Source: Beijerinckiaceae bacterium
GTDB lineage: Bacteria; Pseudomonadota; Alphaproteobacteria; Rhizobiales; Beijerinckiaceae
Reading direction: 5' to 3'
DNA: 64,000 nt
Assembly: GCA_024304885.1 (NCBI GenBank)
Contig: JALJOM010000003.1
Span: forward strand, 2,638,110 to 2,702,109
Part shown: positions 1-64,000 of the stretch, piece after piece
Numbering within the stretch: position 1 is the stretch's first letter
How the letters are laid out: every line of letters starts with the position of its first letter
Translations under genes and position numbers: made by a program
Notes under the pieces: generated by a model
The model's input: only the letters and a program-made list of their open reading frames with translations
What the model was told of the DNA's origin: nothing
Database searches by the model: none

Positions 1-759
<759 letters not shown>

Positions 760-812
760 CTATCCTCCAGGTCGAGGCACAGTCGCCAGATTCGATCCAC
801 CCGACGAGCCGC

Positions 813-2165
813 ATGAAAAACGCTCCAGAACCGGCCGACGCAGGCGAGCGCCAGGAGAGCTTCCTCTGGCTCGCGATCCTCGCCCCGATCGTCGGCGCCT
901 ATGCGGGCTTTCTCGGCGCGGTCTTTCGCCTTGCGCTCGACGCGGCGGATCGCGCCCGGGGAGCGCTCGTCGTGTCCTCTCAGGCACATGGCGTCCTCGG
1001 AGTCGCGACAGTAGCCGTCGTCTGCGGGGGTGCCGCGGCGCTCGCGGCCTTCATCGTGCGCCGCTATTCCCCCTATGCCGGCGGGAGCGGCATTCCCCAT
1101 GTCGAGGCGGTGCTGCGCGGCCTGCTGCCGCAGACCTCGATCTTTCTCGTTCCGGTCAAGTTCCTCGGCGGGGTCCTCGCGATCGGCGCGGGCCTGGCGC
1201 TCGGCCGCGAGGGCCCGAGCGTGCAGATGGGCGCGACCATCTCCCATCTCATCGGGAAGGTGTTTCGCTGCAGCTTGGCGGATTGCAAGGCGCTGCTCGC
1301 CGCGGGCGCCGGAGCGGGCCTCGCCACGGCCTTCAATGCGCCGATCTCCGGGGCGATCTTCGTGCTCGAGGAGCTCGTCGGTCGTTTCGATCCGCGAATC
1401 GCGATCGCGGCACTCGCCGCCTCCGCCACCGCGATCTCGGTATCGCATCTCCTGCTCCCGAATGTGCCGGTCTTCGCGATTCTCCCCTTGCCCGCGCCGC
1501 CGCCCGAGGCCATGCCGCTCTGCATCCTGCTCGGCGCGGTCGCCGGGCTCCTCGGCATCCTCTACAATCGCATGCTGCTCGCGACGATTGCCGCGCTCCG
1601 CCGCATTCCGCCGGAGATTCACGCCGGCGTGATCGGAGCCTGCATCGGCGCGATCGCTTGGCTTGCGCCGAACCTCGTCGGCGGCGGTGAAGCAATCGCG
1701 GTCCAGGCGCTTTCCGGGGCCGGGACGCTGGCGATCATTCCGCTCGTCTTCCTGATCCGCGGCGTCATGAGCGTCTTTTCCTATGCCGCGGGGACTCCGG
1801 GCGGCATCTTCGCCCCGCTGCTGGCGCTCGGCGCGCATCTCGGCCTCGCCTTCGGCCTCGTCTGCGTCGCCTTGCTTCCGAGTCTCGGCTTCGATCCGCG
1901 CGGCTTCGCGGTGGTCGGGACAGCCGCGCTTTTCACGGCGGTGGTGCGCGCGCCGGTGACCGGCATCGTGCTCATCACCGAGATGACGGCCGACACGGCG
2001 ATGCTGCTCCCGATGCTCGGCGCCTGCTTCATGGCGATGCTGGTGCCGACCATGCTGCGCGACCCGCCGATCTACGATTCGCTGCGCGAGCTGACGATAG
2101 CACGCGACAAGGCGAGCGGCCCGGGTCCGGCGGCGGACAAGGCGAAGCGAGCGCCGCGACCATAG
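813..2165 (+). CDS. ClC-family chloride channel/antiporter
   Basis: Polytopic inner-membrane protein of the ClC family, 450 residues. The three anion-selectivity motifs are present: GSGIP at 91-95, GREGP at 131-135 with the gating glutamate E133, and GIFAP in the C-terminal half. The pair E186-E187 follows FNAPISG, where the internal proton glutamate of ClC exchangers lies, so an H+/Cl- antiporter is more likely than a passive channel. There is no C-terminal CBS pair. The frame is open back to 612, but the upstream part is not hydrophobic and overlaps the guaB start, so the ATG at 813 is chosen. A substrate other than chloride, such as fluoride or nitrate, cannot be excluded. Confidence 0.88.
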   Translation: MKNAPEPADAGERQESFLWLAILAPIVGAYAGFLGAVFRLALDAADRARGALVVSSQAHGVLGVATVAVVCGGAAALAAFIVRRYSPYAGGSGIPHVEAVLRGLLPQTSIFLVPVKFLGGVLAIGAGLALGREGPSVQMGATISHLIGKVFRCSLADCKALLAAGAGAGLATAFNAPISGAIFVLEELVGRFDPRIAIAALAASATAISVSHLLLPNVPVFAILPLPAPPPEAMPLCILLGAVAGLLGILYNRMLLATIAALRRIPPEIHAGVIGACIGAIAWLAPNLVGGGEAIAVQALSGAGTLAIIPLVFLIRGVMSVFSYAAGTPGGIFAPLLALGAHLGLAFGLVCVALLPSLGFDPRGFAVVGTAALFTAVVRAPVTGIVLITEMTADTAMLLPMLGACFMAMLVPTMLRDPPIYDSLRELTIARDKASGPGPAADKAKRAPRP

Positions 2166-3228
2166 CCCACGCGTCGAACGGGCTCAGAACACGAGGACCG
2201 CCGCGCGCAGAGCCATGACCAGCAGCACGACCGACGCCACCATGAAGATCGTGAAGCGCAACAGGATGATATTGACGAGGGCTTGCACGAGGCTGTGGGC
2301 GATGCGCAGCCCGACATAGGCCCAGGCGAGGGCGAGGTTCACACCGTCGCCAGCACCGAGCAAGGCCAAGGTCAGCGCCACCGCATAGAACAGCGTCGGC
2401 TGCTCCATGAGATGGTTGTAGTTGTCCGCCTTCCAGCGCACCTGCGGCGGGAGCAGCGCGTCGAACTCGGCCTTCGAATGGGTCGGGTCGAGGCCGACCC
2501 TGCCCTTCACGACAGCAGGAATGCGGGTCGCATAGAGCCAGGCCCACATGACGAAGGACCAGAGGACGAGCGTCACGACGGGCGCGAGGACGGGGCTGTG
2601 CAAGGGGGGCTCCTATAGGCGTTGCGAACGAAGGCTCGGATCGTGAGAGTTGCACCTTGTTCTGTTTCTTCCAACTCCCCCAATCGACGAGACCATGGTC
2701 TTTCACGACATGGACGGCGCCCGGACCCAGGCGATCGCAAAACAGAACGAGGTTGCTGCACGGCCACCTCGCATTCGGCGCCACGAGCCCATCGCAGTCG
2801 AGGAAATGCGCCACTTCCGCAATGTCTTGGGTACGTGGGTATTCCTGCACACGCTCGGCGTAGGAAAGCTGTCCGTAGCGGGATGTATCGAGGCCGAGCG
2901 CCACCAGATCCTGCAGCGTCGGAAGATGCAAAGTTTCGGATATCTCGACCCGCAATTCGTACAGACGGTAACGGACCTTCGACGGAAAGATCGGTTGCCC
3001 GCGGAGGAGATGAAAATACATCTCGGCAACGGCACCGTCGCGATCGAGGGAGGTGTAGAGGACGTCGAAGGTGCCGTCGTCCCAGCGTCCTCCGGACGCG
3101 CTACACTGGCGAGGATCCCGGCCCTCCCTCACAACGCGCCAGACCAGACCCTCGAATGACGCACGGCGAAGTGGTTCGAGAGCGTCGATGAGGCGATTGT
3201 CGCGTGGCGCGAATCCCGCACCGGCCAC
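2029..3228 (-). CDS. RES-domain toxin-like protein with out-of-frame 3' extension
   Basis: The first roughly 200 residues are a RES domain, the NAD+-degrading toxin fold of Xre-RES toxin-antitoxin pairs. The R, E and S positions of the family can be seen around GLVWRVV/GGRW, AVAEMYFH and WPCSNLVLF. The GTG start at 3228 directly follows the TAA of the antitoxin (TAAGTG), so the two are translationally coupled. Family members usually end soon after the VDWGSWKK segment, reached here near 2665. This frame instead stays open to 2029 across the whole MAPEG gene in another frame. Residues after about 195 are Arg/Pro-rich shadow sequence, so the natural stop codon was probably lost or displaced by an indel. 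Confidence 0.68.
   Translation of the reverse strand: MAGAGFAPRDNRLIDALEPLRRASFEGLVWRVVREGRDPRQCSASGGRWDDGTFDVLYTSLDRDGAVAEMYFHLLRGQPIFPSKVRYRLYELRVEISETLHLPTLQDLVALGLDTSRYGQLSYAERVQEYPRTQDIAEVAHFLDCDGLVAPNARWPCSNLVLFCDRLGPGAVHVVKDHGLVDWGSWKKQNKVQLSRSEPSFATPIGAPLAQPRPRARRDARPLVLRHVGLALCDPHSCCREGQGRPRPDPFEGRVRRAAPAAGALEGGQLQPSHGAADAVLCGGADLGLARCWRRCEPRPRLGLCRAAHRPQPRASPRQYHPVALHDLHGGVGRAAGHGSARGGPRVLSPFDAWAMVAALASPCPPPDPGRSPCRVLSSARAANRRSAGRAAWSAPASP
2184..2603 (-). CDS. MAPEG family membrane protein
   Basis: Small integral membrane protein of 139 residues with four predicted hydrophobic segments. It matches the MAPEG superfamily (membrane-associated proteins in eicosanoid and glutathione metabolism) through the YNHLMEQPTLFYA segment after the first loop and the RIAHSLVQ segment. 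Bacterial members may act on glutathione, but no substrate can be read from the sequence. The start is TTG at 2603, preceded by AGGAG at a 6-base spacing; it falls inside the long 3' extension of the RES-domain frame read on the same strand. It is convergent with the ClC gene, 18 bp apart. Confidence 0.72.
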   Translation of the reverse strand: MHSPVLAPVVTLVLWSFVMWAWLYATRIPAVVKGRVGLDPTHSKAEFDALLPPQVRWKADNYNHLMEQPTLFYAVALTLALLGAGDGVNLALAWAYVGLRIAHSLVQALVNIILLRFTIFMVASVVLLVMALRAAVLVF

Positions 3229-3645
3229 TTACAGGAAAACCCCGGTGTCCAAGCGCTCGAGGACGCGCAAGACCTCGATCGCCTTGCCGTCGTGAATGAG
3301 GTCGATGGCGCGCTGCCCGTCGAGCTGCGGATGCCTTGCGTAGAGCCAGCTCCGAATCTCCTCCGGCGCGTAATATTCCTGAAGCCTGCCGACGATGTAG
3401 TGGAGATCGGAGAGGAGGAGCTCGTTGCGCGGGTGCGGCTTCGTGGAGCCCGCCTTCCATCGCGACACCGTCGCTTTCGACACGTTCGTGATATTGGCGA
3501 TATCGGTGCCCTTCAGGCCACCGAGCTCCTCGAGTTCGCCGAGATAGCGCGCAACGGCTCCTTGCCGCACCGGTCTCGCTTCAGAGCCGCCCTGCTTCAC
3601 TGGCTCGCCGTCATGCGCGCGCGACTGGCTGGACCGGGGTGACAT
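3229..3645 (-). CDS. Xre-family antitoxin of the RES pair
   Basis: 138-residue cytosolic protein with a helix-turn-helix (GTDIANITNVSKATVSRWKAG) followed by the C-terminal toxin-binding region typical of Xre antitoxins that pair with RES toxins (LLLSDLHYIVGRLQEYYAPEE onward, ending near VLERLDTGVFL). It should neutralise the downstream RES protein and repress its own promoter. The ATG at 3645 gives the start MSPRSSQSR; the frame is open further upstream, but that part reads like promoter DNA. It abuts the toxin with no gap. Confidence 0.8.
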   Translation of the reverse strand: MSPRSSQSRAHDGEPVKQGGSEARPVRQGAVARYLGELEELGGLKGTDIANITNVSKATVSRWKAGSTKPHPRNELLLSDLHYIVGRLQEYYAPEEIRSWLYARHPQLDGQRAIDLIHDGKAIEVLRVLERLDTGVFL

Positions 3646-3848
3646 CTCAGACCCAATTACGAGTTCGTTTCGAGATTTTAAGCTATGAAACACAAATGCA
3701 AAAATCAAGGAGGCCCCGCCACCGCAAAGCAAATCCGCGACATGAGCACGGCGCCCCGGGTCCGCGCCGACTCGCGCCTTTTCGTTTGCGGACCGAGCCG
3801 AAGCCCGCCATATAGCCCGCTCGAGGCCCCCTCCCGACCAGAAGAGCC

Positions 3849-4907
3849 ATGTCCGAAGGAAAAGTCCCCGTCACCGTGCTCACCGGCTATCTCGGCGCCG
3901 GCAAGACGACGCTCCTCAACCGGATCCTCTCCGAGGATCACGGCCACAAGTTCGCGGTCATCGTGAACGAGTTCGGCGAGATCGGCATCGACAACGACCT
4001 CGTCGTCGGCGCCGACGAGGAAGTCTTCGAGATGAACAACGGCTGCGTCTGCTGCACCGTGCGCGGCGACCTCATCCGCATCATCGAAGGGCTCATGAAG
4101 CGCAAGGGCAAGTTCGACGCCATCATCGTCGAGACGACGGGCCTCGCCGACCCCGCCCCGGTCGCGCAGACCTTCTTCGTCGATGCCGACGTGAAGGACG
4201 CCGTGAAGCTCGACGCGGTCGTCACCGTCGCCGACGCGCGCTGGCTCCAGGACCGGCTCCGGGACGCGCCGGAGGCCAAGAACCAGATCGCGTTCGCCGA
4301 CGTGATCCTCCTCAACAAGACGGATCTCGTGAGCGAGGCCGAGCTCGCCGCGATCGAGGCCCGGATCCGCGCGATCAACCCTTATGCGGCGCTCCACAAG
4401 ACAGTGAACTGCGCCGTGGCGCTCGACGCCGTGCTCGGCCGCAACGCCTTCGACCTCGAGCGCATCCTCGCGATCGAGCCGGGCTTCCTCGAGGTCGAGG
4501 AGCACCACGGCCATGACGATCACGACCACCACGGGCACGACCACCACGGGCACGAACATGGGCACGATCACCACACCCACGAGACCCACGGCCCGAAGCA
4601 CTATCACGACGAGGACATGCAGTCGGTCGCGCTGACCCTCGAAGGCGAGCTCGACGCGGAAAAATTCGTGCCCTGGCTCAACAGCTACATTCAGGCCGAA
4701 GGGGCCTCGATCCTGCGCTCGAAAGGGATCGTCGCCCTCGAGGGCGAGCCGCAACGCTTCGTCTTCCAAGGCGTCCACATGATCCTGAACGGAGATCTCC
4801 AGCGCGAATGGAAGGAGGGCGAGAAGCGCGTGAGCCGGATCGTCTTCATCGGCCGCAACCTGAAGCGCGACGAGATCGAGCGCGGGTTTCTCGCCTGCGC
4901 GGCGTGA
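3849..4907 (+). CDS. CobW/COG0523 family GTPase (metallochaperone)
   Basis: G3E-family GTPase of 352 residues. The Walker A motif GYLGAGKTT is at about 13-21, the signature metal site GCVCC (C66, C68, C69) is present, and ETTGLADPAP corresponds to the switch region. A His/Asp-rich segment at about 217-260 can bind several Zn, Ni or Co ions, and the CobW C-terminal domain follows. Members deliver metals to target proteins, often zinc under limitation. The following WD40 gene starts 5 bases after its stop, so the two are co-transcribed. The histidine stretch is a run of simple HGHDHH-type repeats. Confidence 0.9.
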   Translation: MSEGKVPVTVLTGYLGAGKTTLLNRILSEDHGHKFAVIVNEFGEIGIDNDLVVGADEEVFEMNNGCVCCTVRGDLIRIIEGLMKRKGKFDAIIVETTGLADPAPVAQTFFVDADVKDAVKLDAVVTVADARWLQDRLRDAPEAKNQIAFADVILLNKTDLVSEAELAAIEARIRAINPYAALHKTVNCAVALDAVLGRNAFDLERILAIEPGFLEVEEHHGHDDHDHHGHDHHGHEHGHDHHTHETHGPKHYHDEDMQSVALTLEGELDAEKFVPWLNSYIQAEGASILRSKGIVALEGEPQRFVFQGVHMILNGDLQREWKEGEKRVSRIVFIGRNLKRDEIERGFLACAA

Positions 4908-4912
4908 GGCGC

Positions 4913-5911
4913 ATGGCCGATCCGATTACCTCCCTCACCGAACGTGTCACCCCGATCGAGGCCGGCGCGCCGGTGACGGCCGCGGCCTTTCTCGGCGCGA
5001 TGCCCGCCCTCGCTCTCGGCGACGGATCCATCCTGCTCGGGCCAGCCGACTCCGGGACGCGCATCCCCGCGCATCCCGATGCCGCGATCCTCGTCGCGGC
5101 GCTCGCCGGGAAGGACCTCGCCTCGGGCGGCGACGACGGACGCGTGGTGCTCACTTGCGCCGACGGCACCACGCGCGAGATCGCCCACGAGAAAGGCAAA
5201 TGGATCGACGCGCTCGCCGGACGCGACGACGGTGCGCTCGCCTGGTCGGCCGGAAAGACGGTGCGCGCTCGCGACCCCAAGGGCGAGATCAAGACCTTCT
5301 CGGCACCTTCGACCGTGCGGGGATTATCCTTTCTGCCGAAGGGCTATCGGGTTGCGATCGCCCACTACAACGGCGCGACGCTCTGGTTCCCCAACACCGC
5401 GGCCGCCCCCGAGACCTTCGCATGGAAGGGCTCGCATCTCGACGTCACGGCCTCGCCCGACGGGCGCTTCCTCGTGACCTCGATGCAGGAGAATGCGCTG
5501 CACGGCTGGCGCCTCGCCGACCGGAAGGACATGCGCATGAGCGGCTATCCGGCGAAGGCTCGGTCGATTTCCTGGACCTTCGACGGGCACTGGCTCGCGA
5601 CCTCGGGCGCGGAGGCCGCGATCCTGTGGCCGTTCAAGGACAAGGACGGACCGATGCAGAAGACGCCGCTGGAGCTCGGCGGCAGGCGCGCCCGGGTCAC
5701 TTGCGTCGCGTGCCATCCGAAGGCGCCGGTCGTTGCGCAAGGCTATGACGACGGCTGCGTGCTGCTCTGCCGCGTGACCGACGGAGCCGAGATCCTCGTG
5801 CGGCCGAGCGCCGAGGCGGCCGTCACGGCGCTCGCCTGGGACGAGCCGGGACAAAGCCTGCTCTTCGGCGATCATGCCGGGCAGGCGGGCCTTCTCGCCC
5901 TGCCGGCCTGA
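4913..5911 (+). CDS. WD40 repeat protein, partner of the CobW GTPase
   Basis: 332-residue protein with a beta-propeller pattern: repeated blocks ending in phrases such as DLASGGDDGRVVLT, VAIAHYNGATLWF, HWLATSGAEAAILWP and VVAQGYDDGCVLL. No signal peptide is visible, so it is probably cytosolic. It starts 5 bases after the stop of the COG0523 GTPase. This gene pair is common in Hyphomicrobiales and suggests a scaffold or client-recognition role in metal delivery, which is inference. The frame is open upstream of 4913, but that part overlaps the GTPase in another frame. Confidence 0.78.
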   Translation: MADPITSLTERVTPIEAGAPVTAAAFLGAMPALALGDGSILLGPADSGTRIPAHPDAAILVAALAGKDLASGGDDGRVVLTCADGTTREIAHEKGKWIDALAGRDDGALAWSAGKTVRARDPKGEIKTFSAPSTVRGLSFLPKGYRVAIAHYNGATLWFPNTAAAPETFAWKGSHLDVTASPDGRFLVTSMQENALHGWRLADRKDMRMSGYPAKARSISWTFDGHWLATSGAEAAILWPFKDKDGPMQKTPLELGGRRARVTCVACHPKAPVVAQGYDDGCVLLCRVTDGAEILVRPSAEAAVTALAWDEPGQSLLFGDHAGQAGLLALPA

Positions 5912-6003
5912 TCCCGGCCGAGTCGACGCCTGTCCCTTGAACGTCGAGGCGCGAAGGTAGAAAAAGCCCTCGATCCAGCTCCACTGCCGAAAGCGCATTC
6001 TCC

Positions 6004-6765
6004 ATGAAGCTCGCCGATGTCCGCGCCAGGGCCTTTGCCATGCCGCTGAACGCCCCGTCCTATCCGCCGGGGCCCTATCGCTATGCCGACCGCGAGCATT
6101 TCGTCATAGCTTATCGCACCGATCGCGACCGCCTCCGGGCCATCGTTCCCGAGCCGCTCGTGCCCGCCGGCGACCTCGTCGAGCTCGAGTTCGTGCGCTC
6201 GCCCGATTCGACCGGATTCGGCCCCTACATTCGCTGCGGCCAGAGAATTCCGGTGGTGCTTCATGGCGAGCCCGGAATTTTCGTCCACGCAATGTATCTC
6301 GACAACGGGGCACCCATCTCGGGCGGGCGCGAGATCTGGGGCTTTCCGCAACTCTTGGCGAAGCCCGCGCTCTATACCGAGAGCGAGGTCCTCGTCGGTA
6401 CCTTGCACGCGGGATCGCAGCTCTGCGCGGTCGGGTCCATGGGATACAAGCACGCGAGCCTCGAAGCCGAGCCGGTCCTGGCTTCGCTCGCAATGCCCAA
6501 TTATCTCGTCAAGATCATACCGCATGTCGACGGCTCGGCGCGGGTCTGCGAGCTTGTCCGCTATGCCTACAAGGACGTGACGCTGCGGGGCGCCTGGAGC
6601 GGTCCGGCGGCACTTCAGCTCTTCGATCACGTCATGGCGAACGTGGCGCGCCTTCCCGTGCTCGAGGTGCGAGGCGCCACGCATTTCGTCGCCGACCTCA
6701 CCCTCGGACTCGGCGAGGTCGTGCTCGACTACCTCGCGTCTGCTGCGGACGACGCGGTGTCATGA
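6004..6765 (+). CDS. Acetoacetate decarboxylase-like protein lacking the Schiff-base lysine
   Basis: 253 residues, matching the acetoacetate decarboxylase superfamily over its whole length (start PPGPYRYADREHFVIAY, core GREIWGFP). In characterised decarboxylases GFP is followed by two lysines, one forming the Schiff base and the other lowering its pKa. Here the sequence is GFPQLLAKP, with Gln116 and Leu117 in those positions; the nearest lysine is K120. Classical acetoacetate decarboxylation by this protein is therefore doubtful. The superfamily also contains aldolase-dehydratase-like members of other function. It is monocistronic, with a weak ribosome site before the ATG at 6004. Confidence 0.75.
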   Translation: MKLADVRARAFAMPLNAPSYPPGPYRYADREHFVIAYRTDRDRLRAIVPEPLVPAGDLVELEFVRSPDSTGFGPYIRCGQRIPVVLHGEPGIFVHAMYLDNGAPISGGREIWGFPQLLAKPALYTESEVLVGTLHAGSQLCAVGSMGYKHASLEAEPVLASLAMPNYLVKIIPHVDGSARVCELVRYAYKDVTLRGAWSGPAALQLFDHVMANVARLPVLEVRGATHFVADLTLGLGEVVLDYLASAADDAVS

Positions 6766-7441
6766 ACGAGTCGACATCGTCCATTTGATCTACCGGCACA
6801 AGGGCACCGAGGGCCACGCACGCGACTAGGAGGTTTCCGGCACCTCGATGCGCGATCATCGGGATTCCGGCCACGAGGACACGCGGCGGTGCTTCTCGCC
6901 GCCGCGATTGTTTCCTCGATAGGAGTGACCCCCTAGCGGTCAGTTTCTTGCTGGCACTCGGCCGCGGGCTGAACTGCTACGTACTCGTGTGGGGATCTGG
7001 TGTACCATTTTTCCGCCTCGGATAACCGCTACGCCAGCCGAACGATCTCGCTTCTCGTGACATGTATGATCGTAGTGACAATTCGGTTGCCCCGGTCGAG
7101 CAAACGAGGGCCGCTGGCGACCATGTAGTGGCAATCCAGCACATCGCAACAGCCGCCGATACGGTGCTCGTCGCAGCAGGTAGATTGGCTCAACACGGCG
7201 ACATCGCAAAACGAAATTGCGACGAAACACGAATGTAGAGCTGCTTTCCGATTCGATCGGATCGGAAAGCGCTCTGGATCACGACGACTTTGGATCGAAT
7301 CGATCCAAAGTCATCGTGATCGATTGCAAAAGCTCAGAGCGGGATAGGCAGATAAGTCTACGCAATCTGCGTAAACGCGATTGCGCCGGAAACCGCTGTA
7401 CGCTTTTCCTCATCCCGCTCCAGCCGCGTCGTACGAGATCC
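6766..7441. other. Long intergenic region with palindromic elements
   Basis: This 676-bp stretch has no convincing gene. Its 5' half (6766-7200) shows nothing recognisable apart from a short direct continuation of the decarboxylase 3' end. Its 3' half (about 7204-7428) is filled by two adjacent members of the dispersed palindromic family listed separately. Short frames on both strands lack a codon pattern and ribosome sites. Confidence 0.6.
7204..7428. repeat. Dispersed palindromic element, copy 1 (compound)
   Basis: Contains TTTCCGATTCGATCGGAAA-type dyad symmetry around 7244-7268, then TTTGGATCGAATCGATCCAAA at about 7289-7309, then a block opening AGAGCGGGAT near 7336 and closing with CGCTTTTCCTCATCCCGCTC near 7399-7423. 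The same blocks recur at 24211, 27880, 31329, 39763 and 41264 in different combinations, so this is a modular repeat family and not a single terminator. Confidence 0.75.
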
Positions 7442-8893
7442 TCAGCTCGTCAGTCGATCGAGCGGCACCGCGAGATGGACCGTCAGTCCCTCGGAATTCC
7501 ATTCATGAGATATTTTTCCGCCGAGCTGGCCCGTCACTGTCAGCCTGGTCAGCACCGAACCGAATCCTTCGCTCTCAGGAAGCCCGCCGACCACTGGCCC
7601 GCCCCGTTCGCGCCAAGCCAGGAGAAGCTCGCCGTCTCCCAGGGTCCACGACACATCGACCACCCCATCCTGGGACGACAAAGCGCCGTGCTTGGCTGCA
7701 TTCGTCAACATTTCATGGACGAAAAGCGCCACGCTCGTGACGGCAGCGCCGTGAATGGCAACCTCTGGCCCCTGAATGACGACCGAGCCGTGGTCTTCGG
7801 TCACAAAAGGCCCGAGGATCGTCTCGACCAGAGCGGCGAGGGTCGTTGCTTTCTGCCCTGACCTTACTTCGTCCTCGTCGAGGTCGGGAAGCGTCAGCTC
7901 GTGCGCGCGCGCGAGCGCGGCCAATCGCACTCGAACCGAATCGGCGAGGTCTCTCGGCGTTGCAGCAGAGCGCGCATTGAGCGAAACCACACCACTCGCA
8001 AGAGTGAAGAGATTCTTGATGCGGTGGCACATCTCCTTCACGAGAAGGCGCCGCTTCGCCTCGGCCTGTCGGCGTTCGGTGATATCGCGTGCGATTTTCG
8101 AGGCACCGACGATTCGGCCGTCGCCGCTTCTGATCGGCGAGACAGTCATCCAGACGTCGACGAGAGTGCCGTCCTTGCGGCGCCGAAGGGTCTCGTAAGG
8201 CGCGACACGCTCGCCTCGCCGAACCTGGTCGATGATTCGCGTCTCCTCATCACACAGGCCGGGCGGTATGATGACGAGGATGGGCTTGCCGATCATCTCG
8301 GCGGCGGAATAGCCGAACAGGCGCTCGGCGCCAGCATTCCAGGTCGTCACGATCCCTTCGAGAGTCTTGCTAACGATGGCTTCGTCGGACGATTCGACAA
8401 TGGCCGACAACCAGCGCGAAAAATACTCGGCCTTCTTTCTTTCGCTGATATCGACCAGGGTGTTGATGCCGCCGCACAGCATACCCGACGAGTCCCACAA
8501 GGGTGTGGGATAGGCGAGAAACGGGATGCGGGTCCCGTCCGGACGTTCGGCAATCGCCTCCGCGCCGACAATCGCCCTTTGCTCTTTCAAGGCGGTCGCC
8601 ATGGGACATTCCTCATGCGCCATAGGCCTACCGTCCGGCCAATAGAGGCGCCAGGAGCCGCACCAGGCGCTCGAACCGATCTCCGGGCGGCACCCCCAGA
8701 GCTCGGCCGCCGCTTCGTTGAAATAGGTGATCAGGCCCATCGCGTCGGTCGTATAGACCGCCGTCGGAAGCGCTTGAAGCAACGCGGCAGGTCTGACTTC
8801 GGTCATGTCTGGAGGCGGATCCGCCGGATGAGCGGACACCGCCTCGAAAGGAGGCACAACAGCCACGCTGTCGCCAGCAAGCAAAGTGTACAT
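7442..8893 (-). CDS. PAS-domain HWE-family sensor histidine kinase
   Basis: 483 residues with two PAS domains (about 30-150 and 155-275, the second ending in the PAC-like GRIVGASKIARDITERR) and an HWE-type kinase module. The phospho-accepting H290 lies in EMCHRIKNLF, the N box is EMLTNAAKHGAL, and WRERGG supplies the WxExxG of the HWE class. There is no transmembrane segment, so it is a soluble sensor of light, redox or a small ligand. No response regulator is adjacent, so it is an orphan. The ATG at 8893 is preceded by GAGGA at 6-base spacing; an in-frame ATG at 8920 has a weaker site. Confidence 0.85.
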   Translation of the reverse strand: MYTLLAGDSVAVVPPFEAVSAHPADPPPDMTEVRPAALLQALPTAVYTTDAMGLITYFNEAAAELWGCRPEIGSSAWCGSWRLYWPDGRPMAHEECPMATALKEQRAIVGAEAIAERPDGTRIPFLAYPTPLWDSSGMLCGGINTLVDISERKKAEYFSRWLSAIVESSDEAIVSKTLEGIVTTWNAGAERLFGYSAAEMIGKPILVIIPPGLCDEETRIIDQVRRGERVAPYETLRRRKDGTLVDVWMTVSPIRSGDGRIVGASKIARDITERRQAEAKRRLLVKEMCHRIKNLFTLASGVVSLNARSAATPRDLADSVRVRLAALARAHELTLPDLDEDEVRSGQKATTLAALVETILGPFVTEDHGSVVIQGPEVAIHGAAVTSVALFVHEMLTNAAKHGALSSQDGVVDVSWTLGDGELLLAWRERGGPVVGGLPESEGFGSVLTRLTVTGQLGGKISHEWNSEGLTVHLAVPLDRLTS

Positions 8894-9401
8894 CGAATGT
8901 CCTCGACGAGAGCTTCGCATCGAGCATCTTCGAGCGAACGAACACCGGTCGATGTCGCGAAAATGCGACTAAACAAGCATATAGGCCGGGTCCGACGCGA
9001 ACGGATCGGATCGCGTCCTGGACTTTTCCTTTTTACCTGCATTTGAACGATTCACGAAGGCCATCGTTCCGACCCTTTGACTTGGTAGGTATGGGTACGC
9101 TCGAGCTTGTTTCTCCGAGGCTGGCCAAAGGATCGAAAACAACGATTTCTTCAACATGGAAGGGACCGGACCGCGCTGCCGGAGACAAATTCGGGTCCTG
9201 TGGATCCGATCGCCGGTTCCAGCCAAAACCACCGGAAATCCGGGGTGTAGGCGAACAAAGGCTCGCATGTACGGCGTTTCGAGCAACCCCCCACGAGATC
9301 GCTCGGAAATACTGGATTTCTCTTCGGCCCGGGTCAGGCGCAGAACCAGGACGCTGGCGGTCGCGGCGACCTGGTCGAGATCTGCAATGGGCTGCTCGCG
9401 A
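8894..9401. other. Intergenic region without a recognisable gene
   Basis: About 508 bp between the histidine kinase start and the mcl stop. Both flanking genes are on the minus strand, so it holds the kinase promoter near 8900-9050 and the 3' end of the serine-cycle operon. No strong hairpin with a T tract, repeat copy or family-like reading frame was found. Frames crossing it continue into the antisense of mcl. Confidence 0.5.
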
Positions 9402-10379
9402 TCAGGCCGCGACGCCGATGGCTTCGGCCTTCTTGAGCAAGGCCTCGGCCATGCGGATGCTCGCGATGTCGATGAGCTTGCCGTCGAGCGAGACCGCGCC
9501 CTTGCCGGCCTTGGCCGCCTCGTCCATCGCGGTCATGATGCGCTTCGCCTTCGTCACCTCGGCTTCCGACGGGGTGAAGACCTGGTTCGCGAGCTCGATC
9601 TGCGAGGGATGGATCGCCCATTTGCCCTCGTAGCCGAGCACGGCCGCGCGCTTCGCCGCCGCGATGAACCCGTCCGGGTCGGAAAAGTCGCCGAAGGGAC
9701 CGTCGATCGGGCGCAGCCCATAGGCGCGGCAGGCGACCATCATGCGGGTCTGCGCCGCGTGCCATTGGTCGGCCCAGAAATAGCTCCGGTTGCCCGACGC
9801 GTCCTTGTCGGTGAGCACGCCGTAGTCGGCATTGACGCCGCCGATGACCGTAGTGCGCGCGCGCGTGGAGGCGGCGTAGTCGGCGACGCCGAAGGACATG
9901 GCCTCGAGCCTCTTGCTCGATTGCGCGATCGCCTCCACATTGGCCATGCCGAGCGCGGTCTCGATCAGGACCTCGAAGCCGATCCGCTTGGTGCGCTTCT
10001 TCGCCGTCTCGATCTGGGTGACGAGCATATCGACGGCATAGACGTCGGCTGGGACACCGGCCTTCGGGATCAGGATCATGTCGAGACGCGGGCAGGCCTC
10101 GACGATATCGACCACGTCACGATACATGTAGTGGGTGTCGAGACCATTGATGCGGATCATCATGGTCTTGGTGCCCCAGTCGATGTCGTTCAGCGCCGCG
10201 ATGATGTTCTTGCGGGCCTGCTCCTTGTCGTCGGGCGCGACCGCATCCTCGACATCGAGGAAGATGATATCGGCGGCGGATTTCGCCGCCTTCTCGAAGA
10301 GGCCGGGATTGGACCCGGGCACGGCGAGCTCGGAACGGTGGAGGCGCGGGGTCGCCTGTTCGATGATCGTGAAGCTCAT
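9402..10379 (-). CDS. mcl: L-malyl-CoA lyase (serine cycle)
   Basis: 325-residue member of the CitE/HpcH lyase family that cleaves malyl-CoA to acetyl-CoA and glyoxylate, closing the serine cycle. Visible motifs are ELAVPGSNPGLFEKAA near the start, IIFLDVEDAVAPDDK with the Mg-binding acidic residues, and GFEVLIETALGMANVEAI. YGLRPIDGPFGDFSD and GKWAIHPSQIELAN are characteristic of the malyl-CoA/beta-methylmalyl-CoA group. It is the last gene of the block mtkA-mtkB-ppc-mcl on the minus strand, 67 bp after ppc. Length and motif set match characterised methylotroph enzymes. Confidence 0.92.
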   Translation of the reverse strand: MSFTIIEQATPRLHRSELAVPGSNPGLFEKAAKSAADIIFLDVEDAVAPDDKEQARKNIIAALNDIDWGTKTMMIRINGLDTHYMYRDVVDIVEACPRLDMILIPKAGVPADVYAVDMLVTQIETAKKRTKRIGFEVLIETALGMANVEAIAQSSKRLEAMSFGVADYAASTRARTTVIGGVNADYGVLTDKDASGNRSYFWADQWHAAQTRMMVACRAYGLRPIDGPFGDFSDPDGFIAAAKRAAVLGYEGKWAIHPSQIELANQVFTPSEAEVTKAKRIMTAMDEAAKAGKGAVSLDGKLIDIASIRMAEALLKKAEAIGVAA

Positions 10380-10446
10380 GAGCGTTGTCCTTTGTGCTCG
10401 ATGAAATCGTGTAGCGTCGCCGGCGGCAACGATCCGTCCTCTCGGC

Positions 10447-13206
10447 TCAGCCCGTCGCGCCGAGCCCGCTCGAGATGCAGTTGATCGACAGGAGCAGGTT
10501 GGACTTGAAGGCTTCCTTCGACAATTCGTGCTTGCAGGCCCGGAAGCCGCGCAGAAGCTCGACCTGCTCGCGATTGACCTTGTTCAGCATCGGCAGCCGA
10601 TGGTCGAGCCGCGCGCGATAGCCGGGGAACCGCTCGCCGATCTCCTTCTCCCCGGTAACCTCGAGGACCATCTTGCGGGTCAGGGTGAACTCGGCCTCGA
10701 CGAGGCCGAAGATCGCGTCGCGGACGTTCGCGTCGGGCACGAGCCCGGCATAGTCGCGGGCGATGTCGAGATCGACGAGGCAGAGCGTCTTCTCGACCTC
10801 GCCGATGACGAGCCGGAACAGGCGCGACTCGGCGAACATACGGTGCAGCAGTGCGAGCCCGCGGTCCTTGCGCACGTCGAGGAAGCTCGCGATCCCGCTG
10901 CCGACGCCGTACCAGCCGGTCACGACATGGCGGTTCTGTGCCCAGGCGAAGACCCATGGAATCGCGCGGAGATCGGACAGCGAGCGCGCGCCGAAGCGCC
11001 GTGCCGGGCGCGATCCGATGTTCAGGAGCGAAATCTCGTCGAGCGGGCTCGCAGCCTGGAAATAGGCGAGCAGATCCGGGTGGCCGAAGAACCCGGCATA
11101 GGCCGCGTGCGAGGCGCCCGAGAGGGCCTCCATCGCCTCGTCGAACTCGGCGCGCGGCACGAGCGCCTCCTCGCGCGCGGACTTCAGCGCATGGGCGAAG
11201 ACCGCGGCCGCGAGCGTCTCCATCTGGTAGGCGGCGGTGCCTCGGTTGGCATATTTGAAGGAGACGACCTCGCCCTGCTCGGTGACCCGGAAGCGGCCCT
11301 TGATCGAGCCCGCGGGCTGCGCCGCGATCGCTTGGGCGGTCGGCGCGCCGCCGCGGCTGACCGAGCCGCCACGGCCGTGGAAGAAGGCGATCGCGATGCC
11401 GGCCTCGTCGCCGACCTTGGTGAGCCTCGTCTGCGCCTTGGCGAGCTCCCAGTTCGAGGACAGGAAGCCGCCGTCCTTGTTGGAGTCGGAATACCCGATC
11501 ATCACCTCCTGGATGCCGCCTTGGGCGCGGGCGCTGCGCCGCACCACCGGGGTCGCCAGGAGCTCGCGCATGATAGCCGGCGCCGCGCGAAGATCGGTGA
11601 TCGTCTCGAACAAGGGAATGATCGGCAGGGTGCAGGCCTCGAGCCCGGCCGCGTCGAGGAAGAGCCCGGCATGCTTGGCGAGGAGGTAGGCGCCGAGCAC
11701 ATCAGCGACCGAGCGCGTCATGCTGAGGATGAAGCCGCCGAAGGCCTCGCGGTCGAACTCGCTACGGGGGTCGCTCGCCAGCATGAACATGCCGAGCGTC
11801 TCGGCGGCGTCGGGCGGCAGCGCCAGCGGCGTGTGGTGCGGGGGCAAGGGCTTCGCCAGCTCGGCGACGATCCACTCCTTCCAATCCGCGCTGTCGGCCT
11901 CCGGCGGCTCGCCGGGCTTGCCCGAGGTCGCCCGCCACAAGGCGCGCAAGGTCTCGGTGAGGCGCGTCGTATTCTCGCGCAGGTCGAGGCGCACCGTGCG
12001 GAAGCGGAAGATCTCGACTGTCCACCGGAGCGGCCGCACGAGATTGGTCGCGAGATGAATGCCGCCGCTGTCGACGAGCGCATCCTCGAGCAGCTGCAAA
12101 TCCGACAGGAACTCGTCGGCATTGGCGTAATCGGCGGCACCGACGAGCTCGCCGCGCTGCGTCTGGACGATCGTCGATTGCAGCTTGCGCAGCATGCAGG
12201 ACAGAAACTGGCGATAGGGCTCGCCAGGATTGCGCCGCGCGATCTGCTCGCCCTCGCCGCTTTCGCCGAGCGCGCGCTCGAGCACGCCCTGGAACGCCGG
12301 CGGCGGAGGCAGGACCCGCTCGGTGATCGACAGGCGCTCCAGGAGAACCTTCACCTTCTGCTCGTAATGGCGCAGGCTCGCGAGCGCGTTCTCGGCGAGC
12401 GCCCGGCGCGTCACCTCGTTCACGACGAAAGGATTGCCGTCGCGATCGCCGCCGATCCAGGAGCCGAACTGGAACGACGGGGTCAGCGTGAAAGCCTCGC
12501 CCGGGTAGTAATGCTCGAGCACCTTGTCGAGCTTGCGCAAGAGCTCGGGCACGCCGTCGAAGAGCGTCTCGTGGAAGAAATGAAGGCCCCAGGCGACCTC
12601 CTGCTCGACCGACGGCTTCTCGAGCCGGAGCTCGCCCGTCATCCAGAGGAGCTCGATCTCGTCGCGAAGCTGGTCGTAGAGGGCGCTGCGCTCCCGCTCG
12701 GTCCAGCGAGGCTGCTCGAGCTCGACCAGCAACCGATAGATCCGCCGATGCTTCTCGAGCACCGTCACGCGCTTCGCTTCGGTCGGATGCGCGGTGATCA
12801 CCGGCCTGATCCGGAGCGAGGAGAGCTTCTCGCGAATCTCGGCGGCGCCGATTCCGAGAGCGGCCGCGTCCGCGACGAGATGCCCGAAGGTTCCCGTAAC
12901 GGCGGCTTCACCGCGCTCGCGCTCGATCTGGCGACGGTCGCGCATTGCCGTGTGCTGCTCGGCGATGGCGAGGAGCTGGAACCAGATTCCCTGAACCTGG
13001 AAGGCGCGGGCGAGAAGATCGGCCGGGACGTCGGCGACCTTGATTTCTCCGCGCAGGACGAGAGCCACCTCGGGGCGATGGCTCTCGACCATGTCGAAGA
13101 GGACGCGGTAGAGGATCTCGACCGTCTCCTCGCCGCCGAGGACCGGCTGTGGCCCGCCCGCAACGGCGGCGAAGGGCTTGACGTCCCACTCGTTCATGAT
13201 CGGCAT
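10447..13206 (-). CDS. ppc: Phosphoenolpyruvate carboxylase
   Basis: Carboxylates PEP to oxaloacetate; in the serine cycle this is the CO2-fixing step that feeds malate to MtkAB. About 919 residues, the full family length. VITAHPTEAKR holds the catalytic His, GSWIGGDRDGNP and FFHGRGGSVSRGG are the PEP/bicarbonate signatures, and it ends in the conserved C-terminal NCISSGLGATG-type tail. The start MPIMNEWDVKPF at 13206 is preferred (13197 is possible), because the longer open frame upstream is Arg/Pro-rich and unlike the family. It sits between mtkB (262 bp upstream) and mcl. Methylotroph PEP carboxylases of this cluster tend to be acetyl-CoA insensitive, which is not readable here. Confidence 0.93.
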   Translation of the reverse strand: MPIMNEWDVKPFAAVAGGPQPVLGGEETVEILYRVLFDMVESHRPEVALVLRGEIKVADVPADLLARAFQVQGIWFQLLAIAEQHTAMRDRRQIERERGEAAVTGTFGHLVADAAALGIGAAEIREKLSSLRIRPVITAHPTEAKRVTVLEKHRRIYRLLVELEQPRWTERERSALYDQLRDEIELLWMTGELRLEKPSVEQEVAWGLHFFHETLFDGVPELLRKLDKVLEHYYPGEAFTLTPSFQFGSWIGGDRDGNPFVVNEVTRRALAENALASLRHYEQKVKVLLERLSITERVLPPPPAFQGVLERALGESGEGEQIARRNPGEPYRQFLSCMLRKLQSTIVQTQRGELVGAADYANADEFLSDLQLLEDALVDSGGIHLATNLVRPLRWTVEIFRFRTVRLDLRENTTRLTETLRALWRATSGKPGEPPEADSADWKEWIVAELAKPLPPHHTPLALPPDAAETLGMFMLASDPRSEFDREAFGGFILSMTRSVADVLGAYLLAKHAGLFLDAAGLEACTLPIIPLFETITDLRAAPAIMRELLATPVVRRSARAQGGIQEVMIGYSDSNKDGGFLSSNWELAKAQTRLTKVGDEAGIAIAFFHGRGGSVSRGGAPTAQAIAAQPAGSIKGRFRVTEQGEVVSFKYANRGTAAYQMETLAAAVFAHALKSAREEALVPRAEFDEAMEALSGASHAAYAGFFGHPDLLAYFQAASPLDEISLLNIGSRPARRFGARSLSDLRAIPWVFAWAQNRHVVTGWYGVGSGIASFLDVRKDRGLALLHRMFAESRLFRLVIGEVEKTLCLVDLDIARDYAGLVPDANVRDAIFGLVEAEFTLTRKMVLEVTGEKEIGERFPGYRARLDHRLPMLNKVNREQVELLRGFRACKHELSKEAFKSNLLLSINCISSGLGATG

Positions 13207-13468
13207 CCGTGGCGATGAGCACGCGCGCGAGCCGCGGCATCGGGCCGGAGGCTCGAGAAGACATCGCGACGCTGGAGGGAGAACAAGGCCGCGCGCGGCA
13301 CGCGTCGGCCGTCGCCTGTGTCCCGCCGGGGGGCCCGAGCGCGACCATTGGTCAGCGCCTCGAAGCTCGGACAACGGGTCAAGGGTTTCGACATCGCCGT
13401 CCTGCCGTCGCGCTCGTCTCGACGTCCCGGGGAAGGCTCGCCTCGGCCGTGGCCGAGGCGCGGGGTGG

Positions 13469-14374
13469 CTAGTTCGTACCGCGCAGGCCGCGGTCGGACA
13501 GAACCTTGGCCATCGTCGCGCCGAGCTCGCTCGGGCTCGGCGCCACGGTGAGGCCATAGGATTTCATGATCTCGGATTTTTCCGCCGCGCTGTCCCCGGT
13601 GGCCGAGATGATCGCACCGGCATGGCCCATGCGCCGGCCCTTCGGGGCGGTGAGACCCGCGACATAGCCGACGACGGGCTTGGTCATGTTCTCCTTGATC
13701 CAGGCCGAGGCCTCGGCCTCCTGCGGGCCGCCGATCTCGCCGATCATCATGACCGCGACAGTCTCGGGGTCCTGCTCGAAGAGGACGAGATGGTCGAGGA
13801 ACGAGCTGCCGTTGATCGGGTCGCCGCCGATGCCGACGCTGGTCGAGACCCCTATGCCGAGATCCATCATCTGCTGCGCCGCCTCGTAGCCGAGCGTGCC
13901 TGACCGCGACACGATACCGACCGTACCGCGCATGTAGATATGGCCCGGCATGATGCCGAGCATGGCCTTGCCGGGGCTGATGATGCCGGCGCAGTTCGGC
14001 CCGACCATCAAGGTGCGGTGCTCCTTGGAATAGCGCAACAGGTAGCGCTTGACCCGCATCATGTCCTGCGCCGGAATCCCGTCGGTGATCGAGCAGACCA
14101 GCTGAATCCCGGCGTCGGCCGCCTCCATGATCGCGTCGGCGCAGAAGGCCGGAGCGACGAAGGCGATGCTATGGGTCGCCCCGGTGGCCCGGACGGCCTC
14201 CTTCACGGTATTGAACACCGGCAGGCCGAGATGGGTGGTGCCGCCCTTGCCGGGGGTCACCCCGCCGACGACGTTCGTCCCGAAGGCGATCATCTCCTTG
14301 CTGTGGAAGGTGCCTTTGTCTCCCGTGAAGCCCTGAACGAGGACACGGCTCTTCTCGTCGATCAAGATGCTCAT
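13469..14374 (-). CDS. mtkB: Malate-CoA ligase (malate thiokinase) subunit alpha-type, MtkB
   Basis: 301 residues, homologous to the succinyl-CoA synthetase alpha subunit: [19 protein letters not shown] and [14 protein letters not shown] bind Co[12 protein letters not shown] is the central motif, and [12 protein letters not shown] carries the phospho-histidine. Its position next to mtkA, ppc and mcl points to malate-CoA ligase rather than TCA-cycle SucD. The ATG at 14374 gives [15 protein letters not shown]; an AGAGAA element lies just upstream. There is a 142-bp gap to mtkA. Confidence 0.9.
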
Positions 14375-14516
14375 GATTTTCTCTGCCCCTGCGGTCGTTC
14401 GGGGATGGCTCCGTGGGCGGGATTGTCTCGAAAGAGGACGCCCGGGAACCGGCAATTCGGAATGGGCGGGCCCCCGATCGCTTGCCGTCGATCGGGGTTC
14501 CGAGGCCTGGCTGGAG

Positions 14517-15683
14517 TCAGGCGGCGGGTACTGCGGCGACCGCCGCCTTCGCGGCATCGGCGAGCGAGTTCGCGGAGATGATCGGAAGGCCGCTCTTGGT
14601 GATGATCTCGCGGCCAGCCTCGACATTGGTGCCGGCGAGCCGGACGACGAGCGGGACGTCGACCGTCATCTGCTTGCATGCCTGAACGACGCCTTCTGCC
14701 ACCCAGTCGCAGCGGTTGATGCCGGCGAAGACGTTGACGAGGATCGCCTTCACGTTCTTGTCGGAGAGCACGAGGCGGAACGCCGCCGCGACACGCTCCG
14801 GCGACGCACCGCCGCCGACGTCGAGGAAGTTCGCCGGATTCCCGCCGGCATATTTGATCATGTCCATGGTCGCCATCGCGAGGCCGGCGCCGTTCACGAT
14901 GCAGCCGATGTTGCCGTCGAGGCCGACGTAGTTGAGGTTGTGCTCGGCGGCCTGGACCTCGCGTGGGTCTTCCTGGCTGTGGTCGCGCATGTCGGAGACA
15001 TTGGCGCGGCGGAACAGGGCGTTGTCGTCGAAGGACATCTTGGCATCGAGGGCGATCACCCGATCGTCCTTGGTGACGACGAGCGGGTTGATCTCGACCA
15101 TGGTGGCGTCGAGGTCGCGGAAGGCGCGATAGCAGCCGAGGATGCACTGCACCGCGCGGCTCACCTGCTTCAGGTTGAGCCCGAGGCCGAAGGCGAGCTC
15201 GCGGGCCTGGAAGGCTTGGAGGCCGACCGCCGGCTCGACGACGATCTGCAGGATCTCCTCTGGATGGTCCTTGGCGATCTCCTCGATCTCCATGCCGCCG
15301 AACTTCGAGGCGATGACCCGCACCCGCTCGACCTTGCGGTCGAGGACGAAGCCGAGATAGATCTCGCGCTCGAACGGCTCGGCCACCTCGATGTAGACGC
15401 GCTGGACGATCTTGCCTTCGGGCCCGGTCTGGTTGGTGACGAGCGTCTTGCCGAGCATCTCGGTCGCCGCGGCGCGCACCTCGTTATAGGTCTTGCAGAG
15501 CTTGACGCCACCGGCCTTGCCGCGGCCGCCGGAGTGAATTTGCGCCTTGACGGCCCAGTGCCACCCGCCGAGCTCGGTGGCGCAATAGACGGCCTGGTCC
15601 GGACTGTAGGCGACCGCCCCCTTCGCGATCGTCACGCCGAAGTTCGCCAAGATTTCCTTGGCCTGATATTCGTGGATGTCCAG
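14517..15683 (-). CDS. mtkA: Malate-CoA ligase subunit beta-type, MtkA (CTG start)
   Basis: 388 residues of the ATP-grasp, SucC-like subunit: [12 protein letters not shown] at the start, [17 protein letters not shown] for nucleotide binding, [14 protein letters not shown], and [17 protein letters not shown] with FLDVGGGA near the end. With MtkB it forms malyl-CoA from malate, CoA and ATP. The family start falls at CTG (15683), preceded by GAGGAGG at 5-base spacing. No ATG, GTG or TTG lies nearby in frame; the next upstream ATG would add 74 residues of non-homologous sequence. First gene of the minus-strand serine-cycle operon. Confidence 0.9.
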
Positions 15684-16056
15684 GTTCGCCTCCTCGCGAT
15701 GGTCGGCAGGGGCTCGTGGGGTCTCGGTCCGACCCCGCCTGCCCGCTGCTCTCGAGAAACTCGTCGAGCTCTTGCGTCGTGTAAGGGTCGTTACCTCCCG
15801 GCAGGCGGATGCCGAGCTCCCATTTTTCCTGCCGCCGGGCGGGCGCGAGGAGAAAATGGTTGAAAGGGCGCCATTAACGGTTATGTTAACGGCATCGCGC
15901 GCCAAAAAACAAGACTGTTTCCGGCGTGTGGTGCTCAGGGAAATACGATTTCGGCGCCGACCTTCGGCATGGCGCCGGAGCGTCCGAGAACGGCTCGAGG
16001 TAGAGCTCTCGGACCCGCAAGCTTCCGCCCTATCCTCGAGGCAGTTCCCACACTAC
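15684..16056. promoter_or_regulatory. Divergent control region between mtkA and gck
   Basis: 373 bp shared by the two divergent serine-cycle blocks. The only AT-rich patch is around 15850-15915. It contains the dyad GCCATTAAC (15870-15878), a 6-base spacer, and GTTAACGGC (15885-15893), which match with one mismatch and fit the T-N11-A style of LysR-type operators. QscR, a LysR regulator, controls serine-cycle genes in Methylobacterium; assigning this site to a QscR homologue is inference. No such regulator gene is in the window. Confidence 0.5.
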
Positions 16057-17400
16057 ATGGCCGTCGATCCCCGCCGTCTGCTATTGGACATGTTCGAGGC
16101 CGCGGTCGGCGCGGCCTCGCCCGAGAAATGCCTGCCGCCGCATCTACCGCCACCGCCGAAAGGGCGCACGGTCGTCGTCGGCGCGGGCAAGGCCGGCGGC
16201 GCGATGGCCAAGGCCGTCGAGGACCATTGGCAAGGGCCGCTCGAGGGCCTCGTCGTGACGCGCTACGGTCATGGCGCACCGTGCACGCGGATCGAGGTGG
16301 TCGAGGCGGGCCACCCGGTGCCCGATGCCGCGGGTCAGGACGCAGCGCGGCGCATCCTCTCCCTGCTCGAGGGCCTCACCTCCGACGATCTCGTCCTCGC
16401 CCTGATCTCGGGCGGCGGCTCGGCACTTCTCGCGATGCCGGCCGAAGGCGTGACGCTCGCCGACAAGCAGGCGATCAACAAGGCGCTCCTGAAGAGCGGC
16501 GCGACGATCGGCGAGATGAATTGCGTGCGCCGGCATCTCTCGGCGATCAAGGGCGGCAAGCTCGCCGCGGCCGCCGCTCCCGCCCGCGTCGTCACCTTGA
16601 TGATCTCCGATGTGCCGGGCGACGATCCTTGCGTGATCGCCTCGGGGCCGACAGTCGCCGACCCGACCACCTCGGAGGACGCGCTGGCGATCCTGCGCAA
16701 GTACGCGATCGAGGCGCCCGAGCCCGTCCTCGCCTTTCTCGCCTCGCCCGCGTCCGAGACCTTGAAGCCCGGCGACTCACGGCTCGCGGGTGTCGAGAAC
16801 ATCATGATCGCGACGCCGCAAATGTCGCTCGATGCCGCGGCCGATGTCGCCCGCGCCGCCGGGGTGACGCCGCTCGTTCTCTCCAACTCGATCGAGGGCG
16901 AATCCCGCGACGTGGCGCTGGTCCATGCCGCGATCGCCCGCCAGGCCGCGGGCTTCGGCCAGCCGCTGCCGCCGCCCTGCGTCCTGATCTCGGGAGGGGA
17001 AACCACCGTCACCGTGCGCGGCAAGGGGCGCGGCGGGCGCAATGCCGAGTTCCTGCTCGCCCTCGCGGTCGCCCTCGACGGGCACGCGAACATCCATGCG
17101 CTGGCCGCGGACACCGACGGGATCGACGGCACCGAGGACAATGCCGGGGCCTTCCTCGATCCGGACAGCCTGGCGCGGGGGGCGGCGATCGGCGTCGATG
17201 CCAAGGCCCGTCTCGCCGACAACGACGGCTACGGGTTCTTCTCGGCGCTCGGCGATCTCGTCGTCACCGGGCCGACACGAACCAATGTCAACGACTTCCG
17301 CGCCCTCGTCGTGCTCGGGGACGGCGCGGCGCAAAAGGAACCGGCGCCGACGCTGCTCGACCGGCTGCGGAAGACGATCTTCGGGATGCGGGCGGGATAG
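16057..17400 (+). CDS. gck: Glycerate 2-kinase
   Basis: 447 residues of the MOFRL/GckA-type glycerate kinase family. It phosphorylates glycerate to 2-phosphoglycerate for the serine cycle and gluconeogenesis. TVVVGAGKAGGAMAKAVE near the N-terminus, LALISGGGSALLAMPAEG, LMISDVPGDDP and VLISGGETTVTVRGKGRGGRNAEF are the family blocks, and DTDGIDGTEDNAGAF is the C-terminal signature. The ATG at 16057 fits the family N-terminus; the frame is open well upstream but without similarity. It is the first gene of the plus-strand block, 178 bp before sga. Confidence 0.9.
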   Translation: MAVDPRRLLLDMFEAAVGAASPEKCLPPHLPPPPKGRTVVVGAGKAGGAMAKAVEDHWQGPLEGLVVTRYGHGAPCTRIEVVEAGHPVPDAAGQDAARRILSLLEGLTSDDLVLALISGGGSALLAMPAEGVTLADKQAINKALLKSGATIGEMNCVRRHLSAIKGGKLAAAAAPARVVTLMISDVPGDDPCVIASGPTVADPTTSEDALAILRKYAIEAPEPVLAFLASPASETLKPGDSRLAGVENIMIATPQMSLDAAADVARAAGVTPLVLSNSIEGESRDVALVHAAIARQAAGFGQPLPPPCVLISGGETTVTVRGKGRGGRNAEFLLALAVALDGHANIHALAADTDGIDGTEDNAGAFLDPDSLARGAAIGVDAKARLADNDGYGFFSALGDLVVTGPTRTNVNDFRALVVLGDGAAQKEPAPTLLDRLRKTIFGMRAG

Positions 17401-17578
17401 GTCCGAAACCAGTGCGGTCGCGGGCACCTGCCGGCCCCCGTGACCTTGAAACAGATCGAGCCTCGAAACGGGCTCCGTTTGCCCTCGGCATTCGCGGCGG
17501 CGAGAAGCGCTGCCGCGGCTTGCGATGCCGCGGGGATTTGTGAATACTATGGTCGGCGCAACAAACGGAGGATGTACG

Positions 17579-18817
17579 ATGCCGGGCCGTCACTTTCTTT
17601 TCGTCCCTGGACCGACCAATGTTCCGGACCGCGTCCAGCGGGCGATGGTTGTCGCCATGGAGGATCATCGCTCCTCCAAGTTCCCGGACCTCACCCTGCC
17701 GCTGTTCCAGGACCTGAAGAAGGTCTTCAAGAGCACGGACGGCCAGGTCTTCATCTTCCCCTCCTCCGGAACCGGCGGCTGGGAGGCTGCGCTCACCAAC
17801 ACGCTCTCCCCCGGCGACAAGGTCGTCGCCTCGCGGTTCGGCCAGTTCAGCCATCTCTGGATCGACCTCGCCCAGCGCATCGGCCTCGATGTCCAGGTCC
17901 TCGAGGAGGAATGGGGCACGGGCGTCAAGCCCGACAAGATCGAGGCCATCCTCCGCGCCGACAAGGAGCAGAAGATCAAGGCCGTGCTCTGCGTCCAGAA
18001 CGAGACGGCGACCGGCGTCACGAGCGACATCGGCGCGGTCCGCAAGGCGATGGACGCAGCCGGCCACAACGCCCTCCTCTACGTGGACGGCGTGAGCTCG
18101 ATCGGCAGCATCGACTTCCGCATGGACGAGTGGCGGGTCGATCTCGCCGTCGCCGGCTCGCAGAAGGGCCTGATGCTGCCCGCGGGCCTCGGCATCGTCT
18201 GCGCGAGCCAGCGCGCGCTCGCCGCCTACAAGACCGCGCAGTGCAAGCGCGTCTATTTCGACTTCGGCGACATGATCAAGGCCAATGCCACCGGCTATTT
18301 CCCCTACACGCCGGCGCTGCCGATGCTCTACGGCCTGCGCGAGGCCTTGAAGATTCTGTTCGAGGAGAAGCTCGAGCACGTGTTCGAGCGCCACCACGTG
18401 CTCGCGAGCGGCGTGCGCGAGGCGGTCAAGGCATGGGGTCTCACGCCCTGCGCCAAGGGACCGGAATGGTATTCCGACACGGTCACGGCGATTGTCGTGC
18501 CGCCGGGATTCAACGGGGCCGACGTGATCGACGCCGCGTTCCGCCGCTACAACCTCTCGCTCGGCGCGGGCCTCTCCCAGGTCGCGGGCAAGGTGTTCCG
18601 CATCGGCCATCTCGGTGATCTCAACGATCTCATGGTCTGCGGCGCGCTCGCGGGCGCCGAGATGGCGATGAAGGATGTCGGCATCGACGTCACGCTGGGT
18701 TCCGGCGTCGGCGCGGCGCAGGCCTATTTCCGCTCGACCATCATGGCGAAGGAGAAGAAGCCGACCGAGCAGGAAGCCTTCGGCGTCCTGCATCCGGAAG
18801 GTGTCGTCAACGCCTGA
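17579..18817 (+). CDS. sga: Serine-glyoxylate aminotransferase
   Basis: 412-residue class V PLP aminotransferase transferring the amino group of serine to glyoxylate, giving hydroxypyruvate and glycine. The PLP lysine is K196 in AVAGSQKGLML; PSSGTGGWEAAL and VDGVSSIGSIDFRMDEW are cofactor and substrate blocks. GPTNVP near residue 11 is typical of serine-glyoxylate enzymes. A strong GGAGG lies 6-7 bases before the ATG at 17579, deciding against an in-frame ATG at 17525. It is followed by a 328-bp hairpin-rich gap before hprA. Confidence 0.95.
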   Translation: MPGRHFLFVPGPTNVPDRVQRAMVVAMEDHRSSKFPDLTLPLFQDLKKVFKSTDGQVFIFPSSGTGGWEAALTNTLSPGDKVVASRFGQFSHLWIDLAQRIGLDVQVLEEEWGTGVKPDKIEAILRADKEQKIKAVLCVQNETATGVTSDIGAVRKAMDAAGHNALLYVDGVSSIGSIDFRMDEWRVDLAVAGSQKGLMLPAGLGIVCASQRALAAYKTAQCKRVYFDFGDMIKANATGYFPYTPALPMLYGLREALKILFEEKLEHVFERHHVLASGVREAVKAWGLTPCAKGPEWYSDTVTAIVVPPGFNGADVIDAAFRRYNLSLGAGLSQVAGKVFRIGHLGDLNDLMVCGALAGAEMAMKDVGIDVTLGSGVGAAQAYFRSTIMAKEKKPTEQEAFGVLHPEGVVNA

Positions 18818-18951
18818 GCGACCGAGGCAGCCGCTGGCGGACGCGGTCTTCCGGGACGGCGCCGCCTGCCGGCAAGGTCGAGGCCAACTCCGCGTCGGTC
18901 GTGCGCTCCTGCCGGTCGATCCGCATGCGTCCATGCTACGACAATCCGCTT

Positions 18952-18971
18952 CGGGACGGCAGACCGTCCCG
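18952..18971 (+). repeat. Perfect 8-bp hairpin
   Basis: CGGGACGG, 4-base loop CAGA, CCGTCCCG. Compact GC-only stem in the sga-hprA gap. Lacks a downstream T run, so it is more likely an RNA-stability or pausing element than an intrinsic terminator. Confidence 0.6.
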
Positions 18972-18987
18972 TCTTGCCGGGAGGGAG

Positions 18988-19034
18988 GGCGCCGGCACCG
19001 TCTCGTGAAGTGACCGCGAGACGGCGCCGGCGCC
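18988..19034 (+). repeat. 18-bp near-perfect hairpin upstream of hprA
   Basis: Arms 18988-19005 and 19017-19034 pair with one mismatch around an 11-base loop. It is one of the most stable simple stem-loops in the window, 110 bp before the hprA start. It could separate expression of sga from hprA-ftfL by stabilising the upstream mRNA or by attenuation. No T tract follows. Confidence 0.65.
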
Positions 19035-19145
19035 GTCGTCGGCCCGGATGCCGCGATTCGAGCCTCGCTCGCGGGGCGACAGGCGCCGGAGGGCTCCGGC
19101 GGGCCGCAGACGGACCCCGGACGGCCAGAACAAGAGGGAAGAAGC

Positions 19146-20087
19146 TTGCAACACTCGATCGTCTTTCTCGACCGTTCGACCCTCGAGGCCAACCTGCGGA
19201 CGCCGAGCTTTCCGCATACCTACAAGGAATACGCCGTCACCTCGCCCGACGAGATCCTGCCCCGGCTCGAGAAGTCGACGATCGCCATCATCAACAAGGT
19301 GCCGATGCGCGAGGCCACGCTGGCGCAGCTTCCCGACCTGAAGCTGATCGCGGTCGCGGCGACCGGGACCGATGTGGTGGACAAGGCCTATTGCAAGTCG
19401 CGCGGCATCGTCGTCTCCAACATCCGCAACTATGCCTTCAACACCGTGCCGGAGCACGTCTTCGCGCTCGCCTTCGCGCTGAGGCGCAGCCTCATGGCCT
19501 ATCGCGACGACGTGCGGGCCGGACGCTGGCAGGAATGCGACCAGTTCTGCTTCTTCGACCATCCGATCCGCGACATGACGGGCTCCACGATCGGCATCGT
19601 CGGCTTCGGTGCGATCGGCAAGAACGTGGCGCGAATCGCCGAGGCGCTCGGCATGAAGGTGCTCGCCTATGACGTCTTCCCCCAGCCTGGCCTGGTCGAT
19701 CTCCCGACGCTCGTGCGCGAGAGCGACATCATCACGCTCCATGTGCCTTTGACCGCCGAGACGAAGAACATGATCGGCGAGCGCGAGCTGAAGGCGATGA
19801 AGCGTGACGCGATCCTCATCAACACCGGGCGCGGCGGGCTCGTCGACGAGGCAGCTCTCGCCGCCGCCCTGCAGGATGGGACGATCGGCGGCGCAGGCTT
19901 CGACGTCCTCACCGTCGAGCCGCCGAAGCAAGGCAACATCCTGCTCGACCTGCGCCTGCCCAACCTGATCGTGACGCCCCATGTCGCCTGGGCGAGCCGC
20001 GAGGCGATGCAGATCCTCGCCGATCAGCTCATCGACAACATCGAGGCCTTCGCCGCCGGCACGCCGCAGAACGTGGTCGAGGCCTGA
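19146..20087 (+). CDS. hprA: Hydroxypyruvate reductase (NAD(P)H), serine cycle
   Basis: 313 residues of the D-2-hydroxyacid dehydrogenase family, reducing hydroxypyruvate to D-glycerate. The Rossmann motif is [11 protein letters not shown], substrate loop [14 protein letters not shown], catalytic Arg region [13 protein letters not shown], and the catalytic His lies in VTPHVAW. Length matches methylotroph HprA. The start is TTG at 19146, preceded by GAGGGAAG; the N-terminus [12 protein letters not shown] fits the family and no closer ATG exists. ftfL follows after 116 bp. Confidence 0.93.
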
Positions 20088-20203
20088 TCGCGGTCCGGAC
20101 AGCCGCGGTCACGCGACGAAATCACAACGAGCAGCGCCCCGGGACGAGACGAGCGGTCTCGCCCACGAGAAGCAAAAGCGCCGAGGAGGCCGAGGAGACA
20201 GAT

Positions 20204-21880
20204 ATGCCCGCCGACATCGAAATCGCCCAGCAAGCCAAGATGCAGCGCATCACGCAGGTGGCGCAGGAGAAGCTCGGCATCTCGGACGAGCATCTCGAGC
20301 CCTATGGGCACTACAAGGCGAAAATCTCGCTCGACTACATCGATAGCCTCGCCGATCGCCCCGACGGCAAGCTGATCCTCGTCACCGCGATCAGCCCCAC
20401 GCCCGCCGGCGAAGGCAAGACGACGACGACGGTCGGCCTCGGCGACGCGCTCAACCGGATCGGCAAGAAGGCCTCGATCTGCCTGCGCGAGCCCTCGCTC
20501 GGGCCGGTATTCGGCATGAAGGGCGGCGCCGCGGGCGGCGGCTATGCCCAGGTCGTCCCGATGGAGGACATCAACCTCCATTTCACCGGCGACTTCGGCG
20601 CGATCGCGCTCGCCCACAACCTGCTCGCGGCCATGATCGACAACCACATCCACCACGGCAACGAGCTGCAGTTCGACGTGCGCCGGATCGCCTGGAAGCG
20701 CGTGGTGGACATGAACGACCGCGCGTTGCGCGACATCACCGTCGGCCTCGGCGGCGTCGCCAACGGATTCCCGCGCCAGGACGGCTTCGACATCGTGGTC
20801 GCCTCCGAGATCATGGCGATCTTCTGCCTCGCGACCTCGCTCTTCGACCTCAAGGCGCGGCTCGCCAAGATCGTCGTCGGCTATACGCGCGAGCAGAAGC
20901 CGATTCTCGCAGGCGACCTGAACGCCCACGGCGCCATGGCCGTGCTGCTCAAGGGCGCCTTGAAGCCGAACCTCGTCCAGACGCTCGAGAACAACCCGGC
21001 CTTCATCCACGGCGGGCCCTTCGCCAATATCGCGCACGGCTGCAACTCGGTCCTCGCGACGAAGACCGCGCTGAAGCTCACCGATTACGTGGTGACGGAA
21101 GCCGGCTTCGGCGCCGATCTCGGGGCGGAGAAATTCATCGACATCAAGTGCCGCAAATCGGGGTTGAGGCCCAACGCGGCCGTGATCGTCGCCACGATCC
21201 GCGCGCTGAAGTATCACGGCGGCGTCGATCTCAAGGAGGTCAACGCCGAGAACCTCGACGCCCTGTCGAAGGGGCTCGCCAACCTCGAGCGCCATATCAA
21301 CAATATCCGCAACCACTACGGGCTTCCCTGCGTCGTCGCGGTGAACCATTTCACCTTCGATACCGAGGCGGAGATCGACCTCCTGAAGCAGAAGCTCGCC
21401 CATCACGAGGCGCCGGTCGTCATCTGCAAGCATTGGGCGGAGGGCGGCAAGGGCGCCGAGGAGCTGGCGCGGACCGTCGTCGATCTCGTCGAGAAGGTGC
21501 CGAGCGACTTCCGCTTCGTCTACGACGATCAGGCGACCTTGTGGGACAAGGTGACCACCGTCGCGAAGAATCTCTACGGGGCGAGCGAGGTCACCGCCGA
21601 CACCAAGATCCGCAACCAGATCAAGAAGCTCCAGGACGGAGGCTACGGCCACTACCCGGTCTGCGTCGCCAAGACCCAATATTCGTTCTCGACCGACGCG
21701 CAGCTGCGTGGTGCCCCGTCGCATCACGAGATCAACATCCGCGAGGTGCGGCTCGCGGCGGGCGCCGAGTTCATCGTCATGATCTGCGGCGACATGATGA
21801 CCATGCCGGGCCTGCCGAAGGTGCCCTCGGCCTGCAAGATCGACCTCGACGAGAAGGGATCGGTCGTCGGGCTCTTCTGA
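20204..21880 (+). CDS. ftfL: Formate-tetrahydrofolate ligase
   Basis: 558-residue enzyme (fhs family) making 10-formyl-THF from formate, THF and ATP, the entry of one-carbon units into the serine cycle. [14 protein letters not shown] is the ATP-binding loop, [26 protein letters not shown] and [19 protein letters not shown] are family signatures, and [13 protein letters not shown] lies near the C-terminus. The product could also supply formyl groups elsewhere. It is the last gene of the plus-strand block; a hairpin overlapping the stop of hpnP probably ends both convergent transcripts. Confidence 0.97.
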
Positions 21881-21931
21881 GCATTTTCCAAAGACGCGAA
21901 CCGGTTCTCAGTTCGCCGGAGAATGCTCCGG
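21879..21931. repeat. Stem-loop between convergent ftfL and hpnP
   Basis: GAGCATTTTCC and GGAGAATGCTC pair with one mismatch around an inner GCGAAC...GTTCGC hairpin. It covers the ftfL stop and the last codons of hpnP. The outer arm matches the GAGCATTTTCC head of the dispersed palindromic family, so it may be a degenerate copy recruited as a bidirectional terminator. Confidence 0.55.
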
Positions 21932-23518
21932 CTCGAGGGTGCGGACCTTGGCCGAATAATGCGAGGCGTTCCCTCGCCCCGCGCAAGCGTCGCGCGCGAA
22001 CATGATGAGGTGATGGGCGACGAGCCCCATGCTGAGGATCGGCTCGATCTGGCCGCGCGCCAGGCGGCGCAGCACGAACTTCCAGAACACCGCACGATAG
22101 TCGCCGCGCACGCCGACGCACCATGCGAGACGGCTGAAAATGCCGATCGCCATGGCGACGTTGCGAGGCGACAGCCGCTGCCGGCTCCACGGCCTCCGCA
22201 GCCGGTTCGGACGCGTCTTGCGGGCCTGGTGCTCGTAGCGCCCGAAAAGCACGTCCGGCCGATAGGCCCTCGCCATGCAGCTTCGCCACATGGCGACGAC
22301 GTCGTCGTAGGGGAGCCGGAATTCCACATTGGACTCGCGGTCGCGCATGTCGTGGTGGAGCCGCCGCTCCTGCGTGAGCCTGTCCCACAAGGGAGTCCGG
22401 GGCAAGGCCTGGAGCAGATTGATCGTCGCCATGGGGATTTTCGACCGCTCGAGGAACTCGAGGATGCGGGGCCCGGTCTCCGGGGTATCCGTGTCGAGCC
22501 CCAGGATGATCCCGGAGACGACCTCCATGCCGTAGCGGTTGATGGTCTCGACGGCCTCGAGAATCGGCAGCGCGTTGTTGTGGGCCTTGTCGATCGCGAC
22601 GAGCGCCTCGGGCTCCGGCGTCTCGATCCCGCAGAAGATCGTGTCGAACGCCGCCTCCCGCATGAGCGCGAGGATCTCGGGAGAGCGGGCGATGTTGAGG
22701 GTCGCCTCGCAGGAGAGGCTCACCGCATAGCCGTTGCGCTTCTGCCAGGCGACGAGATGCGGCAGGAGATCGCGCAGCGCGCGCCGGTTCGCGACGAGGT
22801 TGTCGTCCACGAAATAGACCGAGCCGGCGACCCCGCAGGCCACGAGCTTGTCGAGCTCCTCGAGTACGCGCGCCGGCGTCTTGAGCCGCGGCACCCGCCC
22901 GTAGAGGCCCGGGATGTCGCAGAACTCGCAGGTGTAGGGGCACCCGCTCGAGAACTGGATGCTGCCGAGAAAATAGCGGTCGATCCTCGCCAGCTCGTAG
23001 GCCGGGATCGGGAAGTCCGCGAGGTCGCGGCGGCTTTCCGTGCGCAGCACGATTTGCTCGGCCGGGCGGGCGACGCTCGCAGCGAGTCGAGCGACGAGGG
23101 CGTCGGTCGCGTCGCCGAGCTCGCCGATGTGGAGAATGTCGAACTGCGGATAGAGCTCGGGGCAGGCGGAGACCGAGGGTCCGCCGAGAACGACGACCTT
23201 GCCCTTCGCATGGGCGCGGGCGCAAATATCCTCCATCTGGCGACGTTGGATATGCATGCCGCTCACGAAGACCGCGTCCGCCCACTCGAAATCGCGCACA
23301 CGGGCGGGGTCCATGTTCTCGTCGATGAAGCGGACCTCCCAGGTCTTGGGCAGGGCCGCGGCGATGACGAGCAGGCCCTGCGGCGGCATGAAGGCGCGCA
23401 CATGCCCCGTCAGCGGATAGGCGTGCTCGAAGGTCCCGAAGGACGGGGCATAACGCGGAAAGACGCAGAGAATCCTGCGACGGCCGCTTGCTGACTCGCT
23501 CGTGATGCCGGGAACCAT
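21908..23518 (-). CDS. hpnP: Hopanoid C-2 methylase (B12-binding radical SAM)
   Basis: 536 residues. An N-terminal cobalamin-binding domain (RILCVFPRYAPSFGTFEH onward) precedes a radical SAM core with C193, C197 and C200 in SGCPYTCEFC, and a C-terminal DUF4070-type region follows. Length and the phrases FVSGMHIQRRQM and SSGCPYTCEFCDIPGLYGR agree with HpnP, which makes 2-methylhopanoids from hopanoids in the inner membrane. HpnR, the C-3 methylase, shares the architecture and is the main alternative. In-frame ATGs at 23563 and 23614 could lengthen the protein; 23518 gives the start nearest to the family. Convergent with ftfL. Confidence 0.82.
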   Translation of the reverse strand: MVPGITSESASGRRRILCVFPRYAPSFGTFEHAYPLTGHVRAFMPPQGLLVIAAALPKTWEVRFIDENMDPARVRDFEWADAVFVSGMHIQRRQMEDICARAHAKGKVVVLGGPSVSACPELYPQFDILHIGELGDATDALVARLAASVARPAEQIVLRTESRRDLADFPIPAYELARIDRYFLGSIQFSSGCPYTCEFCDIPGLYGRVPRLKTPARVLEELDKLVACGVAGSVYFVDDNLVANRRALRDLLPHLVAWQKRNGYAVSLSCEATLNIARSPEILALMREAAFDTIFCGIETPEPEALVAIDKAHNNALPILEAVETINRYGMEVVSGIILGLDTDTPETGPRILEFLERSKIPMATINLLQALPRTPLWDRLTQERRLHHDMRDRESNVEFRLPYDDVVAMWRSCMARAYRPDVLFGRYEHQARKTRPNRLRRPWSRQRLSPRNVAMAIGIFSRLAWCVGVRGDYRAVFWKFVLRRLARGQIEPILSMGLVAHHLIMFARDACAGRGNASHYSAKVRTLEPEHSPAN

Positions 23519-23788
23519 CTGCCGCGTCTCTTGCCGAGCTCCGACGAACCAGCTCGCCGTCATTCGATCTATCGCACGCGAATATGGCGAAATCGAACGG
23601 ACCGCGGAAGTCACGAAGCCCTTCCCCGGTTCCGCGACTCTTTTCGCGTCGGACGGCCAGGGCCCGGCGGGCCACGGCCGCGCCCCCGCCTTGCGGCCCC
23701 GCGCAGAGCCGGGATATAAGCGCGCGGGCCGAGCTGCCCGCAGCTCCCGCGACCCCCCTCCCCGATTTCAGACGAGAGCGACCCGCGC

Positions 23789-24211
23789 ATGGCGATCGAA
23801 CGTACTTTCTCTATCCTGAAGCCCGACGTAACGCGGCGCAATCTCACCGGTGCCGTCAATGCCCTGATCGAAAAGTCGGGTCTTCGGATCGTCGCCCAGA
23901 AGCGCGTGCAGATGACTCGCGAGCAGGCGGAGACCTTCTATGCGGTCCACAAGGCACGGCCGTTCTTCGGTGAGCTGGTCGAGACGATGATCGCGGGTCC
24001 CGTCGTGGTGCAGGTGCTCGAGGGCGAGGACGCGATCAAGAAATATCGCGACGTGCTCGGCGCGACCGACCCGGCCAAGGCCGAGCCCGGCACGATCAGG
24101 AAGGAATTCGCGGTCTCGCTCGGCGAGAACTCGGCGCATGGATCCGACGCTCCCGAGACCGCGTTGGTCGAGATCGCGCAATGGTTCTCCGGCAACGAGA
24201 TCGTCGGCTAG
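23789..24211 (+). CDS. ndk: Nucleoside diphosphate kinase
   Basis: 140 residues, full family length. It transfers the gamma phosphate between NTPs and NDPs through H117 in [12 protein letters not shown]. The nucleotide-binding KPDVTRRNL and the [11 protein letters not shown] loop are intact. Cytosolic housekeeping enzyme, divergent from hpnP. A palindromic element lies directly after its stop and may end the transcript. Confidence 0.97.
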
Positions 24212-24311
24212 GGCAATTTCCAGCGAAGCGGATCCCGCTTCGCGTCGCGAAATTGCGACGTGACGAGGATGCAGAGCGGATTACCGAGGCCGCGGGATCG
24301 GAAGCCGCTCC
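24211..24311. repeat. Dispersed palindromic element, copy 2
   Basis: Begins directly after the ndk stop with GGCAATTTCCAGCGAAGCGG and a dyad GCGAAGCGG/CCGCTTCGC, continues GTCGCGAAATTGCGACGTGACGAGGATG and ends AGAGCGG...GGATCGGAAGCCGCTC. Block order agrees with the copies at 31441-31540, 39763-39864 and 41264-41429. Confidence 0.75.
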
Positions 24312-24436
24312 AGCACGTCGCGGTGATCTCGGCAGCCCGTTGCCGCATATAGCAAAATCTTCTAATCTGCGCCGAACCTCACTGTAGCGGTAGAGCCTTG
24401 ATCGAAGGTTCGCAGCCACCGGAATGCGCGGCGCGG

Positions 24437-25057
24437 ATGCGCCCGGTCGGGCGCGGCGCGGGCCGGTGCCTCGCCGGTGCGGTCGCCGTGGTGCTCGCCG
24501 CGAGCTTTGCGTCGAGCGCAGGCAGGACCGAAACCTTGCCGGCTCGGCAATACGTCTTGCACGACACGCGAGACCCCGGCCACACGACGCGCCTGCAGCA
24601 ATCCACGATCGCCGTCGGGGACTTGGACGACCGTGCCGGGGAGCAGCGCGTCTATCGCGTCGGAGCGCTCGTCGTCTCACGGCTCTGGTCGAGGCCCACT
24701 CCCGGCGGAGCGCGGCTCACCGCCGGCTATCTCCGAATCACCAATACCGGCAGCGAGCCGGACCGGTTGATCGGGGGCTCGGCCATGATCGCCGGCGAGC
24801 TCGAGATCCACGCTTCCGAGGCGAAGGAGGGGATCGCGCGCATGCGGGCGCTGCGCGAGGGGCTCGAAATTCCGGCCGGCGCAACGATCGAGCTCCGGCC
24901 GGGAGGCGAGCATTTGATGTTCGGTCATCTTCGTACTGCGATCGCACTCGGAGAACGGTTCGAGGCGACCCTCGTCTTCGAGAAAGCCGGCCCGCTCGTC
25001 GTCGAGTTCGATGTTCGCGCCCGAGCCGGCGACGAAGCCTCGGACCGGGAACGTTAG
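24437..25057 (+). CDS. Periplasmic copper chaperone PCu(A)C
   Basis: 206 residues. An N-terminal signal peptide (cluster of Arg, then LAGAVAVVLAASFASSA) leads into a cupredoxin-like PCu(A)C domain. Copper ligands fit the family: IHASEAKEGIARM supplies the first His/Met set and GGEHLMFGHL the HxM set. Such proteins load Cu(I) into cytochrome oxidase in the periplasm; in a methanotroph, copper for methane monooxygenase would be another need, but none is in the window. A TTG at 24398 is an alternative start; the ATG at 24437 puts the signal peptide at the N-terminus. Confidence 0.8.
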   Translation: MRPVGRGAGRCLAGAVAVVLAASFASSAGRTETLPARQYVLHDTRDPGHTTRLQQSTIAVGDLDDRAGEQRVYRVGALVVSRLWSRPTPGGARLTAGYLRITNTGSEPDRLIGGSAMIAGELEIHASEAKEGIARMRALREGLEIPAGATIELRPGGEHLMFGHLRTAIALGERFEATLVFEKAGPLVVEFDVRARAGDEASDRER

Positions 25058-25258
25058 AGTTGCTCTCGAGATCGTCATTTCACGGTTGACGCAACGATCC
25101 CGTTGGGCTAGCGAGAAGGTTCTCAGCCTGCGATGATGGATCTCGGGCCGCGTTCATGCGGCCTCGGGCCTGTTTCGCCAGGCACCCGCAAGGGCCGGGC
25201 TCCACCGGACGCGGGGGACTTCCGCCGGGCCTTCCCCCTGCCCGGCCGACATGGAGAC

Positions 25259-25633
25259 ATGCCTTTGGCCCGTATCGCTGGCGTCAATATCCCGACCAAC
25301 AAGCGCGTGATCATCGCTCTTCAATATATTCACGGCATCGGGCCGAAGAAGGCGGCCGAGCTCTGCGCGAAGATCAATATTCCCTCCGAGCGGCGCGTGG
25401 CGGAGCTGACCGACGCCGAGGTGCTGCAGATTCGCGAGACGATCGATCGCGACTACATGGTCGAAGGCGATCTTCGGCGCGAGGTCGCGATCAATATCAA
25501 GAGGCTGATGGATCTCGGCTGCTATCGCGGGCTGCGCCATCGCCGGCAATTGCCGGTTCGCGGCCAGCGCACGCATACCAATGCGCGCACGCGCAAGGGC
25601 AAGGCGAAGCCGATCGCCGGCAAGAAGAAATAA
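25259..25633 (+). CDS. rpsM: 30S ribosomal protein S13 (uS13)
   Basis: 124 residues at the head of the small subunit. [17 protein letters not shown] opens the gene, and [21 protein letters not shown] and the basic tail [12 protein letters not shown] are typical. First gene of the run rpsM-rpsK-rpoA-rplQ. In most alphaproteobacteria secY and adk lie immediately upstream; here a PCu(A)C gene takes that place. The frame is open upstream, but the ATG at 25259 fits the family. Confidence 0.98.
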
Positions 25634-25708
25634 GCCGGGGCCCCGCGCTCCCGTCCCGATCGATATCCCGAGCGCCTGGAACGACGGGCGCGCCCGAAGG
25701 AACCCGAC

Positions 25709-26098
25709 ATGGCAAAGGAAGCTACCCGCGTTCGCCGCCGCGAGCGCAAGAACATCGTATCGGGCGTCGCCCACGTCAATTCCACATTCAACAACACGAT
25801 GATCACCATCACGGACGCGCAAGGCAATACGATCTCGTGGTCTTCCGCCGGCACGATGGGTTTCAAGGGCTCGCGCAAGTCCACGCCCTATGCGGCGCAG
25901 ATGGCCGCGGAGGATTGCGCGAGGAAAGCCGCCGAGCACGGGATGCGGACGCTCGAAGTGGAGGTTTGCGGACCCGGGTCGGGCCGCGAGTCGGCCTTGC
26001 GCGCGCTGCAAGCCGCGGGCTTCACGGTCACCTCGATTCGCGACGTGACGCCGATCCCGCACAACGGCTGCCGTCCGCGCAAGCGACGCCGCGTCTAG
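25709..26098 (+). CDS. rpsK: 30S ribosomal protein S11 (uS11)
   Basis: 129 residues: [23 protein letters not shown] at the start, [31 protein letters not shown] and the C-terminal [10 protein letters not shown]-type tail (here [11 protein letters not shown]). Platform protein next to the mRNA exit. 75 bp after rpsM, in one transcription unit. Confidence 0.98.
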
Positions 26099-26284
26099 CC
26101 GAGCGCGCCCTGCCCGGCCGCGTCCCGGGGCCGGCGCGGCCGAGCCCATGCCTGCGTTTCGGAGCGAGATTCGGCAGCTTCGCCACGAAGGCTCGCTCGG
26201 GATCGTCGAGACGCGTCCAGAACGAATCGCAGATGCGAGCTGCAAAACGACGCCGTGAACGTGATGCTGACGAAAGGTGAGACC

Positions 26285-27301
26285 GTGATTCAGAAGAACT
26301 GGCAGGAGCTCATCAGGCCCAACAAGCTCGAGGTGAGCGCGGGGGACGATCCCAAGCGGATCGCGACCGTCGTCGCGGAGCCGCTCGAGCGCGGGTTCGG
26401 CGTGACCCTCGGCAACTCGCTGCGCCGTATTCTTCTCTCGTCGCTGCAGGGGGCCGCGATCACCTCGGTCCATATCGACGGGGTCTTGCACGAATTCTCG
26501 TCGATCCCCGGCGTACGCGAGGACGTGACCGATATCGTCCTCAACATCAAGGACATCGCGATCAAGATGCCGGGCGACGGCCCGAAGCGGGTCTCGCTGA
26601 AGAAGCAGGGTCCCGGCAAGGTCACCGCCGGCGACATCGCGACGACCGGCGACATCTCGATCCTGAACCCCGGCCTCGTCATCTGCACGCTCGACGAGGG
26701 CGCCGAGATCCGCATGGAGTTCACGATCAACTCCGGAAAAGGCTATGTGCCCGCCGACCGCAACCGTGCGGAGGACGCGCCGATCGGGCTCATCCCGATC
26801 GACAGCCTCTATTCCCCGGTGAAGAAGGTCAGCTATCACGTCGAGAATACCCGCGAGGGCCAGATCCTCGACTACGACAAGCTCACCATGCAGGTCGAGA
26901 CCAACGGCTCGCTGACGCCCGAGGACGCAGTCGCCTTCGCCGCCCGTATCTTGCAAGACCAGCTGAACGTCTTCGTGAACTTCGAGGAGCCGCGCCGCGT
27001 CGAGGCGACGCCGTCGATCCCCGAGCTCGCCTTCAACCCGGCGCTGCTCAAGAAGGTCGACGAGCTCGAATTGTCGGTGCGCTCGGCGAACTGCCTGAAG
27101 AACGACAATATCGTCTATATCGGCGACCTCATCCAGAAGAGCGAAGGCGAGATGCTCCGGACGCCGAACTTCGGTCGCAAGTCCTTGAACGAGATCAAGG
27201 AAGTGCTCGCGCAGATGGGTCTCCACCTCGGCATGGAGGTCACCGGCTGGCCGCCGGACAATATCGACGAGCTCGCCAAGCGCTTCGAGGAACATTACTG
27301 A
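26285..27301 (+). CDS. rpoA: RNA polymerase alpha subunit
   Basis: 338 residues. The N-terminal assembly domain ([19 protein letters not shown]) and the C-terminal domain ([30 protein letters not shown]) that contacts UP elements and activators are both intact. GTG at 26285 gives [17 protein letters not shown], the standard alphaproteobacterial start, with AAGGTGAG just upstream. An upstream in-frame ATG at 26255 would add ten non-conserved residues. Confidence 0.97.
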
Positions 27302-27416
27302 GTCGGCGCGCCCGGCTCGATCGACACCCGCCGCCTCCACCCCACGGGGGCAGCGGACCGGCCGTACCTTGGCACGGCGGCCGGAAGAACACCCCCGAAC
27401 CAGAACGGAGTGCGCC

Positions 27417-27833
27417 ATGTATCACGGTCATTCGAAGCGGCGCTTCGGGCGCACGCACGAGCATCGCAAGGCGATGTTCGCCAATATGAGCCAGGCGCTC
27501 ATCAAGCACGAGCAGATCGTCACCACCCTGCCGAAGGCCAAGGATCTGCGCCCGATCGTCGAGAAGCTCGTAACCCTCGGCAAGCGCGGCGACCTTCACG
27601 CGCGCCGCCAAGCGATCGCCGAGATCAAGGATGTCGGGCTCGTCCGCAAGCTCTTCGATGTGCTGGGTCCCCGCTACAAGGACCGTCACGGCGGCTATAC
27701 GCGGGTCTTGAAAGCGGGCTTCCGCTACGGCGATAATGCTCCGATGGCGGTGATCGAGTTCGTCGATCGGGACATCGAGGCCAAGGGCAAGGACTCGGGT
27801 CCGGTTCAGGGCGAAGAGGAAGACGCCGCGTAA
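27417..27833 (+). CDS. rplQ: 50S ribosomal protein L17 (bL17)
   Basis: 138 residues. [31 protein letters not shown] is the family core, with [28 protein letters not shown] near the C-terminus and an acidic tail. The N-terminus [12 protein letters not shown] differs from the common MRHGNG form but is basic as expected. Last gene of the ribosomal/RNA polymerase run; a palindromic element follows about 45 bp downstream. Confidence 0.97.
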
Positions 27834-27879
27834 ACTCCGGGGGTCGCCGGCGAGCCCGGCCGGCCCTCGCGCGGTCCCG

Positions 27880-27991
27880 AATCACGACGCCCTCGGATCG
27901 ATTCGATCCGAGATCAGCGTGATCGAGTCCATTGGATGAGAGCGGGATGCGGGCAAAGAACCGGCGTCCGCTTTTCCTCGACCCGCTCTAG
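27880..27991. repeat. Dispersed palindromic element, copy 3
   Basis: Contains TCGGATCGATTCGATCCGA (a perfect dyad centred near 27903) followed by GATCAGCGTGATCGA, then AGAGCGGGATGCGGG and the closing CGCTTTTCCTCGACCCGCTCTAG. Same order of dyad and AGAGCGGG...CCCGCTCT hairpin as in copy 1. It sits between rplQ and the glutaminase gene. Confidence 0.72.
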
Positions 27992-28000
27992 CCCGCGAGG

Positions 28001-29896
28001 ATGTGGGGCGTGCCGGAGACGAGCATCGCGGACTGCCGGGACGAGGACCGTGATCCCGTCGTACATTATCTCGTCGGGCTCCATCGCGAGCTGGCGGCGG
28101 TCCATGACGGCGAGGTAGCGGCCTATATTCCCGAGCTCGCCAAGGCGGATCCGAGCCATCTCGCAATCGCCATCGCGACGACCGACGGCCGCGTCTTTTC
28201 CGTAGGCGACGCGGACGTCGCCTTCACGATACAATCGGTCTCCAAGCCCTTCGCCTACGGGATGGCTCTCGCCAACCACGGCCGCGACGCCGTGCTCCGG
28301 CGTGTCGGCGTCGAGCCGACCGGCGAAGCCTTCAATGCCATCATCCTCGACGACAACACGAACCGCCCCTACAACCCGATGGTCAATGCCGGCGCGATCG
28401 CCGTCGCAGAGCTCTATCCGGGTGCCACGAGCGCCGCCCGTGTCGAGGCCATGGGCGCGGGATTGTCGCGTTTCGCCGGCCGCCGGCTCGACATCGACGA
28501 GGCGGTCTATGCCTCGGAAAGCGAGACCGGGCACCGCAATCGCGCGATCGCCTATCTCATGCGCAACAGCAACATGATCCGTGGCGTGCCGGAGGACGTG
28601 CTCGACCTCTATTTCCGGCAATGCTCGACGCTGGTGACCTGCCGCGACCTCGCGCTCATGGCATCGACCCTCGCAAACGACGGCATTCATCCGGTCACGG
28701 GCGAAGAGGCGCTGCCGAATGCCTTCGTGCAGGACGTGGTGACCGTCATGCACAGCTGCGGCATGTACGACTTCGCCGGGCAATGGTCCTACGAGATCGG
28801 AATGGCGGCAAAGAGCGGGGTCTCCGGCTGCGTCATGGCCGTCGTTCCCGGACAGGTCGGGATCGCCGCCTACTCGCCGAGGCTCGATCGCCACGGCAAC
28901 AGCGTGCGCGGGATCCTCGCCTGCCGGCGAATCTCGGCCGATTTCGGCCTGCATCCGTTCCGCAGCCGAAGCCGTGTCGGCACCGTGCTGCGCCGGGAGC
29001 TCGACGGTCGCGCGATCCGCTCGAAGCGGGCCTGGTCCGCGGCCGAGCGAAGCATCCTCGACGAGACGTCCGGCACGATCCGGATCATCGAAGCCCAGGG
29101 TCCGCTCTATTTCGGGACCGCGGAACGGCTGGTGCACAAGGTGATGGAGGCATGCGCCGATGCCTCCCACGTGATCGTCGATTTTCGTCATGTCCACCGC
29201 GCCGACCAATCCGCGGTGAAATTGCTGCGCTCGCTCGCGACCCTCGGCTGCACCTGCAGGACGCCGATCCTCTTCTCCAATCTCACGGAAGCCGGTGCTC
29301 TCTCCGGCCTTCGCGCGGCATTGGCGGAGGCCGGCGCGGGATCGGGTGGCGTGCACTTCCTCGAAACTCTCGACGAGGCCTTGGAGCGAGCCGAGAGCGA
29401 TATCCTCGCGCAGGCGCTTCCGGCGAGCCCCGCGGCCGGGGAACCCGCAGCCCTGCCGGACATGGCGATCTTTCGCGGCCTCGAGCTCGAGGAGCTCGCT
29501 GCCCTCGTCGCCTCGGTCGATCCCCGTCCCGTGCATTTCGACGAGGGACAGATCATTTTCCGCGAGGGGGAGCCGGCGACGACGTTCTTCCTGATCGCGC
29601 GAGGGTCGGTGCGTGTCGAAATACCGGTGAGCGGATCACGTCCGCGGGCGATCCGTCTCGCCTCGATCGGGCGAGGCCTGACCTTCGGCGAGCTCGCCGG
29701 CGTCGACGGCAAGCCGCGCACGGCCCAGGCCTGCGCCGAGACGGACGTCGACTGCTATGAGATCTCGTTCGATGCCTTGGAGGCCTTCGGCCGAAGCCAT
29801 CCGGGGACCTATGCGAAGATCTTGACCAACATCATCCGCGAGATCGCCGATACGGTCCGGTTCTCGAACGAGGCTCTGCGCGCCTTCGAATATTGA
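28001..29896 (+). CDS. glsA: Glutaminase fused to STAS and cyclic-nucleotide-binding domains
   Basis: 631 residues, twice the usual glutaminase length. Residues about 15-325 are a serine-dependent GlsA glutaminase with S81-K82 in IQSVSKPF, NPMVNAGAI and KSGVSGC. Residues about 345-455 form a STAS-like domain (VIVDFRHVHRADQSAVKLL). Residues about 485-615 form a cNMP-binding domain (FREGEPATTFFLIARGSVRVEI, FGELAGVDGKPRTAQA). This implies glutamine hydrolysis gated by a nucleotide or protein partner, which is inference. No transmembrane segment; cytosolic. The ribosome site is weak; no better start was seen. Confidence 0.88.
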   Translation: MWGVPETSIADCRDEDRDPVVHYLVGLHRELAAVHDGEVAAYIPELAKADPSHLAIAIATTDGRVFSVGDADVAFTIQSVSKPFAYGMALANHGRDAVLRRVGVEPTGEAFNAIILDDNTNRPYNPMVNAGAIAVAELYPGATSAARVEAMGAGLSRFAGRRLDIDEAVYASESETGHRNRAIAYLMRNSNMIRGVPEDVLDLYFRQCSTLVTCRDLALMASTLANDGIHPVTGEEALPNAFVQDVVTVMHSCGMYDFAGQWSYEIGMAAKSGVSGCVMAVVPGQVGIAAYSPRLDRHGNSVRGILACRRISADFGLHPFRSRSRVGTVLRRELDGRAIRSKRAWSAAERSILDETSGTIRIIEAQGPLYFGTAERLVHKVMEACADASHVIVDFRHVHRADQSAVKLLRSLATLGCTCRTPILFSNLTEAGALSGLRAALAEAGAGSGGVHFLETLDEALERAESDILAQALPASPAAGEPAALPDMAIFRGLELEELAALVASVDPRPVHFDEGQIIFREGEPATTFFLIARGSVRVEIPVSGSRPRAIRLASIGRGLTFGELAGVDGKPRTAQACAETDVDCYEISFDALEAFGRSHPGTYAKILTNIIREIADTVRFSNEALRAFEY

Positions 29897-29929
29897 CCCC
29901 GCGATCACCGCTTCGCCGGAACCTCGGCC

Positions 29930-31207
29930 TCACGGCACCGGCTCGCACGGTGGTTCCGACGTAGCCGCAACTCGGGGCCCGGTCTCCGGCCGTGCTCTTG
30001 CCACAACCGCCCGCGAGCCGTCCTCGTTCCGCCGATGCCGCACCACCTTGGGGGCACCGCGCGGCTTTGCCGCCTGGTCTCCCGCGGCGACCTGGGTCGT
30101 CGGCCCTCGACAGGACCGCCCTGTGGCCGGGACGAGAGGCGGCGTCGCGGCGGTGTCGGGGAGGACCGGCATTTTCGTGCCCTCGCCGCGGTCCAGCGTA
30201 GCGAGAGGCCCGGAAGCCGTGCCTGCCTCGGAGGCCGGATCGGCGGGGACAACCGGAACAGTCGGCAAAGCCGGATCGGCCGGCGGTGCCGTGATGCCCC
30301 GAGTCAGGCCGCGGCTGAGAGAACCGGCGAGCGGGGCGGGTTCGAGGGCGCCGAATGTCGCCATATCGGCCTCGAGCCGAGCCGAGTGCTCGGAAACCGA
30401 GGTCACCTCGCGTCGAGAATCGTCGAGATCGTTCGACGGGCGCTCCCTGAGCAGAGCATCGCCGGACGAATTGCGCAACCGTACCGCCTCGGTCATCTCG
30501 GCCAGCTGGCGCGTAGCCTCCTTGAGCGCCAGCTCGGATTCCTCGACGCGCTGAAACTGCGATTGCAAGAAGGCGAATTGAACGCCGAACACGAGGACGT
30601 TGACCGCCAAGACCATCATCGCGATCACTTGTGCCGCTTGCTTTTGCGTCCGCTCCCGATCGAAAGCGGGCCGCGCCGGCTCGTGCTCCCCTGCGTGTCC
30701 AGACGAGGCCGCTGCCCTGTCGCGCGACCCGGCGTCGCGCGACCCGGCGAGGGGCGCGGCATAGGACAAGTGCCGAGGCGAAGCCGCCTTGCCGAACTGC
30801 GGTGCTTTTGCGTCGAGCGGATCGAGCTCGTTACCCGCGAAGGCTCGGCCCGGACCGACGGTATTCGAAGCGTGCTGGCGGACCCGTTCATCCTCGGGGC
30901 TGCGGATGCGTGCGGCTTCGGGTCGCGGCACCCCGAAATCATAAGGAGTCAGGGGCTCCCGACCCGAGGCGCCGTGGATATGGGATGCCAAGACGTTCCG
31001 GCGCTCGTCGGCCGACGAATTCTCACCGAGGTTCCCGTCGTCGAGCTCTCGCACTGGCTCCATGTCCGGCTCGGCACGCGCTTCGACGAAGAGCAAGAAC
31101 CCTGAGGGGCGCGCGCCGCCTCCCGCCGCCGTATCGAGCGTGGCCGCGACGCGCGCACGCTCCTCCGACTCGGGCTCATAGCCGTCATCACCTTTGCCGA
31201 TGCTCAT
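29930..31207 (-). CDS. Uncharacterised membrane-anchored low-complexity protein
   Basis: 425 residues, no recognised family. Residues 1-185 are polar and disordered-looking, 190-215 form one transmembrane helix (VIAMMVLAVNVLVFGVQFAF), 215-260 an amphipathic probable coiled coil (ESELALKEATRQLAEM), and the rest is Ala/Pro/Arg-rich. Topology and composition resemble scaffolding proteins, but no function can be assigned. Good ribosome site GGGGGAG before the ATG at 31207. Convergent with the glutaminase gene, 33 bp apart. The low complexity leaves some doubt, though no better frame covers the region. Confidence 0.6.
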   Translation of the reverse strand: MSIGKGDDGYEPESEERARVAATLDTAAGGGARPSGFLLFVEARAEPDMEPVRELDDGNLGENSSADERRNVLASHIHGASGREPLTPYDFGVPRPEAARIRSPEDERVRQHASNTVGPGRAFAGNELDPLDAKAPQFGKAASPRHLSYAAPLAGSRDAGSRDRAAASSGHAGEHEPARPAFDRERTQKQAAQVIAMMVLAVNVLVFGVQFAFLQSQFQRVEESELALKEATRQLAEMTEAVRLRNSSGDALLRERPSNDLDDSRREVTSVSEHSARLEADMATFGALEPAPLAGSLSRGLTRGITAPPADPALPTVPVVPADPASEAGTASGPLATLDRGEGTKMPVLPDTAATPPLVPATGRSCRGPTTQVAAGDQAAKPRGAPKVVRHRRNEDGSRAVVARARPETGPRVAATSEPPCEPVP

Positions 31208-31562
31208 GGTCTCCCCCCGATCGCCCAGGTTACCTATCGCGCGTGTCCGCGTGCCGAGCTCCTCGGCCCGCGCCAGCCTGGTCGTGTCGTCACAAGCCTT
31301 GCCGCCGGGACGGTGGCACCGGGCTTAAAGCGGGACGAGTAAGAGCGGACACCGGTTTTCCGCCCACATCCGCTCTACACTCTCGGAATCGATCACGTTC
31401 ATGATCCTGGATCGATTCGATCCAAGGCCATCGCGATCTAGAGCAATTTCCAGCGAAGTGGATACCACTTCGCTGGAAATTGCGATAAAACAATAGCGTA
31501 GAGCAGGTTTCCGATTCGATCGGATCGGAAACCGCTCTAGGACGCCAATCGTTCGGGCAGCC
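31208..31562. other. Repeat-filled intergenic region
   Basis: Between two minus-strand genes. 31208-31328 is ordinary promoter-proximal sequence for the 425-residue gene. The remainder is the longest compound copy of the palindromic family (31329-31540), ending 22 bp before the next stop codon. Confidence 0.65.
31329..31540. repeat. Dispersed palindromic element, copy 4 (longest compound copy)
   Basis: From left: AGCGGGACGAG...AGAGCGGA with CCGGTTTTCCG, then GGATCGATTCGATCC (31409-31423), then CAATTTCCAGCGAAGTGG/CCACTTCGCTGGAAATTG, a perfect 18-bp inverted repeat around 4 bases, then GGTTTCCGATTCGATCGGATCGGAAACC near 31506-31533 and CGCTCTAG. It gives the clearest view of each module. Confidence 0.8.
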
Positions 31563-32090
31563 TCAAATCGAAGCCTCGAAGGCAGGCAGGGCCATACGCG
31601 CTTTCGCGAGCACCATGCCGAGGCTGGTCACGCTGCGGCAGACGAATACGGCGACATAGTCCGAATTCTTCCTGCTGCGCAGGAACACGTAGACGAGGTT
31701 GTCGCTCGTCATCAGGATCTCGCGAAAATTGACGGGCTCCACTTGCTCCCCGGTCGATTTCCGGAACATCGCTTCGATCGCGAGGGCGTTCTGGCCTTGA
31801 AACAGGTCCGCGATCGCAGCAGCCGCCAAATCTACGACGTCGGCGGGCGGCTGATCGGCGGTTCTCATGTCGAGGAGCATGCCCGACCGAACATCCACGA
31901 AACCCGCGGCGATACATTCTGGGAGGCTGGCGACGATCTTGGAAATCATCTGGCTCGGCGCCATGTGGGATCTCGTGCAAACGTGGTACGAGCCCTTCTG
32001 TGCAAAAGTTTCGATTAAAAAGCAACCATATTCTTCAGCTATCGCTTTATCATAGGAAATCAAAGGGGAAGCTGGGAGGCCCGGCAACAT
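31563..32090 (-). CDS. Uncharacterised protein, possible roadblock/LC7-like fold
   Basis: 175 residues. Two segments resemble roadblock/LC7 regulators of GTPases: IVASLPECIAAGFVDVRSGMLL and the SDNLVYVFLRSRKNSDYVAVFVCRSVTSLGMVLAKARM pair of strands and helix. The resemblance is by eye only. The ATG at 32090 has GTGAGG 5-8 bases upstream; a shorter start at 31964 (MAPSQMISKIV) would cover just the conserved-looking part. Divergent from the DegP-type protease gene. Confidence 0.6.
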   Translation of the reverse strand: MLPGLPASPLISYDKAIAEEYGCFLIETFAQKGSYHVCTRSHMAPSQMISKIVASLPECIAAGFVDVRSGMLLDMRTADQPPADVVDLAAAAIADLFQGQNALAIEAMFRKSTGEQVEPVNFREILMTSDNLVYVFLRSRKNSDYVAVFVCRSVTSLGMVLAKARMALPAFEASI

Positions 32091-32431
32091 TTTGCCTCAC
32101 ACCCAACCCGTTACCGCCGCGCACGATCGGGAATATCGACCAATGCGGGAAATATGTTGCAACCACATTCATTCGCTGTCGCCGCGGCACGTAGGGACAA
32201 CGAAAGGCTGCAATTGTGGCCGCGTCATCGAAAAGAGCGAGCACCCGCGCAGGTTTCACAGGAATAGCCGAGGTCCCACGGATCATGGCACGAGGCTCGA
32301 CCGATCGACCCGTGGAGCAGCGGCACCATGCCCGGCTTGCCACGGTGACCATTTCGGCTCATTCGCGTGGGGGATCGGCCCGAACGTCTCCATTTTTCCC
32401 GATCGCCGGCACACCAGAACGAGGATCGTCG
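32091..32431. other. Divergent intergenic region before the DegP gene
   Basis: 341 bp holding the promoters of the roadblock-like gene (leftwards) and the protease (rightwards). The left third is AT-richer than average. The protease frame stays open through most of it but shows no signal peptide or domain, so it is treated as non-coding. No repeat copy or strong hairpin was found. Confidence 0.5.
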
Positions 32432-33853
32432 ATGCGGCTCCCGAGCCCGAGTTTTCTCGCCATTGCTCTCGCGCTCGCGACGGGAGCTGCCTCGCCTTCT
32501 CTCTGCGCGGCCGAGACGATCCGCCGCCCACCGGAGACCCAGGCCGAGGTTCTTCTGTCCTTTGCCCCTGTGGTCCGGAAGGCCCGGCCCGCGGTCGTCA
32601 ACGTCTATGCCTCGCGCACAGACAAAAGGCCGCGCAATCCGCTGTTCGACGATCCGGTCTTCCGGCGCTTCTTCGGCGACGGCGGCGGACCGCGTCCGGG
32701 CGGCCCGACGGCCAAGTCGCTCGGCTCCGGCGTGCTCGTCGATCCCTCCGGGCTCGTCGTCACGAACTTTCACGTGATCGACGGCATGACCGACGTGCGC
32801 ATCGTGCTCGCTGACAAGCGCGAGCTCGACGCCGATATCGTCCTGCGCGACCAGCGCACCGACCTCGCTGTCCTGCGCGTCAAGGGCGGCGGGACCTTTC
32901 CGGTGATGGAGCTCGGCGATTCGGACGCGCTCGAGGTCGGCGACATCGTGCTCGCCATCGGCAATCCGTTCGGGGTCGGCCAGACGGTCACGCAAGGTAT
33001 CGTGTCGGCGCTCGCCCGCACCCAGGTCGGCATCTCGGACTACGGCTTCTTCGTCCAGACCGACGCCTCGATCAATCCGGGCAATTCCGGCGGCGCCCTC
33101 GTCGACCTGAACGGCCGGCTCGCAGGCATCAACTCGGCGATCTTCTCGCAGTCGGGCGGATCGGTCGGGATCGGCTTCGCCATCCCGGTCAATATGGTCA
33201 AGATCATCATCGGCGCGGCAAAGGGCGGCGGCAGCCAGGTGCGCCGTCCCTGGCTCGGCGCGAGCCTCCAGGCCGTCTCGAAGGAGATTGCGGATTCGCT
33301 CGGCCTCGACCGCCCGACCGGCGCGCTCGTGACGGATTTCGAGTCGGGTAGCCCCGCGGCGAAGGGGGGCCTGAAACGCGGCGATCTGATCACCGCCGTC
33401 GATGGCCAGGCAGTCGAGGACCCCGAGTCCGTCGGCTACCGGCTCGCGACCAAGCCGCTCGGCGGATCGGCGGCGCTCGCCTTCCTGCGCAACGGCAAGA
33501 GCCAGTCGGCGACAGTCGAGCTGATGCCGGCCCCCGAGACGCCTCCCCGCGACCCGGTCAAGGTCAAGGGGAAGTCGCCTTTTGCCGGGGCCACCGTCAT
33601 CAACCTGTCGCCCGCGGTCGCCGAGGAATTCTCGATCCGCGGCGTCAGCGAAGGGGTGGTCATCTCCGAGATCGAGGCCGGCTCGTCAGCGGCGAGCGTC
33701 AATTTCCAGAGGGGCGACATCATCCTCGCGGTAAATGAGACCAAGATCGCGACGACCCGCGATCTCGCGCGGGTGGCTGGCTCCAATGCCTATTACTGGA
33801 AGATGACGATCGCGCGCGGCAACGATGTCTTCACGACGATCATCGGGGGGTGA
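32432..33853 (+). CDS. Periplasmic Do/DegP-like serine protease
   Basis: 473 residues. A signal peptide (SFLAIALALATGAASPSLCAAE) leads into a trypsin-like domain with catalytic H114 (TNFHVIDG), D144 (RTDLAVL) and S219 (NPGNSGGAL). Two PDZ domains follow (about 270-360 and 385-470), each with the SPAAKGGLKRGDLITAVDGQ or SSAASVNFQRGDIILAVNE pattern. Acts as periplasmic protease or chaperone in envelope stress. The start at 32432 puts the signal peptide at the N-terminus. 145 bp upstream of the hydrogenase regulator; co-transcription possible. Confidence 0.92.
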   Translation: MRLPSPSFLAIALALATGAASPSLCAAETIRRPPETQAEVLLSFAPVVRKARPAVVNVYASRTDKRPRNPLFDDPVFRRFFGDGGGPRPGGPTAKSLGSGVLVDPSGLVVTNFHVIDGMTDVRIVLADKRELDADIVLRDQRTDLAVLRVKGGGTFPVMELGDSDALEVGDIVLAIGNPFGVGQTVTQGIVSALARTQVGISDYGFFVQTDASINPGNSGGALVDLNGRLAGINSAIFSQSGGSVGIGFAIPVNMVKIIIGAAKGGGSQVRRPWLGASLQAVSKEIADSLGLDRPTGALVTDFESGSPAAKGGLKRGDLITAVDGQAVEDPESVGYRLATKPLGGSAALAFLRNGKSQSATVELMPAPETPPRDPVKVKGKSPFAGATVINLSPAVAEEFSIRGVSEGVVISEIEAGSSAASVNFQRGDIILAVNETKIATTRDLARVAGSNAYYWKMTIARGNDVFTTIIGG

Positions 33854-33998
33854 GAGGCCCTGCCGTGCGAACAGGCATCGAGCGGACGAGGCTTGGCAAG
33901 CTCTGCCGGTCGGGTGCAAGATCGGGCGCGACGCGAGAGTGCCGGCGAGCGCGGGGCGACGCGACGAGGTCCCGAGATCAGGTCCCAAGATCGAGCCG

Positions 33999-35507
33999 AT
34001 GGATTCGACGATCCTGTTCATTGCCGAAGCCGCCGATGCGCTCGGACCCGCGGCCGAGCTTCTCGCCCGTGACCTCGGCTACCGGATCACGTTCGCGGGA
34101 CAGGAGACCGACTCGGCCGAGGTGATCGGCCGGGGCCAGGTCACGCTCGTCCTTGCTGATGTCGAGAACTCCCGCCTCGACACCGTCGCATTCCTGCTGC
34201 GCCTGCGTTTCACGCATCCCGATATCATGCGCATCCTCGTGGTGGGCACCCATCGCGATATCGCCCTGCGTGAGGCGCTGGCGCGGACCGCCGCGTATCA
34301 ATACCTGACGAAGCCGCTCCAGCCCGAGCAATGCTGCCTCGTCGTGCGGCGTGCCCTGGAAACGCGCGAGCTGTCGCGGCGCCATCGCCGGCTGGTGCGC
34401 GAGCTGAGGCTCAGCGCGGATTCGCCGATCCTTCGTCCGGGCGTGAGCCCGCGGGACGGCTCCGGTCCGGGTCGTGCCGGCCGCGACGGATCATGCCACG
34501 CGGCCGAGGCCGAGCCTCACGCCACGGCTCTCCATTTCGAGCGGCTCGTCTATGCCAGCCGGGCGATGGCCGAGCTCTGCGATCTCGCCCGCGAGGCGGC
34601 GGCGACCGACCTTCCGGTCCTGATCGAGGGCGAGACCGGGACCGGCAAGGAATTGCTCGCGCGAGGCGTGCATTATCATTCGCGCCGCCGGACGAGCCCC
34701 TTGATGGTGCAGAACTGCGGCGGCATCCGCGACGAGGTCCTGCAGTCGGAGCTCTTCGGCCACAAGCGCGGCGCCTTCACGGGCGCGATCGGCGACCGGT
34801 TGGGGTTGTTTCGCGCCGCCGACGGCGGCACCGTGCTCCTCGACGAGATTTCCGAGGTCTCGCCCGCGTTCCAGGTGAGCCTCTTGCGTTTTCTCCAGGA
34901 AGGCGAGGTCAAGCCGCTCGGATCCGACCGGATCGTCCATGCCGACGTGCGCATCATCGCGGCCTCGAACAAGCCGTTGAAGCCGCTCGTCGCTGCGGGC
35001 CGATTCCGCGAGGACCTCTATTTTCGGCTGAAAGGCTTCGATCTCGAGGTGCCGCCGCTCCGCGCCCGCCCCGACGACATTCCCGTGCTCGCGGAGTTTT
35101 TCGTGCGCAAGCACGGCGGCCTTCTCGGCCGTCGCACGGCTAGGCTTTCGGACGAGGTCCTCGATCGTTTCAAGGCCTATCGGTTCCCGGGCAATGTGCG
35201 CGAGCTGGAGCACGAGATTCGCCGCATGTGCGCGCTCGCAAAGGATGGAGAGATCCTGGCGCCCCACCATCTGTCGGCGGCCTTCGCAACCTTGCCGGAG
35301 CCGGAGACCACCGACCACCACGAGGGCAATGGAGCGACCTTGAAAGAGATGGTCGAGCGGCTCGAGGGCGAGCTCGTCGGCAGGATCCTCGAAAAGCACC
35401 ATTGGAATCAGACCAAGGCCGCGCGGGAGCTCGGCCTGTCGCGGGTCGGGCTCGCCAACAAGATCAAGCGCTACGCCTTGTCGGAGGGCACCTCCCGAAC
35501 GGAATAG
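33999..35507 (+). CDS. Sigma54-dependent regulator, HoxA/HupR type
   Basis: 502 residues: receiver (about 4-120), AAA+ sigma54 activator domain (Walker A GETGTGKE, GAFTGA loop, Walker B GGTVLLDE) and a Fis-type HTH (NQTKAARELGLSRVGLANKIKRY). The receiver keeps D54 and K105, but the acidic pocket near the N-terminus reads FIAEA instead of a DD pair. HoxA and HupR are known to activate hydrogenase genes in unphosphorylated form, which fits. Located upstream of a near-consensus sigma54 promoter for hhyS. No partner kinase or H2-sensing hydrogenase is in the window. Confidence 0.88.
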   Translation: MDSTILFIAEAADALGPAAELLARDLGYRITFAGQETDSAEVIGRGQVTLVLADVENSRLDTVAFLLRLRFTHPDIMRILVVGTHRDIALREALARTAAYQYLTKPLQPEQCCLVVRRALETRELSRRHRRLVRELRLSADSPILRPGVSPRDGSGPGRAGRDGSCHAAEAEPHATALHFERLVYASRAMAELCDLAREAAATDLPVLIEGETGTGKELLARGVHYHSRRRTSPLMVQNCGGIRDEVLQSELFGHKRGAFTGAIGDRLGLFRAADGGTVLLDEISEVSPAFQVSLLRFLQEGEVKPLGSDRIVHADVRIIAASNKPLKPLVAAGRFREDLYFRLKGFDLEVPPLRARPDDIPVLAEFFVRKHGGLLGRRTARLSDEVLDRFKAYRFPGNVRELEHEIRRMCALAKDGEILAPHHLSAAFATLPEPETTDHHEGNGATLKEMVERLEGELVGRILEKHHWNQTKAARELGLSRVGLANKIKRYALSEGTSRTE

Positions 35508-35512
35508 GCCCG

Positions 35513-35746
35513 ATGGACGAAGACGATCCGCACGAACCCCGCCCCGTCCTGCGGTTCCCCCACTCGCGAACGCCGCCGAGATCGACGCCCGGCGGCTTCA
35601 CCGATCTCGGCACCGGCGCCATGGCAAGGCATCTGCGGATGCGTGAGGCGGGGATGACCGGGCATTGGTGCAGCCGCTGCCGCGGCGTCTGGTTCGGCTA
35701 TGCGCTCGAGGTCGAATGCCCGCGCTGCGGAAATCGCCACGGCTGA
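35513..35746 (+). CDS. Small zinc-ribbon protein
   Basis: 77 residues. The N-terminal half is Pro/Arg-rich and probably disordered; the C-terminal half has CSRC and CPRC spaced 16 residues apart, a rubredoxin-like or zinc-ribbon knuckle (WCSRCRGVWFGYALEVECPRCG). It starts 5 bases after the regulator stop, so it is in the same transcript, directly before the hydrogenase operon. Function unknown; a metal- or nucleic-acid-binding accessory of the regulator or of hydrogenase assembly is possible. Confidence 0.65.
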   Translation: MDEDDPHEPRPVLRFPHSRTPPRSTPGGFTDLGTGAMARHLRMREAGMTGHWCSRCRGVWFGYALEVECPRCGNRHG

Positions 35747-35949
35747 CCGAACGGCTGCAAAGAACGTTTGCACAAGAAAAGAAAGTATCTAATCAAACGG
35801 CTGGAGTTCCGATGACGCCGTCCTGCATTTCATTGATTTAGAATAATTAATCTTCTGATCCCTCGTGGCACGAGCCTTGCGCTCCGAGCATCACCGGCGA
35901 CCGGCCGCGACAAGGGCCGGCGCCTCGGGTGGAAGGCTTGGAGGAGTTC
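35747..35949 (+). promoter_or_regulatory. hhyS upstream region with enhancer-like AT-rich DNA
   Basis: 203 bp between the zinc-ribbon gene and hhyS. 35760-35860 is unusually AT-rich for this genome (GAATAATTAATC around 35840-35851), a likely IHF bend and HoxA-type binding area. The sigma54 core lies at 35866-35880. Confidence 0.6.
35866..35880 (+). promoter_or_regulatory. Sigma54 (-24/-12) promoter of the hydrogenase operon
   Basis: TGGCACGAGCCTTGC: TGGCAC, 5-base spacer, TTGC, identical to the consensus elements. Lies 70 bp before the hhyS ATG and downstream of a sigma54 activator gene. Confidence 0.9.
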
Positions 35950-36912
35950 ATGGCCAATCTCTTGTGGCTTCAGGGCGGCGCCTGCTCGGGCAATACGATG
36001 TCGTTCCTCAATGCCGAGGAGCCGAGTGCCTGCGATCTCGTGACCGATTTCGGCATCAATGTCTTGTGGCATCCCTCGCTCGGCCTCGAGCTCGGCGACA
36101 ACGTCAAGCAGATCCTCCAGGATTGCGTGAGCGGCACGATCCCGCTCGATATTTTCGTCTTCGAAGGCACGGTGGTGAACGCCCCGAACGGAACCGGCAA
36201 CTGGAACCGGTTCTGCGGCCGCCCGATGAAGGACTGGGTCAAGGAATTGTCCGACGCGGCGCAGTTCGTCGTCGCGATCGGCGATTGCGCGACCTGGGGC
36301 GGCATTCCCGCGACGGCGCCGAACCCGAGCGAATCGGTCGGCCTCCAGTTCCTGAAGCGCGCCCCGGGCGGCTCCCTCGGCACCGGCTTCAAGTCGAAGG
36401 CGGGGCTGCCCGTGATCAACATCCCCGGCTGCCCGGCGCATCCGGACTGGGTGACGCAGATCCTCGTCGCGGTGGCCTCCGGCCGGGGCGGAGACCTCTC
36501 GCTCGACGAGTTCCAGCGGCCGAAGACCTTCTTCTCGACCTTCACCCAGACGGGATGCACCCGCAACATGCATTTCGCCTACAAGGTCTCGGCGACGGCC
36601 TTCGGCCAGCGCAAGGGCTGCCTCTTCTACGACCTCGGCTGCCGCGGCCCGATGACCCACAGCCCGTGCAACCGAGTGCTGTGGAACCGGCAATCCTCGA
36701 AGACCCGCGCCGGAATGCCCTGCCTCGGCTGCACGGAGCCGGAGTTCCCCTTCTACGATCTCGCGCCCGGCACGGTGTTCAAGACCCAGACCGTCATGGG
36801 CGTGCCGAAGGACATGCCCGCCGGCGTGGACAAGACCGGCTATGTCAAGCTCACCGCCGCCGCCAAGGGTGCCGCCCCCGCCTGGGCCGAGCAGGATATT
36901 TTCGTCGTCTGA
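35950..36912 (+). CDS. hhyS: Group 1h [NiFe]-hydrogenase small subunit
   Basis: 320 residues, carrying Fe-S clusters that pass electrons from the Ni-Fe site. It has no twin-arginine signal, as in group 1h, so it is cytosolic or peripheral. Where other groups have CTGCS, this one reads GGACSG, leaving one Cys (C12); the Ralstonia eutropha group 1h enzyme uses three Cys and one Asp at its proximal cluster. Further cluster motifs are CTRNMHFAYK, CLFYDLGCRGP and PCLGCTEPEFPF. The ATG at 35950 has GGAGGAG just before it. First structural gene, followed 50 bp later by hhyL. Confidence 0.93.
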   Translation: MANLLWLQGGACSGNTMSFLNAEEPSACDLVTDFGINVLWHPSLGLELGDNVKQILQDCVSGTIPLDIFVFEGTVVNAPNGTGNWNRFCGRPMKDWVKELSDAAQFVVAIGDCATWGGIPATAPNPSESVGLQFLKRAPGGSLGTGFKSKAGLPVINIPGCPAHPDWVTQILVAVASGRGGDLSLDEFQRPKTFFSTFTQTGCTRNMHFAYKVSATAFGQRKGCLFYDLGCRGPMTHSPCNRVLWNRQSSKTRAGMPCLGCTEPEFPFYDLAPGTVFKTQTVMGVPKDMPAGVDKTGYVKLTAAAKGAAPAWAEQDIFVV

Positions 36913-36962
36913 GCGAAGGCGCAACGCCACCCCGCACCTCTCGAATTTCGGAGCCGAGCCCC

Positions 36963-38564
36963 ATGGCCGAAGCTGCCCTTCAAACCCTCGATATTTCCCC
37001 CGTCGGCCGCGTCGAGGGTGACCTCGACGTGCGCGTCGATATCGCCGACGGCGTCGTCGTCAATGCCTGGACCCAAGCCGAGCTCTTCCGCGGCTTCGAG
37101 ATCATCTTGCGCGACAAGGACCCACAGGCGGGGTTGGTGGTGACGCCCCGCGCCTGCGGCATCTGCGGCGCCTCGCATCTCACCTGCGCAGCCTGGGCGC
37201 TCGACACGGCCTGGGGCACCACCGTGCCCCGCAATGCGATCCTCGCCCGCAACCTCGGCCAGCTCGCCGAGTCGCTGCAGAGCCTGCCGCGCCACCACTA
37301 CGGCCTGTTCATGATCGACTACACGAACAAGGCCTATGCCGCGAGCCCCTACTACGAGGAGGCGGTGAAGCGCTGGTCGCCCTTCACCGGAACCAACTAC
37401 GAGCTCGGCGTCACGATCTCGGGGCGCCCTGTGGAAATCTACGCGCTGCTCGGCGGGCAATGGCCGCATTCGAGCTACATGGTGCCGGGCGGCGTCATGT
37501 GCGCCCCGACGCTGACCGACGTCACGAGATCCTGGTCGATCCTCGAGCATTTCCGCCGCAACTGGATGGAGCCGGTCTGGCTCGGCTGCTCGCTCGAGCG
37601 CTACGAGGAGATCAAGAGCTACGAGGATTTCCTCGCCTGGCTCGACGAACGCCCTGAGCACGCCAATTCCGACCTCGGCTTGTATTGGCGGATGAGCCTC
37701 GATATCGGGCTCGACAAGTACGGCAAGGGCCACGGCAAGTATGTCACCTGGGGCTATCTGCCCCACGAGGACAAGTACAACAAGCCGACGATCGAGGGCC
37801 GCAACGCCGCGGTCATCATGAAGAGCGGCGTCTATGACGGCAAGACCGACACCCACAAGCTGATGGACCAGACCTTTACCCGCGAGGATACGTTGCATTC
37901 GTGGTACGACGAGGCGGGTCCGGTTCATCCCTTCGATCGCACCACGAAGCCGATCGCCAAGAACGACGTCGATCCTGCCGGCAAGTATTCCTGGGCGACC
38001 GCCGTCGGCCACAGCGACAACGGAAGGCTCGAGGCGGGTCCGCTCGCGCGCCAGCTCGTCGCCGGCGGCACCCATGGCGAGAGCTGGCAGCACCACGATC
38101 CGCTCGTCCTCGACATGTATCGCAAGATGGGCGGCGCGAGCGTGATGTTGCGCCATTTCGCCCGCATGCACGAGGGCGTCAAAATCTACCGCCAGATCGA
38201 GCATGTGCTGCGCGAGCTGCGCCTCGCCGACGAGTGGTATATCAAGCCCGCGGAGAAGGACGGGCGCGGCTGGGGCGCGACGGAGGCGATCCGCGGCGCG
38301 CTCTGCCACTGGATCGAGGTCCAGGGCGGCAAGATCAAGAACTACCAGATCATCGCCCCGACCACCTGGAACGTCGGCCCGCGGGCCTCGACGGGGGAGC
38401 GCGGCCCGATCGAGGAGGCCTTGATCGGCACGCCGATCAAGGATCCGCACGATCCGGTCGAGGTCGGCCACGTCGCCCGCTCCTACGATTCCTGCCTCGT
38501 CTGCACCGTGCACGCGCATGACGCGAAGACGGGGGACGAGCTGGCACGGTTCCGGACGGCGTGA
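36963..38564 (+). CDS. hhyL: Group 1h [NiFe]-hydrogenase large subunit
   Basis: 533 residues holding the Ni-Fe centre. L1 motif: C65 and C68 in PRACGICGASH. L2 motif: C511, C514 and H517 in DSCLVCTVH. The 16 residues after H517 form the tail removed on maturation, consistent with the protease gene nearby. ISPVGRVEGDLDVRVDI and GPRASTGERGPIEEALIGTPIKDPHDPVE are typical of uptake hydrogenase large subunits. The class is known for high H2 affinity and oxygen tolerance. The start at 36963 is decided by the family N-terminus. Confidence 0.96.
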   Translation: MAEAALQTLDISPVGRVEGDLDVRVDIADGVVVNAWTQAELFRGFEIILRDKDPQAGLVVTPRACGICGASHLTCAAWALDTAWGTTVPRNAILARNLGQLAESLQSLPRHHYGLFMIDYTNKAYAASPYYEEAVKRWSPFTGTNYELGVTISGRPVEIYALLGGQWPHSSYMVPGGVMCAPTLTDVTRSWSILEHFRRNWMEPVWLGCSLERYEEIKSYEDFLAWLDERPEHANSDLGLYWRMSLDIGLDKYGKGHGKYVTWGYLPHEDKYNKPTIEGRNAAVIMKSGVYDGKTDTHKLMDQTFTREDTLHSWYDEAGPVHPFDRTTKPIAKNDVDPAGKYSWATAVGHSDNGRLEAGPLARQLVAGGTHGESWQHHDPLVLDMYRKMGGASVMLRHFARMHEGVKIYRQIEHVLRELRLADEWYIKPAEKDGRGWGATEAIRGALCHWIEVQGGKIKNYQIIAPTTWNVGPRASTGERGPIEEALIGTPIKDPHDPVEVGHVARSYDSCLVCTVHAHDAKTGDELARFRTA

Positions 38565-38868
38565 CCTTCGGCCGCGGGCCGGTTTCACGCCGGCCCGCTC
38601 GGTCCCGCCGAGCTCTCGACCCGAGACTCGTTTTGCCGATGCCCGGGAGCAGGCTTTGGTGGCGGCAAGGGCCGTTTGCTTGCCGGTGTCGGCAAACCGT
38701 CCGAACGTGTTGCTGATCGATGGGGGAGACCGGCTCGGATATTGCTTGCATGAGCCGCGTTGGCGAGCCTTTCGATCCGATTTGCGCCGTCGCATTCTCG
38801 CGACACCAGCCTTTGCCTGTTCGCTCGAAAATGCTCTACTGTCATGGATAGCCACCAGGACAAGGCCG
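38565..38868. other. Gap after hhyL
   Basis: 304 bp inside the hydrogenase operon. A GC-rich hairpin follows the hhyL stop; the rest is moderately AT-rich near 38690-38860 and holds no convincing frame. It may carry an internal promoter for the accessory genes. Confidence 0.5.
38574..38598 (+). repeat. 9-bp hairpin just after hhyL
   Basis: Arms 38574-38582 and 38590-38598 (GCGGGCCGG and CCGGCCCGC), 7-base loop. No T tract. Likely stabilises the hhySL mRNA relative to the accessory genes or attenuates readthrough. Confidence 0.6.
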
Positions 38869-39183
38869 ATGTCCGCAGAAGAGCAAGAAGGCGTTCGCGA
38901 GACAATCACCAAGCTGCTCGCCGGCGGGCTCGAGACGAGGACCGAGCCTTTTCCGGAGAACGACAAGCAATTCGCCGAGATCCTCACCGAGCTTCGCGAG
39001 GTTCCGGCCGAGAATATCGAGAGGAAGCTCGTCATCGCCGGGTTCGTCGATCATCCTTTCGGCGAGGACCAATATCGCTGTACCGAATGCATGTATTATC
39101 TCGTGCATCGCAAATGGTGCGACCTGCCGGAATTGGCCTTGCCCGTGGAGCCCGAATGGTGGTGCCGCCTGTGGCGTATTTGA
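38869..39183 (+). CDS. Small protein with a HiPIP-like four-cysteine C-terminus
   Basis: 104 residues, no named family recognised. Residues 1-65 look helical. Cysteines occur only in the C-terminal part: C71, C74, C84 and C99, spacing C-x2-C-x9-C-x14-C, ending in EWWCRLWRI. High-potential iron-sulfur proteins use C-x2-C, a variable gap, C, about 12-13 residues, C, then an aromatic-rich end, so a [4Fe-4S] electron carrier is a possible reading. A structural zinc site is the main alternative. No signal peptide. Located between hhyL and the maturation protease. Confidence 0.62.
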   Translation: MSAEEQEGVRETITKLLAGGLETRTEPFPENDKQFAEILTELREVPAENIERKLVIAGFVDHPFGEDQYRCTECMYYLVHRKWCDLPELALPVEPEWWCRLWRI

Positions 39184-39220
39184 CGCGACGAGTCCTTGTC
39201 GCAAACCTACTCCGGGGACC

Positions 39221-39246
39221 GTCATTGCGAGCAGCGCAGCGACGAA
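39221..39246. repeat. Short interspersed repeat of the GTCATTGCGAGC type
   Basis: GTCATTGCGAGCAGCGCAGC followed by GACGAA, a sequence resembling palindromic repeats dispersed in many bacterial genomes. Lies just upstream of the maturation protease start; no second copy was noticed in this window. Confidence 0.4.
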
Positions 39247-39256
39247 ACGGCGACCG

Positions 39257-39739
39257 ATGCTCGTCGTGATCGGCTGCGGCAATTCCAATCGATGCGACGA
39301 TGCTGTCGGCGTTCGCGTCGTACAGCGCCTCCTCGCCGCGGGTCTCCGGCGTGCCGGCGCGGTCGAGATTTTCGACGCCGGCACGAGCGGCATGGACATC
39401 ATGTTCCAGGCGCGCGGGGCCGACAGGCTCGTCATTGTCGATGCCTGCACGAGCGGAAGCGAGCCCGGTGCCGTTTTCGAGGTCCCGGGCACCGAGCTCG
39501 AGAACCGGCCGGTGCCGAGCTACACGCTCCACGATTTTCGCTGGGACCACGCGCTTTATGCCGGGCGGCAAATCTTCGGCGACGCCTTTCCCCGCGACGT
39601 GACCGTCTTTCTCGTCGAGGCGAAGGACCTCGGGTTCGGGCTCGACCTCTCCGCCCCTGTGGCCCGCGCCGCCGGGCTCGTCGAAGAGCGGATCGCGGCC
39701 CTGATCTCGGCCTATGTCGCGGCCGAGCTGCCCGCATGA
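39257..39739 (+). CDS. [NiFe]-hydrogenase maturation protease
   Basis: 160 residues of the HyaD/HycI/HoxW family, which clips the C-terminal tail of the large subunit after nickel insertion. MLVVIGCGNSNRCDDAVG carries the first acidic Ni-sensing residue (usually DEG), VIVDACTSGSEPG the second, and LHDFRWDHAL the His. All three metal-site positions are therefore present, the first as Asp. Expected substrate: HhyL. Its TGA overlaps the next gene as ATGA. Confidence 0.88.
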   Translation: MLVVIGCGNSNRCDDAVGVRVVQRLLAAGLRRAGAVEIFDAGTSGMDIMFQARGADRLVIVDACTSGSEPGAVFEVPGTELENRPVPSYTLHDFRWDHALYAGRQIFGDAFPRDVTVFLVEAKDLGFGLDLSAPVARAAGLVEERIAALISAYVAAELPA

Positions 39740-40179
39740 ACGACCGCGAGCGGGAGGCATCGGAGCATTTTCCAGCGGACCGGACATCGGGTCGCGTCGC
39801 GAACATGCGACACGACGAGGATGGAGAGCGGGCTACCGATTCAGCCGGATCGGAAATCGCGCTCGTCGCGAGGATCGCCCGCGATCATCTCTATATCGAC
39901 GCCGCGGCCTACGATCGCCATCTCGCTCCCGCCGGCAACGTGGCGCTCTTGCGCGAGAACGACGACCTCTTGATCCTCCCGGTGCTAGGAAAGGGCTCGG
40001 GTGGCTTCTACGTGAAGCAGGTCAATGCCCGCGGCGATCGGGCCGTGCATGCCGCCGATTTCCTGCGGCTCAACGGGATCGACGAGACCGTCGAGCACCA
40101 CGTCGCCGCCGCCTGGAGCGGACGCATCATCGGCTATGCCGTCAGAGACTTTTTTGCGCATACGCGCGCCTGCAAGTAG
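39736..40179 (+). CDS. Hydrogenase-operon protein of unknown function carrying a palindromic element
   Basis: 147 residues, no family recognised. Translation starts at an ATG overlapping the protease stop (ATGA), so residues 10-43 are almost certainly translated. Those residues are encoded by a copy of the dispersed palindromic family (39763-39864) and are polar (EHFPADRTSGRVANMRHDED). The remainder, from about residue 44, looks like a compact domain (ALVARIARDHLYIDAAAYDRH, NVALLRENDDLLILPVLGKG). The insertion seems to have lengthened the N-terminus without disrupting the frame. Confidence 0.68.
   Translation: MNDREREASEHFPADRTSGRVANMRHDEDGERATDSAGSEIALVARIARDHLYIDAAAYDRHLAPAGNVALLRENDDLLILPVLGKGSGGFYVKQVNARGDRAVHAADFLRLNGIDETVEHHVAAAWSGRIIGYAVRDFFAHTRACK
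39763..39864. repeat. Dispersed palindromic element, copy 5, inside a coding sequence
   Basis: GAGCATTTTCCAGCGGACCG, then GTCGCGTCGCGAACATGCGAC, GACGAGGATGGAGAGCGG, then CCGATTCAGCCGGATCGG and GAAATCGCGCTC. It is about 100 bp long, nearly the same length as copy 2, and the reading frame of the host gene stays open across it. Confidence 0.75.
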
Positions 40180-40254
40180 GCTGGACTTCGGCGGCTCGAG
40201 CGCATAGCGTGCAGCCCCGAGCATCACAGGACGAGCGGACAAAGGGGATCGCCG

Positions 40255-41256
40255 ATGCTGTCGCGGGCCGAAGCCGAGGTCGAAGCGGCACTCGCCGCCG
40301 TCGCGGCCGAGGACGCCACGCAGGGCGAGAAGGTCGAGATGCTGATGGAGATGGCGATCGGCCTGCAGATCCGGCCGAAGGCGCCCGACGATCTCGCGAA
40401 GTCCGTCCTCCTCTACGACAAGGCGCTCGAGATTTGCCCGGCCGATCTCTACCTTTTGCGCGGAAGGATCCATGCGCGGCTCGCCACCGCGCTGCAAGCA
40501 ACTCCTTCCGAAACCCTCGAGCCCTTGAAGATCGCGCGAGCACACCTCGAGGCTGCACGCGAGATCGTGAAGCACGAGGGCACGCCGGAGGAGCGCGCCG
40601 AGATCGAGATGAATCTCGGCCTCGTGCTGCAGAGCCTCGCGGGCGCCGGCGCCGCTCCGATCACGGACTCTATCGCCGCCTATCAAAGAGCGCTGCGGAC
40701 CTTCGACGCCGCGGCCTTTCCGAAGGAATATGCGATCCTGCAGAACAATCTCGCGACGGCCTTTCTCTCGATCCCGTTCACGGACGAGCGCGCCAAGATG
40801 CGCGAGGCCTTGGCGGTCCAGGCGTTCCAGGACGGGTTGAAGGTCGTAAGCCTCGTCGACCACCCCACCGAATATGCGATGTTGCAGAACAACCTCGGCA
40901 ATGCGCTGCAATATGTATCGTCGAGCCATTCGGTCGAGAATTGCCTGCGCGCGCTCGACGCCTATGACGAGGCGCTGCGTGTCCGCACGCGCCAAGCGAC
41001 GCCGGCGGAATATGCCAACACGATCGCGAACTCCGCCAATTGCCTACGCAATCTCCCCGACGATCTCGAGCTGCCGGAACGCGGCAATCCCGGCAACCTC
41101 GGCAAGGCACTCGCGCGCTACCGCGAGGCGGCGGATATTTTCACCGAGCTCGGCGACGAGCAGAAGGTCGCGATCGTCGCCGAGATGATCGCCGAGATCG
41201 AAACCGAGCTCGCTGCGGGCATCCCGGCGACGGCAGCTGCGCATGGTCTGCAATGA
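40255..41256 (+). CDS. Tetratricopeptide-repeat protein of the hydrogenase operon
   Basis: 333 residues rich in helices, with TPR-like units at about 130-165, 170-215 and 220-265: repeated EYAILQNNLATAFLSIP, EYAMLQNNLGNALQYV and EYANTIANSANCLRNLP. No signal peptide or metal motif. TPR proteins in hydrogenase loci probably scaffold assembly or connect to the membrane; the exact partner is unknown. It follows the element-bearing gene by 75 bp. Confidence 0.8.
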   Translation: MLSRAEAEVEAALAAVAAEDATQGEKVEMLMEMAIGLQIRPKAPDDLAKSVLLYDKALEICPADLYLLRGRIHARLATALQATPSETLEPLKIARAHLEAAREIVKHEGTPEERAEIEMNLGLVLQSLAGAGAAPITDSIAAYQRALRTFDAAAFPKEYAILQNNLATAFLSIPFTDERAKMREALAVQAFQDGLKVVSLVDHPTEYAMLQNNLGNALQYVSSSHSVENCLRALDAYDEALRVRTRQATPAEYANTIANSANCLRNLPDDLELPERGNPGNLGKALARYREAADIFTELGDEQKVAIVAEMIAEIETELAAGIPATAAAHGLQ

Positions 41257-41263
41257 GCGCCTC

Positions 41264-41429
41264 GAGCATTTTCCAGCGAAACGGATGCCGGCTCGCATTT
41301 CGTCGGCGATGCTTCGTCATTTCGATCCCGATGTTTCGATAGATCGACATCGATGCGACATCGCAATGCGAGAATGCGACAACACGAGAATGTAGAACAC
41401 TATCCGATTCGATCGGAAAACACTCTACG
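41264..41429. repeat. Dispersed palindromic element, copy 6
   Basis: Opens GAGCATTTTCCAGCGAAACG, includes GACATCGATGCGACATCGCAATGCGAG-type dyads, then CACGAGAATGTAGA and closes TATCCGATTCGATCGGAAAACACTCTA. It is longer than copies 2 and 5 by about 65 bp in the middle. Lies between the TPR gene and the first small membrane protein. Confidence 0.72.
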
Positions 41430-41462
41430 ACAAGCGGAATCGATGCGGGGGAGAGGTCGATC

Positions 41463-41663
41463 ATGTGCGGTTTCTGTGACGGGGTGACTACCATCATCAT
41501 CGGGTTCGTCTTCGCGATCCTCGGGGGCGCCGCGGGCGGGATCTATGTCGGCGGCAAGGCCTTGGGACAGGAGCTCGCCGCCTGGATGGGCGCATTCTAC
41601 GGGCCGCTCGCAGGTGCGACCGGCGTGCTTCTCGGCGTGCTGATCGCCGCGATCTTCTATTGA
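41463..41663 (+). CDS. Small glycine-rich membrane protein 1
   Basis: 66 residues. MCGFCDGVTT at the start has a CxxC motif; two hydrophobic segments follow (IIIGFVFAILGGAAGGIYVG and GPLAGATGVLLGVLIAAIFY). Strong ribosome site GGGGGAGAGG before the ATG. 10 bp before the second small membrane protein, so they probably form a pair. A membrane anchor for the otherwise soluble hydrogenase is plausible but unproven. Confidence 0.68.
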   Translation: MCGFCDGVTTIIIGFVFAILGGAAGGIYVGGKALGQELAAWMGAFYGPLAGATGVLLGVLIAAIFY

Positions 41664-41673
41664 GGGGGCCCAC

Positions 41674-41895
41674 ATGTACGAGATGGTGAAGAACTCGGCG
41701 ATCCTGTTCTTTCGAGGAAAGCTGTTCCAGAACCCGAACGAGGTCTATCGGCAGCTCGGCATCGGGATCGGTGTTACCGTGGTCGTGTTCCTCGTCGTCG
41801 CCAAGCTCGCCTGCCTACCGCTCGCGGGGATCGTCGCGGGCGCCGTGGGTGGTGCCTTGCAGCCCTATTTATTCAAGGATCTGAAGTTCAGGTAG
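41674..41895 (+). CDS. Small membrane protein 2, with a duplicated 3' end
   Basis: 73 residues. The N-terminal 30 are amphipathic and basic (KNSAILFFRGKLFQNPNEVY), then two membrane segments (IGIGVTVVVFLVVAKLACLP and LAGIVAGAVGGALQPYLF), ending FKDLKFR. No family recognised. The last codons and the stop lie in the first half of a perfect 33-bp tandem repeat. Co-transcribed with the previous gene. Confidence 0.65.
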   Translation: MYEMVKNSAILFFRGKLFQNPNEVYRQLGIGIGVTVVVFLVVAKLACLPLAGIVAGAVGGALQPYLFKDLKFR

Positions 41896-41933
41896 GCGCA
41901 TTTATTCAAGGATCTGAAGTTCAGGTAGGCGCA
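41868..41933. repeat. Perfect 33-bp tandem duplication
   Basis: Two identical copies, 41868-41900 and 41901-41933, beginning TTTATTCAAGG and ending GTAGGCGCA. The first contains the stop of small membrane protein 2; the second is untranslated spacer before the NifU-Rieske gene. Lack of divergence indicates a recent event. Confidence 0.9.
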
Positions 41934-41955
41934 GCGAGACCCGAAGGGCTCGGTC

Positions 41956-42816
41956 ATGAATGCTCAGCCTCGGCCCCTGCCGCTCGAGACCCCACCGACC
42001 GACGACCTCGTCGGCGACGTACAACGCCTCGAGGGAGTGATCGCGGGCTGGGAGGGATCGCAACAGAGCGTCGCCATCGCCTACAGGAAGGCGATCGACG
42101 CCTTGCACAAGGCGGCGTTGCGCAAGATCATCGCCGCCGTCAAGGCAACGCCCGCCGCGCTCGACGCACTTCGGTCCGCGACGGAAGATCCGATCGTCTA
42201 CACGATCCTGCGCCATCATGGCCTGGTCCGGCCGAGCCTGCAGGAGCGGGTCGAGGAGGCGCTGGCCGAGGTCCGGCCGATGCTCGCCTCGCACGGCGGC
42301 AATGTGGAGCTCGTAGCCGTCATCCCGCCGGATGCGGTCGAAGTCCGCTTCCTCGGCAATTGCGACCATTGCCCGTCCTCGACCCTCACGTTCGTCGCCG
42401 GCGTCCGCCGAGCGATCGAGGACCATTGCCCCGAGATCACCAACATACGCCAGGTCAAGGGAACGTCCGGGTCCGGGGCTGCGGTCGATTTCGCGAGCCC
42501 CTTCGCCGGGACCTGGGTGCATGCGACCGCACTGCCGTCCATCCCTCAGCACGGAGTCACGGCTCTCGTGATCGAGGGCGAGCCACTCCTTCTCGCGCGG
42601 TCGGGGCGCACCGTCACGTGCTTTCGCGACGCCTGCGCGCACCTCGGTCTCGCCATCTCCGGCGGCACGGTCACGGAGGGGCGCATCGCCTGCCCCCATC
42701 ACGGGTTCGTCTACGACCTCTCGACCGGCGAATGCCTGACCGTCCCCGAGGTCCAGCTCTCCCCAGTCCCTGCTCGCCTGGTCGGCGACAGGGTCGAAAT
42801 CCGGCGCGAGGCTTGA
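41956..42816 (+). CDS. NifU C-terminal domain fused to a Rieske [2Fe-2S] domain
   Basis: 286 residues. Residues 1-90 are helical and unassigned. About 95-165 is a NifU/Nfu-type domain with C136 and C139 in GNCDHCPSST. About 185-283 is a Rieske ferredoxin with C227-x-H229 and C246-x2-H249 (ACAHLG, CPHHG). No signal or membrane segment. Rieske proteins are encoded beside other high-affinity uptake hydrogenases and accept their electrons; that role is likely here, with the Nfu part as cluster donor or second carrier. Confidence 0.87.
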   Translation: MNAQPRPLPLETPPTDDLVGDVQRLEGVIAGWEGSQQSVAIAYRKAIDALHKAALRKIIAAVKATPAALDALRSATEDPIVYTILRHHGLVRPSLQERVEEALAEVRPMLASHGGNVELVAVIPPDAVEVRFLGNCDHCPSSTLTFVAGVRRAIEDHCPEITNIRQVKGTSGSGAAVDFASPFAGTWVHATALPSIPQHGVTALVIEGEPLLLARSGRTVTCFRDACAHLGLAISGGTVTEGRIACPHHGFVYDLSTGECLTVPEVQLSPVPARLVGDRVEIRREA

Positions 42817-42820
42817 GCCG

Positions 42821-44017
42821 ATGCGGGTGTCGCTCCGCCCCTTCGGCGCGTCTCGCCCCACCTCGGCGGTGATGGCGCCGACACCCCGCCCCCTCCTCGA
42901 CCCTGCCGGCCCCGCAGTCGTGCTCGGCTCGACTCCGTCCGGTTTCGACCTCACGCAGCCTGTCGCGCCCACGTCCTCGACCTTGTTCGGCCCGCGCGGC
43001 GCGGCGCTCGCCTCGCCGTCCGGACCTCTCGTCATCGCGGACACGGGTCATCACAGGCTCATGATCTGGCTCCGGCGTCCCACTGTCGATAGTGCACCGG
43101 CCGACGTCCTGATCGGCCAGGCCGACTTTGCCTGCGAAGGCCGCAACGCCAAGGGCGCGGCCGGTGCCGCCACGGTGAACGTGCCGACCGGTGTCGCCGC
43201 CACATCCTCCGTGCTCGCCGTAGCGGACGCCTGGAACCATCGCGTGCTCCTCTGGCACGGGCTGCCGGAGCGCGACAACCAACCTGCTGACGTCGTCCTC
43301 GGCCAAGCCGACTTTTCCAGTACGCTCGCCAACCGGGGAGGAGACCCTCGCGCGGATACGCTCAACTGGTGCTATGGAGTCGCGATCATCGGCGAGAGCC
43401 TCGTCGTTTGCGACACCGGGAACCGCCGGGTGCTGGTCTGGAGGAGAATTCCTTGCCTGAACGGCGAGCCTGCCGATCTCGTCCTCGGCCAGGACTCGAT
43501 GAATTGCCGCGACGAGAACGGCGGTCGCGGCGTCGATTCCCGCGGCATGCGCTGGCCCCACAGCATCGCGATGGTCGGCGCCGGCTTTTTTGTCGCGGAT
43601 TCCGGCAACAACCGTGTGATGGCCTGGACCGCGATGCCGACGCAGAACGGCACGCCCTGCGATCTCGTGCTCGGCCAGCCGGACATGAGTGCGTCTGAGC
43701 ACAATTGCGCCCGCTACCTTCCGGATGCGACGAGCCTCAACATGCCCTATGGCTGTGCCGCCCTCGGCGATCGCTTGCTCGTCGCCGACACGGCGAACTC
43801 GCGTCTGCTCGGCTTCGTCGCCGCCGACATGGCGACCGGAGCGCCGGCCGATGCCTTGACCGGCCAGCCGGATTTTCAGTCGAAGGGCGACAATCGATGG
43901 GCCGCGCCGGTGCGCGACAGCCTGTGCTGGCCCTATGGTCTCACGACGTCCGGCACAACCGCCGTCGTCGCCGATTCCGGCAATAATCGCGTGCTGTTGT
44001 GGGAAGCCGCCCCATGA
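42821..44017 (+). CDS. NHL-repeat beta-propeller protein
   Basis: 398 residues with five or six NHL-like repeats: LVIADTGHHRLMIW, LAVADAWNHRVLLWHG, LVVCDTGNRRVLVW, FFVADSGNNRVMAW, LLVADTANSRLLGF and VVADSGNNRVLLW. Each is followed by a (A)DVLxGQ(A/P)DF-type strand. No signal peptide. NHL proteins occur in many group 1h hydrogenase loci, probably as interaction platforms. It starts 4 bases after the Rieske gene and overlaps hypF by ATGA. Confidence 0.82.
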   Translation: MRVSLRPFGASRPTSAVMAPTPRPLLDPAGPAVVLGSTPSGFDLTQPVAPTSSTLFGPRGAALASPSGPLVIADTGHHRLMIWLRRPTVDSAPADVLIGQADFACEGRNAKGAAGAATVNVPTGVAATSSVLAVADAWNHRVLLWHGLPERDNQPADVVLGQADFSSTLANRGGDPRADTLNWCYGVAIIGESLVVCDTGNRRVLVWRRIPCLNGEPADLVLGQDSMNCRDENGGRGVDSRGMRWPHSIAMVGAGFFVADSGNNRVMAWTAMPTQNGTPCDLVLGQPDMSASEHNCARYLPDATSLNMPYGCAALGDRLLVADTANSRLLGFVAADMATGAPADALTGQPDFQSKGDNRWAAPVRDSLCWPYGLTTSGTTAVVADSGNNRVLLWEAAP

Positions 44018-46389
44018 CCCGCGCCCTGCCCGCCACCGCAACCGAAATTCGCGTGCGCGGTGTGGTGCAGGGTGTCGGATTTCGGCCGACGGTATTTCGG
44101 CTCGCGACGAGCATGGGATTTCGCGGCGAGGTCCTGAACGATTCCGAAGGTGTCCTCATCCGCGTGATGGCCGATCGCAGCGCAGCCGAGCGGCTCGTCG
44201 CGGCCCTCGAAGCGGAGCGCCCGCCGCTCGCGCGGATCGACTCGGTCGCTTTTCGTCCGGCAGGCCCTCTGCCAAATGTGGAGGGCTTCCGCATCGTCGA
44301 GAGCACGTCGGGGCGCATGCAGACGCAGGTCGCGCCCGATGCCGCGACCTGTCCCGCCTGCCTCGCCGAGATCCGCGATCCTTTCGCGCGGCGCTTCCGC
44401 TATCCCTTCACCAATTGCACCCATTGCGGGCCGAGGCTCACGATCATCTGCGACGCGCCCTACGACCGCGAGCGCACAACCATGGCAGGCTTTGCGATGT
44501 GCGACGCCTGCCGCATCGAATACGAGAATCCCGCGGATCGGCGCTTCCACGCGCAGCCGATCGCTTGCCATCATTGTGGGCCAAAGGTTTCTCTCGAACG
44601 CATCGGGGGCGGCACGGTGGAGCCCACGGCCTTCACCATGCTCGACGATGTGGATGCCGTCGCCGGCCTCCTCCTGAAGGGTCATATCGTCGCGATCAAG
44701 GGGCTCGGCGGCTATCAGCTCGCCTGCGACGCCACCAACGACGAAGCCGTGACGCGACTTCGCGCGCGGAAACGCCGCTACACCAAGGCCTTTGCCCTGA
44801 TGGCGCGCGATATCGAGGTGGTCCGCCGCTACACGAAGGTCGGCCCCGCCGAGGAAGCACTGCTCGCCTCGCCGGCCGCGCCGATCGTCTTGCTCGACGC
44901 CCACGGCGAGGCGCGCTTGCCGGACGCCGTCGCGCCCGGGCTGGCCACGCTGGGCTTCATGCTGCCCGCGACACCCCTCCATCACCTGCTGTTTCGCCGC
45001 CTCGACCGGCCGATGGTGATGACGAGCGGCAATCTCTCCGACGAGCCGCAGGTCACGGACGACGGCGAGGCCCGCGAGCGGCTTTCCGGAATCGCCGATT
45101 TCGTCCTGACCCACGACCGCGCGATCGCGCTGCGGCTCGACGATTCGGTCGTGCGCATCATCGGCGGCAGGGCACGCGTGGTTCGGCGGGCTCGTGGCTA
45201 TGCGCCTGGCGCCCTGCCGGTCCCCGACGGCCTGCAGGGCCGCGCGCGTGTCCTCGCTTTGGGCGGCGAGCTCAAGAGCACCTTCTGCCTGCTTCAGGGC
45301 GCGGACGCGATCCTCTCGCCCCATATCGGCGACCTCGAGGAGCCACGCACGCTCGCCGATTACGAGCACATGCTCGGGCTCTACACCGACCTTTTCGATC
45401 ACGCCCCAGAAGTCGTCGCCGTCGATCGCCACCAGAGCTATTTCGCGACCGCGCTCGGGCGCAACATCGCGCGCGAGAAAAACCTGCGTCTCGTCGAGAT
45501 CCAGCACCATCATGCCCATATCGCGAGCTGCCTCGCCGAGAACGAGGTGGGTCTTCGCGAGGCGCCGGTGCTCGGGATCGCCCTCGATGGCCTCGGTCTC
45601 GGCGACGACGGCACGATCTGGGGCGGCGAGTTCCTGCTCGCGTCCTACCGCGGCTTTCGCCGCGTCGGAACCTTCAAGCCGGTCGCCTTGCCGGGAGGAG
45701 CGCAGGCGATGCGCGAGCCCTGGCGTAACACGCTCGCCCATATCCTCGCCGAGATGGGTTGGGCGAGCTTCGCGATGAATTTCTGCGATCTCGAGCTCTA
45801 CGACTTCTTGAAGTCCAAGCCGCTCGACACGATCACGGCCATGATCCGTCAAAGCGTCAATGCGCCGCTCGCTTCCTCTTGCGGGCGCCTATTCGACGCG
45901 GTCGCCGCGGCGATCGACCTTTGCCGGGACGAAATCTACCACGAAGGCGAGGCGGCGATGCGGCTCGAGGCGCTCGTCGATGCAGCGACCTTGGCATCGA
46001 TCGAGGAGGATCTCGCCTATCCTTTCGCGATTCCCGACCTGAAACGATCCGGCCTACCCTATATCGAGCCGCTCGCCATGTGGCAGGCGCTGCTCGGCGA
46101 TCTCGTCGAAGAAGCCCCACCATCGATCATCGCGGCACGGTTCCACAAGGGTCTCGCGCGGGCGATCACCATGATGGCCGACAAGGTGACGCGCGACGGC
46201 AATGCGAGGACCACGACACGCGTGGCCCTTTCGGGTGGCGTGTTCCAGAATCGTTGGCTCACCGAGGAAGTCACACGTCGCCTCGAGGCCATCGGGTTCG
46301 AGGTCCTGTCGCAGGCGAAGGTCCCGGCCAATGACGGCGGCTTCTCGCTCGGCCAAGCATGCGTTGCGGCCGCGCAGGTCGCGGCATAG
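44014..46389 (+). CDS. hypF: Carbamoyltransferase HypF
   Basis: 791 residues, full length. Order: acylphosphatase domain (VRGVVQGVGFRPTVFRLA), two zinc fingers (CPACLAEI/CTHCG and CDACRIEY/CHHCG), YrdC-like domain (GHIVAIKGLGGYQLACDA) and the C-terminal Kae1-like part (HHHAHIASCLAEN, LDGLGLGDDGTIWGGEF, LSGGVFQNRWL). Transfers carbamoyl to HypE, starting CN- ligand synthesis. The ATG at 44014 overlaps the NHL stop. Confidence 0.97.
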   Translation: MTRALPATATEIRVRGVVQGVGFRPTVFRLATSMGFRGEVLNDSEGVLIRVMADRSAAERLVAALEAERPPLARIDSVAFRPAGPLPNVEGFRIVESTSGRMQTQVAPDAATCPACLAEIRDPFARRFRYPFTNCTHCGPRLTIICDAPYDRERTTMAGFAMCDACRIEYENPADRRFHAQPIACHHCGPKVSLERIGGGTVEPTAFTMLDDVDAVAGLLLKGHIVAIKGLGGYQLACDATNDEAVTRLRARKRRYTKAFALMARDIEVVRRYTKVGPAEEALLASPAAPIVLLDAHGEARLPDAVAPGLATLGFMLPATPLHHLLFRRLDRPMVMTSGNLSDEPQVTDDGEARERLSGIADFVLTHDRAIALRLDDSVVRIIGGRARVVRRARGYAPGALPVPDGLQGRARVLALGGELKSTFCLLQGADAILSPHIGDLEEPRTLADYEHMLGLYTDLFDHAPEVVAVDRHQSYFATALGRNIAREKNLRLVEIQHHHAHIASCLAENEVGLREAPVLGIALDGLGLGDDGTIWGGEFLLASYRGFRRVGTFKPVALPGGAQAMREPWRNTLAHILAEMGWASFAMNFCDLELYDFLKSKPLDTITAMIRQSVNAPLASSCGRLFDAVAAAIDLCRDEIYHEGEAAMRLEALVDAATLASIEEDLAYPFAIPDLKRSGLPYIEPLAMWQALLGDLVEEAPPSIIAARFHKGLARAITMMADKVTRDGNARTTTRVALSGGVFQNRWLTEEVTRRLEAIGFEVLSQAKVPANDGGFSLGQACVAAAQVAA

Positions 46390-46398
46390 GGGGATGTC

Positions 46399-46677
46399 AT
46401 GTGTCTCGGGATACCCGGTCGGATTGTCGCCATCACCGACGAGACCCGCAAGCTCGCGACCGTCGACGTCGCCGGTGTCAAGCGCGAGGTCAATATCGCC
46501 TGTATCATCGACGGCCGAGCGCTCGACGACTGTGTCGGCGATTGGGTGCTGATCCATGTCGGCTTCGCCATGAGCCGCATCGACGAAAGGCAAGCGCAGG
46601 AAACGCTTCAGATCCTGACCGAGCTCGGCGAGGCGCAGCAAGAGATCGCCGCCATGCGCGCCTCCGGGCGCGGATAG
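46399..46677 (+). CDS. hypC: Hydrogenase chaperone HypC
   Basis: 92 residues beginning MCLGIPGRIV, whose N-terminal Cys2 binds the Fe(CN)2CO unit shared with HypD. It later hands the metal centre to HhyL. The strand-rich core IVAITDETRKLATVDVAGVKR and GDWVLIHVGFAMSRID are typical. 9 bp after hypF. Confidence 0.95.
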   Translation: MCLGIPGRIVAITDETRKLATVDVAGVKREVNIACIIDGRALDDCVGDWVLIHVGFAMSRIDERQAQETLQILTELGEAQQEIAAMRASGRG

Positions 46678-46704
46678 AGCCGCTCGCGCCGGAAGAGGAC
46701 GACC

Positions 46705-47388
46705 ATGGATCATCGCCTCGAAAGCCTCTACCCGTTTCTCGTCGCAGAACGGCCGGAGCGAGACGATATCGAGACCTCGCTTCTCGCCTCGATCGCGAGC
46801 AAGGCAAAAGATCACGCGCGCCTTCATTCCACTTTCTTCGAGGCCGAGGCGAAGGCGATCCTCGCCACGGCTCGCACGATCGCCTCGTGCTACCGGAGCG
46901 GCGGCAAGCTTATCGTGATGGGCAATGGCGGATCGAGCTGCGACGCCGCCCATGTCGTGGTCGAGTTCCTACATCCGGTCACGGCCGGGCGACCCTCGCT
47001 TCCAGCGCTCGATCTTACGAGCGATACCGCGATGCTGACGGCCGTCGGCAACGACATCGGCTACGAGCATGTGTTCCTGCGCCAGCTCGTCGCGCATGGC
47101 CGGCCCGGCGATTGCCTCCTCGGCCTCTCGACGAGCGGCAACTCGCGGTCCCTCCTCGTCGCCTTCGCGAAGGCGCGCGAGCTCTCCATCACGACGATCG
47201 GGCTTGCCGGAGGCGACGGGGGCCTGATGCAATCCGCCGAGCTCGATCATTGCCTGATCGTGCCCACGACGTCGATTCACCGTACCCAGGAATGCCATGT
47301 CACGACATACCACATATTGTGGGATCTCGTGCATACGCTTCTCGCCGATGATCGCGGATCGGCCGCCGGCAGGGGAGAGACGACGTGA
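46705..47388 (+). CDS. SIS-domain phosphosugar isomerase (GmhA-like) in the hyp operon
   Basis: 227 residues of the sedoheptulose-7-phosphate isomerase type. GNGGSSCDAAH and LSTSGNSRSLLVAF are the sugar-phosphate loops. The zinc ligands of GmhA have counterparts: H83 and E87 in the first helix and Gln and His in TQECHVTTYH. The enzyme looks active, yet sits between hypC and hypD with an overlapping stop, so it is part of the maturation operon. The role in hydrogenase maturation is unknown; a structural or ligand-supply role is speculative. Confidence 0.85.
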   Translation: MDHRLESLYPFLVAERPERDDIETSLLASIASKAKDHARLHSTFFEAEAKAILATARTIASCYRSGGKLIVMGNGGSSCDAAHVVVEFLHPVTAGRPSLPALDLTSDTAMLTAVGNDIGYEHVFLRQLVAHGRPGDCLLGLSTSGNSRSLLVAFAKARELSITTIGLAGGDGGLMQSAELDHCLIVPTTSIHRTQECHVTTYHILWDLVHTLLADDRGSAAGRGETT

Positions 47389-48530
47389 AATATGTCGACG
47401 AGTTCCGTGACCCGGAGAAGGCCGCATCCCTCGTTGCCGCCATCACGGCGCTCGCGGGTCCGCTCGCTGCCTCGCGTGGCCGTCCGCTCCACATCATGGA
47501 GGTTTGCGGCGGCCATACCCATACGATCTTTCGCTATGGGATTTCCGGCATGCTGCCGCCCGAGATCGAGCTCGTCCACGGTCCCGGCTGCCCGGTTTGC
47601 GTATTGCCCATGGGCCAAGTCGACGATTGCGTCGCGATCGCCGAGACGCCGGGCGTGATCTTGACCACCTTCGGCGATGCCATGCGCGTGCCGGGCTCGC
47701 AAAAGAGCCTGCTCCAGGCCAAGGCCGAGGGCACCGACGTGCGCATGGTCTATTCGCCGCTCGACGCGCTCGCCCTCGCGCGGGACAACCCGGAGCGCGA
47801 GGTCGTGTTCTTCGGCCTCGGCTTCGAGACCACCATGCCGTCGACGGCGCTCACCTTGTTGCAGGCGGAGGCGGAAGCGATCCGAAATTTCTCGCTCTTC
47901 TGCAACCACATCACGATCGTCCCGACCATCAAGGCGATTCTCGACAGCCCCGATCTCCACCTCGACGGATTTCTCGGGCCCGGCCATGTCTCGATGGTGA
48001 TCGGCGCCGCCCCCTACGGCTTCATCGCCGAGCACTACCACAGGCCGCTCGTCGTCGCGGGTTTCGAGCCGCTCGATATTCTCCATGCGCTGTGGCTCGT
48101 CCTGACGCAGCTCGCCGAAGGGAGGGCGGATATCGAGAACCAGTACGGCCGGATCGTTCCGCCGGACGGCAACGCGGCCGCGCTCGACGCCATCACGCGG
48201 GTCTTCGAGCTCAGGCCCTTCTTCGAATGGCGCGGCCTCGGATCGATCGATCATTCCGGCGTTCGAATCCGCGAGGCATACGCTCGATTCGACGCCGAAC
48301 GGAAGTTCGCGCTGCCGTCGCTGCGCGTCGCCGATCCGCAATCGTGCCAATGCGGCGAGGTACTGAAGGGCGTGATCAAGCCCTGGCAATGCAAGGTCTT
48401 CGGCACCTCCTGCACGCCGGAAGCCCCGCTCGGCGCCCTCATGGTCTCGTCCGAAGGAGCCTGTGCCGCCTATTATCAATATGGCGATCTCGAAGGATTG
48501 CGGACGCAGCACGCGGTGGGAGCGGCATGA
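47385..48530 (+). CDS. hypD: Hydrogenase maturation protein HypD
   Basis: 381 residues. Scaffold on which the Fe(CN)2CO unit is assembled with HypC. MEVCGGHTH, GPGCPVCV and GFETTMPSTAL are the conserved motifs, and the C-terminal Cys-rich segment (QSCQCGEVLKG, GTSCTPEAPLG) holds the [4Fe-4S] cluster. GTG start at 47385 overlaps the isomerase TGA; its own stop overlaps hypE as ATGA. Confidence 0.97.
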   Translation: MKYVDEFRDPEKAASLVAAITALAGPLAASRGRPLHIMEVCGGHTHTIFRYGISGMLPPEIELVHGPGCPVCVLPMGQVDDCVAIAETPGVILTTFGDAMRVPGSQKSLLQAKAEGTDVRMVYSPLDALALARDNPEREVVFFGLGFETTMPSTALTLLQAEAEAIRNFSLFCNHITIVPTIKAILDSPDLHLDGFLGPGHVSMVIGAAPYGFIAEHYHRPLVVAGFEPLDILHALWLVLTQLAEGRADIENQYGRIVPPDGNAAALDAITRVFELRPFFEWRGLGSIDHSGVRIREAYARFDAERKFALPSLRVADPQSCQCGEVLKGVIKPWQCKVFGTSCTPEAPLGALMVSSEGACAAYYQYGDLEGLRTQHAVGAA

Positions 48531-49609
48531 CGAAGAGCGACCCGCCGCATCGCGCACCCATAAGGCGCCAGCCGCGCGACGGAGTCCATCTCGCCAAGGT
48601 GACCCTCGCCCACGGCGGCGGCGGCAAGGCGATGCGCGACCTCGTCGATGACGTCTTCGTCTCGGTGTTCGACAACGCGATCCTCGCCGCGCTCGAGGAC
48701 CAGGCGCGGATCTCGCTCGCCGACCTCGCCCTCCATGGCGATCGTCTCGCTTTCACCACCGACTCCTATGTGGTCGATCCGCTCGAGTTTCCGGGAGGAG
48801 ACATCGGCAAGCTCGCCGTCTGCGGCACGGTGAACGACCTTTGTGTCGGCGGCGCGCTCCCGCTCTATCTCTCCTGCTCGGCGATCATCGAGGAAGGAAC
48901 TGATCTCGCGCTTTTGCGCCGGATCGCGCGCTCGATGGCGGACACCGCCGCGGCGGCAGGTGTGGCGATCGTCACCGGCGACACCAAGGTCGTGGGGCGC
49001 GGATCCTGCGACAAGCTCTTCCTCAACACGGCGGGCGTCGGCGTAATCCGCGCGGGCCTCGACCTCGGCGCGCATCGTGCTGAGCCGGGCGACGTCATCC
49101 TCGTCAACGGGCGGCTCGGCGATCACGGCGCCGCGATCCTCGCCGCACGCGGGGACTTGCGGCTCGAGACGAAGGTGACGAGCGATTGCGCAGCACTCCA
49201 CACGCTCGTGGGGTGCTTGCTCGAAGCCTGCCCCGGGGTCAAGTTCCTCCGCGATGCCACACGTGGCGGTCTCGCGACGGTGCTCAACGAGATCGCAGAG
49301 GCCTCGGCTGTGGGGATCGAGATCGACGAGGCGGCGACGCCGCTCGACCCGGAAGTGAAGGGGTTCTGCGAAATTCTCGGGCTCGATCCGCTCTACCTCG
49401 CCAACGAAGGCAAGATCGTGGTGGTGGTACCGGCGGCTCACGCGGAAGCCGCACGCGAAGCGCTCGCGGCGCACGCGCTCGGCAGGGCGGCCGCGATCAT
49501 CGGCCGTGTCACCGCCGGGCCGCCCGGGCGCGTCGTCATGCAAACCGCCTTCGGCGGCAAGCGTATCGTCGATATGCTGGTCGGCGACCAATTGCCGCGA
49601 ATTTGCTGA
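48527..49609 (+). CDS. hypE: Hydrogenase maturation protein HypE
   Basis: 360 residues. PurM-like ATPase that dehydrates the carbamoyl group on its C-terminal Cys to cyanide. The C-terminus ends PRIC, so the thiol acceptor C360 is present. TDSYVVDPLEFPGGDIGKLAVCGTVNDL and FLRDATRGGLATVLNEIA are signature blocks. The ATG at 48527 overlaps the hypD stop. Confidence 0.97.
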   Translation: MTKSDPPHRAPIRRQPRDGVHLAKVTLAHGGGGKAMRDLVDDVFVSVFDNAILAALEDQARISLADLALHGDRLAFTTDSYVVDPLEFPGGDIGKLAVCGTVNDLCVGGALPLYLSCSAIIEEGTDLALLRRIARSMADTAAAAGVAIVTGDTKVVGRGSCDKLFLNTAGVGVIRAGLDLGAHRAEPGDVILVNGRLGDHGAAILAARGDLRLETKVTSDCAALHTLVGCLLEACPGVKFLRDATRGGLATVLNEIAEASAVGIEIDEAATPLDPEVKGFCEILGLDPLYLANEGKIVVVVPAAHAEAAREALAAHALGRAAAIIGRVTAGPPGRVVMQTAFGGKRIVDMLVGDQLPRIC

Positions 49610-49617
49610 GGCCAAAG

Positions 49618-49992
49618 ATGCACGAGATGGGGATCACGCAATCGATCGTCGCGATCGTCGCCGAGCAGGCGGCGGGGCGCAAGGTCACGCGCGTGACGCT
49701 CGAGATCGGCAAGCTCGCGGCCATCATGCCCGACGCGATCCGCTTCTGCTTCGATGTGGTCGCGAAAGGCAGCGCCCTCGACGGAGCGGTGCTCGACATC
49801 ATCGAGGTTCCGGGGCGCGCGCGCTGCCTCGACTGCGGCGGCGACCTCGTGCTCGCCGAGATCTTCGGGCGTTGTAGCTGCGGCTCACGCCGGCTCGAGC
49901 GGATTTCCGGCGAGGAGCTCAATATCAAGAGCATGGAAGTGGAGGCGATGGCATGTGCGGCACCTGCGGATGCGGCGACGACGCGGACGTGA
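49618..49992 (+). CDS. hypA: Nickel chaperone HypA
   Basis: 124 residues. [11 protein letters not shown] gives the Ni-binding His2. The zinc site is CLDCGG and CSCGS (two pairs). Delivers Ni to HhyL with HypB. It overlaps hypB by 40 bases, and the last 14 residues after MEVEAMA lie in the overlap. Confidence 0.93.
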
Positions 49993-50903
49993 CGGTCACC
50001 AATCTCGCGACCGGCACCAAGGAACGGATGGAAAGATCGGCCGTGGTCGTAGCCCACGACCACGACCAGGACCACGACCACGACCACGAGCACCGTCACG
50101 GCCACGATCATGATCACCCCCATGACCATGCGCATGTTCATCCACACGGGGCCGACCACGATCATCACCACCACGGGCCGCACGACCACGGGCACGGGCA
50201 TGCGCCGGTCGCCGCCTCAGCGCACATGCACCGGGTGAGCGTCGATCTCGAGCGCGCGATCCTCGCCAAGAATGACGTGATCGCGGAGCGCAACCGCGCC
50301 TGGCTCGACGGGCGCGAAATCCTCGCGCTGAACCTCGTGAGCTCGCCGGGTGCCGGCAAGACCGCGCTGCTCGAGCGCACGATCCGGGACCTCGGCGCGG
50401 AGATGGCGATCAGCGTCATCGAGGGCGACCAGCAGACGCTCAACGATGCGGAGCGGATCAAGGCCGCGGGTGCTCCCGCGATCCAGGTCAATACCGGCAC
50501 CGGCTGCCACCTCGAGGCCGACATGGTCCGCCGTGGGCTCGAGACGCTGCGGCCCGCCTTCGGCTCGGTGGTGATGATCGAGAACGTCGGCAATCTCGTC
50601 TGCCCGGCCCTCTTCGATCTCGGCGAGGCGGCGAAGGTCGTGATCCTTTCCGTCACGGAGGGCGAGGACAAGCCGCTCAAGTACCCCCATATGTTCCGGG
50701 CGGCGGAGCTCATGATCCTCGGCAAGATCGACCTCGCGCCCCATGTCGATTTCGATATGGAGCGTTGCGAGGCCATGGCGCGGGAGGTCAACCCGAGGAT
50801 CCGCTCGATCCGGCTCTCGGCGCGGTCGGGAGAAGGGCTCGCGGAATGGTATGCTTGGCTTCGCGGGGCGAGGACGCGCACCGGGGTCGCCGCCAGGCCC
50901 TGA
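49953..50903 (+). CDS. hypB: Nickel-inserting GTPase HypB with a His-rich domain
   Basis: 316 residues. MCGTCGCG at the N-terminus is the high-affinity Ni site. A segment of some 35 histidines at about 35-85 ([13 protein letters not shown]-type) can store nickel. The G domain follows with Walker [16 protein letters not shown] and [17 protein letters not shown]. Unusually rich in His even for HypB, suggesting nickel buffering for a nickel-poor habitat. Confidence 0.96.
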
Positions 50904-51580
50904 CGGCACTGCGCTCGGAGCCACTCCGCATTCTCGTCACGGGCTTCGGAGCCTTTCCGGGCACGCGACACAACCCGACGGCGGCGCTCGTCCGAGCTCT
51001 CGAGAAGGACCGGCCGCGCCTCGCTCGCCTCGGCATAGCGCTCGAGCTCGAAATTCTCCCGGTCGTTTGTACCGAGATCGGGCCGCGGCTCGAAGCCCTC
51101 GCGCGCACCTGCCGGTCCGAGGGAATCCTGCATCTCGGCGTGGCCTCGCGGCGCAAGCGCCTTTCCATCGAGACGCGGGCCATGAACCGGGCCTCGCTAT
51201 TGCACCCGGACGCCAGCGGCGCGCGGGCCGAGACGCTCCAAATCCTCCCTGGCGCACCGCAGTTCTTGCGGTCGACCTTTCCCGCCGTCGAGATCGACGC
51301 GGCTCTCCGTCGCGCCGGGATCGCCTCCCGCCTCTCCCGAAACGCCGGGCGCTACATCTGCAACCAGGCTCTCTATCTCTCGCTCGCGGATGGTCGCGCC
51401 CGGCAGGTCGGCTTCGTCCATGTGCCCCGGCTCGCCGGCCGTCGGGCGCGCGGCCCGACGCTCGACGACCTCGTCCGCGCCGCGGTCGTCGCGATCCTCG
51501 TCATGGCGCCAAAGCTCCGCCGCAGCCGAGACGCTGCGCTCGAAATCCCGTGCAGGGCCCCGGATCGAAGCGTCGCTTGA
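50846..51580 (+). CDS. Pyroglutamyl peptidase I-like protein
   Basis: 244 residues of the C15 cysteine peptidase family, which removes N-terminal pyroglutamate. [11 protein letters not shown] is the family start; the catalytic Glu lies in SIETRAMN, Cys in RYICNQALY and His in VGFVHVPRL, so all three are kept. The first about 27 residues before the motif are unusual. The start is uncertain: ATG 50846 overlaps hypB by 58 bases, and an overlapping CTGA at the hypB stop is also possible. Position at the end of the hyp operon is odd. Confidence 0.72.
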
Positions 51581-51611
51581 CCGCAAACCCGTGCTGGCCT
51601 AGCCCGAAGCC

Positions 51612-52292
51612 ATGGACCTCGACGCGACGGCCTTCCTGCTCCCGCTTCTCCAAATCATTTGGATCGACCTACTTCTTTCGGGCGACAACGCGGTGGTCAT
51701 CGCGCTCGCCTGCCGCTCCTTGTCGAAGCGTCAGCGGCGCTGGGGCATCTTCCTCGGTGCCGGAGGCGCGGTTCTCCTGCGCATCCTCTTCGCCTTCTGC
51801 ATCGTGGAGCTGATGCACCTTCCTTATGTCAAGATCGGCGGCGGGCTGCTGCTGCTCTGGATCGCGGTGCAACTCGTCGAGGACGAGGAGACGACCGCAG
51901 AGGTGAAACCCGGAAAATCGCTGCTGTCGGCGGTTCGCATCATCATGCTCGCCGATGCGGTGATGTCCCTCGACAATGTCGTCGCGATCGCTGCGGCCGC
52001 GAAGGGCTCGATCCTGCTCATCGCCTTCGGCCTCGCCCTGTCGATCCCGCTCATCGTGTTCAGCTCGGGCTTCATGCTGGCCCTGCTCAACCGCTATCCG
52101 ATCCTGATCTGGGCCGGGTCCGCGCTTCTCGGCTGGATCGCGGGCGAGCTGATCTGCTCCGACGACAGAGTGGCCCCATGGCTGGAGCCGTACCTGCACC
52201 ATTTCGAGGCCTGGTGCGCTCCCGCCGCAGCCATTCTCGTTGTCGCGGTCGCCTGGCTGCGGCAGAGGCGCCGACCGGTGAGGGATCTGTGA
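51612..52292 (+). CDS. TerC/YjbE-type integral membrane protein
   Basis: 226 residues with six or seven hydrophobic segments. WIDLLLSGDNAVVIALACRSL and SLDNVVAIAAAAKG are the two half-repeats of the TerC/Alx fold with buried Asp-Asn pairs. Members export metals such as Mn2+, or influence exoprotein metalation. Closely follows the peptidase-like gene (31 bp) but is probably independent of hydrogenase. A long antisense shadow covers most of it. Confidence 0.85.
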   Translation: MDLDATAFLLPLLQIIWIDLLLSGDNAVVIALACRSLSKRQRRWGIFLGAGGAVLLRILFAFCIVELMHLPYVKIGGGLLLLWIAVQLVEDEETTAEVKPGKSLLSAVRIIMLADAVMSLDNVVAIAAAAKGSILLIAFGLALSIPLIVFSSGFMLALLNRYPILIWAGSALLGWIAGELICSDDRVAPWLEPYLHHFEAWCAPAAAILVVAVAWLRQRRRPVRDL

Positions 52293-52368
52293 TTTGGCTT
52301 CAATCGATGCTACGGTTCGGCTAAGGTCCAGCTCGGTCGCGAAAGACTACGAACTCGAGAGCAGGAAC

Positions 52369-53124
52369 ATGGATCGTCGTCGGCTTTTGAAATCGCTCGG
52401 CGGGCTCGCCTTGTGCCCCCTTTGCGCCGGCATGGGGCTCGCGTCGGAAGGCGCGCATTGGAGCTATGAAGGGGTGCATGGCCCCGACCATTGGGGCGAG
52501 GTCGATACCGCGAGCCGCGTCTGCGGGGTCGGAACCCAGCAATCGCCGATCGCGATCGATACCGCGATCGAGGCGCAGCTCCCGCCGCTGCAATTTTCCT
52601 GGGCGCGCAAGGCCGATACGATCGTCAACAACGGCCATACGATTCAAGTGAACCTGAAGGACGGCGGCACCCTCGCGGCCGGCGCGGATCGCTACAGCTT
52701 GGTTCAGTTCCACTTCCATCATCCGAGCGAGCATCTCGTCCACGACCACGGCTTTCCGATGGAGGTCCATTTCGTCCATCTCTCGGCCAGAGGATCGCTC
52801 GGCGTCATCGGTGTCCTGATGACGATCGGCAAGCCCAATCCGGTCTTCGCCAAGATCGCGGCGACGATGCCGGGCAAGGAAGGCACGTCCGTCGCGGCCG
52901 ACCCGGGAATCGATCCGGCCGGCCTTCTGCCCACGGGCCGAGGCTATTATCGCTACGAGGGCTCGCTCACGACGCCGCCCTGTAGCGAGACCGTGGATTG
53001 GATGCTGCTCTCGGATCCGATCGAGGTGGCCGAGGCCGACGTGGACGCTTTCGCCAAGCTCTATCCGCTGAATGCGCGGCCGGCGCAAAAACTCGATCGG
53101 CGGTTCGTGCTGCATTCCGCCTGA
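52369..53124 (+). CDS. Periplasmic alpha-carbonic anhydrase
   Basis: 251 residues. A signal peptide with an Arg cluster (MDRRRLLKSLGGLALCPLCAG) may be Tat-type. Zinc ligands are H115 and H117 in QFHFHHPSEH and H134 in MEVHFVH; E121 and the SLTTPP threonine region complete the active site. C52 and the Cys of TTPPCSE fit the conserved disulfide. Interconverts CO2 and bicarbonate outside the inner membrane, which could feed the PEP carboxylase step. The start at 52369 is set by the signal peptide. Confidence 0.92.
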   Translation: MDRRRLLKSLGGLALCPLCAGMGLASEGAHWSYEGVHGPDHWGEVDTASRVCGVGTQQSPIAIDTAIEAQLPPLQFSWARKADTIVNNGHTIQVNLKDGGTLAAGADRYSLVQFHFHHPSEHLVHDHGFPMEVHFVHLSARGSLGVIGVLMTIGKPNPVFAKIAATMPGKEGTSVAADPGIDPAGLLPTGRGYYRYEGSLTTPPCSETVDWMLLSDPIEVAEADVDAFAKLYPLNARPAQKLDRRFVLHSA

Positions 53125-53141
53125 ATCGACGACCTGCCGAG

Positions 53142-54110
53142 TCACGGCGCGCGGCAAAGCTCGTCCTTCGCGGCGAGATACTCACGACGCATCCGTGCGA
53201 TGACCTCGGCCGCAGGGAGGACGTCGTCGATGGCAGCCACGCCTTGCCCCGCGCCGAATATGTCGCGCCAGGCCTTCACGGCCTGCGTCGCCTTCGCCGA
53301 CTCGAAGCTCATGGCCATCTTGTCGCGATCCGGGAGATGGTCGGGATCGAGCCCGGCCTCGGCCACGCTGCGGCGGAGGTAGTTTCCCGCCACGCCGGTA
53401 AAATAGGGCGTGTAGAGGATGTCCGCGGCCTCGCTCGCGACGATCATCGCCTTGTAGCGTTGGTCGGCATTGGCCTCGTCGGTCGCGATGAACCGGGTCC
53501 CCACATAGGCGAGATCGGCACCGATCGCGCGCGCGGCGAGCACGGCTTGACCGGTCGCAATGGCTCCCGCGAGAGCGATCGGTCCTTGCCAGATCTTGCG
53601 CACTTCCGCGACGAAGGCGAAGGGCGACAGGGTGCCGGCATGGCCGCCTGCGCCGGCGCAGACGAGGATCAGGCCATCGACCCCGGCCTCGATCGCTTTG
53701 CGCGCATGACGCAGGCTGATCACGTCATGAAAGACGAGACCTCCCCAGGCATGGACTCTGGGCACGATCTCGACGGGCGCCGCAAGGCTCGTGATGATGA
53801 TGGGAACCCGATAGGCCGCGCAGAGGTCGAGGTCGTGCCCGAGCCGATCGTTCGAGGCATGGATGATCTGGTTGACCGCGAAAGGCGCCACCTCGGCACC
53901 CGGATGCGCCGCCTCGTAGGCGAAGAGCGCGGTGGTGATCCGCGCAAGCCAGGCGTCGAGCATCTCCTTCGGCCGCGCGTTGAGCGCCGGAAAGGCGCCG
54001 ATCACGCCGCTCGTGCATTGCGCGATCACGAGGTCGGGGTTGGAGATGATGAAGAGCGGGGCGCCGATCACCGGCAAGGACAGAGGCTTCAGCACCAGCG
54101 GCCAGGCCAT
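53142..54110 (-). CDS. Nitronate monooxygenase
   Basis: 322 residues, FMN-dependent TIM barrel of the 2-nitropropane dioxygenase family. PVIGAPLFIISNPDLVIAQC is the N-terminal FMN loop, GLILVCAGAGGHAG the phosphate-binding segment, and AYVGTRFIATDEA near the C-terminal half is the family block. Oxidises alkyl nitronates; a general detoxifying oxidoreductase. Start MAWPLVL at 54110. Convergent with the carbonic anhydrase gene, and close behind ogt on the same strand. Confidence 0.88.
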   Translation of the reverse strand: MAWPLVLKPLSLPVIGAPLFIISNPDLVIAQCTSGVIGAFPALNARPKEMLDAWLARITTALFAYEAAHPGAEVAPFAVNQIIHASNDRLGHDLDLCAAYRVPIIITSLAAPVEIVPRVHAWGGLVFHDVISLRHARKAIEAGVDGLILVCAGAGGHAGTLSPFAFVAEVRKIWQGPIALAGAIATGQAVLAARAIGADLAYVGTRFIATDEANADQRYKAMIVASEAADILYTPYFTGVAGNYLRRSVAEAGLDPDHLPDRDKMAMSFESAKATQAVKAWRDIFGAGQGVAAIDDVLPAAEVIARMRREYLAAKDELCRAP

Positions 54111-54127
54111 TGCCTCTTGGTCTCGGC

Positions 54128-54745
54128 TCAACGCGACGGATGCGCCGGGGTCGACCCGTCACAGTCCGGCCGGCCTGCGACCCTGCGCCGCCTCGCCGCC
54201 GGTACGCCCTCGAAGAGCGAGGGCGCGGTCGAGCTCACCCCCTCGATCTCGAGCAGCCGGCGCTTGGTCTCGATCCCGCCATGGGCCGAGAAGCCGCCGA
54301 GCTTACCGCTCGCGCCGAGCACTCGATGGCAAGGCACGAGAATCGGGAAGGGGTTGCGTCCGAGCGCCTGCCCGACGGCACGCTCCGCGCCGTCGGCTCC
54401 GATGCTGCGCGCGAGCGCGCCATAGGTGAGCACCGTGCCCGGCCGGATCGCGCGGGCCGCCGCGTAGACACGGCGGTGGAACTGCGGCACCGCGTGCATG
54501 TCGAGCGCAACGGCAGAGAGATCGGGCTTCTCGCCATCGAGGAGCGCGACGATCTTGTCGCGAATGCGCGCGATGTCCGCCGTCGGCTGCGCCTCGAGCG
54601 CCTCGGGAAAGCGCGCGAGGACACGCCGACGCGTCGTGTCCTCGTCGGCCTCGGGGAGCTGAACGCCGGCGATCTTGCACCCGCTCCAGATCAAGGCGCA
54701 GGGGCCGATCGCGGTCTCGAACAGCGCAAAGGCATGGATGGCCAT
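54128..54745 (-). CDS. ogt: Methylated-DNA-[protein]-cysteine S-methyltransferase
   Basis: 205 residues. Suicide repair of O6-methylguanine. The acceptor Cys is in ILVPCHRVLG, with GTVLTYGALARSIG (DNA-binding helix) before and GGFSAHGGIETKRRLLEIEG after. The C-terminal about 35 residues are a basic extension. The ATG at 54745 has GAGG at 7-base spacing; a longer frame exists to 54799. Slightly upstream of the nitronate monooxygenase gene on the same strand. Confidence 0.92.
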   Translation of the reverse strand: MAIHAFALFETAIGPCALIWSGCKIAGVQLPEADEDTTRRRVLARFPEALEAQPTADIARIRDKIVALLDGEKPDLSAVALDMHAVPQFHRRVYAAARAIRPGTVLTYGALARSIGADGAERAVGQALGRNPFPILVPCHRVLGASGKLGGFSAHGGIETKRRLLEIEGVSSTAPSLFEGVPAARRRRVAGRPDCDGSTPAHPSR

Positions 54746-54855
54746 GGTCGTGCCTCGGGACGTTTCGAAACCGAGCCGCGTGCGAGACGCGAACAGCACG
54801 CATTATCTCACGTGAGAAACCGCTCGAGCAAGCCGCGCGCGCGAGGCGGCTCCGC

Positions 54856-55692
54856 TCACGTTGCACGATCGACCTGGGCCTTGATCGCGTCGAAGGTCGC
54901 CGCCATCTCTTCCCGGCTCACGTCGTGGATGGCAGCCGGCGCGAAAATATCCTCCCCACGGATCCACGCGGCCTCGCAAGCCACGTCGGTCAGGGCCATG
55001 AAGAGGGATTGGTTGAGCTCGTAGACACCCCATGCGTAGCGGGCGTCGCGCAAGGCGGACTGCATGGCATTTTGCACGAGGCTCCGGACATTCATGTGCA
55101 GGGTCGAGACGGGGACCTCGCAAGCACGACCAGACAAGGCATCGATACAGGCCTGGGCATCGAAGGATGCATGGCCACGGCACGCGAGCGGCCGCACCGA
55201 ATAAACGCTACAAAGCCCGCCATCGACGAAGGGACAGGCAATGCCCGCGGCGCATCGCTGCGCCTCGTCGAGCCGATGCGTCGCTCTATCCGCTGCGGCA
55301 ATCCGACGCGAGAGCTCGGCCGACAGTGCTTCCGGCAGCGCACGTATGTGGCGCGCCAATGCGAAGATCTCCGGCGCCGTGGCAGCCACACGCATCGTGC
55401 AGCAGCTGGCACACCCGCCATGGCACGCGACCCGATCCGAAGTGCAAGCATCACGGGCGGTCGCAGAAGCGAACAGCTCGAATGCCCGATCCGCCAATGC
55501 GTCGATGGGATCATCCCGCGTCTCTGATTTTGCCAGCACGCCGAGAAAGGATCCATGCGCACGATCGAAGAAGCGCAAGGGCTCGGCCGCCGGATCAATC
55601 GCCTCGGGACCGCAATTCGAATTGTCGGCTTCGTTCACGGGATTCCAATCCTGTGGGGCAGTCGTAGCCAGGTCGGATCCGGCAATTGGCAC
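54856..55692 (-). CDS. YkgJ-type cysteine-cluster protein
   Basis: 278 residues. Cysteine cluster CHGGCASCC at about 90-98 plus CAAGIACPFVDGGLCSVYSVRPLACRGH, as in the YkgJ/UPF0153 zinc- or iron-binding family. The N-terminal 60 residues are polar. Biochemical role unknown. Lies 13 bp downstream of the small gene at 55706 on the same strand, so probably co-transcribed. Confidence 0.8.
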   Translation of the reverse strand: MPIAGSDLATTAPQDWNPVNEADNSNCGPEAIDPAAEPLRFFDRAHGSFLGVLAKSETRDDPIDALADRAFELFASATARDACTSDRVACHGGCASCCTMRVAATAPEIFALARHIRALPEALSAELSRRIAAADRATHRLDEAQRCAAGIACPFVDGGLCSVYSVRPLACRGHASFDAQACIDALSGRACEVPVSTLHMNVRSLVQNAMQSALRDARYAWGVYELNQSLFMALTDVACEAAWIRGEDIFAPAAIHDVSREEMAATFDAIKAQVDRAT

Positions 55693-55705
55693 CGGACGGC
55701 ACTGC

Positions 55706-55972
55706 TCAGTCTACCACGACCGCGCGCCGGATGGCATCGAATCGATCACAAGGAATTTTGAAGGCCCCGCGCCCGCCCGCAAGCGGATGATAGGCCTCCG
55801 GCGCGGCATGGCAGAGGCGATCAAACCATTCCTGTGCACTCAGCTGCTCGGGCCGATGGGTGATGGTGTCGATGAGCCCGTTGGGCGAGAACCGGGCATT
55901 GACCACCACATCGGGGCCGAGGCCCTCCGAGCTGGTGCCCGTTCCAAAACGTTGAATTGTAGGCTCACTCAT
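55706..55972 (-). CDS. Small uncharacterised protein
   Basis: 88 residues, MSEPTIQRFGTGTSSEGLG at the start, then VVVNARFSPNGLIDTI, LSAQEWFDRLC and AGGRGAFKIP. No Cys motif or membrane segment; the pattern of strands and a helix suggests a compact domain. Strong ribosome site AGGAGAG before the ATG at 55972. First gene of a two-gene unit with the YkgJ-type gene; divergent from the PhyH-type gene across 450 bp. Confidence 0.68.
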   Translation of the reverse strand: MSEPTIQRFGTGTSSEGLGPDVVVNARFSPNGLIDTITHRPEQLSAQEWFDRLCHAAPEAYHPLAGGRGAFKIPCDRFDAIRRAVVVD

Positions 55973-56422
55973 CGTTCTCTCCTGGAAGCCGGCTTCTGTA
56001 AGCTCACGGACGTCATATGTTGTTAATTTACATAACGAGTCAAGGGCCAAAATTCGCGGCGGAACGATTTCCAGGAGGCCGAACCCTGTGGCTCCGAGTT
56101 GCGGCCACGGCCGGCCCGTGACGGGCCGCCATGCTATTTCGTCGTGTATATTGCATGAAACGGCCGGCGGCGGGTTCGCGGCGCGCTGCGCGAGGAGAGA
56201 CAAGCAACCGCGAACCCGCTTTTCGGACCGACGCAGACGACACCGTCTCGGCGGCAACGGCCAAGCCATGCGTCGGCATCCCGAGGCACGAAGCGACTTG
56301 CGCTTCGTTATGTATTAGTATTATATTGTTATGACGCTGTCACGGAGTTTTTTCGCCCGCCCTCTCGCGCCCGCCGAAGCTTCGCAGCAGAAACGAACAT
56401 CCAAGTGGACCGGATCGAGCCG
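55973..56422. promoter_or_regulatory. Divergent control region with separated inverted repeat
   Basis: 450 bp between the small gene (leftwards) and the PhyH-type gene (rightwards). Both ends are AT-rich (TGTTGTTAATTTAC near 56020-56031, TATTAGTATTATATTG near 56311-56328), unlike the rest of the genome. ACATAACGA at 56030-56038 is the exact inverse of TCGTTATGT at 56305-56313, and each lies next to one of the AT-rich patches, suggesting one regulator binding both promoters. The middle is GC-rich with no gene. Confidence 0.55.
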
Positions 56423-57286
56423 ATGGACTGGCGTGAAGAGTATCGCGACAAGGGCTACATCATCGTCGACAATGTGCTGCCCCATGCCTGGATCGACGCG
56501 CATCTTCGCGAGGTGGACGCGCTGCTGCGCCGCCACGGCGTGACCGACTCCAGGACTTTCTCGACGCTCCCGCAGGCACGCGACGACGAGCTGATGAACG
56601 CGATGCTGGCTCTGCATGGCCGAGCACCCGCCAGCCAGCAGCTCGTCGGCCATCGCGTCATCCGGGCGATCCTGCGGCAATTGTTCCACGCCGAGCCGAG
56701 TCTCTCGATGGCCCGCAGCGCCTTGTGGTCTCCGACCGCCATGCGGGCGCATGTCGATACGGCGTTTCGCTCGCCGGACCCGCCTTACTCCGTGTGTCGT
56801 ACGTGGTGTGCGCTCGAGGATATCCACGCCGACAGCGGCCGTCTCTATCTCGTGCCCGGGACTCACCGCACGCTCACCCCCCAACTGTGCCGCGAGGTGC
56901 TCGACGAGCGGCCGGATCTGCAGAGCCTTTTCGAGCAGGTCGCCGACGATCCGAGCGCGTGGTTTCGGCTGCTCGGGCGCGGCTGGTCCTATGTCAGCGC
57001 CAAGGTCGCGGACCGCATCGATCCCAAGGCGAGGGTGAGCTTCGACCTGCGCAAGGGCGACATCGTCTTCTTCAACCCTGCAGTGGCCCACGGAACTCTG
57101 GCGTGCAGAGATCCGTCGCTGACGCGAAAGATGATGGTGTGCGAATGGACCGCCGAGGAGGGCTCGCGGCAAGCAACGCCGAGAGCGCCCGCATCACGCC
57201 GTCTCGTCCATGCCGATATCGAGGTCGGCAATCTCGTCGATCTTTGTACCATTCGCGCCGAACGCGCGGCAGCGAGCCGAATCTGA
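56423..57286 (+). CDS. Phytanoyl-CoA dioxygenase (PhyH) family protein
   Basis: About 287 residues. Fe(II)/2-oxoglutarate dioxygenase fold: AHVDTAF gives the HxD pair, AVAHGTL the distal His and RKMMVCEW the 2-oxoglutarate Arg. DWREEYRDKGYIIVDNVLP is the usual N-terminal helix-strand. It probably hydroxylates a small molecule; substrate not evident. An in-frame GTG at 56405 would add six residues. Transcribed away from the YkgJ-type unit across an AT-rich spacer. Confidence 0.8.
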   Translation: MDWREEYRDKGYIIVDNVLPHAWIDAHLREVDALLRRHGVTDSRTFSTLPQARDDELMNAMLALHGRAPASQQLVGHRVIRAILRQLFHAEPSLSMARSALWSPTAMRAHVDTAFRSPDPPYSVCRTWCALEDIHADSGRLYLVPGTHRTLTPQLCREVLDERPDLQSLFEQVADDPSAWFRLLGRGWSYVSAKVADRIDPKARVSFDLRKGDIVFFNPAVAHGTLACRDPSLTRKMMVCEWTAEEGSRQATPRAPASRRLVHADIEVGNLVDLCTIRAERAAASRI

Positions 57287-57327
57287 ACCGCTGCGAGCGC
57301 ACGCGGACATGACGGAACAGGCTCGAG

Positions 57328-57636
57328 CTATTCCCGCGCGAGCCGGTTCGTCCAATCAGGGATCCGAAGCGACAAGTCCGGCCGGCTTTCGATCACGCGA
57401 ACGGTCTTGCTCGTCCCCTCCCCTTCGAACGCGATGACGTAGAGCGGCGTAGCGAGCTCACGCCCGGTCGAGGGGTCGCGTGCCTGGAAGAACTCCGAAG
57501 CCGCGACGAGGAATTGCTCCGTCTCGCCGTGGCATCTGACGGCGAGCTCGAAGTAGCGGAGGTCTTGCGTCCACGGCCGCATGGTCCAATCGGCCGCGAC
57601 AGCGCACCGATCGCAAAAGCACATGATCTTGCGCAT
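57328..57636 (-). CDS. Small CFCDRC-type protein of unknown function
   Basis: 102 residues. The N-terminal MRKIMCFCDRC contains C-x-C-x2-C, which could bind a metal, followed by a strand-rich body (RYFELAVRCHGETEQFLVAASEFF). No family recognised. GGAGA lies 8 bases before the ATG at 57636; the frame is open to 57705. Convergent with the PhyH-type gene. Confidence 0.66.
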   Translation of the reverse strand: MRKIMCFCDRCAVAADWTMRPWTQDLRYFELAVRCHGETEQFLVAASEFFQARDPSTGRELATPLYVIAFEGEGTSKTVRVIESRPDLSLRIPDWTNRLARE

Positions 57637-57770
57637 GCGACAGTCTCCGGCCCCGGTCTTCGGGTTGCGTTCCGATTTGGCATCGAAACGCGTCGGCGTG
57701 CCCACGGTTCACTCGCGACTGCGCGGGCTGAAGCGTGGCCACGAGGCCTCGCCTGAATGTGGCCTCCGCG

Positions 57771-58373
57771 TTACAGCCCAGCGGCGTCGATGGCCTTGGC
57801 ACGCTGGAACGCGGGACGCGCGAGGCAGCGGTCCACATAGGCCCGCAGCGCCGGACGCTCGGGCACGATCTTGAAGATATCCATGCCGAAATGCAGGTCG
57901 GCGCCGATCAGGACATCCGCTGCGGAAAAGCGCTCGCCGAGCAGCCAAGGTCCCGGCTGCACGGCGGCGTCGAGCACGTCGAAGACCCGGTCGAAGTCGC
58001 CGAATCCCGCCGTCTCTGGCCTCACCGTAATGTTGGCGGACTTGGTGAGATAGGCCGGCTCGATGCAGCCCGGCGAGAAGAACAGCCATTGCAGATAGCG
58101 GCCACGGGCGGGATCGCCGATCGGCGGGGCGAGGCCCGCCTCGGGATAGGCGTCCGCGACATAGGCACAGATCGCACCCGATTCCGCGACCACGACCGGC
58201 CCGTCACCGAGCGCGGGGACCTTCGCCATCGGGTTGATGGCGCGGTATTCCTGGGTCCGGTGCGCGCCTGTAGAAAGGTCGAGACGCACCCTCTCGTAGG
58301 GCGCGCCCGATTCCTCGAGGAGCCACAGCGCGCGAAGGGAGCGTGTGCGCGGCGCCCAGTAGAGCTTCATCAT
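57771..58373 (-). CDS. Glutathione S-transferase family protein
   Basis: 200 residues with an N-terminal thioredoxin-like fold (MMKLYWAPRTRSLRALWLLEE, substrate-side NPMAKVPALGDG, AESGAICAYVADAY) and an all-helical C-terminal domain (WLLGERFSAADVLIGADLHFG). The catalytic residue near WAPRTRS is of the Ser/Tyr type and not certain. Cytosolic detoxification or reductase role. 17 bp after dnaE on the same strand; start codon at 58373 decided by GGAG 6 bases upstream. Confidence 0.86.
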   Translation of the reverse strand: MMKLYWAPRTRSLRALWLLEESGAPYERVRLDLSTGAHRTQEYRAINPMAKVPALGDGPVVVAESGAICAYVADAYPEAGLAPPIGDPARGRYLQWLFFSPGCIEPAYLTKSANITVRPETAGFGDFDRVFDVLDAAVQPGPWLLGERFSAADVLIGADLHFGMDIFKIVPERPALRAYVDRCLARPAFQRAKAIDAAGL

Positions 58374-58390
58374 GTGGGTCTCCATTCGTC

Positions 58391-61300
58391 TCACACATGC
58401 TCGACGGCGACGATGCCGGGAACGGCCTTCAACGCTCCGGCGACCTGCGGCGAGACCACATATTTTCCCGGCAGCTTCATGTCGATCTCGCCGCGCCCCG
58501 TGAGAAGGACGAAGGTGACATCGAAATCGCCCTTCGGGGACAATCGCTCCGCGATCGTGGCGAGCGGGCGATCGTCGCGCAGCAGGATCCGAAGGCCCTT
58601 CTGGATCCGTGTCGCGGCGACCTCCAAGGGCTCCGCCGACACGATGCGTGCCCTGACGTCCTCGCCCTCGACATTGGCCTGGATGCCGAGGAGCACGGCC
58701 GCGCCCTTCTCGAGCACGTCGCGATATTGGTTCAACGTCTCCTGGAACAGGATCGCCTCGAACTGGCCCGACTGATCGGAGAGCTGCACGATCCCCATCT
58801 TGGCGCCCGACTTCGTGCGCCGCTCGGCTCGATCGAGCACCGCGGCCGCGACCCGCCCCGCGGAAGCGCCTTGCTTCACCGCGCGGGCGAGCTCGGCGAA
58901 GCGCTGCACCCGAAGCCTTTCCAGCACGGCCGCATAGGCGTCGAGCGGATGGCCGGAGAGGAAGAACCCGACCGTCTCGAACTCGCGCTCGAGCCGTTCG
59001 GCGAGCGACCAGGGCGCGACGCTCGGAAGCGCGAAAGCGTCGAGCGTTTCGGCCGAAAAGAGCGCGTTCTGACCGGCTTCCCGCTCCTCGATCCGGCGAT
59101 GGGCGACGGCGAGGAGAGATTCGATCCCGGCGAAGACCCGGGCGCGGTCCGGCTCGAGCGCGTCGAAGGCCCCGGCCGCGGCGAGGTTCTCGAGCATCTT
59201 CTTGTTGGTCTCGCGCGGATCGATCCGCGCCGCGACATCGCCGAAATCCCGAAAGGCGCGGTCCTTCCTCGCGGCGACGAGCGAGGCCGCCTGCCCCTCT
59301 CCGACACCCTTGACCGCGGACAAGGCGTAGCGGATCGCGGGCGCGCCGTCGACCACATCCGGCTCGAAATCGACCCCGGACGTCTGCACGGACGGCGGCA
59401 ACACCTTGATCCCGAGCCGGCGCGCCTCGTTGCAGAGCTCGCCGAGCTTGTCGGTGTTCGATTTTTCGAGCGTCATCGACGCAGCGAGGAACTCCACAGG
59501 GTGGTTGGCCTTCAGCCAAGCCGTCTGGTAGGCGATCAAGGCATAGGCGGCCGCGTGGCTCTTGTTGAATCCATAGTCGGCGAATTTCGCGAGGAGATCG
59601 AATATCTCGTCGGCCTGCCCCTTGGGAACGCCGCGCGCGATCGCGCCGGAGACGAAGCGATCGCGTTGCGCATCCATCTCGGCCTTGATCTTCTTGCCCA
59701 TGGCGCGCCGCAACAGATCCGCCTCGCCGAGCGTATAGCCGGAGAGGACCTGCGCGATCTGCATCACCTGCTCCTGGTAGATGATGACCCCGAAGGTCTC
59801 CTCGAGAATCGCCTGGAGCTCGGGGTGGATGTAGTCCGCCTCCTGCTCGCCGGCCTTGACCGCACAATAGACCGGGATATTGGCCATCGGCCCCGGCCGG
59901 TAGAGCGCGACGAGGGCGATCAGATCCTCGAAACGATCGGCCCGCATCTCGACGAGCGCCTTGCGCATGCCCGCGCTTTCGAGCTGGAACACGCCGACCG
60001 TCTCGCCGCGCCCGAGCATCTCGTAGGTCTTCTTGTCGTCGAGGGGGAGATCGGCGAGATCGATCTCGATCCCGCGCCGGGCGACGAGCTTCACGCAGGT
60101 CGCGAGCGTCGTCAGTGTCTTGAGGCCGAGGAAGTCGAACTTCACGAGCCCCGCGGGCTCGACCCACTTCATGTTGAACTGGGTCGCCGGCATGTCGGAT
60201 TTCGGATCACGGTAGAGCGGCACCAGCTCTTCCAGGGGCCGGTCGCTGATGACGATACCGGCCGCGTGGGTGGAGGCGTTGGAGTAGAGCCCTTCGAGGG
60301 TCTGCGCGATCTGCAGCATCTTCCGCACGCGCGGGTCCGACTCCGCCGCCTCCTGCAAGCGTGGCTCGGAATCGATCGCCTGCTTCAGGCTGACCGGCGC
60401 CGCCGGGTTCTGCGGCACGAGCTTGGCGAGCTTGTCCACTTGGCCGAGCGGCATCTCGAGCACGCGGCCGACGTTGCGCATCACGCCGCGCGCGAGGAAC
60501 GAGCCGAAGGTGATGATCTGCGCCACCTTGTCCTCGCCGTAGCGGCGCCGCACATAGGCGATCACCTCGTCGCGCCGCTCCTGGCAGAAGTCGATGTCGA
60601 AATCGGGCATCGACACGCGGTCGGGATTGAGGAAGCGCTCGAAGAGGAGACCGAAGCGCAGCGGGTCGAGATCGGTGATCGTGAGCGCGAAGGCGACGAG
60701 CGAGCCGGCGCCCGAGCCACGCCCCGGACCGACCGGGATCCCCTGCGCCTTGGCGTATTTGATGAAATCCGCGACGATCAGGAAATAGCCCGGGAACCGC
60801 ATCTTCACGATGACGTCGAGCTCGAAGGCGAGCCGCGCCTCGTAGTCGGCTCGCGAAAATCCCGGCGCCCTTCCATGGGCCGCGAGCCTTGCCTCGAGCC
60901 CCGCTTCGGCCTGCCGGCGCAACTCCTCGCCCTCCTCGTCGGCGCCGCCCGTCGCGGTGAATCGCGGCAAGAGCGGCTTGCCCTTGCGGGGCCGATAGGC
61001 GCAGCGCCGCGCGATCTCGACCGAGTTCGCTGCCGCTTCCGGCAGGTCGGCAAAGAGCGCGATCATCTCGGCGCGGCTCTTGAACCTGTGGTCCGGGGAG
61101 AGCTGGCGGCGCGTGCCGTCGCCGAGGACCGTTCCCTCGGCGATGCAAAGGAGAGCATCATGCGCCTCGTAATCGGCCTCCGAGGCGAAGTAGAGCTCGT
61201 TCGTGGCGACGAGCGGCAACGCGCGGCGGTAGGCGAGATCGAGGAGCCGCGGCTCGAGGCTGCGCTCGCTCGCCTGCCCGTGGCGCTGGATCTCGACGTA

Positions 61301-61897
61301 GACCCTGTCGGGAAAGAATTCCGCCAGCACTCGGGCACGCGCGAAGGCCCGTTCCGCGCGGTCGGAGGCGAAGGCCCGATCGAGCGGGCCGTTCGGGCCG
61401 CCGGAGAGCGCGATCAGTCCCGCGGTGCGCCCCTCGAGCCGCGCGAGCCTCACATGCGGCGTATCGCCCGGGTCCGGGTCGAGCCAGGCCCGCGATGCGA
61501 GATGCATGAGATTGCGATAGCCGGCCTCGTCCTGCGCCAGAAGGACGACATCGGCACGGCCGGCGCCGGTCTCCTCGCCGCGCGGCACCATTTGCGCTCC
61601 GTCGCCGAAGTCGAGCGTGAGCTTTAGACCGATGATCGGCTGGACGCCCACGCCCACGAGCTTTTCCGAAAACTCGAGCGCCCCGAACAGGTTGTTGCTG
61701 TCCGTGATCGCCAGGGCCGGCATGCGGTCGGCGACGGCGAGCTTGGCCAAGGCCGCGACGGACAAGGCTCCTTCCCGCAAGGAATAGGAGCTGTGGACAT
61801 GGAGATGTACGAAGCCGACCCCCTGCCGCTCCCCACCCTGGCGCGAGGCAGCGCGGCCGCTCTCGGCCCCTGCATGAAGCGGCACCATGATCGTCAC
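58391..61897 (-). CDS. dnaE: DNA polymerase III alpha subunit
   Basis: 1168 residues, the replicative polymerase. PHP domain at the N-terminus (FVHLHVHSSYSLREGAL), catalytic aspartates in MPDFDIDFCQERRDEV, the GPGRGSGAGSLVAFAL polymerase motif, helix-hairpin-helix and OB domain at the C-terminus. The GTG at 61897 has AGGA 7 bases upstream, better than the ATG at 61888; both give nearly the same product. Large antisense frames are codon-bias shadows. Confidence 0.96.
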   Translation of the reverse strand: MTIMVPLHAGAESGRAASRQGGERQGVGFVHLHVHSSYSLREGALSVAALAKLAVADRMPALAITDSNNLFGALEFSEKLVGVGVQPIIGLKLTLDFGDGAQMVPRGEETGAGRADVVLLAQDEAGYRNLMHLASRAWLDPDPGDTPHVRLARLEGRTAGLIALSGGPNGPLDRAFASDRAERAFARARVLAEFFPDRVYVEIQRHGQASERSLEPRLLDLAYRRALPLVATNELYFASEADYEAHDALLCIAEGTVLGDGTRRQLSPDHRFKSRAEMIALFADLPEAAANSVEIARRCAYRPRKGKPLLPRFTATGGADEEGEELRRQAEAGLEARLAAHGRAPGFSRADYEARLAFELDVIVKMRFPGYFLIVADFIKYAKAQGIPVGPGRGSGAGSLVAFALTITDLDPLRFGLLFERFLNPDRVSMPDFDIDFCQERRDEVIAYVRRRYGEDKVAQIITFGSFLARGVMRNVGRVLEMPLGQVDKLAKLVPQNPAAPVSLKQAIDSEPRLQEAAESDPRVRKMLQIAQTLEGLYSNASTHAAGIVISDRPLEELVPLYRDPKSDMPATQFNMKWVEPAGLVKFDFLGLKTLTTLATCVKLVARRGIEIDLADLPLDDKKTYEMLGRGETVGVFQLESAGMRKALVEMRADRFEDLIALVALYRPGPMANIPVYCAVKAGEQEADYIHPELQAILEETFGVIIYQEQVMQIAQVLSGYTLGEADLLRRAMGKKIKAEMDAQRDRFVSGAIARGVPKGQADEIFDLLAKFADYGFNKSHAAAYALIAYQTAWLKANHPVEFLAASMTLEKSNTDKLGELCNEARRLGIKVLPPSVQTSGVDFEPDVVDGAPAIRYALSAVKGVGEGQAASLVAARKDRAFRDFGDVAARIDPRETNKKMLENLAAAGAFDALEPDRARVFAGIESLLAVAHRRIEEREAGQNALFSAETLDAFALPSVAPWSLAERLEREFETVGFFLSGHPLDAYAAVLERLRVQRFAELARAVKQGASAGRVAAAVLDRAERRTKSGAKMGIVQLSDQSGQFEAILFQETLNQYRDVLEKGAAVLLGIQANVEGEDVRARIVSAEPLEVAATRIQKGLRILLRDDRPLATIAERLSPKGDFDVTFVLLTGRGEIDMKLPGKYVVSPQVAGALKAVPGIVAVEHV

Positions 61898-62085
61898 ACG
61901 CGGTTCCTCGCTCGGGGTCGGCGGCCGACGACCGGTTTCGGCGACTCGGCCCGACCCACGAAAAAGCTTGCATCGACGCCACAGCCCGGGCAATCCCCGA
62001 TCGTCCGGGTCCGCGGACGTAAAGGTTGCGCGCAGCCCCGGCCCGAATGCGGCTTCCTTTCATAAGCTCGTGCCGGAGCCCGACT

Positions 62086-62304
62086 GTGACACCCCCGCTA
62101 TCCACAAGGCTTCTCGCCGCCGCCCTGCTCACGGCGCTCGCCGTCCCGCTCGCCTCCTGCGGACGCAAGGGCCCGCTCGAGCCCGATCCCTCGTCGCAGA
62201 TCGCGCAGCCGCACCCATCGGACGACGACTCGGACGAAGCCCGGGAGTCGAAGCCGCGCCCGGGTGCGCCGCCCCGCCCCTTCCTGCTCGATCCGATGCT
62301 CTGA
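62086..62304 (+). CDS. lptM: LptM-type lipoprotein
   Basis: 72 residues. Signal peptide ending in the lipobox LASC, then GRKGPLEPDP, the family motif. The rest is acidic, then Pro/Arg-rich. Outer-membrane lipoprotein that helps maturation of the LptDE LPS translocon. GTG start at 62086, with GGAG 7 bases upstream. Immediately before lysA, as in many proteobacteria. Confidence 0.88.
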   Translation: MTPPLSTRLLAAALLTALAVPLASCGRKGPLEPDPSSQIAQPHPSDDDSDEARESKPRPGAPPRPFLLDPML

Positions 62305-62314
62305 TTTTTTCCCC

Positions 62315-63586
62315 ATGCATCACTTCGCGCCGAGAGGCGGCGTCATGCACGCCGAGGATGTCGATGTCGCGGCGCTCGCGGCCGAGGTCGGCACCCCGTT
62401 CTATTGCTACTCGACCGCGACGCTCACCCGCCATTACGAGGTCTTCTCGGGCTCCTTCGCGGATCTGCCCCACCTCGTCTGCTTCGCGGTCAAGTCCAAC
62501 TCGAACCAGGCCGTGCTCACGAAGCTCGCAAGGCTCGGCGCCGGCATGGATGTCGTCTCCGAGGGCGAGCTGCGTCGCGCGCTCGCGGCCGGCGTCACGC
62601 CCGAAAAGATCACCTTCTCCGGGGTCGCCAAGACCCGCGCCGAGATGGCGCTCGCGCTCGAGGCGGGAATCCTCTGCTTCAACGTCGAATCGGAACCCGA
62701 GCTCCTGGCGCTGTCCGCGCAGGCCGCCGCCATGGGCCGCAGGGCGCGGATCGCATTGCGCATCAATCCCGATGTCGATGCGAGATCTCATGCCAAGATC
62801 TCGACCGGGACGGCCGAGACGAAGTTCGGCATCCCGTTCGGCCATGCCCATGCGGTCTATGCCGCGGCCAAGGCCCTGCCGGGGCTCGAAATCACCGGGA
62901 TCGACATTCACATCGGCTCGCAGATCACCGATCTCGGACCCTTCGCGAATGCCTTCGGCCTCGTCGCCGATCTCGTCCGCGAGCTGCTCTCGGAAGGAAT
63001 CGCGATCGACCATATCGACCTCGGCGGCGGCCTCGGCATCCCCTACGGCCAGGACGAGGACGCGGACGCCTTTCATCCCGAGCGCTATGCCGAGATCGTG
63101 AAGGCGAAGCTCGGCAACCTGAACTGCCGCCTCGTCTTCGAGCCGGGCCGCCTCATCATCGGCAATGCCGGAATCCTCGTGACGCGGGTCATCTACGTGA
63201 AGCCCGGCGACTTCAAGACCTTCGTCATCGTCGATGCCGGCATGAACGATCTCGTGCGCCCGACGCTCTACGACGCCTATCACGATATCAGGCCGGTGCA
63301 CGCCGCACCGCCGGGCCGCCCCATGATCACGGCCGACATCGTCGGGCCGGTCTGCGAGACCGGCGACTATCTCGCGCTCGGGCGCGCAATCCCGAGACCG
63401 GAGCCCGGTGATCTACTCGCGGTCATGTCGGCCGGGGCCTATGGCGCGGTCCAGGCGGGAACCTACAACTCGCGGCTCCTCGTGCCGGAGGTTCTCGTCG
63501 ACGGGAACCGGCACGCCGTCGTTCGCCCGCGCGGCACCTATGCAGACCTCATCGGGCTCGACAAGGTCCCGGCATGGCTCGCGTAG
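62315..63586 (+). CDS. lysA: Diaminopimelate decarboxylase
   Basis: 423 residues. PLP-dependent final step of lysine synthesis. The PLP lysine lies in CFAVKSNSNQAVL; GIDIHIGSQITD, EPGRLIIGNAG and GPVCETGDYLA are family motifs. ATG at 62315 is preferred; a later in-frame ATG at 62345 also fits. 10 bp after lptM, so co-transcribed. Confidence 0.96.
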   Translation: MHHFAPRGGVMHAEDVDVAALAAEVGTPFYCYSTATLTRHYEVFSGSFADLPHLVCFAVKSNSNQAVLTKLARLGAGMDVVSEGELRRALAAGVTPEKITFSGVAKTRAEMALALEAGILCFNVESEPELLALSAQAAAMGRRARIALRINPDVDARSHAKISTGTAETKFGIPFGHAHAVYAAAKALPGLEITGIDIHIGSQITDLGPFANAFGLVADLVRELLSEGIAIDHIDLGGGLGIPYGQDEDADAFHPERYAEIVKAKLGNLNCRLVFEPGRLIIGNAGILVTRVIYVKPGDFKTFVIVDAGMNDLVRPTLYDAYHDIRPVHAAPPGRPMITADIVGPVCETGDYLALGRAIPRPEPGDLLAVMSAGAYGAVQAGTYNSRLLVPEVLVDGNRHAVVRPRGTYADLIGLDKVPAWLA

Positions 63587-63825
63587 TAGTTTCTCGCGAG
63601 CACAACTCTGACCCGCGCCTGCCTCGGAAATGCCATCAGAAATGGCAAGATGCTCGCATAGCGAGAATCGAGCGGTCCGGATGCCCATCGCCTCGGGCTC
63701 CTGTCTCCCGAGCTCCTCCCGATCGACGGGATCGGAAGGGGCTCTGATTTTCTCGTAGGTTTCGCCTCGGCGGCGACCGCCTCGACGGATCGCCGGAAAG
63801 TGCCCACGTGCGCGGACTGGTTTTC
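63587..63825. other. Intergenic region after lysA
   Basis: 239 bp. CGATTCGATC-like dyads of the palindromic family are absent except for a weak CCGATCGACGGGATCGG inverted motif near 63719-63735. Nothing else recognised. Confidence 0.4.
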
Positions 63826-64000
63826 ATGACGTTTTCATCTCAGACAATCCTCATGTGCCCACCCGATCATTTCGAGGTCGCCTACGTGATCAATCCCTGG
63901 ATGGAGGGGCACTTCGCCAGGACGAGCGACGCTTTGGCGCATGCCCAATGGGACGCGTTGCGCAATGCGATCGCGCAGCACGCGACTGTGGTGCTGGAGC
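63826..64000 (+). CDS. Amidinotransferase-fold protein, 5' part only
   Basis: 58 residues visible before the right edge. MCPPDHFEVAYVINPWMEG matches the N-terminus of dimethylargininase/arginine deiminase-like enzymes (beta-alpha propeller of the amidinotransferase superfamily). Catalytic residues lie outside. The ATG at 63826 is nine codons upstream of the ATG at 63853; either could be the start. Confidence 0.7.
   Translation, partial: MTFSSQTILMCPPDHFEVAYVINPWMEGHFARTSDALAHAQWDALRNAIAQHATVVLE

Follow-up and report, generated by a model that had tools for sequence, protein, structure and literature searches.

Here, we report that a gene for a 147-residue hydrogenase accessory protein in a Beijerinckiaceae bacterium most likely contains a copy of a high-copy palindromic repeat inserted in frame, as judged by comparison with orthologous sequences. 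The net insert is approximately 102 nt, or 34 codons, with breakpoints that are inferred. We consider it highly probable that this insertion, together with a MITE-like mode of spread that targets CTAG, taken as one explanation, accounts for the observations described below. The features discussed are as follows, in coordinates of the window, that is, the whole stretch of DNA that was analysed (64,000 nucleotides).

7213..7276, + strand: partial element copy, second palindrome
23789..24211, + strand: nucleoside diphosphate kinase (ndk) gene, ending exactly at the element TAG; PF00334 135/135
24208..24314, + strand: element copy whose first CTAG contains the ndk TAG stop
31438..31541, + strand: element copy with CTAG at both ends
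35929..36912, + strand: [NiFe] hydrogenase small subunit; NF045520 8e-40 and TIGR00391 8.1e-36, below curated cut-offs
36969..38564, + strand: [NiFe] hydrogenase large subunit; NF033181 4e-93, below curated cut-off; the coordinates are those of the stretch scanned, and the start is not set
39257..39739, + strand: hydrogenase maturation protease (HycI/TIGR00072), directly upstream of the accessory gene with overlapping stop and start; TIGR00072 1.1e-34
39736..40179, + strand: 147-aa hydrogenase accessory gene carrying the insert; open ORF whose ATG overlaps the protease stop
39761..39866, + strand: degenerate copy of the palindromic element, lying in frame across codons 9/10 to 43
41261..41427, + strand: longer composite element copy with a middle insertion

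The accessory gene and its orthologues

Family searches identify small and large hydrogenase subunits and a maturation protease in the operon, and excerpts of PMC12319191 report a group 1h hydrogenase in Methylocapsa aurea, group 1h being the label that an earlier note gave to the present locus. The 147-aa protein itself matched no Pfam or NCBIfam family. Its ATG overlaps the protease TGA (39737-39739), and the ORF (39736-40179) runs open through the element, as described in an earlier note made from the window sequence. That note placed the element at 39763-39864, which is roughly right; with the degenerate CTAG ends it is slightly wider, at 39761-39866. The proposal that this is a copy of a repeat is well supported. 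A repeat search of the window paired 39765-39860 with 24213-24308 (78% over 96 nt, ungapped), blastn with the focal stretch found 45 places in its own genome, including itself (next best E 2.8e-24), and a covariance model recovered the focal copy at 39761-39866 with 2.7e-23, a value helped by the presence of this copy among the 18 from which the model was built. The repeat search also gave further copies in the window at approximately 7213-7275, 31423-31538 and 41246-41296/41355-41396. Of the two copies cited previously as non-coding counterparts, that at 24211 is indeed non-coding, yet its start is the TAG stop of ndk, and that at 41264, although a repeat copy, is actually a longer variant (41261-41427) with an insertion in the middle.

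An insertion predicts orthologues that lack residues 10-43, and such orthologues were found in both sets that we assembled. The insert is missing in 10/10 orthologues found among 98 relatives, all of which follow the protease gene; G007, in which the match covers the element part only, was not counted as an orthologue. An alignment-based search of genome contigs, where a single-protein search matched nothing, gave 39 orthologue loci, and the insert is missing in 37/37 that are readable. Each of these 37 has a protease frame upstream; L330, in which the protease and the accessory protein are fused, and the truncated L335 were excluded since the boundary is unreadable. The two sets overlap in at least six genomes. 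When the 34 codons are removed, the focal protein reads MNDREREA|LVARIARDHLYID, comparable with MNGAIPEAGALPLRLHRDHLYID. All seven columns that are invariant across 35 orthologues are kept in the focal protein, and no column conserved at 90% or more is changed. The length of the N-terminus is itself variable among orthologues, with longer, unrelated tails in L040 and L313. As a separate observation, L330:2509-3285, from an uncultured alphaproteobacterial MAG, holds protease and accessory protein in one frame, an apparent fusion.

Before the core, in-frame ATG, GTG or TTG codons occur only at codons 1 and 24, and the next is a GTG at codon 69, within the core. With no such codon in the interval from 24 to 69, translation is expected to cover the element at least in part. 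An obvious ribosome-binding sequence is seen at neither codon 1 nor codon 24. When orthologue starts are set to whichever start codon comes closest to the stop of the protease gene, 22/37 orthologues of the second set have the same 4-nt stop/start overlap, and this shared arrangement favours codon 1. It also argues against the possibility that the element is untranslated, the true start lying downstream and the palindrome forming a leader hairpin between the protease and accessory genes. Two observations lend support to such a hairpin: the element RNA folds somewhat better than shuffled sequences (z -2.25), and Di Nocera et al. inferred that REPs located at annotated N-termini are in many cases non-coding (excerpts of PMC3733652). 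However, the 181-nt region around the start folds no better than shuffles (z -0.84), and a start after residue 43 would require either a codon other than ATG, GTG or TTG or the loss of conserved core; codon 69 as a start, for instance, would remove RDHLYID, a conserved strand. Codon 24 lies inside the element, half of which would still be translated from there. An untranslated element is therefore very unlikely. In the AlphaFold model, residues 1-40 are unstructured (pLDDT blocks 62-67) while the core is predicted with blocks of 86-97, and a Foldseek comparison of the model with the PDB gave no match at E <= 0.001. Most likely, the insert is translated and forms a disordered N-terminal tail.

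Whether such a tail is of any use to the protein is a separate matter. The insert could have been co-opted, for instance to form a contact tail or a hairpin that tunes coupled translation, and then kept by selection, and it is true that its frame is open despite about 20 substitutions. Against this, the substitutions fall at codon positions as 8, 5 and 7, counts that give no signal of protein-level constraint on the insert; the region is predicted to be unstructured; and 24/59 other copies with 16-23 substitutions likewise have an open frame and a length divisible by three. These divergence counts used 150 of 176 copies, as did those of pair conservation, and the focal length match in the divergence comparison is not clean, as the aligner gave the focal copy a 1-nt gap. 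Co-option thus appears highly improbable. As similar copies are so often open, the open frame alone is weak evidence, and it is the orthologue comparisons that carry the case. Still less probable, to the point that we give it little weight, is that the insertion is a lesion in a decaying accessory gene. A repeat has been inserted into coding sequence, as a lesion would be, yet all the invariant columns are kept, the frame is open to its stop and the core is modelled with confidence.

The repeat family and its copies within genes

The consensus element is 106 nt long and consists of two palindromes, with ends CTAGAGC and GCTCTAG that form terminal inverted repeats, as in MITEs. A GTAG occurs inside the element, where the second palindrome begins, and the ends are CTAG, conserved at 74-96% per base (126 of 150 copies). 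Four of the six frames of the consensus are free of stops (136 of 150 copies counted). The covariance model gave at least 150 matches in the genome, and a pattern for palindrome 1 with up to 3 mismatches matched 178 places versus 0 for a reversed control pattern. We worked with 176 copies, comprising 150 covariance-model matches and 26 from the palindrome-1 pattern. No Rfam family matched in the window at the gathering threshold. The two palindromes form strong hairpins in the consensus (z -7.6 against shuffles) and in an intact copy (z -7.0), and the focal copy folds less well (z -2.25); decay of the fold is not peculiar to the coding copy, however, since the intergenic copy at 24211 has a z of -1.91. 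Among five close tandem pairs, 4/5 are spaced at 102-103 nt and one at 194, and at G000:C3:2351726-2352034 (L030) three copies are arranged head to tail, the period being 102 nt.

Scoring of copies throughout the genome, by which the earlier note proposed to count those in frames kept open, gave in-frame read-through in at least 4/176 copies, with a fifth that is weak. Flanking frames were scored with a codon model, making 4/176 a lower bound, and the read-through cases were taken from 16 of 64 listed candidate frames. As the model separates weakly (median of 0.42 per codon for true frames and a 95th percentile of 0.29 for false frames), counts of genic copies and of gene ends are approximate. 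Numerous long open frames among the copies resemble noise of GC-rich sequence under this model and were set aside.

Three further read-through copies share orientation and frame with the focal copy. The clearest is in an ImuA-like protein (46.8 bits to NF033429, short of its cut-off of 150), whose orthologues match in abutting pieces that skip about residues 84-116. The gap is present in 9/9 aligned orthologues, these being 9 of 15 orthologue loci, as six were missed by the frame filter. This insertion (L228; L009:1501-1599) is clean and falls immediately before the conserved KAAPIVWILED. In a TonB-type protein, the element occupies an unconserved linker preceding TonB_C, as judged from 4 of 13 orthologue loci; since linkers vary, insertion here is no more than likely. 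In a DUF3419 protein, the element starts from residue 356, just where the match to the Pfam profile runs out (384/385), and adds a tail of about 45 residues. This case rests on the profile and on match ends: 12 orthologue matches end at 355-384, and six run over an in-frame stop. The fifth, weak copy (C3:1332654) is read in another phase and gives the same peptide after an indel. In four more cases, a gene frame comes to its stop within an element, and inspection of 20 further places (11 in Methylocapsa aurea, 9 in G000) revealed no convincing mid-gene insertion. We also considered pair conservation as a mark of coding copies and rejected it: of 36 pairs, 30 are kept in the focal copy, 34 in the ImuA-like, 32 in the DUF3419 and 27 in the TonB copy, as compared with a mean of 0.855 of pairs in other copies with 16-23 substitutions.

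Gene ends, CTAG sites and a proposed route of insertion

Of 352 element sides, 350 were tested for adjoining genes, and 142 have a confident co-directed gene end within 300 nt. Forty-four of the 142 gene ends fall exactly at the element edge (43 TAG, 1 TAA), while any other distance occurs at most 4 times. In a separate screen of 54 sides in which a coding frame reaches the element, we counted 46 stops at the edge, 4 inside the element and 4 read-throughs; the focal gene is not in this screen because too little of it precedes the element. Among six proteins with an end at the element edge that were compared with Pfam, four reach the end of the profile (citrate synthase 357/357, the GyrB C-terminal domain 63/63, NDK 135/135 and HPPK 116/116). 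The other two stop short of it (NAD_kinase_C 95/126 and AA_kinase 220/234), the proteins continuing for 45 and 32 residues; peptidase M3, which ends in TGA one base off, was left out. The same arrangement is seen on plasmids, where the CDS ends in the first TAG of the element in 3/3 records examined. Accordingly, the matches H15, H16 and H25 were rejected as insertions in CDS, as the element starts at the TAG stop. Ten further plasmid rows have a CDS under the match, seven from R. leguminosarum, two from Novosphingobium and one from Martelella. In RsmH (MraW; L006 / G000:C3:2304549), the edge TAG is CAG, with an apparent 21-residue C-terminal extension encoded by the element.

CTAG is strongly depleted, with 12 observed in the 64-kb window versus 200 expected from base composition. 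We classified CTAG sites against predicted genes in 547 kb of the organism's own sequence, a sample enriched for elements. The 213 sites away from elements comprise 150 intergenic sites, 30 stops, 24 read as CTA|G and 9 as xCT|AG; at elements, the counts are 127 intergenic, 28 stops, 4 CTA|G and 1 xCT|AG. With only 30/213 element-free sites being stops, stops are one class of target and not the main one. One element-free CTAG, at window position 39985, lies in the core of the same accessory gene and is read CTA|G (Leu-Gly).

From the spike of gene ends at the element edge and the tandem period, we infer that the repeat would be MITE-like, mobile but non-autonomous, with CTAG as its insertion site, duplicated in the process. 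The rarity of CTAG, above all within genes, would then explain why most copies are intergenic. At a site read C|TAG at the end of a gene, the gene would retain its own amber stop and the protein would be unchanged. At a site read CTA|G (Leu plus G) within a gene, insertion would add 98 + 4 = 102 nt, or 34 codons, in a stop-free frame. The target in the accessory gene was probably the Leu codon of 'AL' directly before the folded core: the codons at the 3' edge of the insert, CTC GTC (Leu-Val), are compatible with a CTA|G that has since mutated, and three of the four closest orthologues have Leu in 'GAL' at the corresponding position. As the added residues would lie in a disordered tail, the protein could continue to work as the copy diverges by drift and its palindromes erode.

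It is conceivable that there is no targeting at all, and that the elements bring their own CTAG ends, insert at random and are filtered by selection, which leaves gene-enders that are in phase. The edge TAG is read in one of three phases only, so selection could enrich it, and the two edge-enders of six that stop short of the profile end are in keeping with this. Random insertion should, however, yield truncations, yet the other four reach the profile end, and we regard this account as unlikely. CTAG targeting remains the reading that we prefer. A further idea is that the family has been shaped to spare proteins: genes avoid its CTAG target, which can also form part of an amber stop, and where coding sequence is hit nonetheless, the net length of 34 codons and the stop-free CTA frame would give in-frame peptide inserts. 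We put this forward tentatively and with more doubt than confidence. If true, the family would continually supply Hyphomicrobiales proteins with new tails and linkers.

Known repeats and distribution of the family

The earlier note likened the element to Rickettsia palindromic elements (RPEs). The likeness holds for behaviour, in that both are palindromic, of the same size class, present in many copies and found in frame within protein genes; this is seen by orthologue comparison for the focal and ImuA-like genes and less strongly for TonB and DUF3419. It does not extend to the genic share: nearly half of RPEs lie in ORFs, where in-frame insertion is established (excerpts of PMC10969869), as opposed to 4/176 copies here, or five with the weak one. 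The host also differs, being a member of the Hyphomicrobiales that is not obligately intracellular as far as its relatives tell, and the ends here are CTAG.

REPs have likewise been described in frame in several bacteria, N-terminal cases included, with ends that supply TAG stops. In particular, GTAG/CGTC REPs resemble the present family in being palindromes that decorate proteins, in the GTAG ends that often give flanking ORFs their TAG stops, and in having DNA-repair genes among their targets, to be compared with the ImuA-like protein here. They differ in being units of 20-40 bp that are often near Y1 transposases (all in excerpts of PMC3733652). The present element is a single 106-nt double palindrome, and Y1_Tnp (PF01797) gave 0 matches in its own genome while present in 5/14 controls. 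Br-REP1/2 of Bradyrhizobium are different sequences (excerpts of PMC5082802). With bacterial MITEs, the family, a putative mobile element, shares short length, presumed lack of autonomy, terminal inverted repeats, probable target duplication and occasional in-frame fusions (excerpts of PMC10969869); it is distinguished by the association with CTAG and amber stops.

In-frame insertion of palindromes is thus a phenomenon already known from Rickettsia and REPs. What appears to be new is the association with CTAG and amber stops coupled to a gain of 34 codons, of which we found no description in the literature searched; our searches also found none that pairs Methylocapsa with such repeats. CTAG avoidance and MITEs have been described in a haloarchaeon, with no link drawn between them in the excerpts of PMC3119063. 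Our findings extend in-frame palindromes, of which those of Rickettsia are best known, to a hydrogenase accessory protein and to an organism that belongs to the Methylocapsa/Methylocella genus and is related to methane-oxidising bacteria, and the clean insertion in the ImuA-like protein provides a second case. The spike of gene ends at the element TAG suggests a simple rule, landing on rare CTAG sites including natural amber stops, which would also account for repeats that seldom harm genes.

Similar elements are present in 21/60 genomes searched, the organism's own included, and, at 75-81% identity, in 6 plasmid records from Bradyrhizobium and Methylobacterium; a tblastn search of plasmids with a consensus-like 35-aa element peptide gave no match. 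Rhizobium intergenic mosaic elements (RIME) are two-palindrome repeats of about this size in Hyphomicrobiales. In S. meliloti, 33 of the 106 nt of the present element match at 90.9% (E 6e-3, 5 plasmid records). A profile of the element peptide has 113 matches in the Methylocapsa aurea genome, and the copies read from it (L341-L351) are very uniform, with the peptide LEHFRAKWxPVRVKKMRQNKDLELLSDSAETESAL, which suggests a recent burst.
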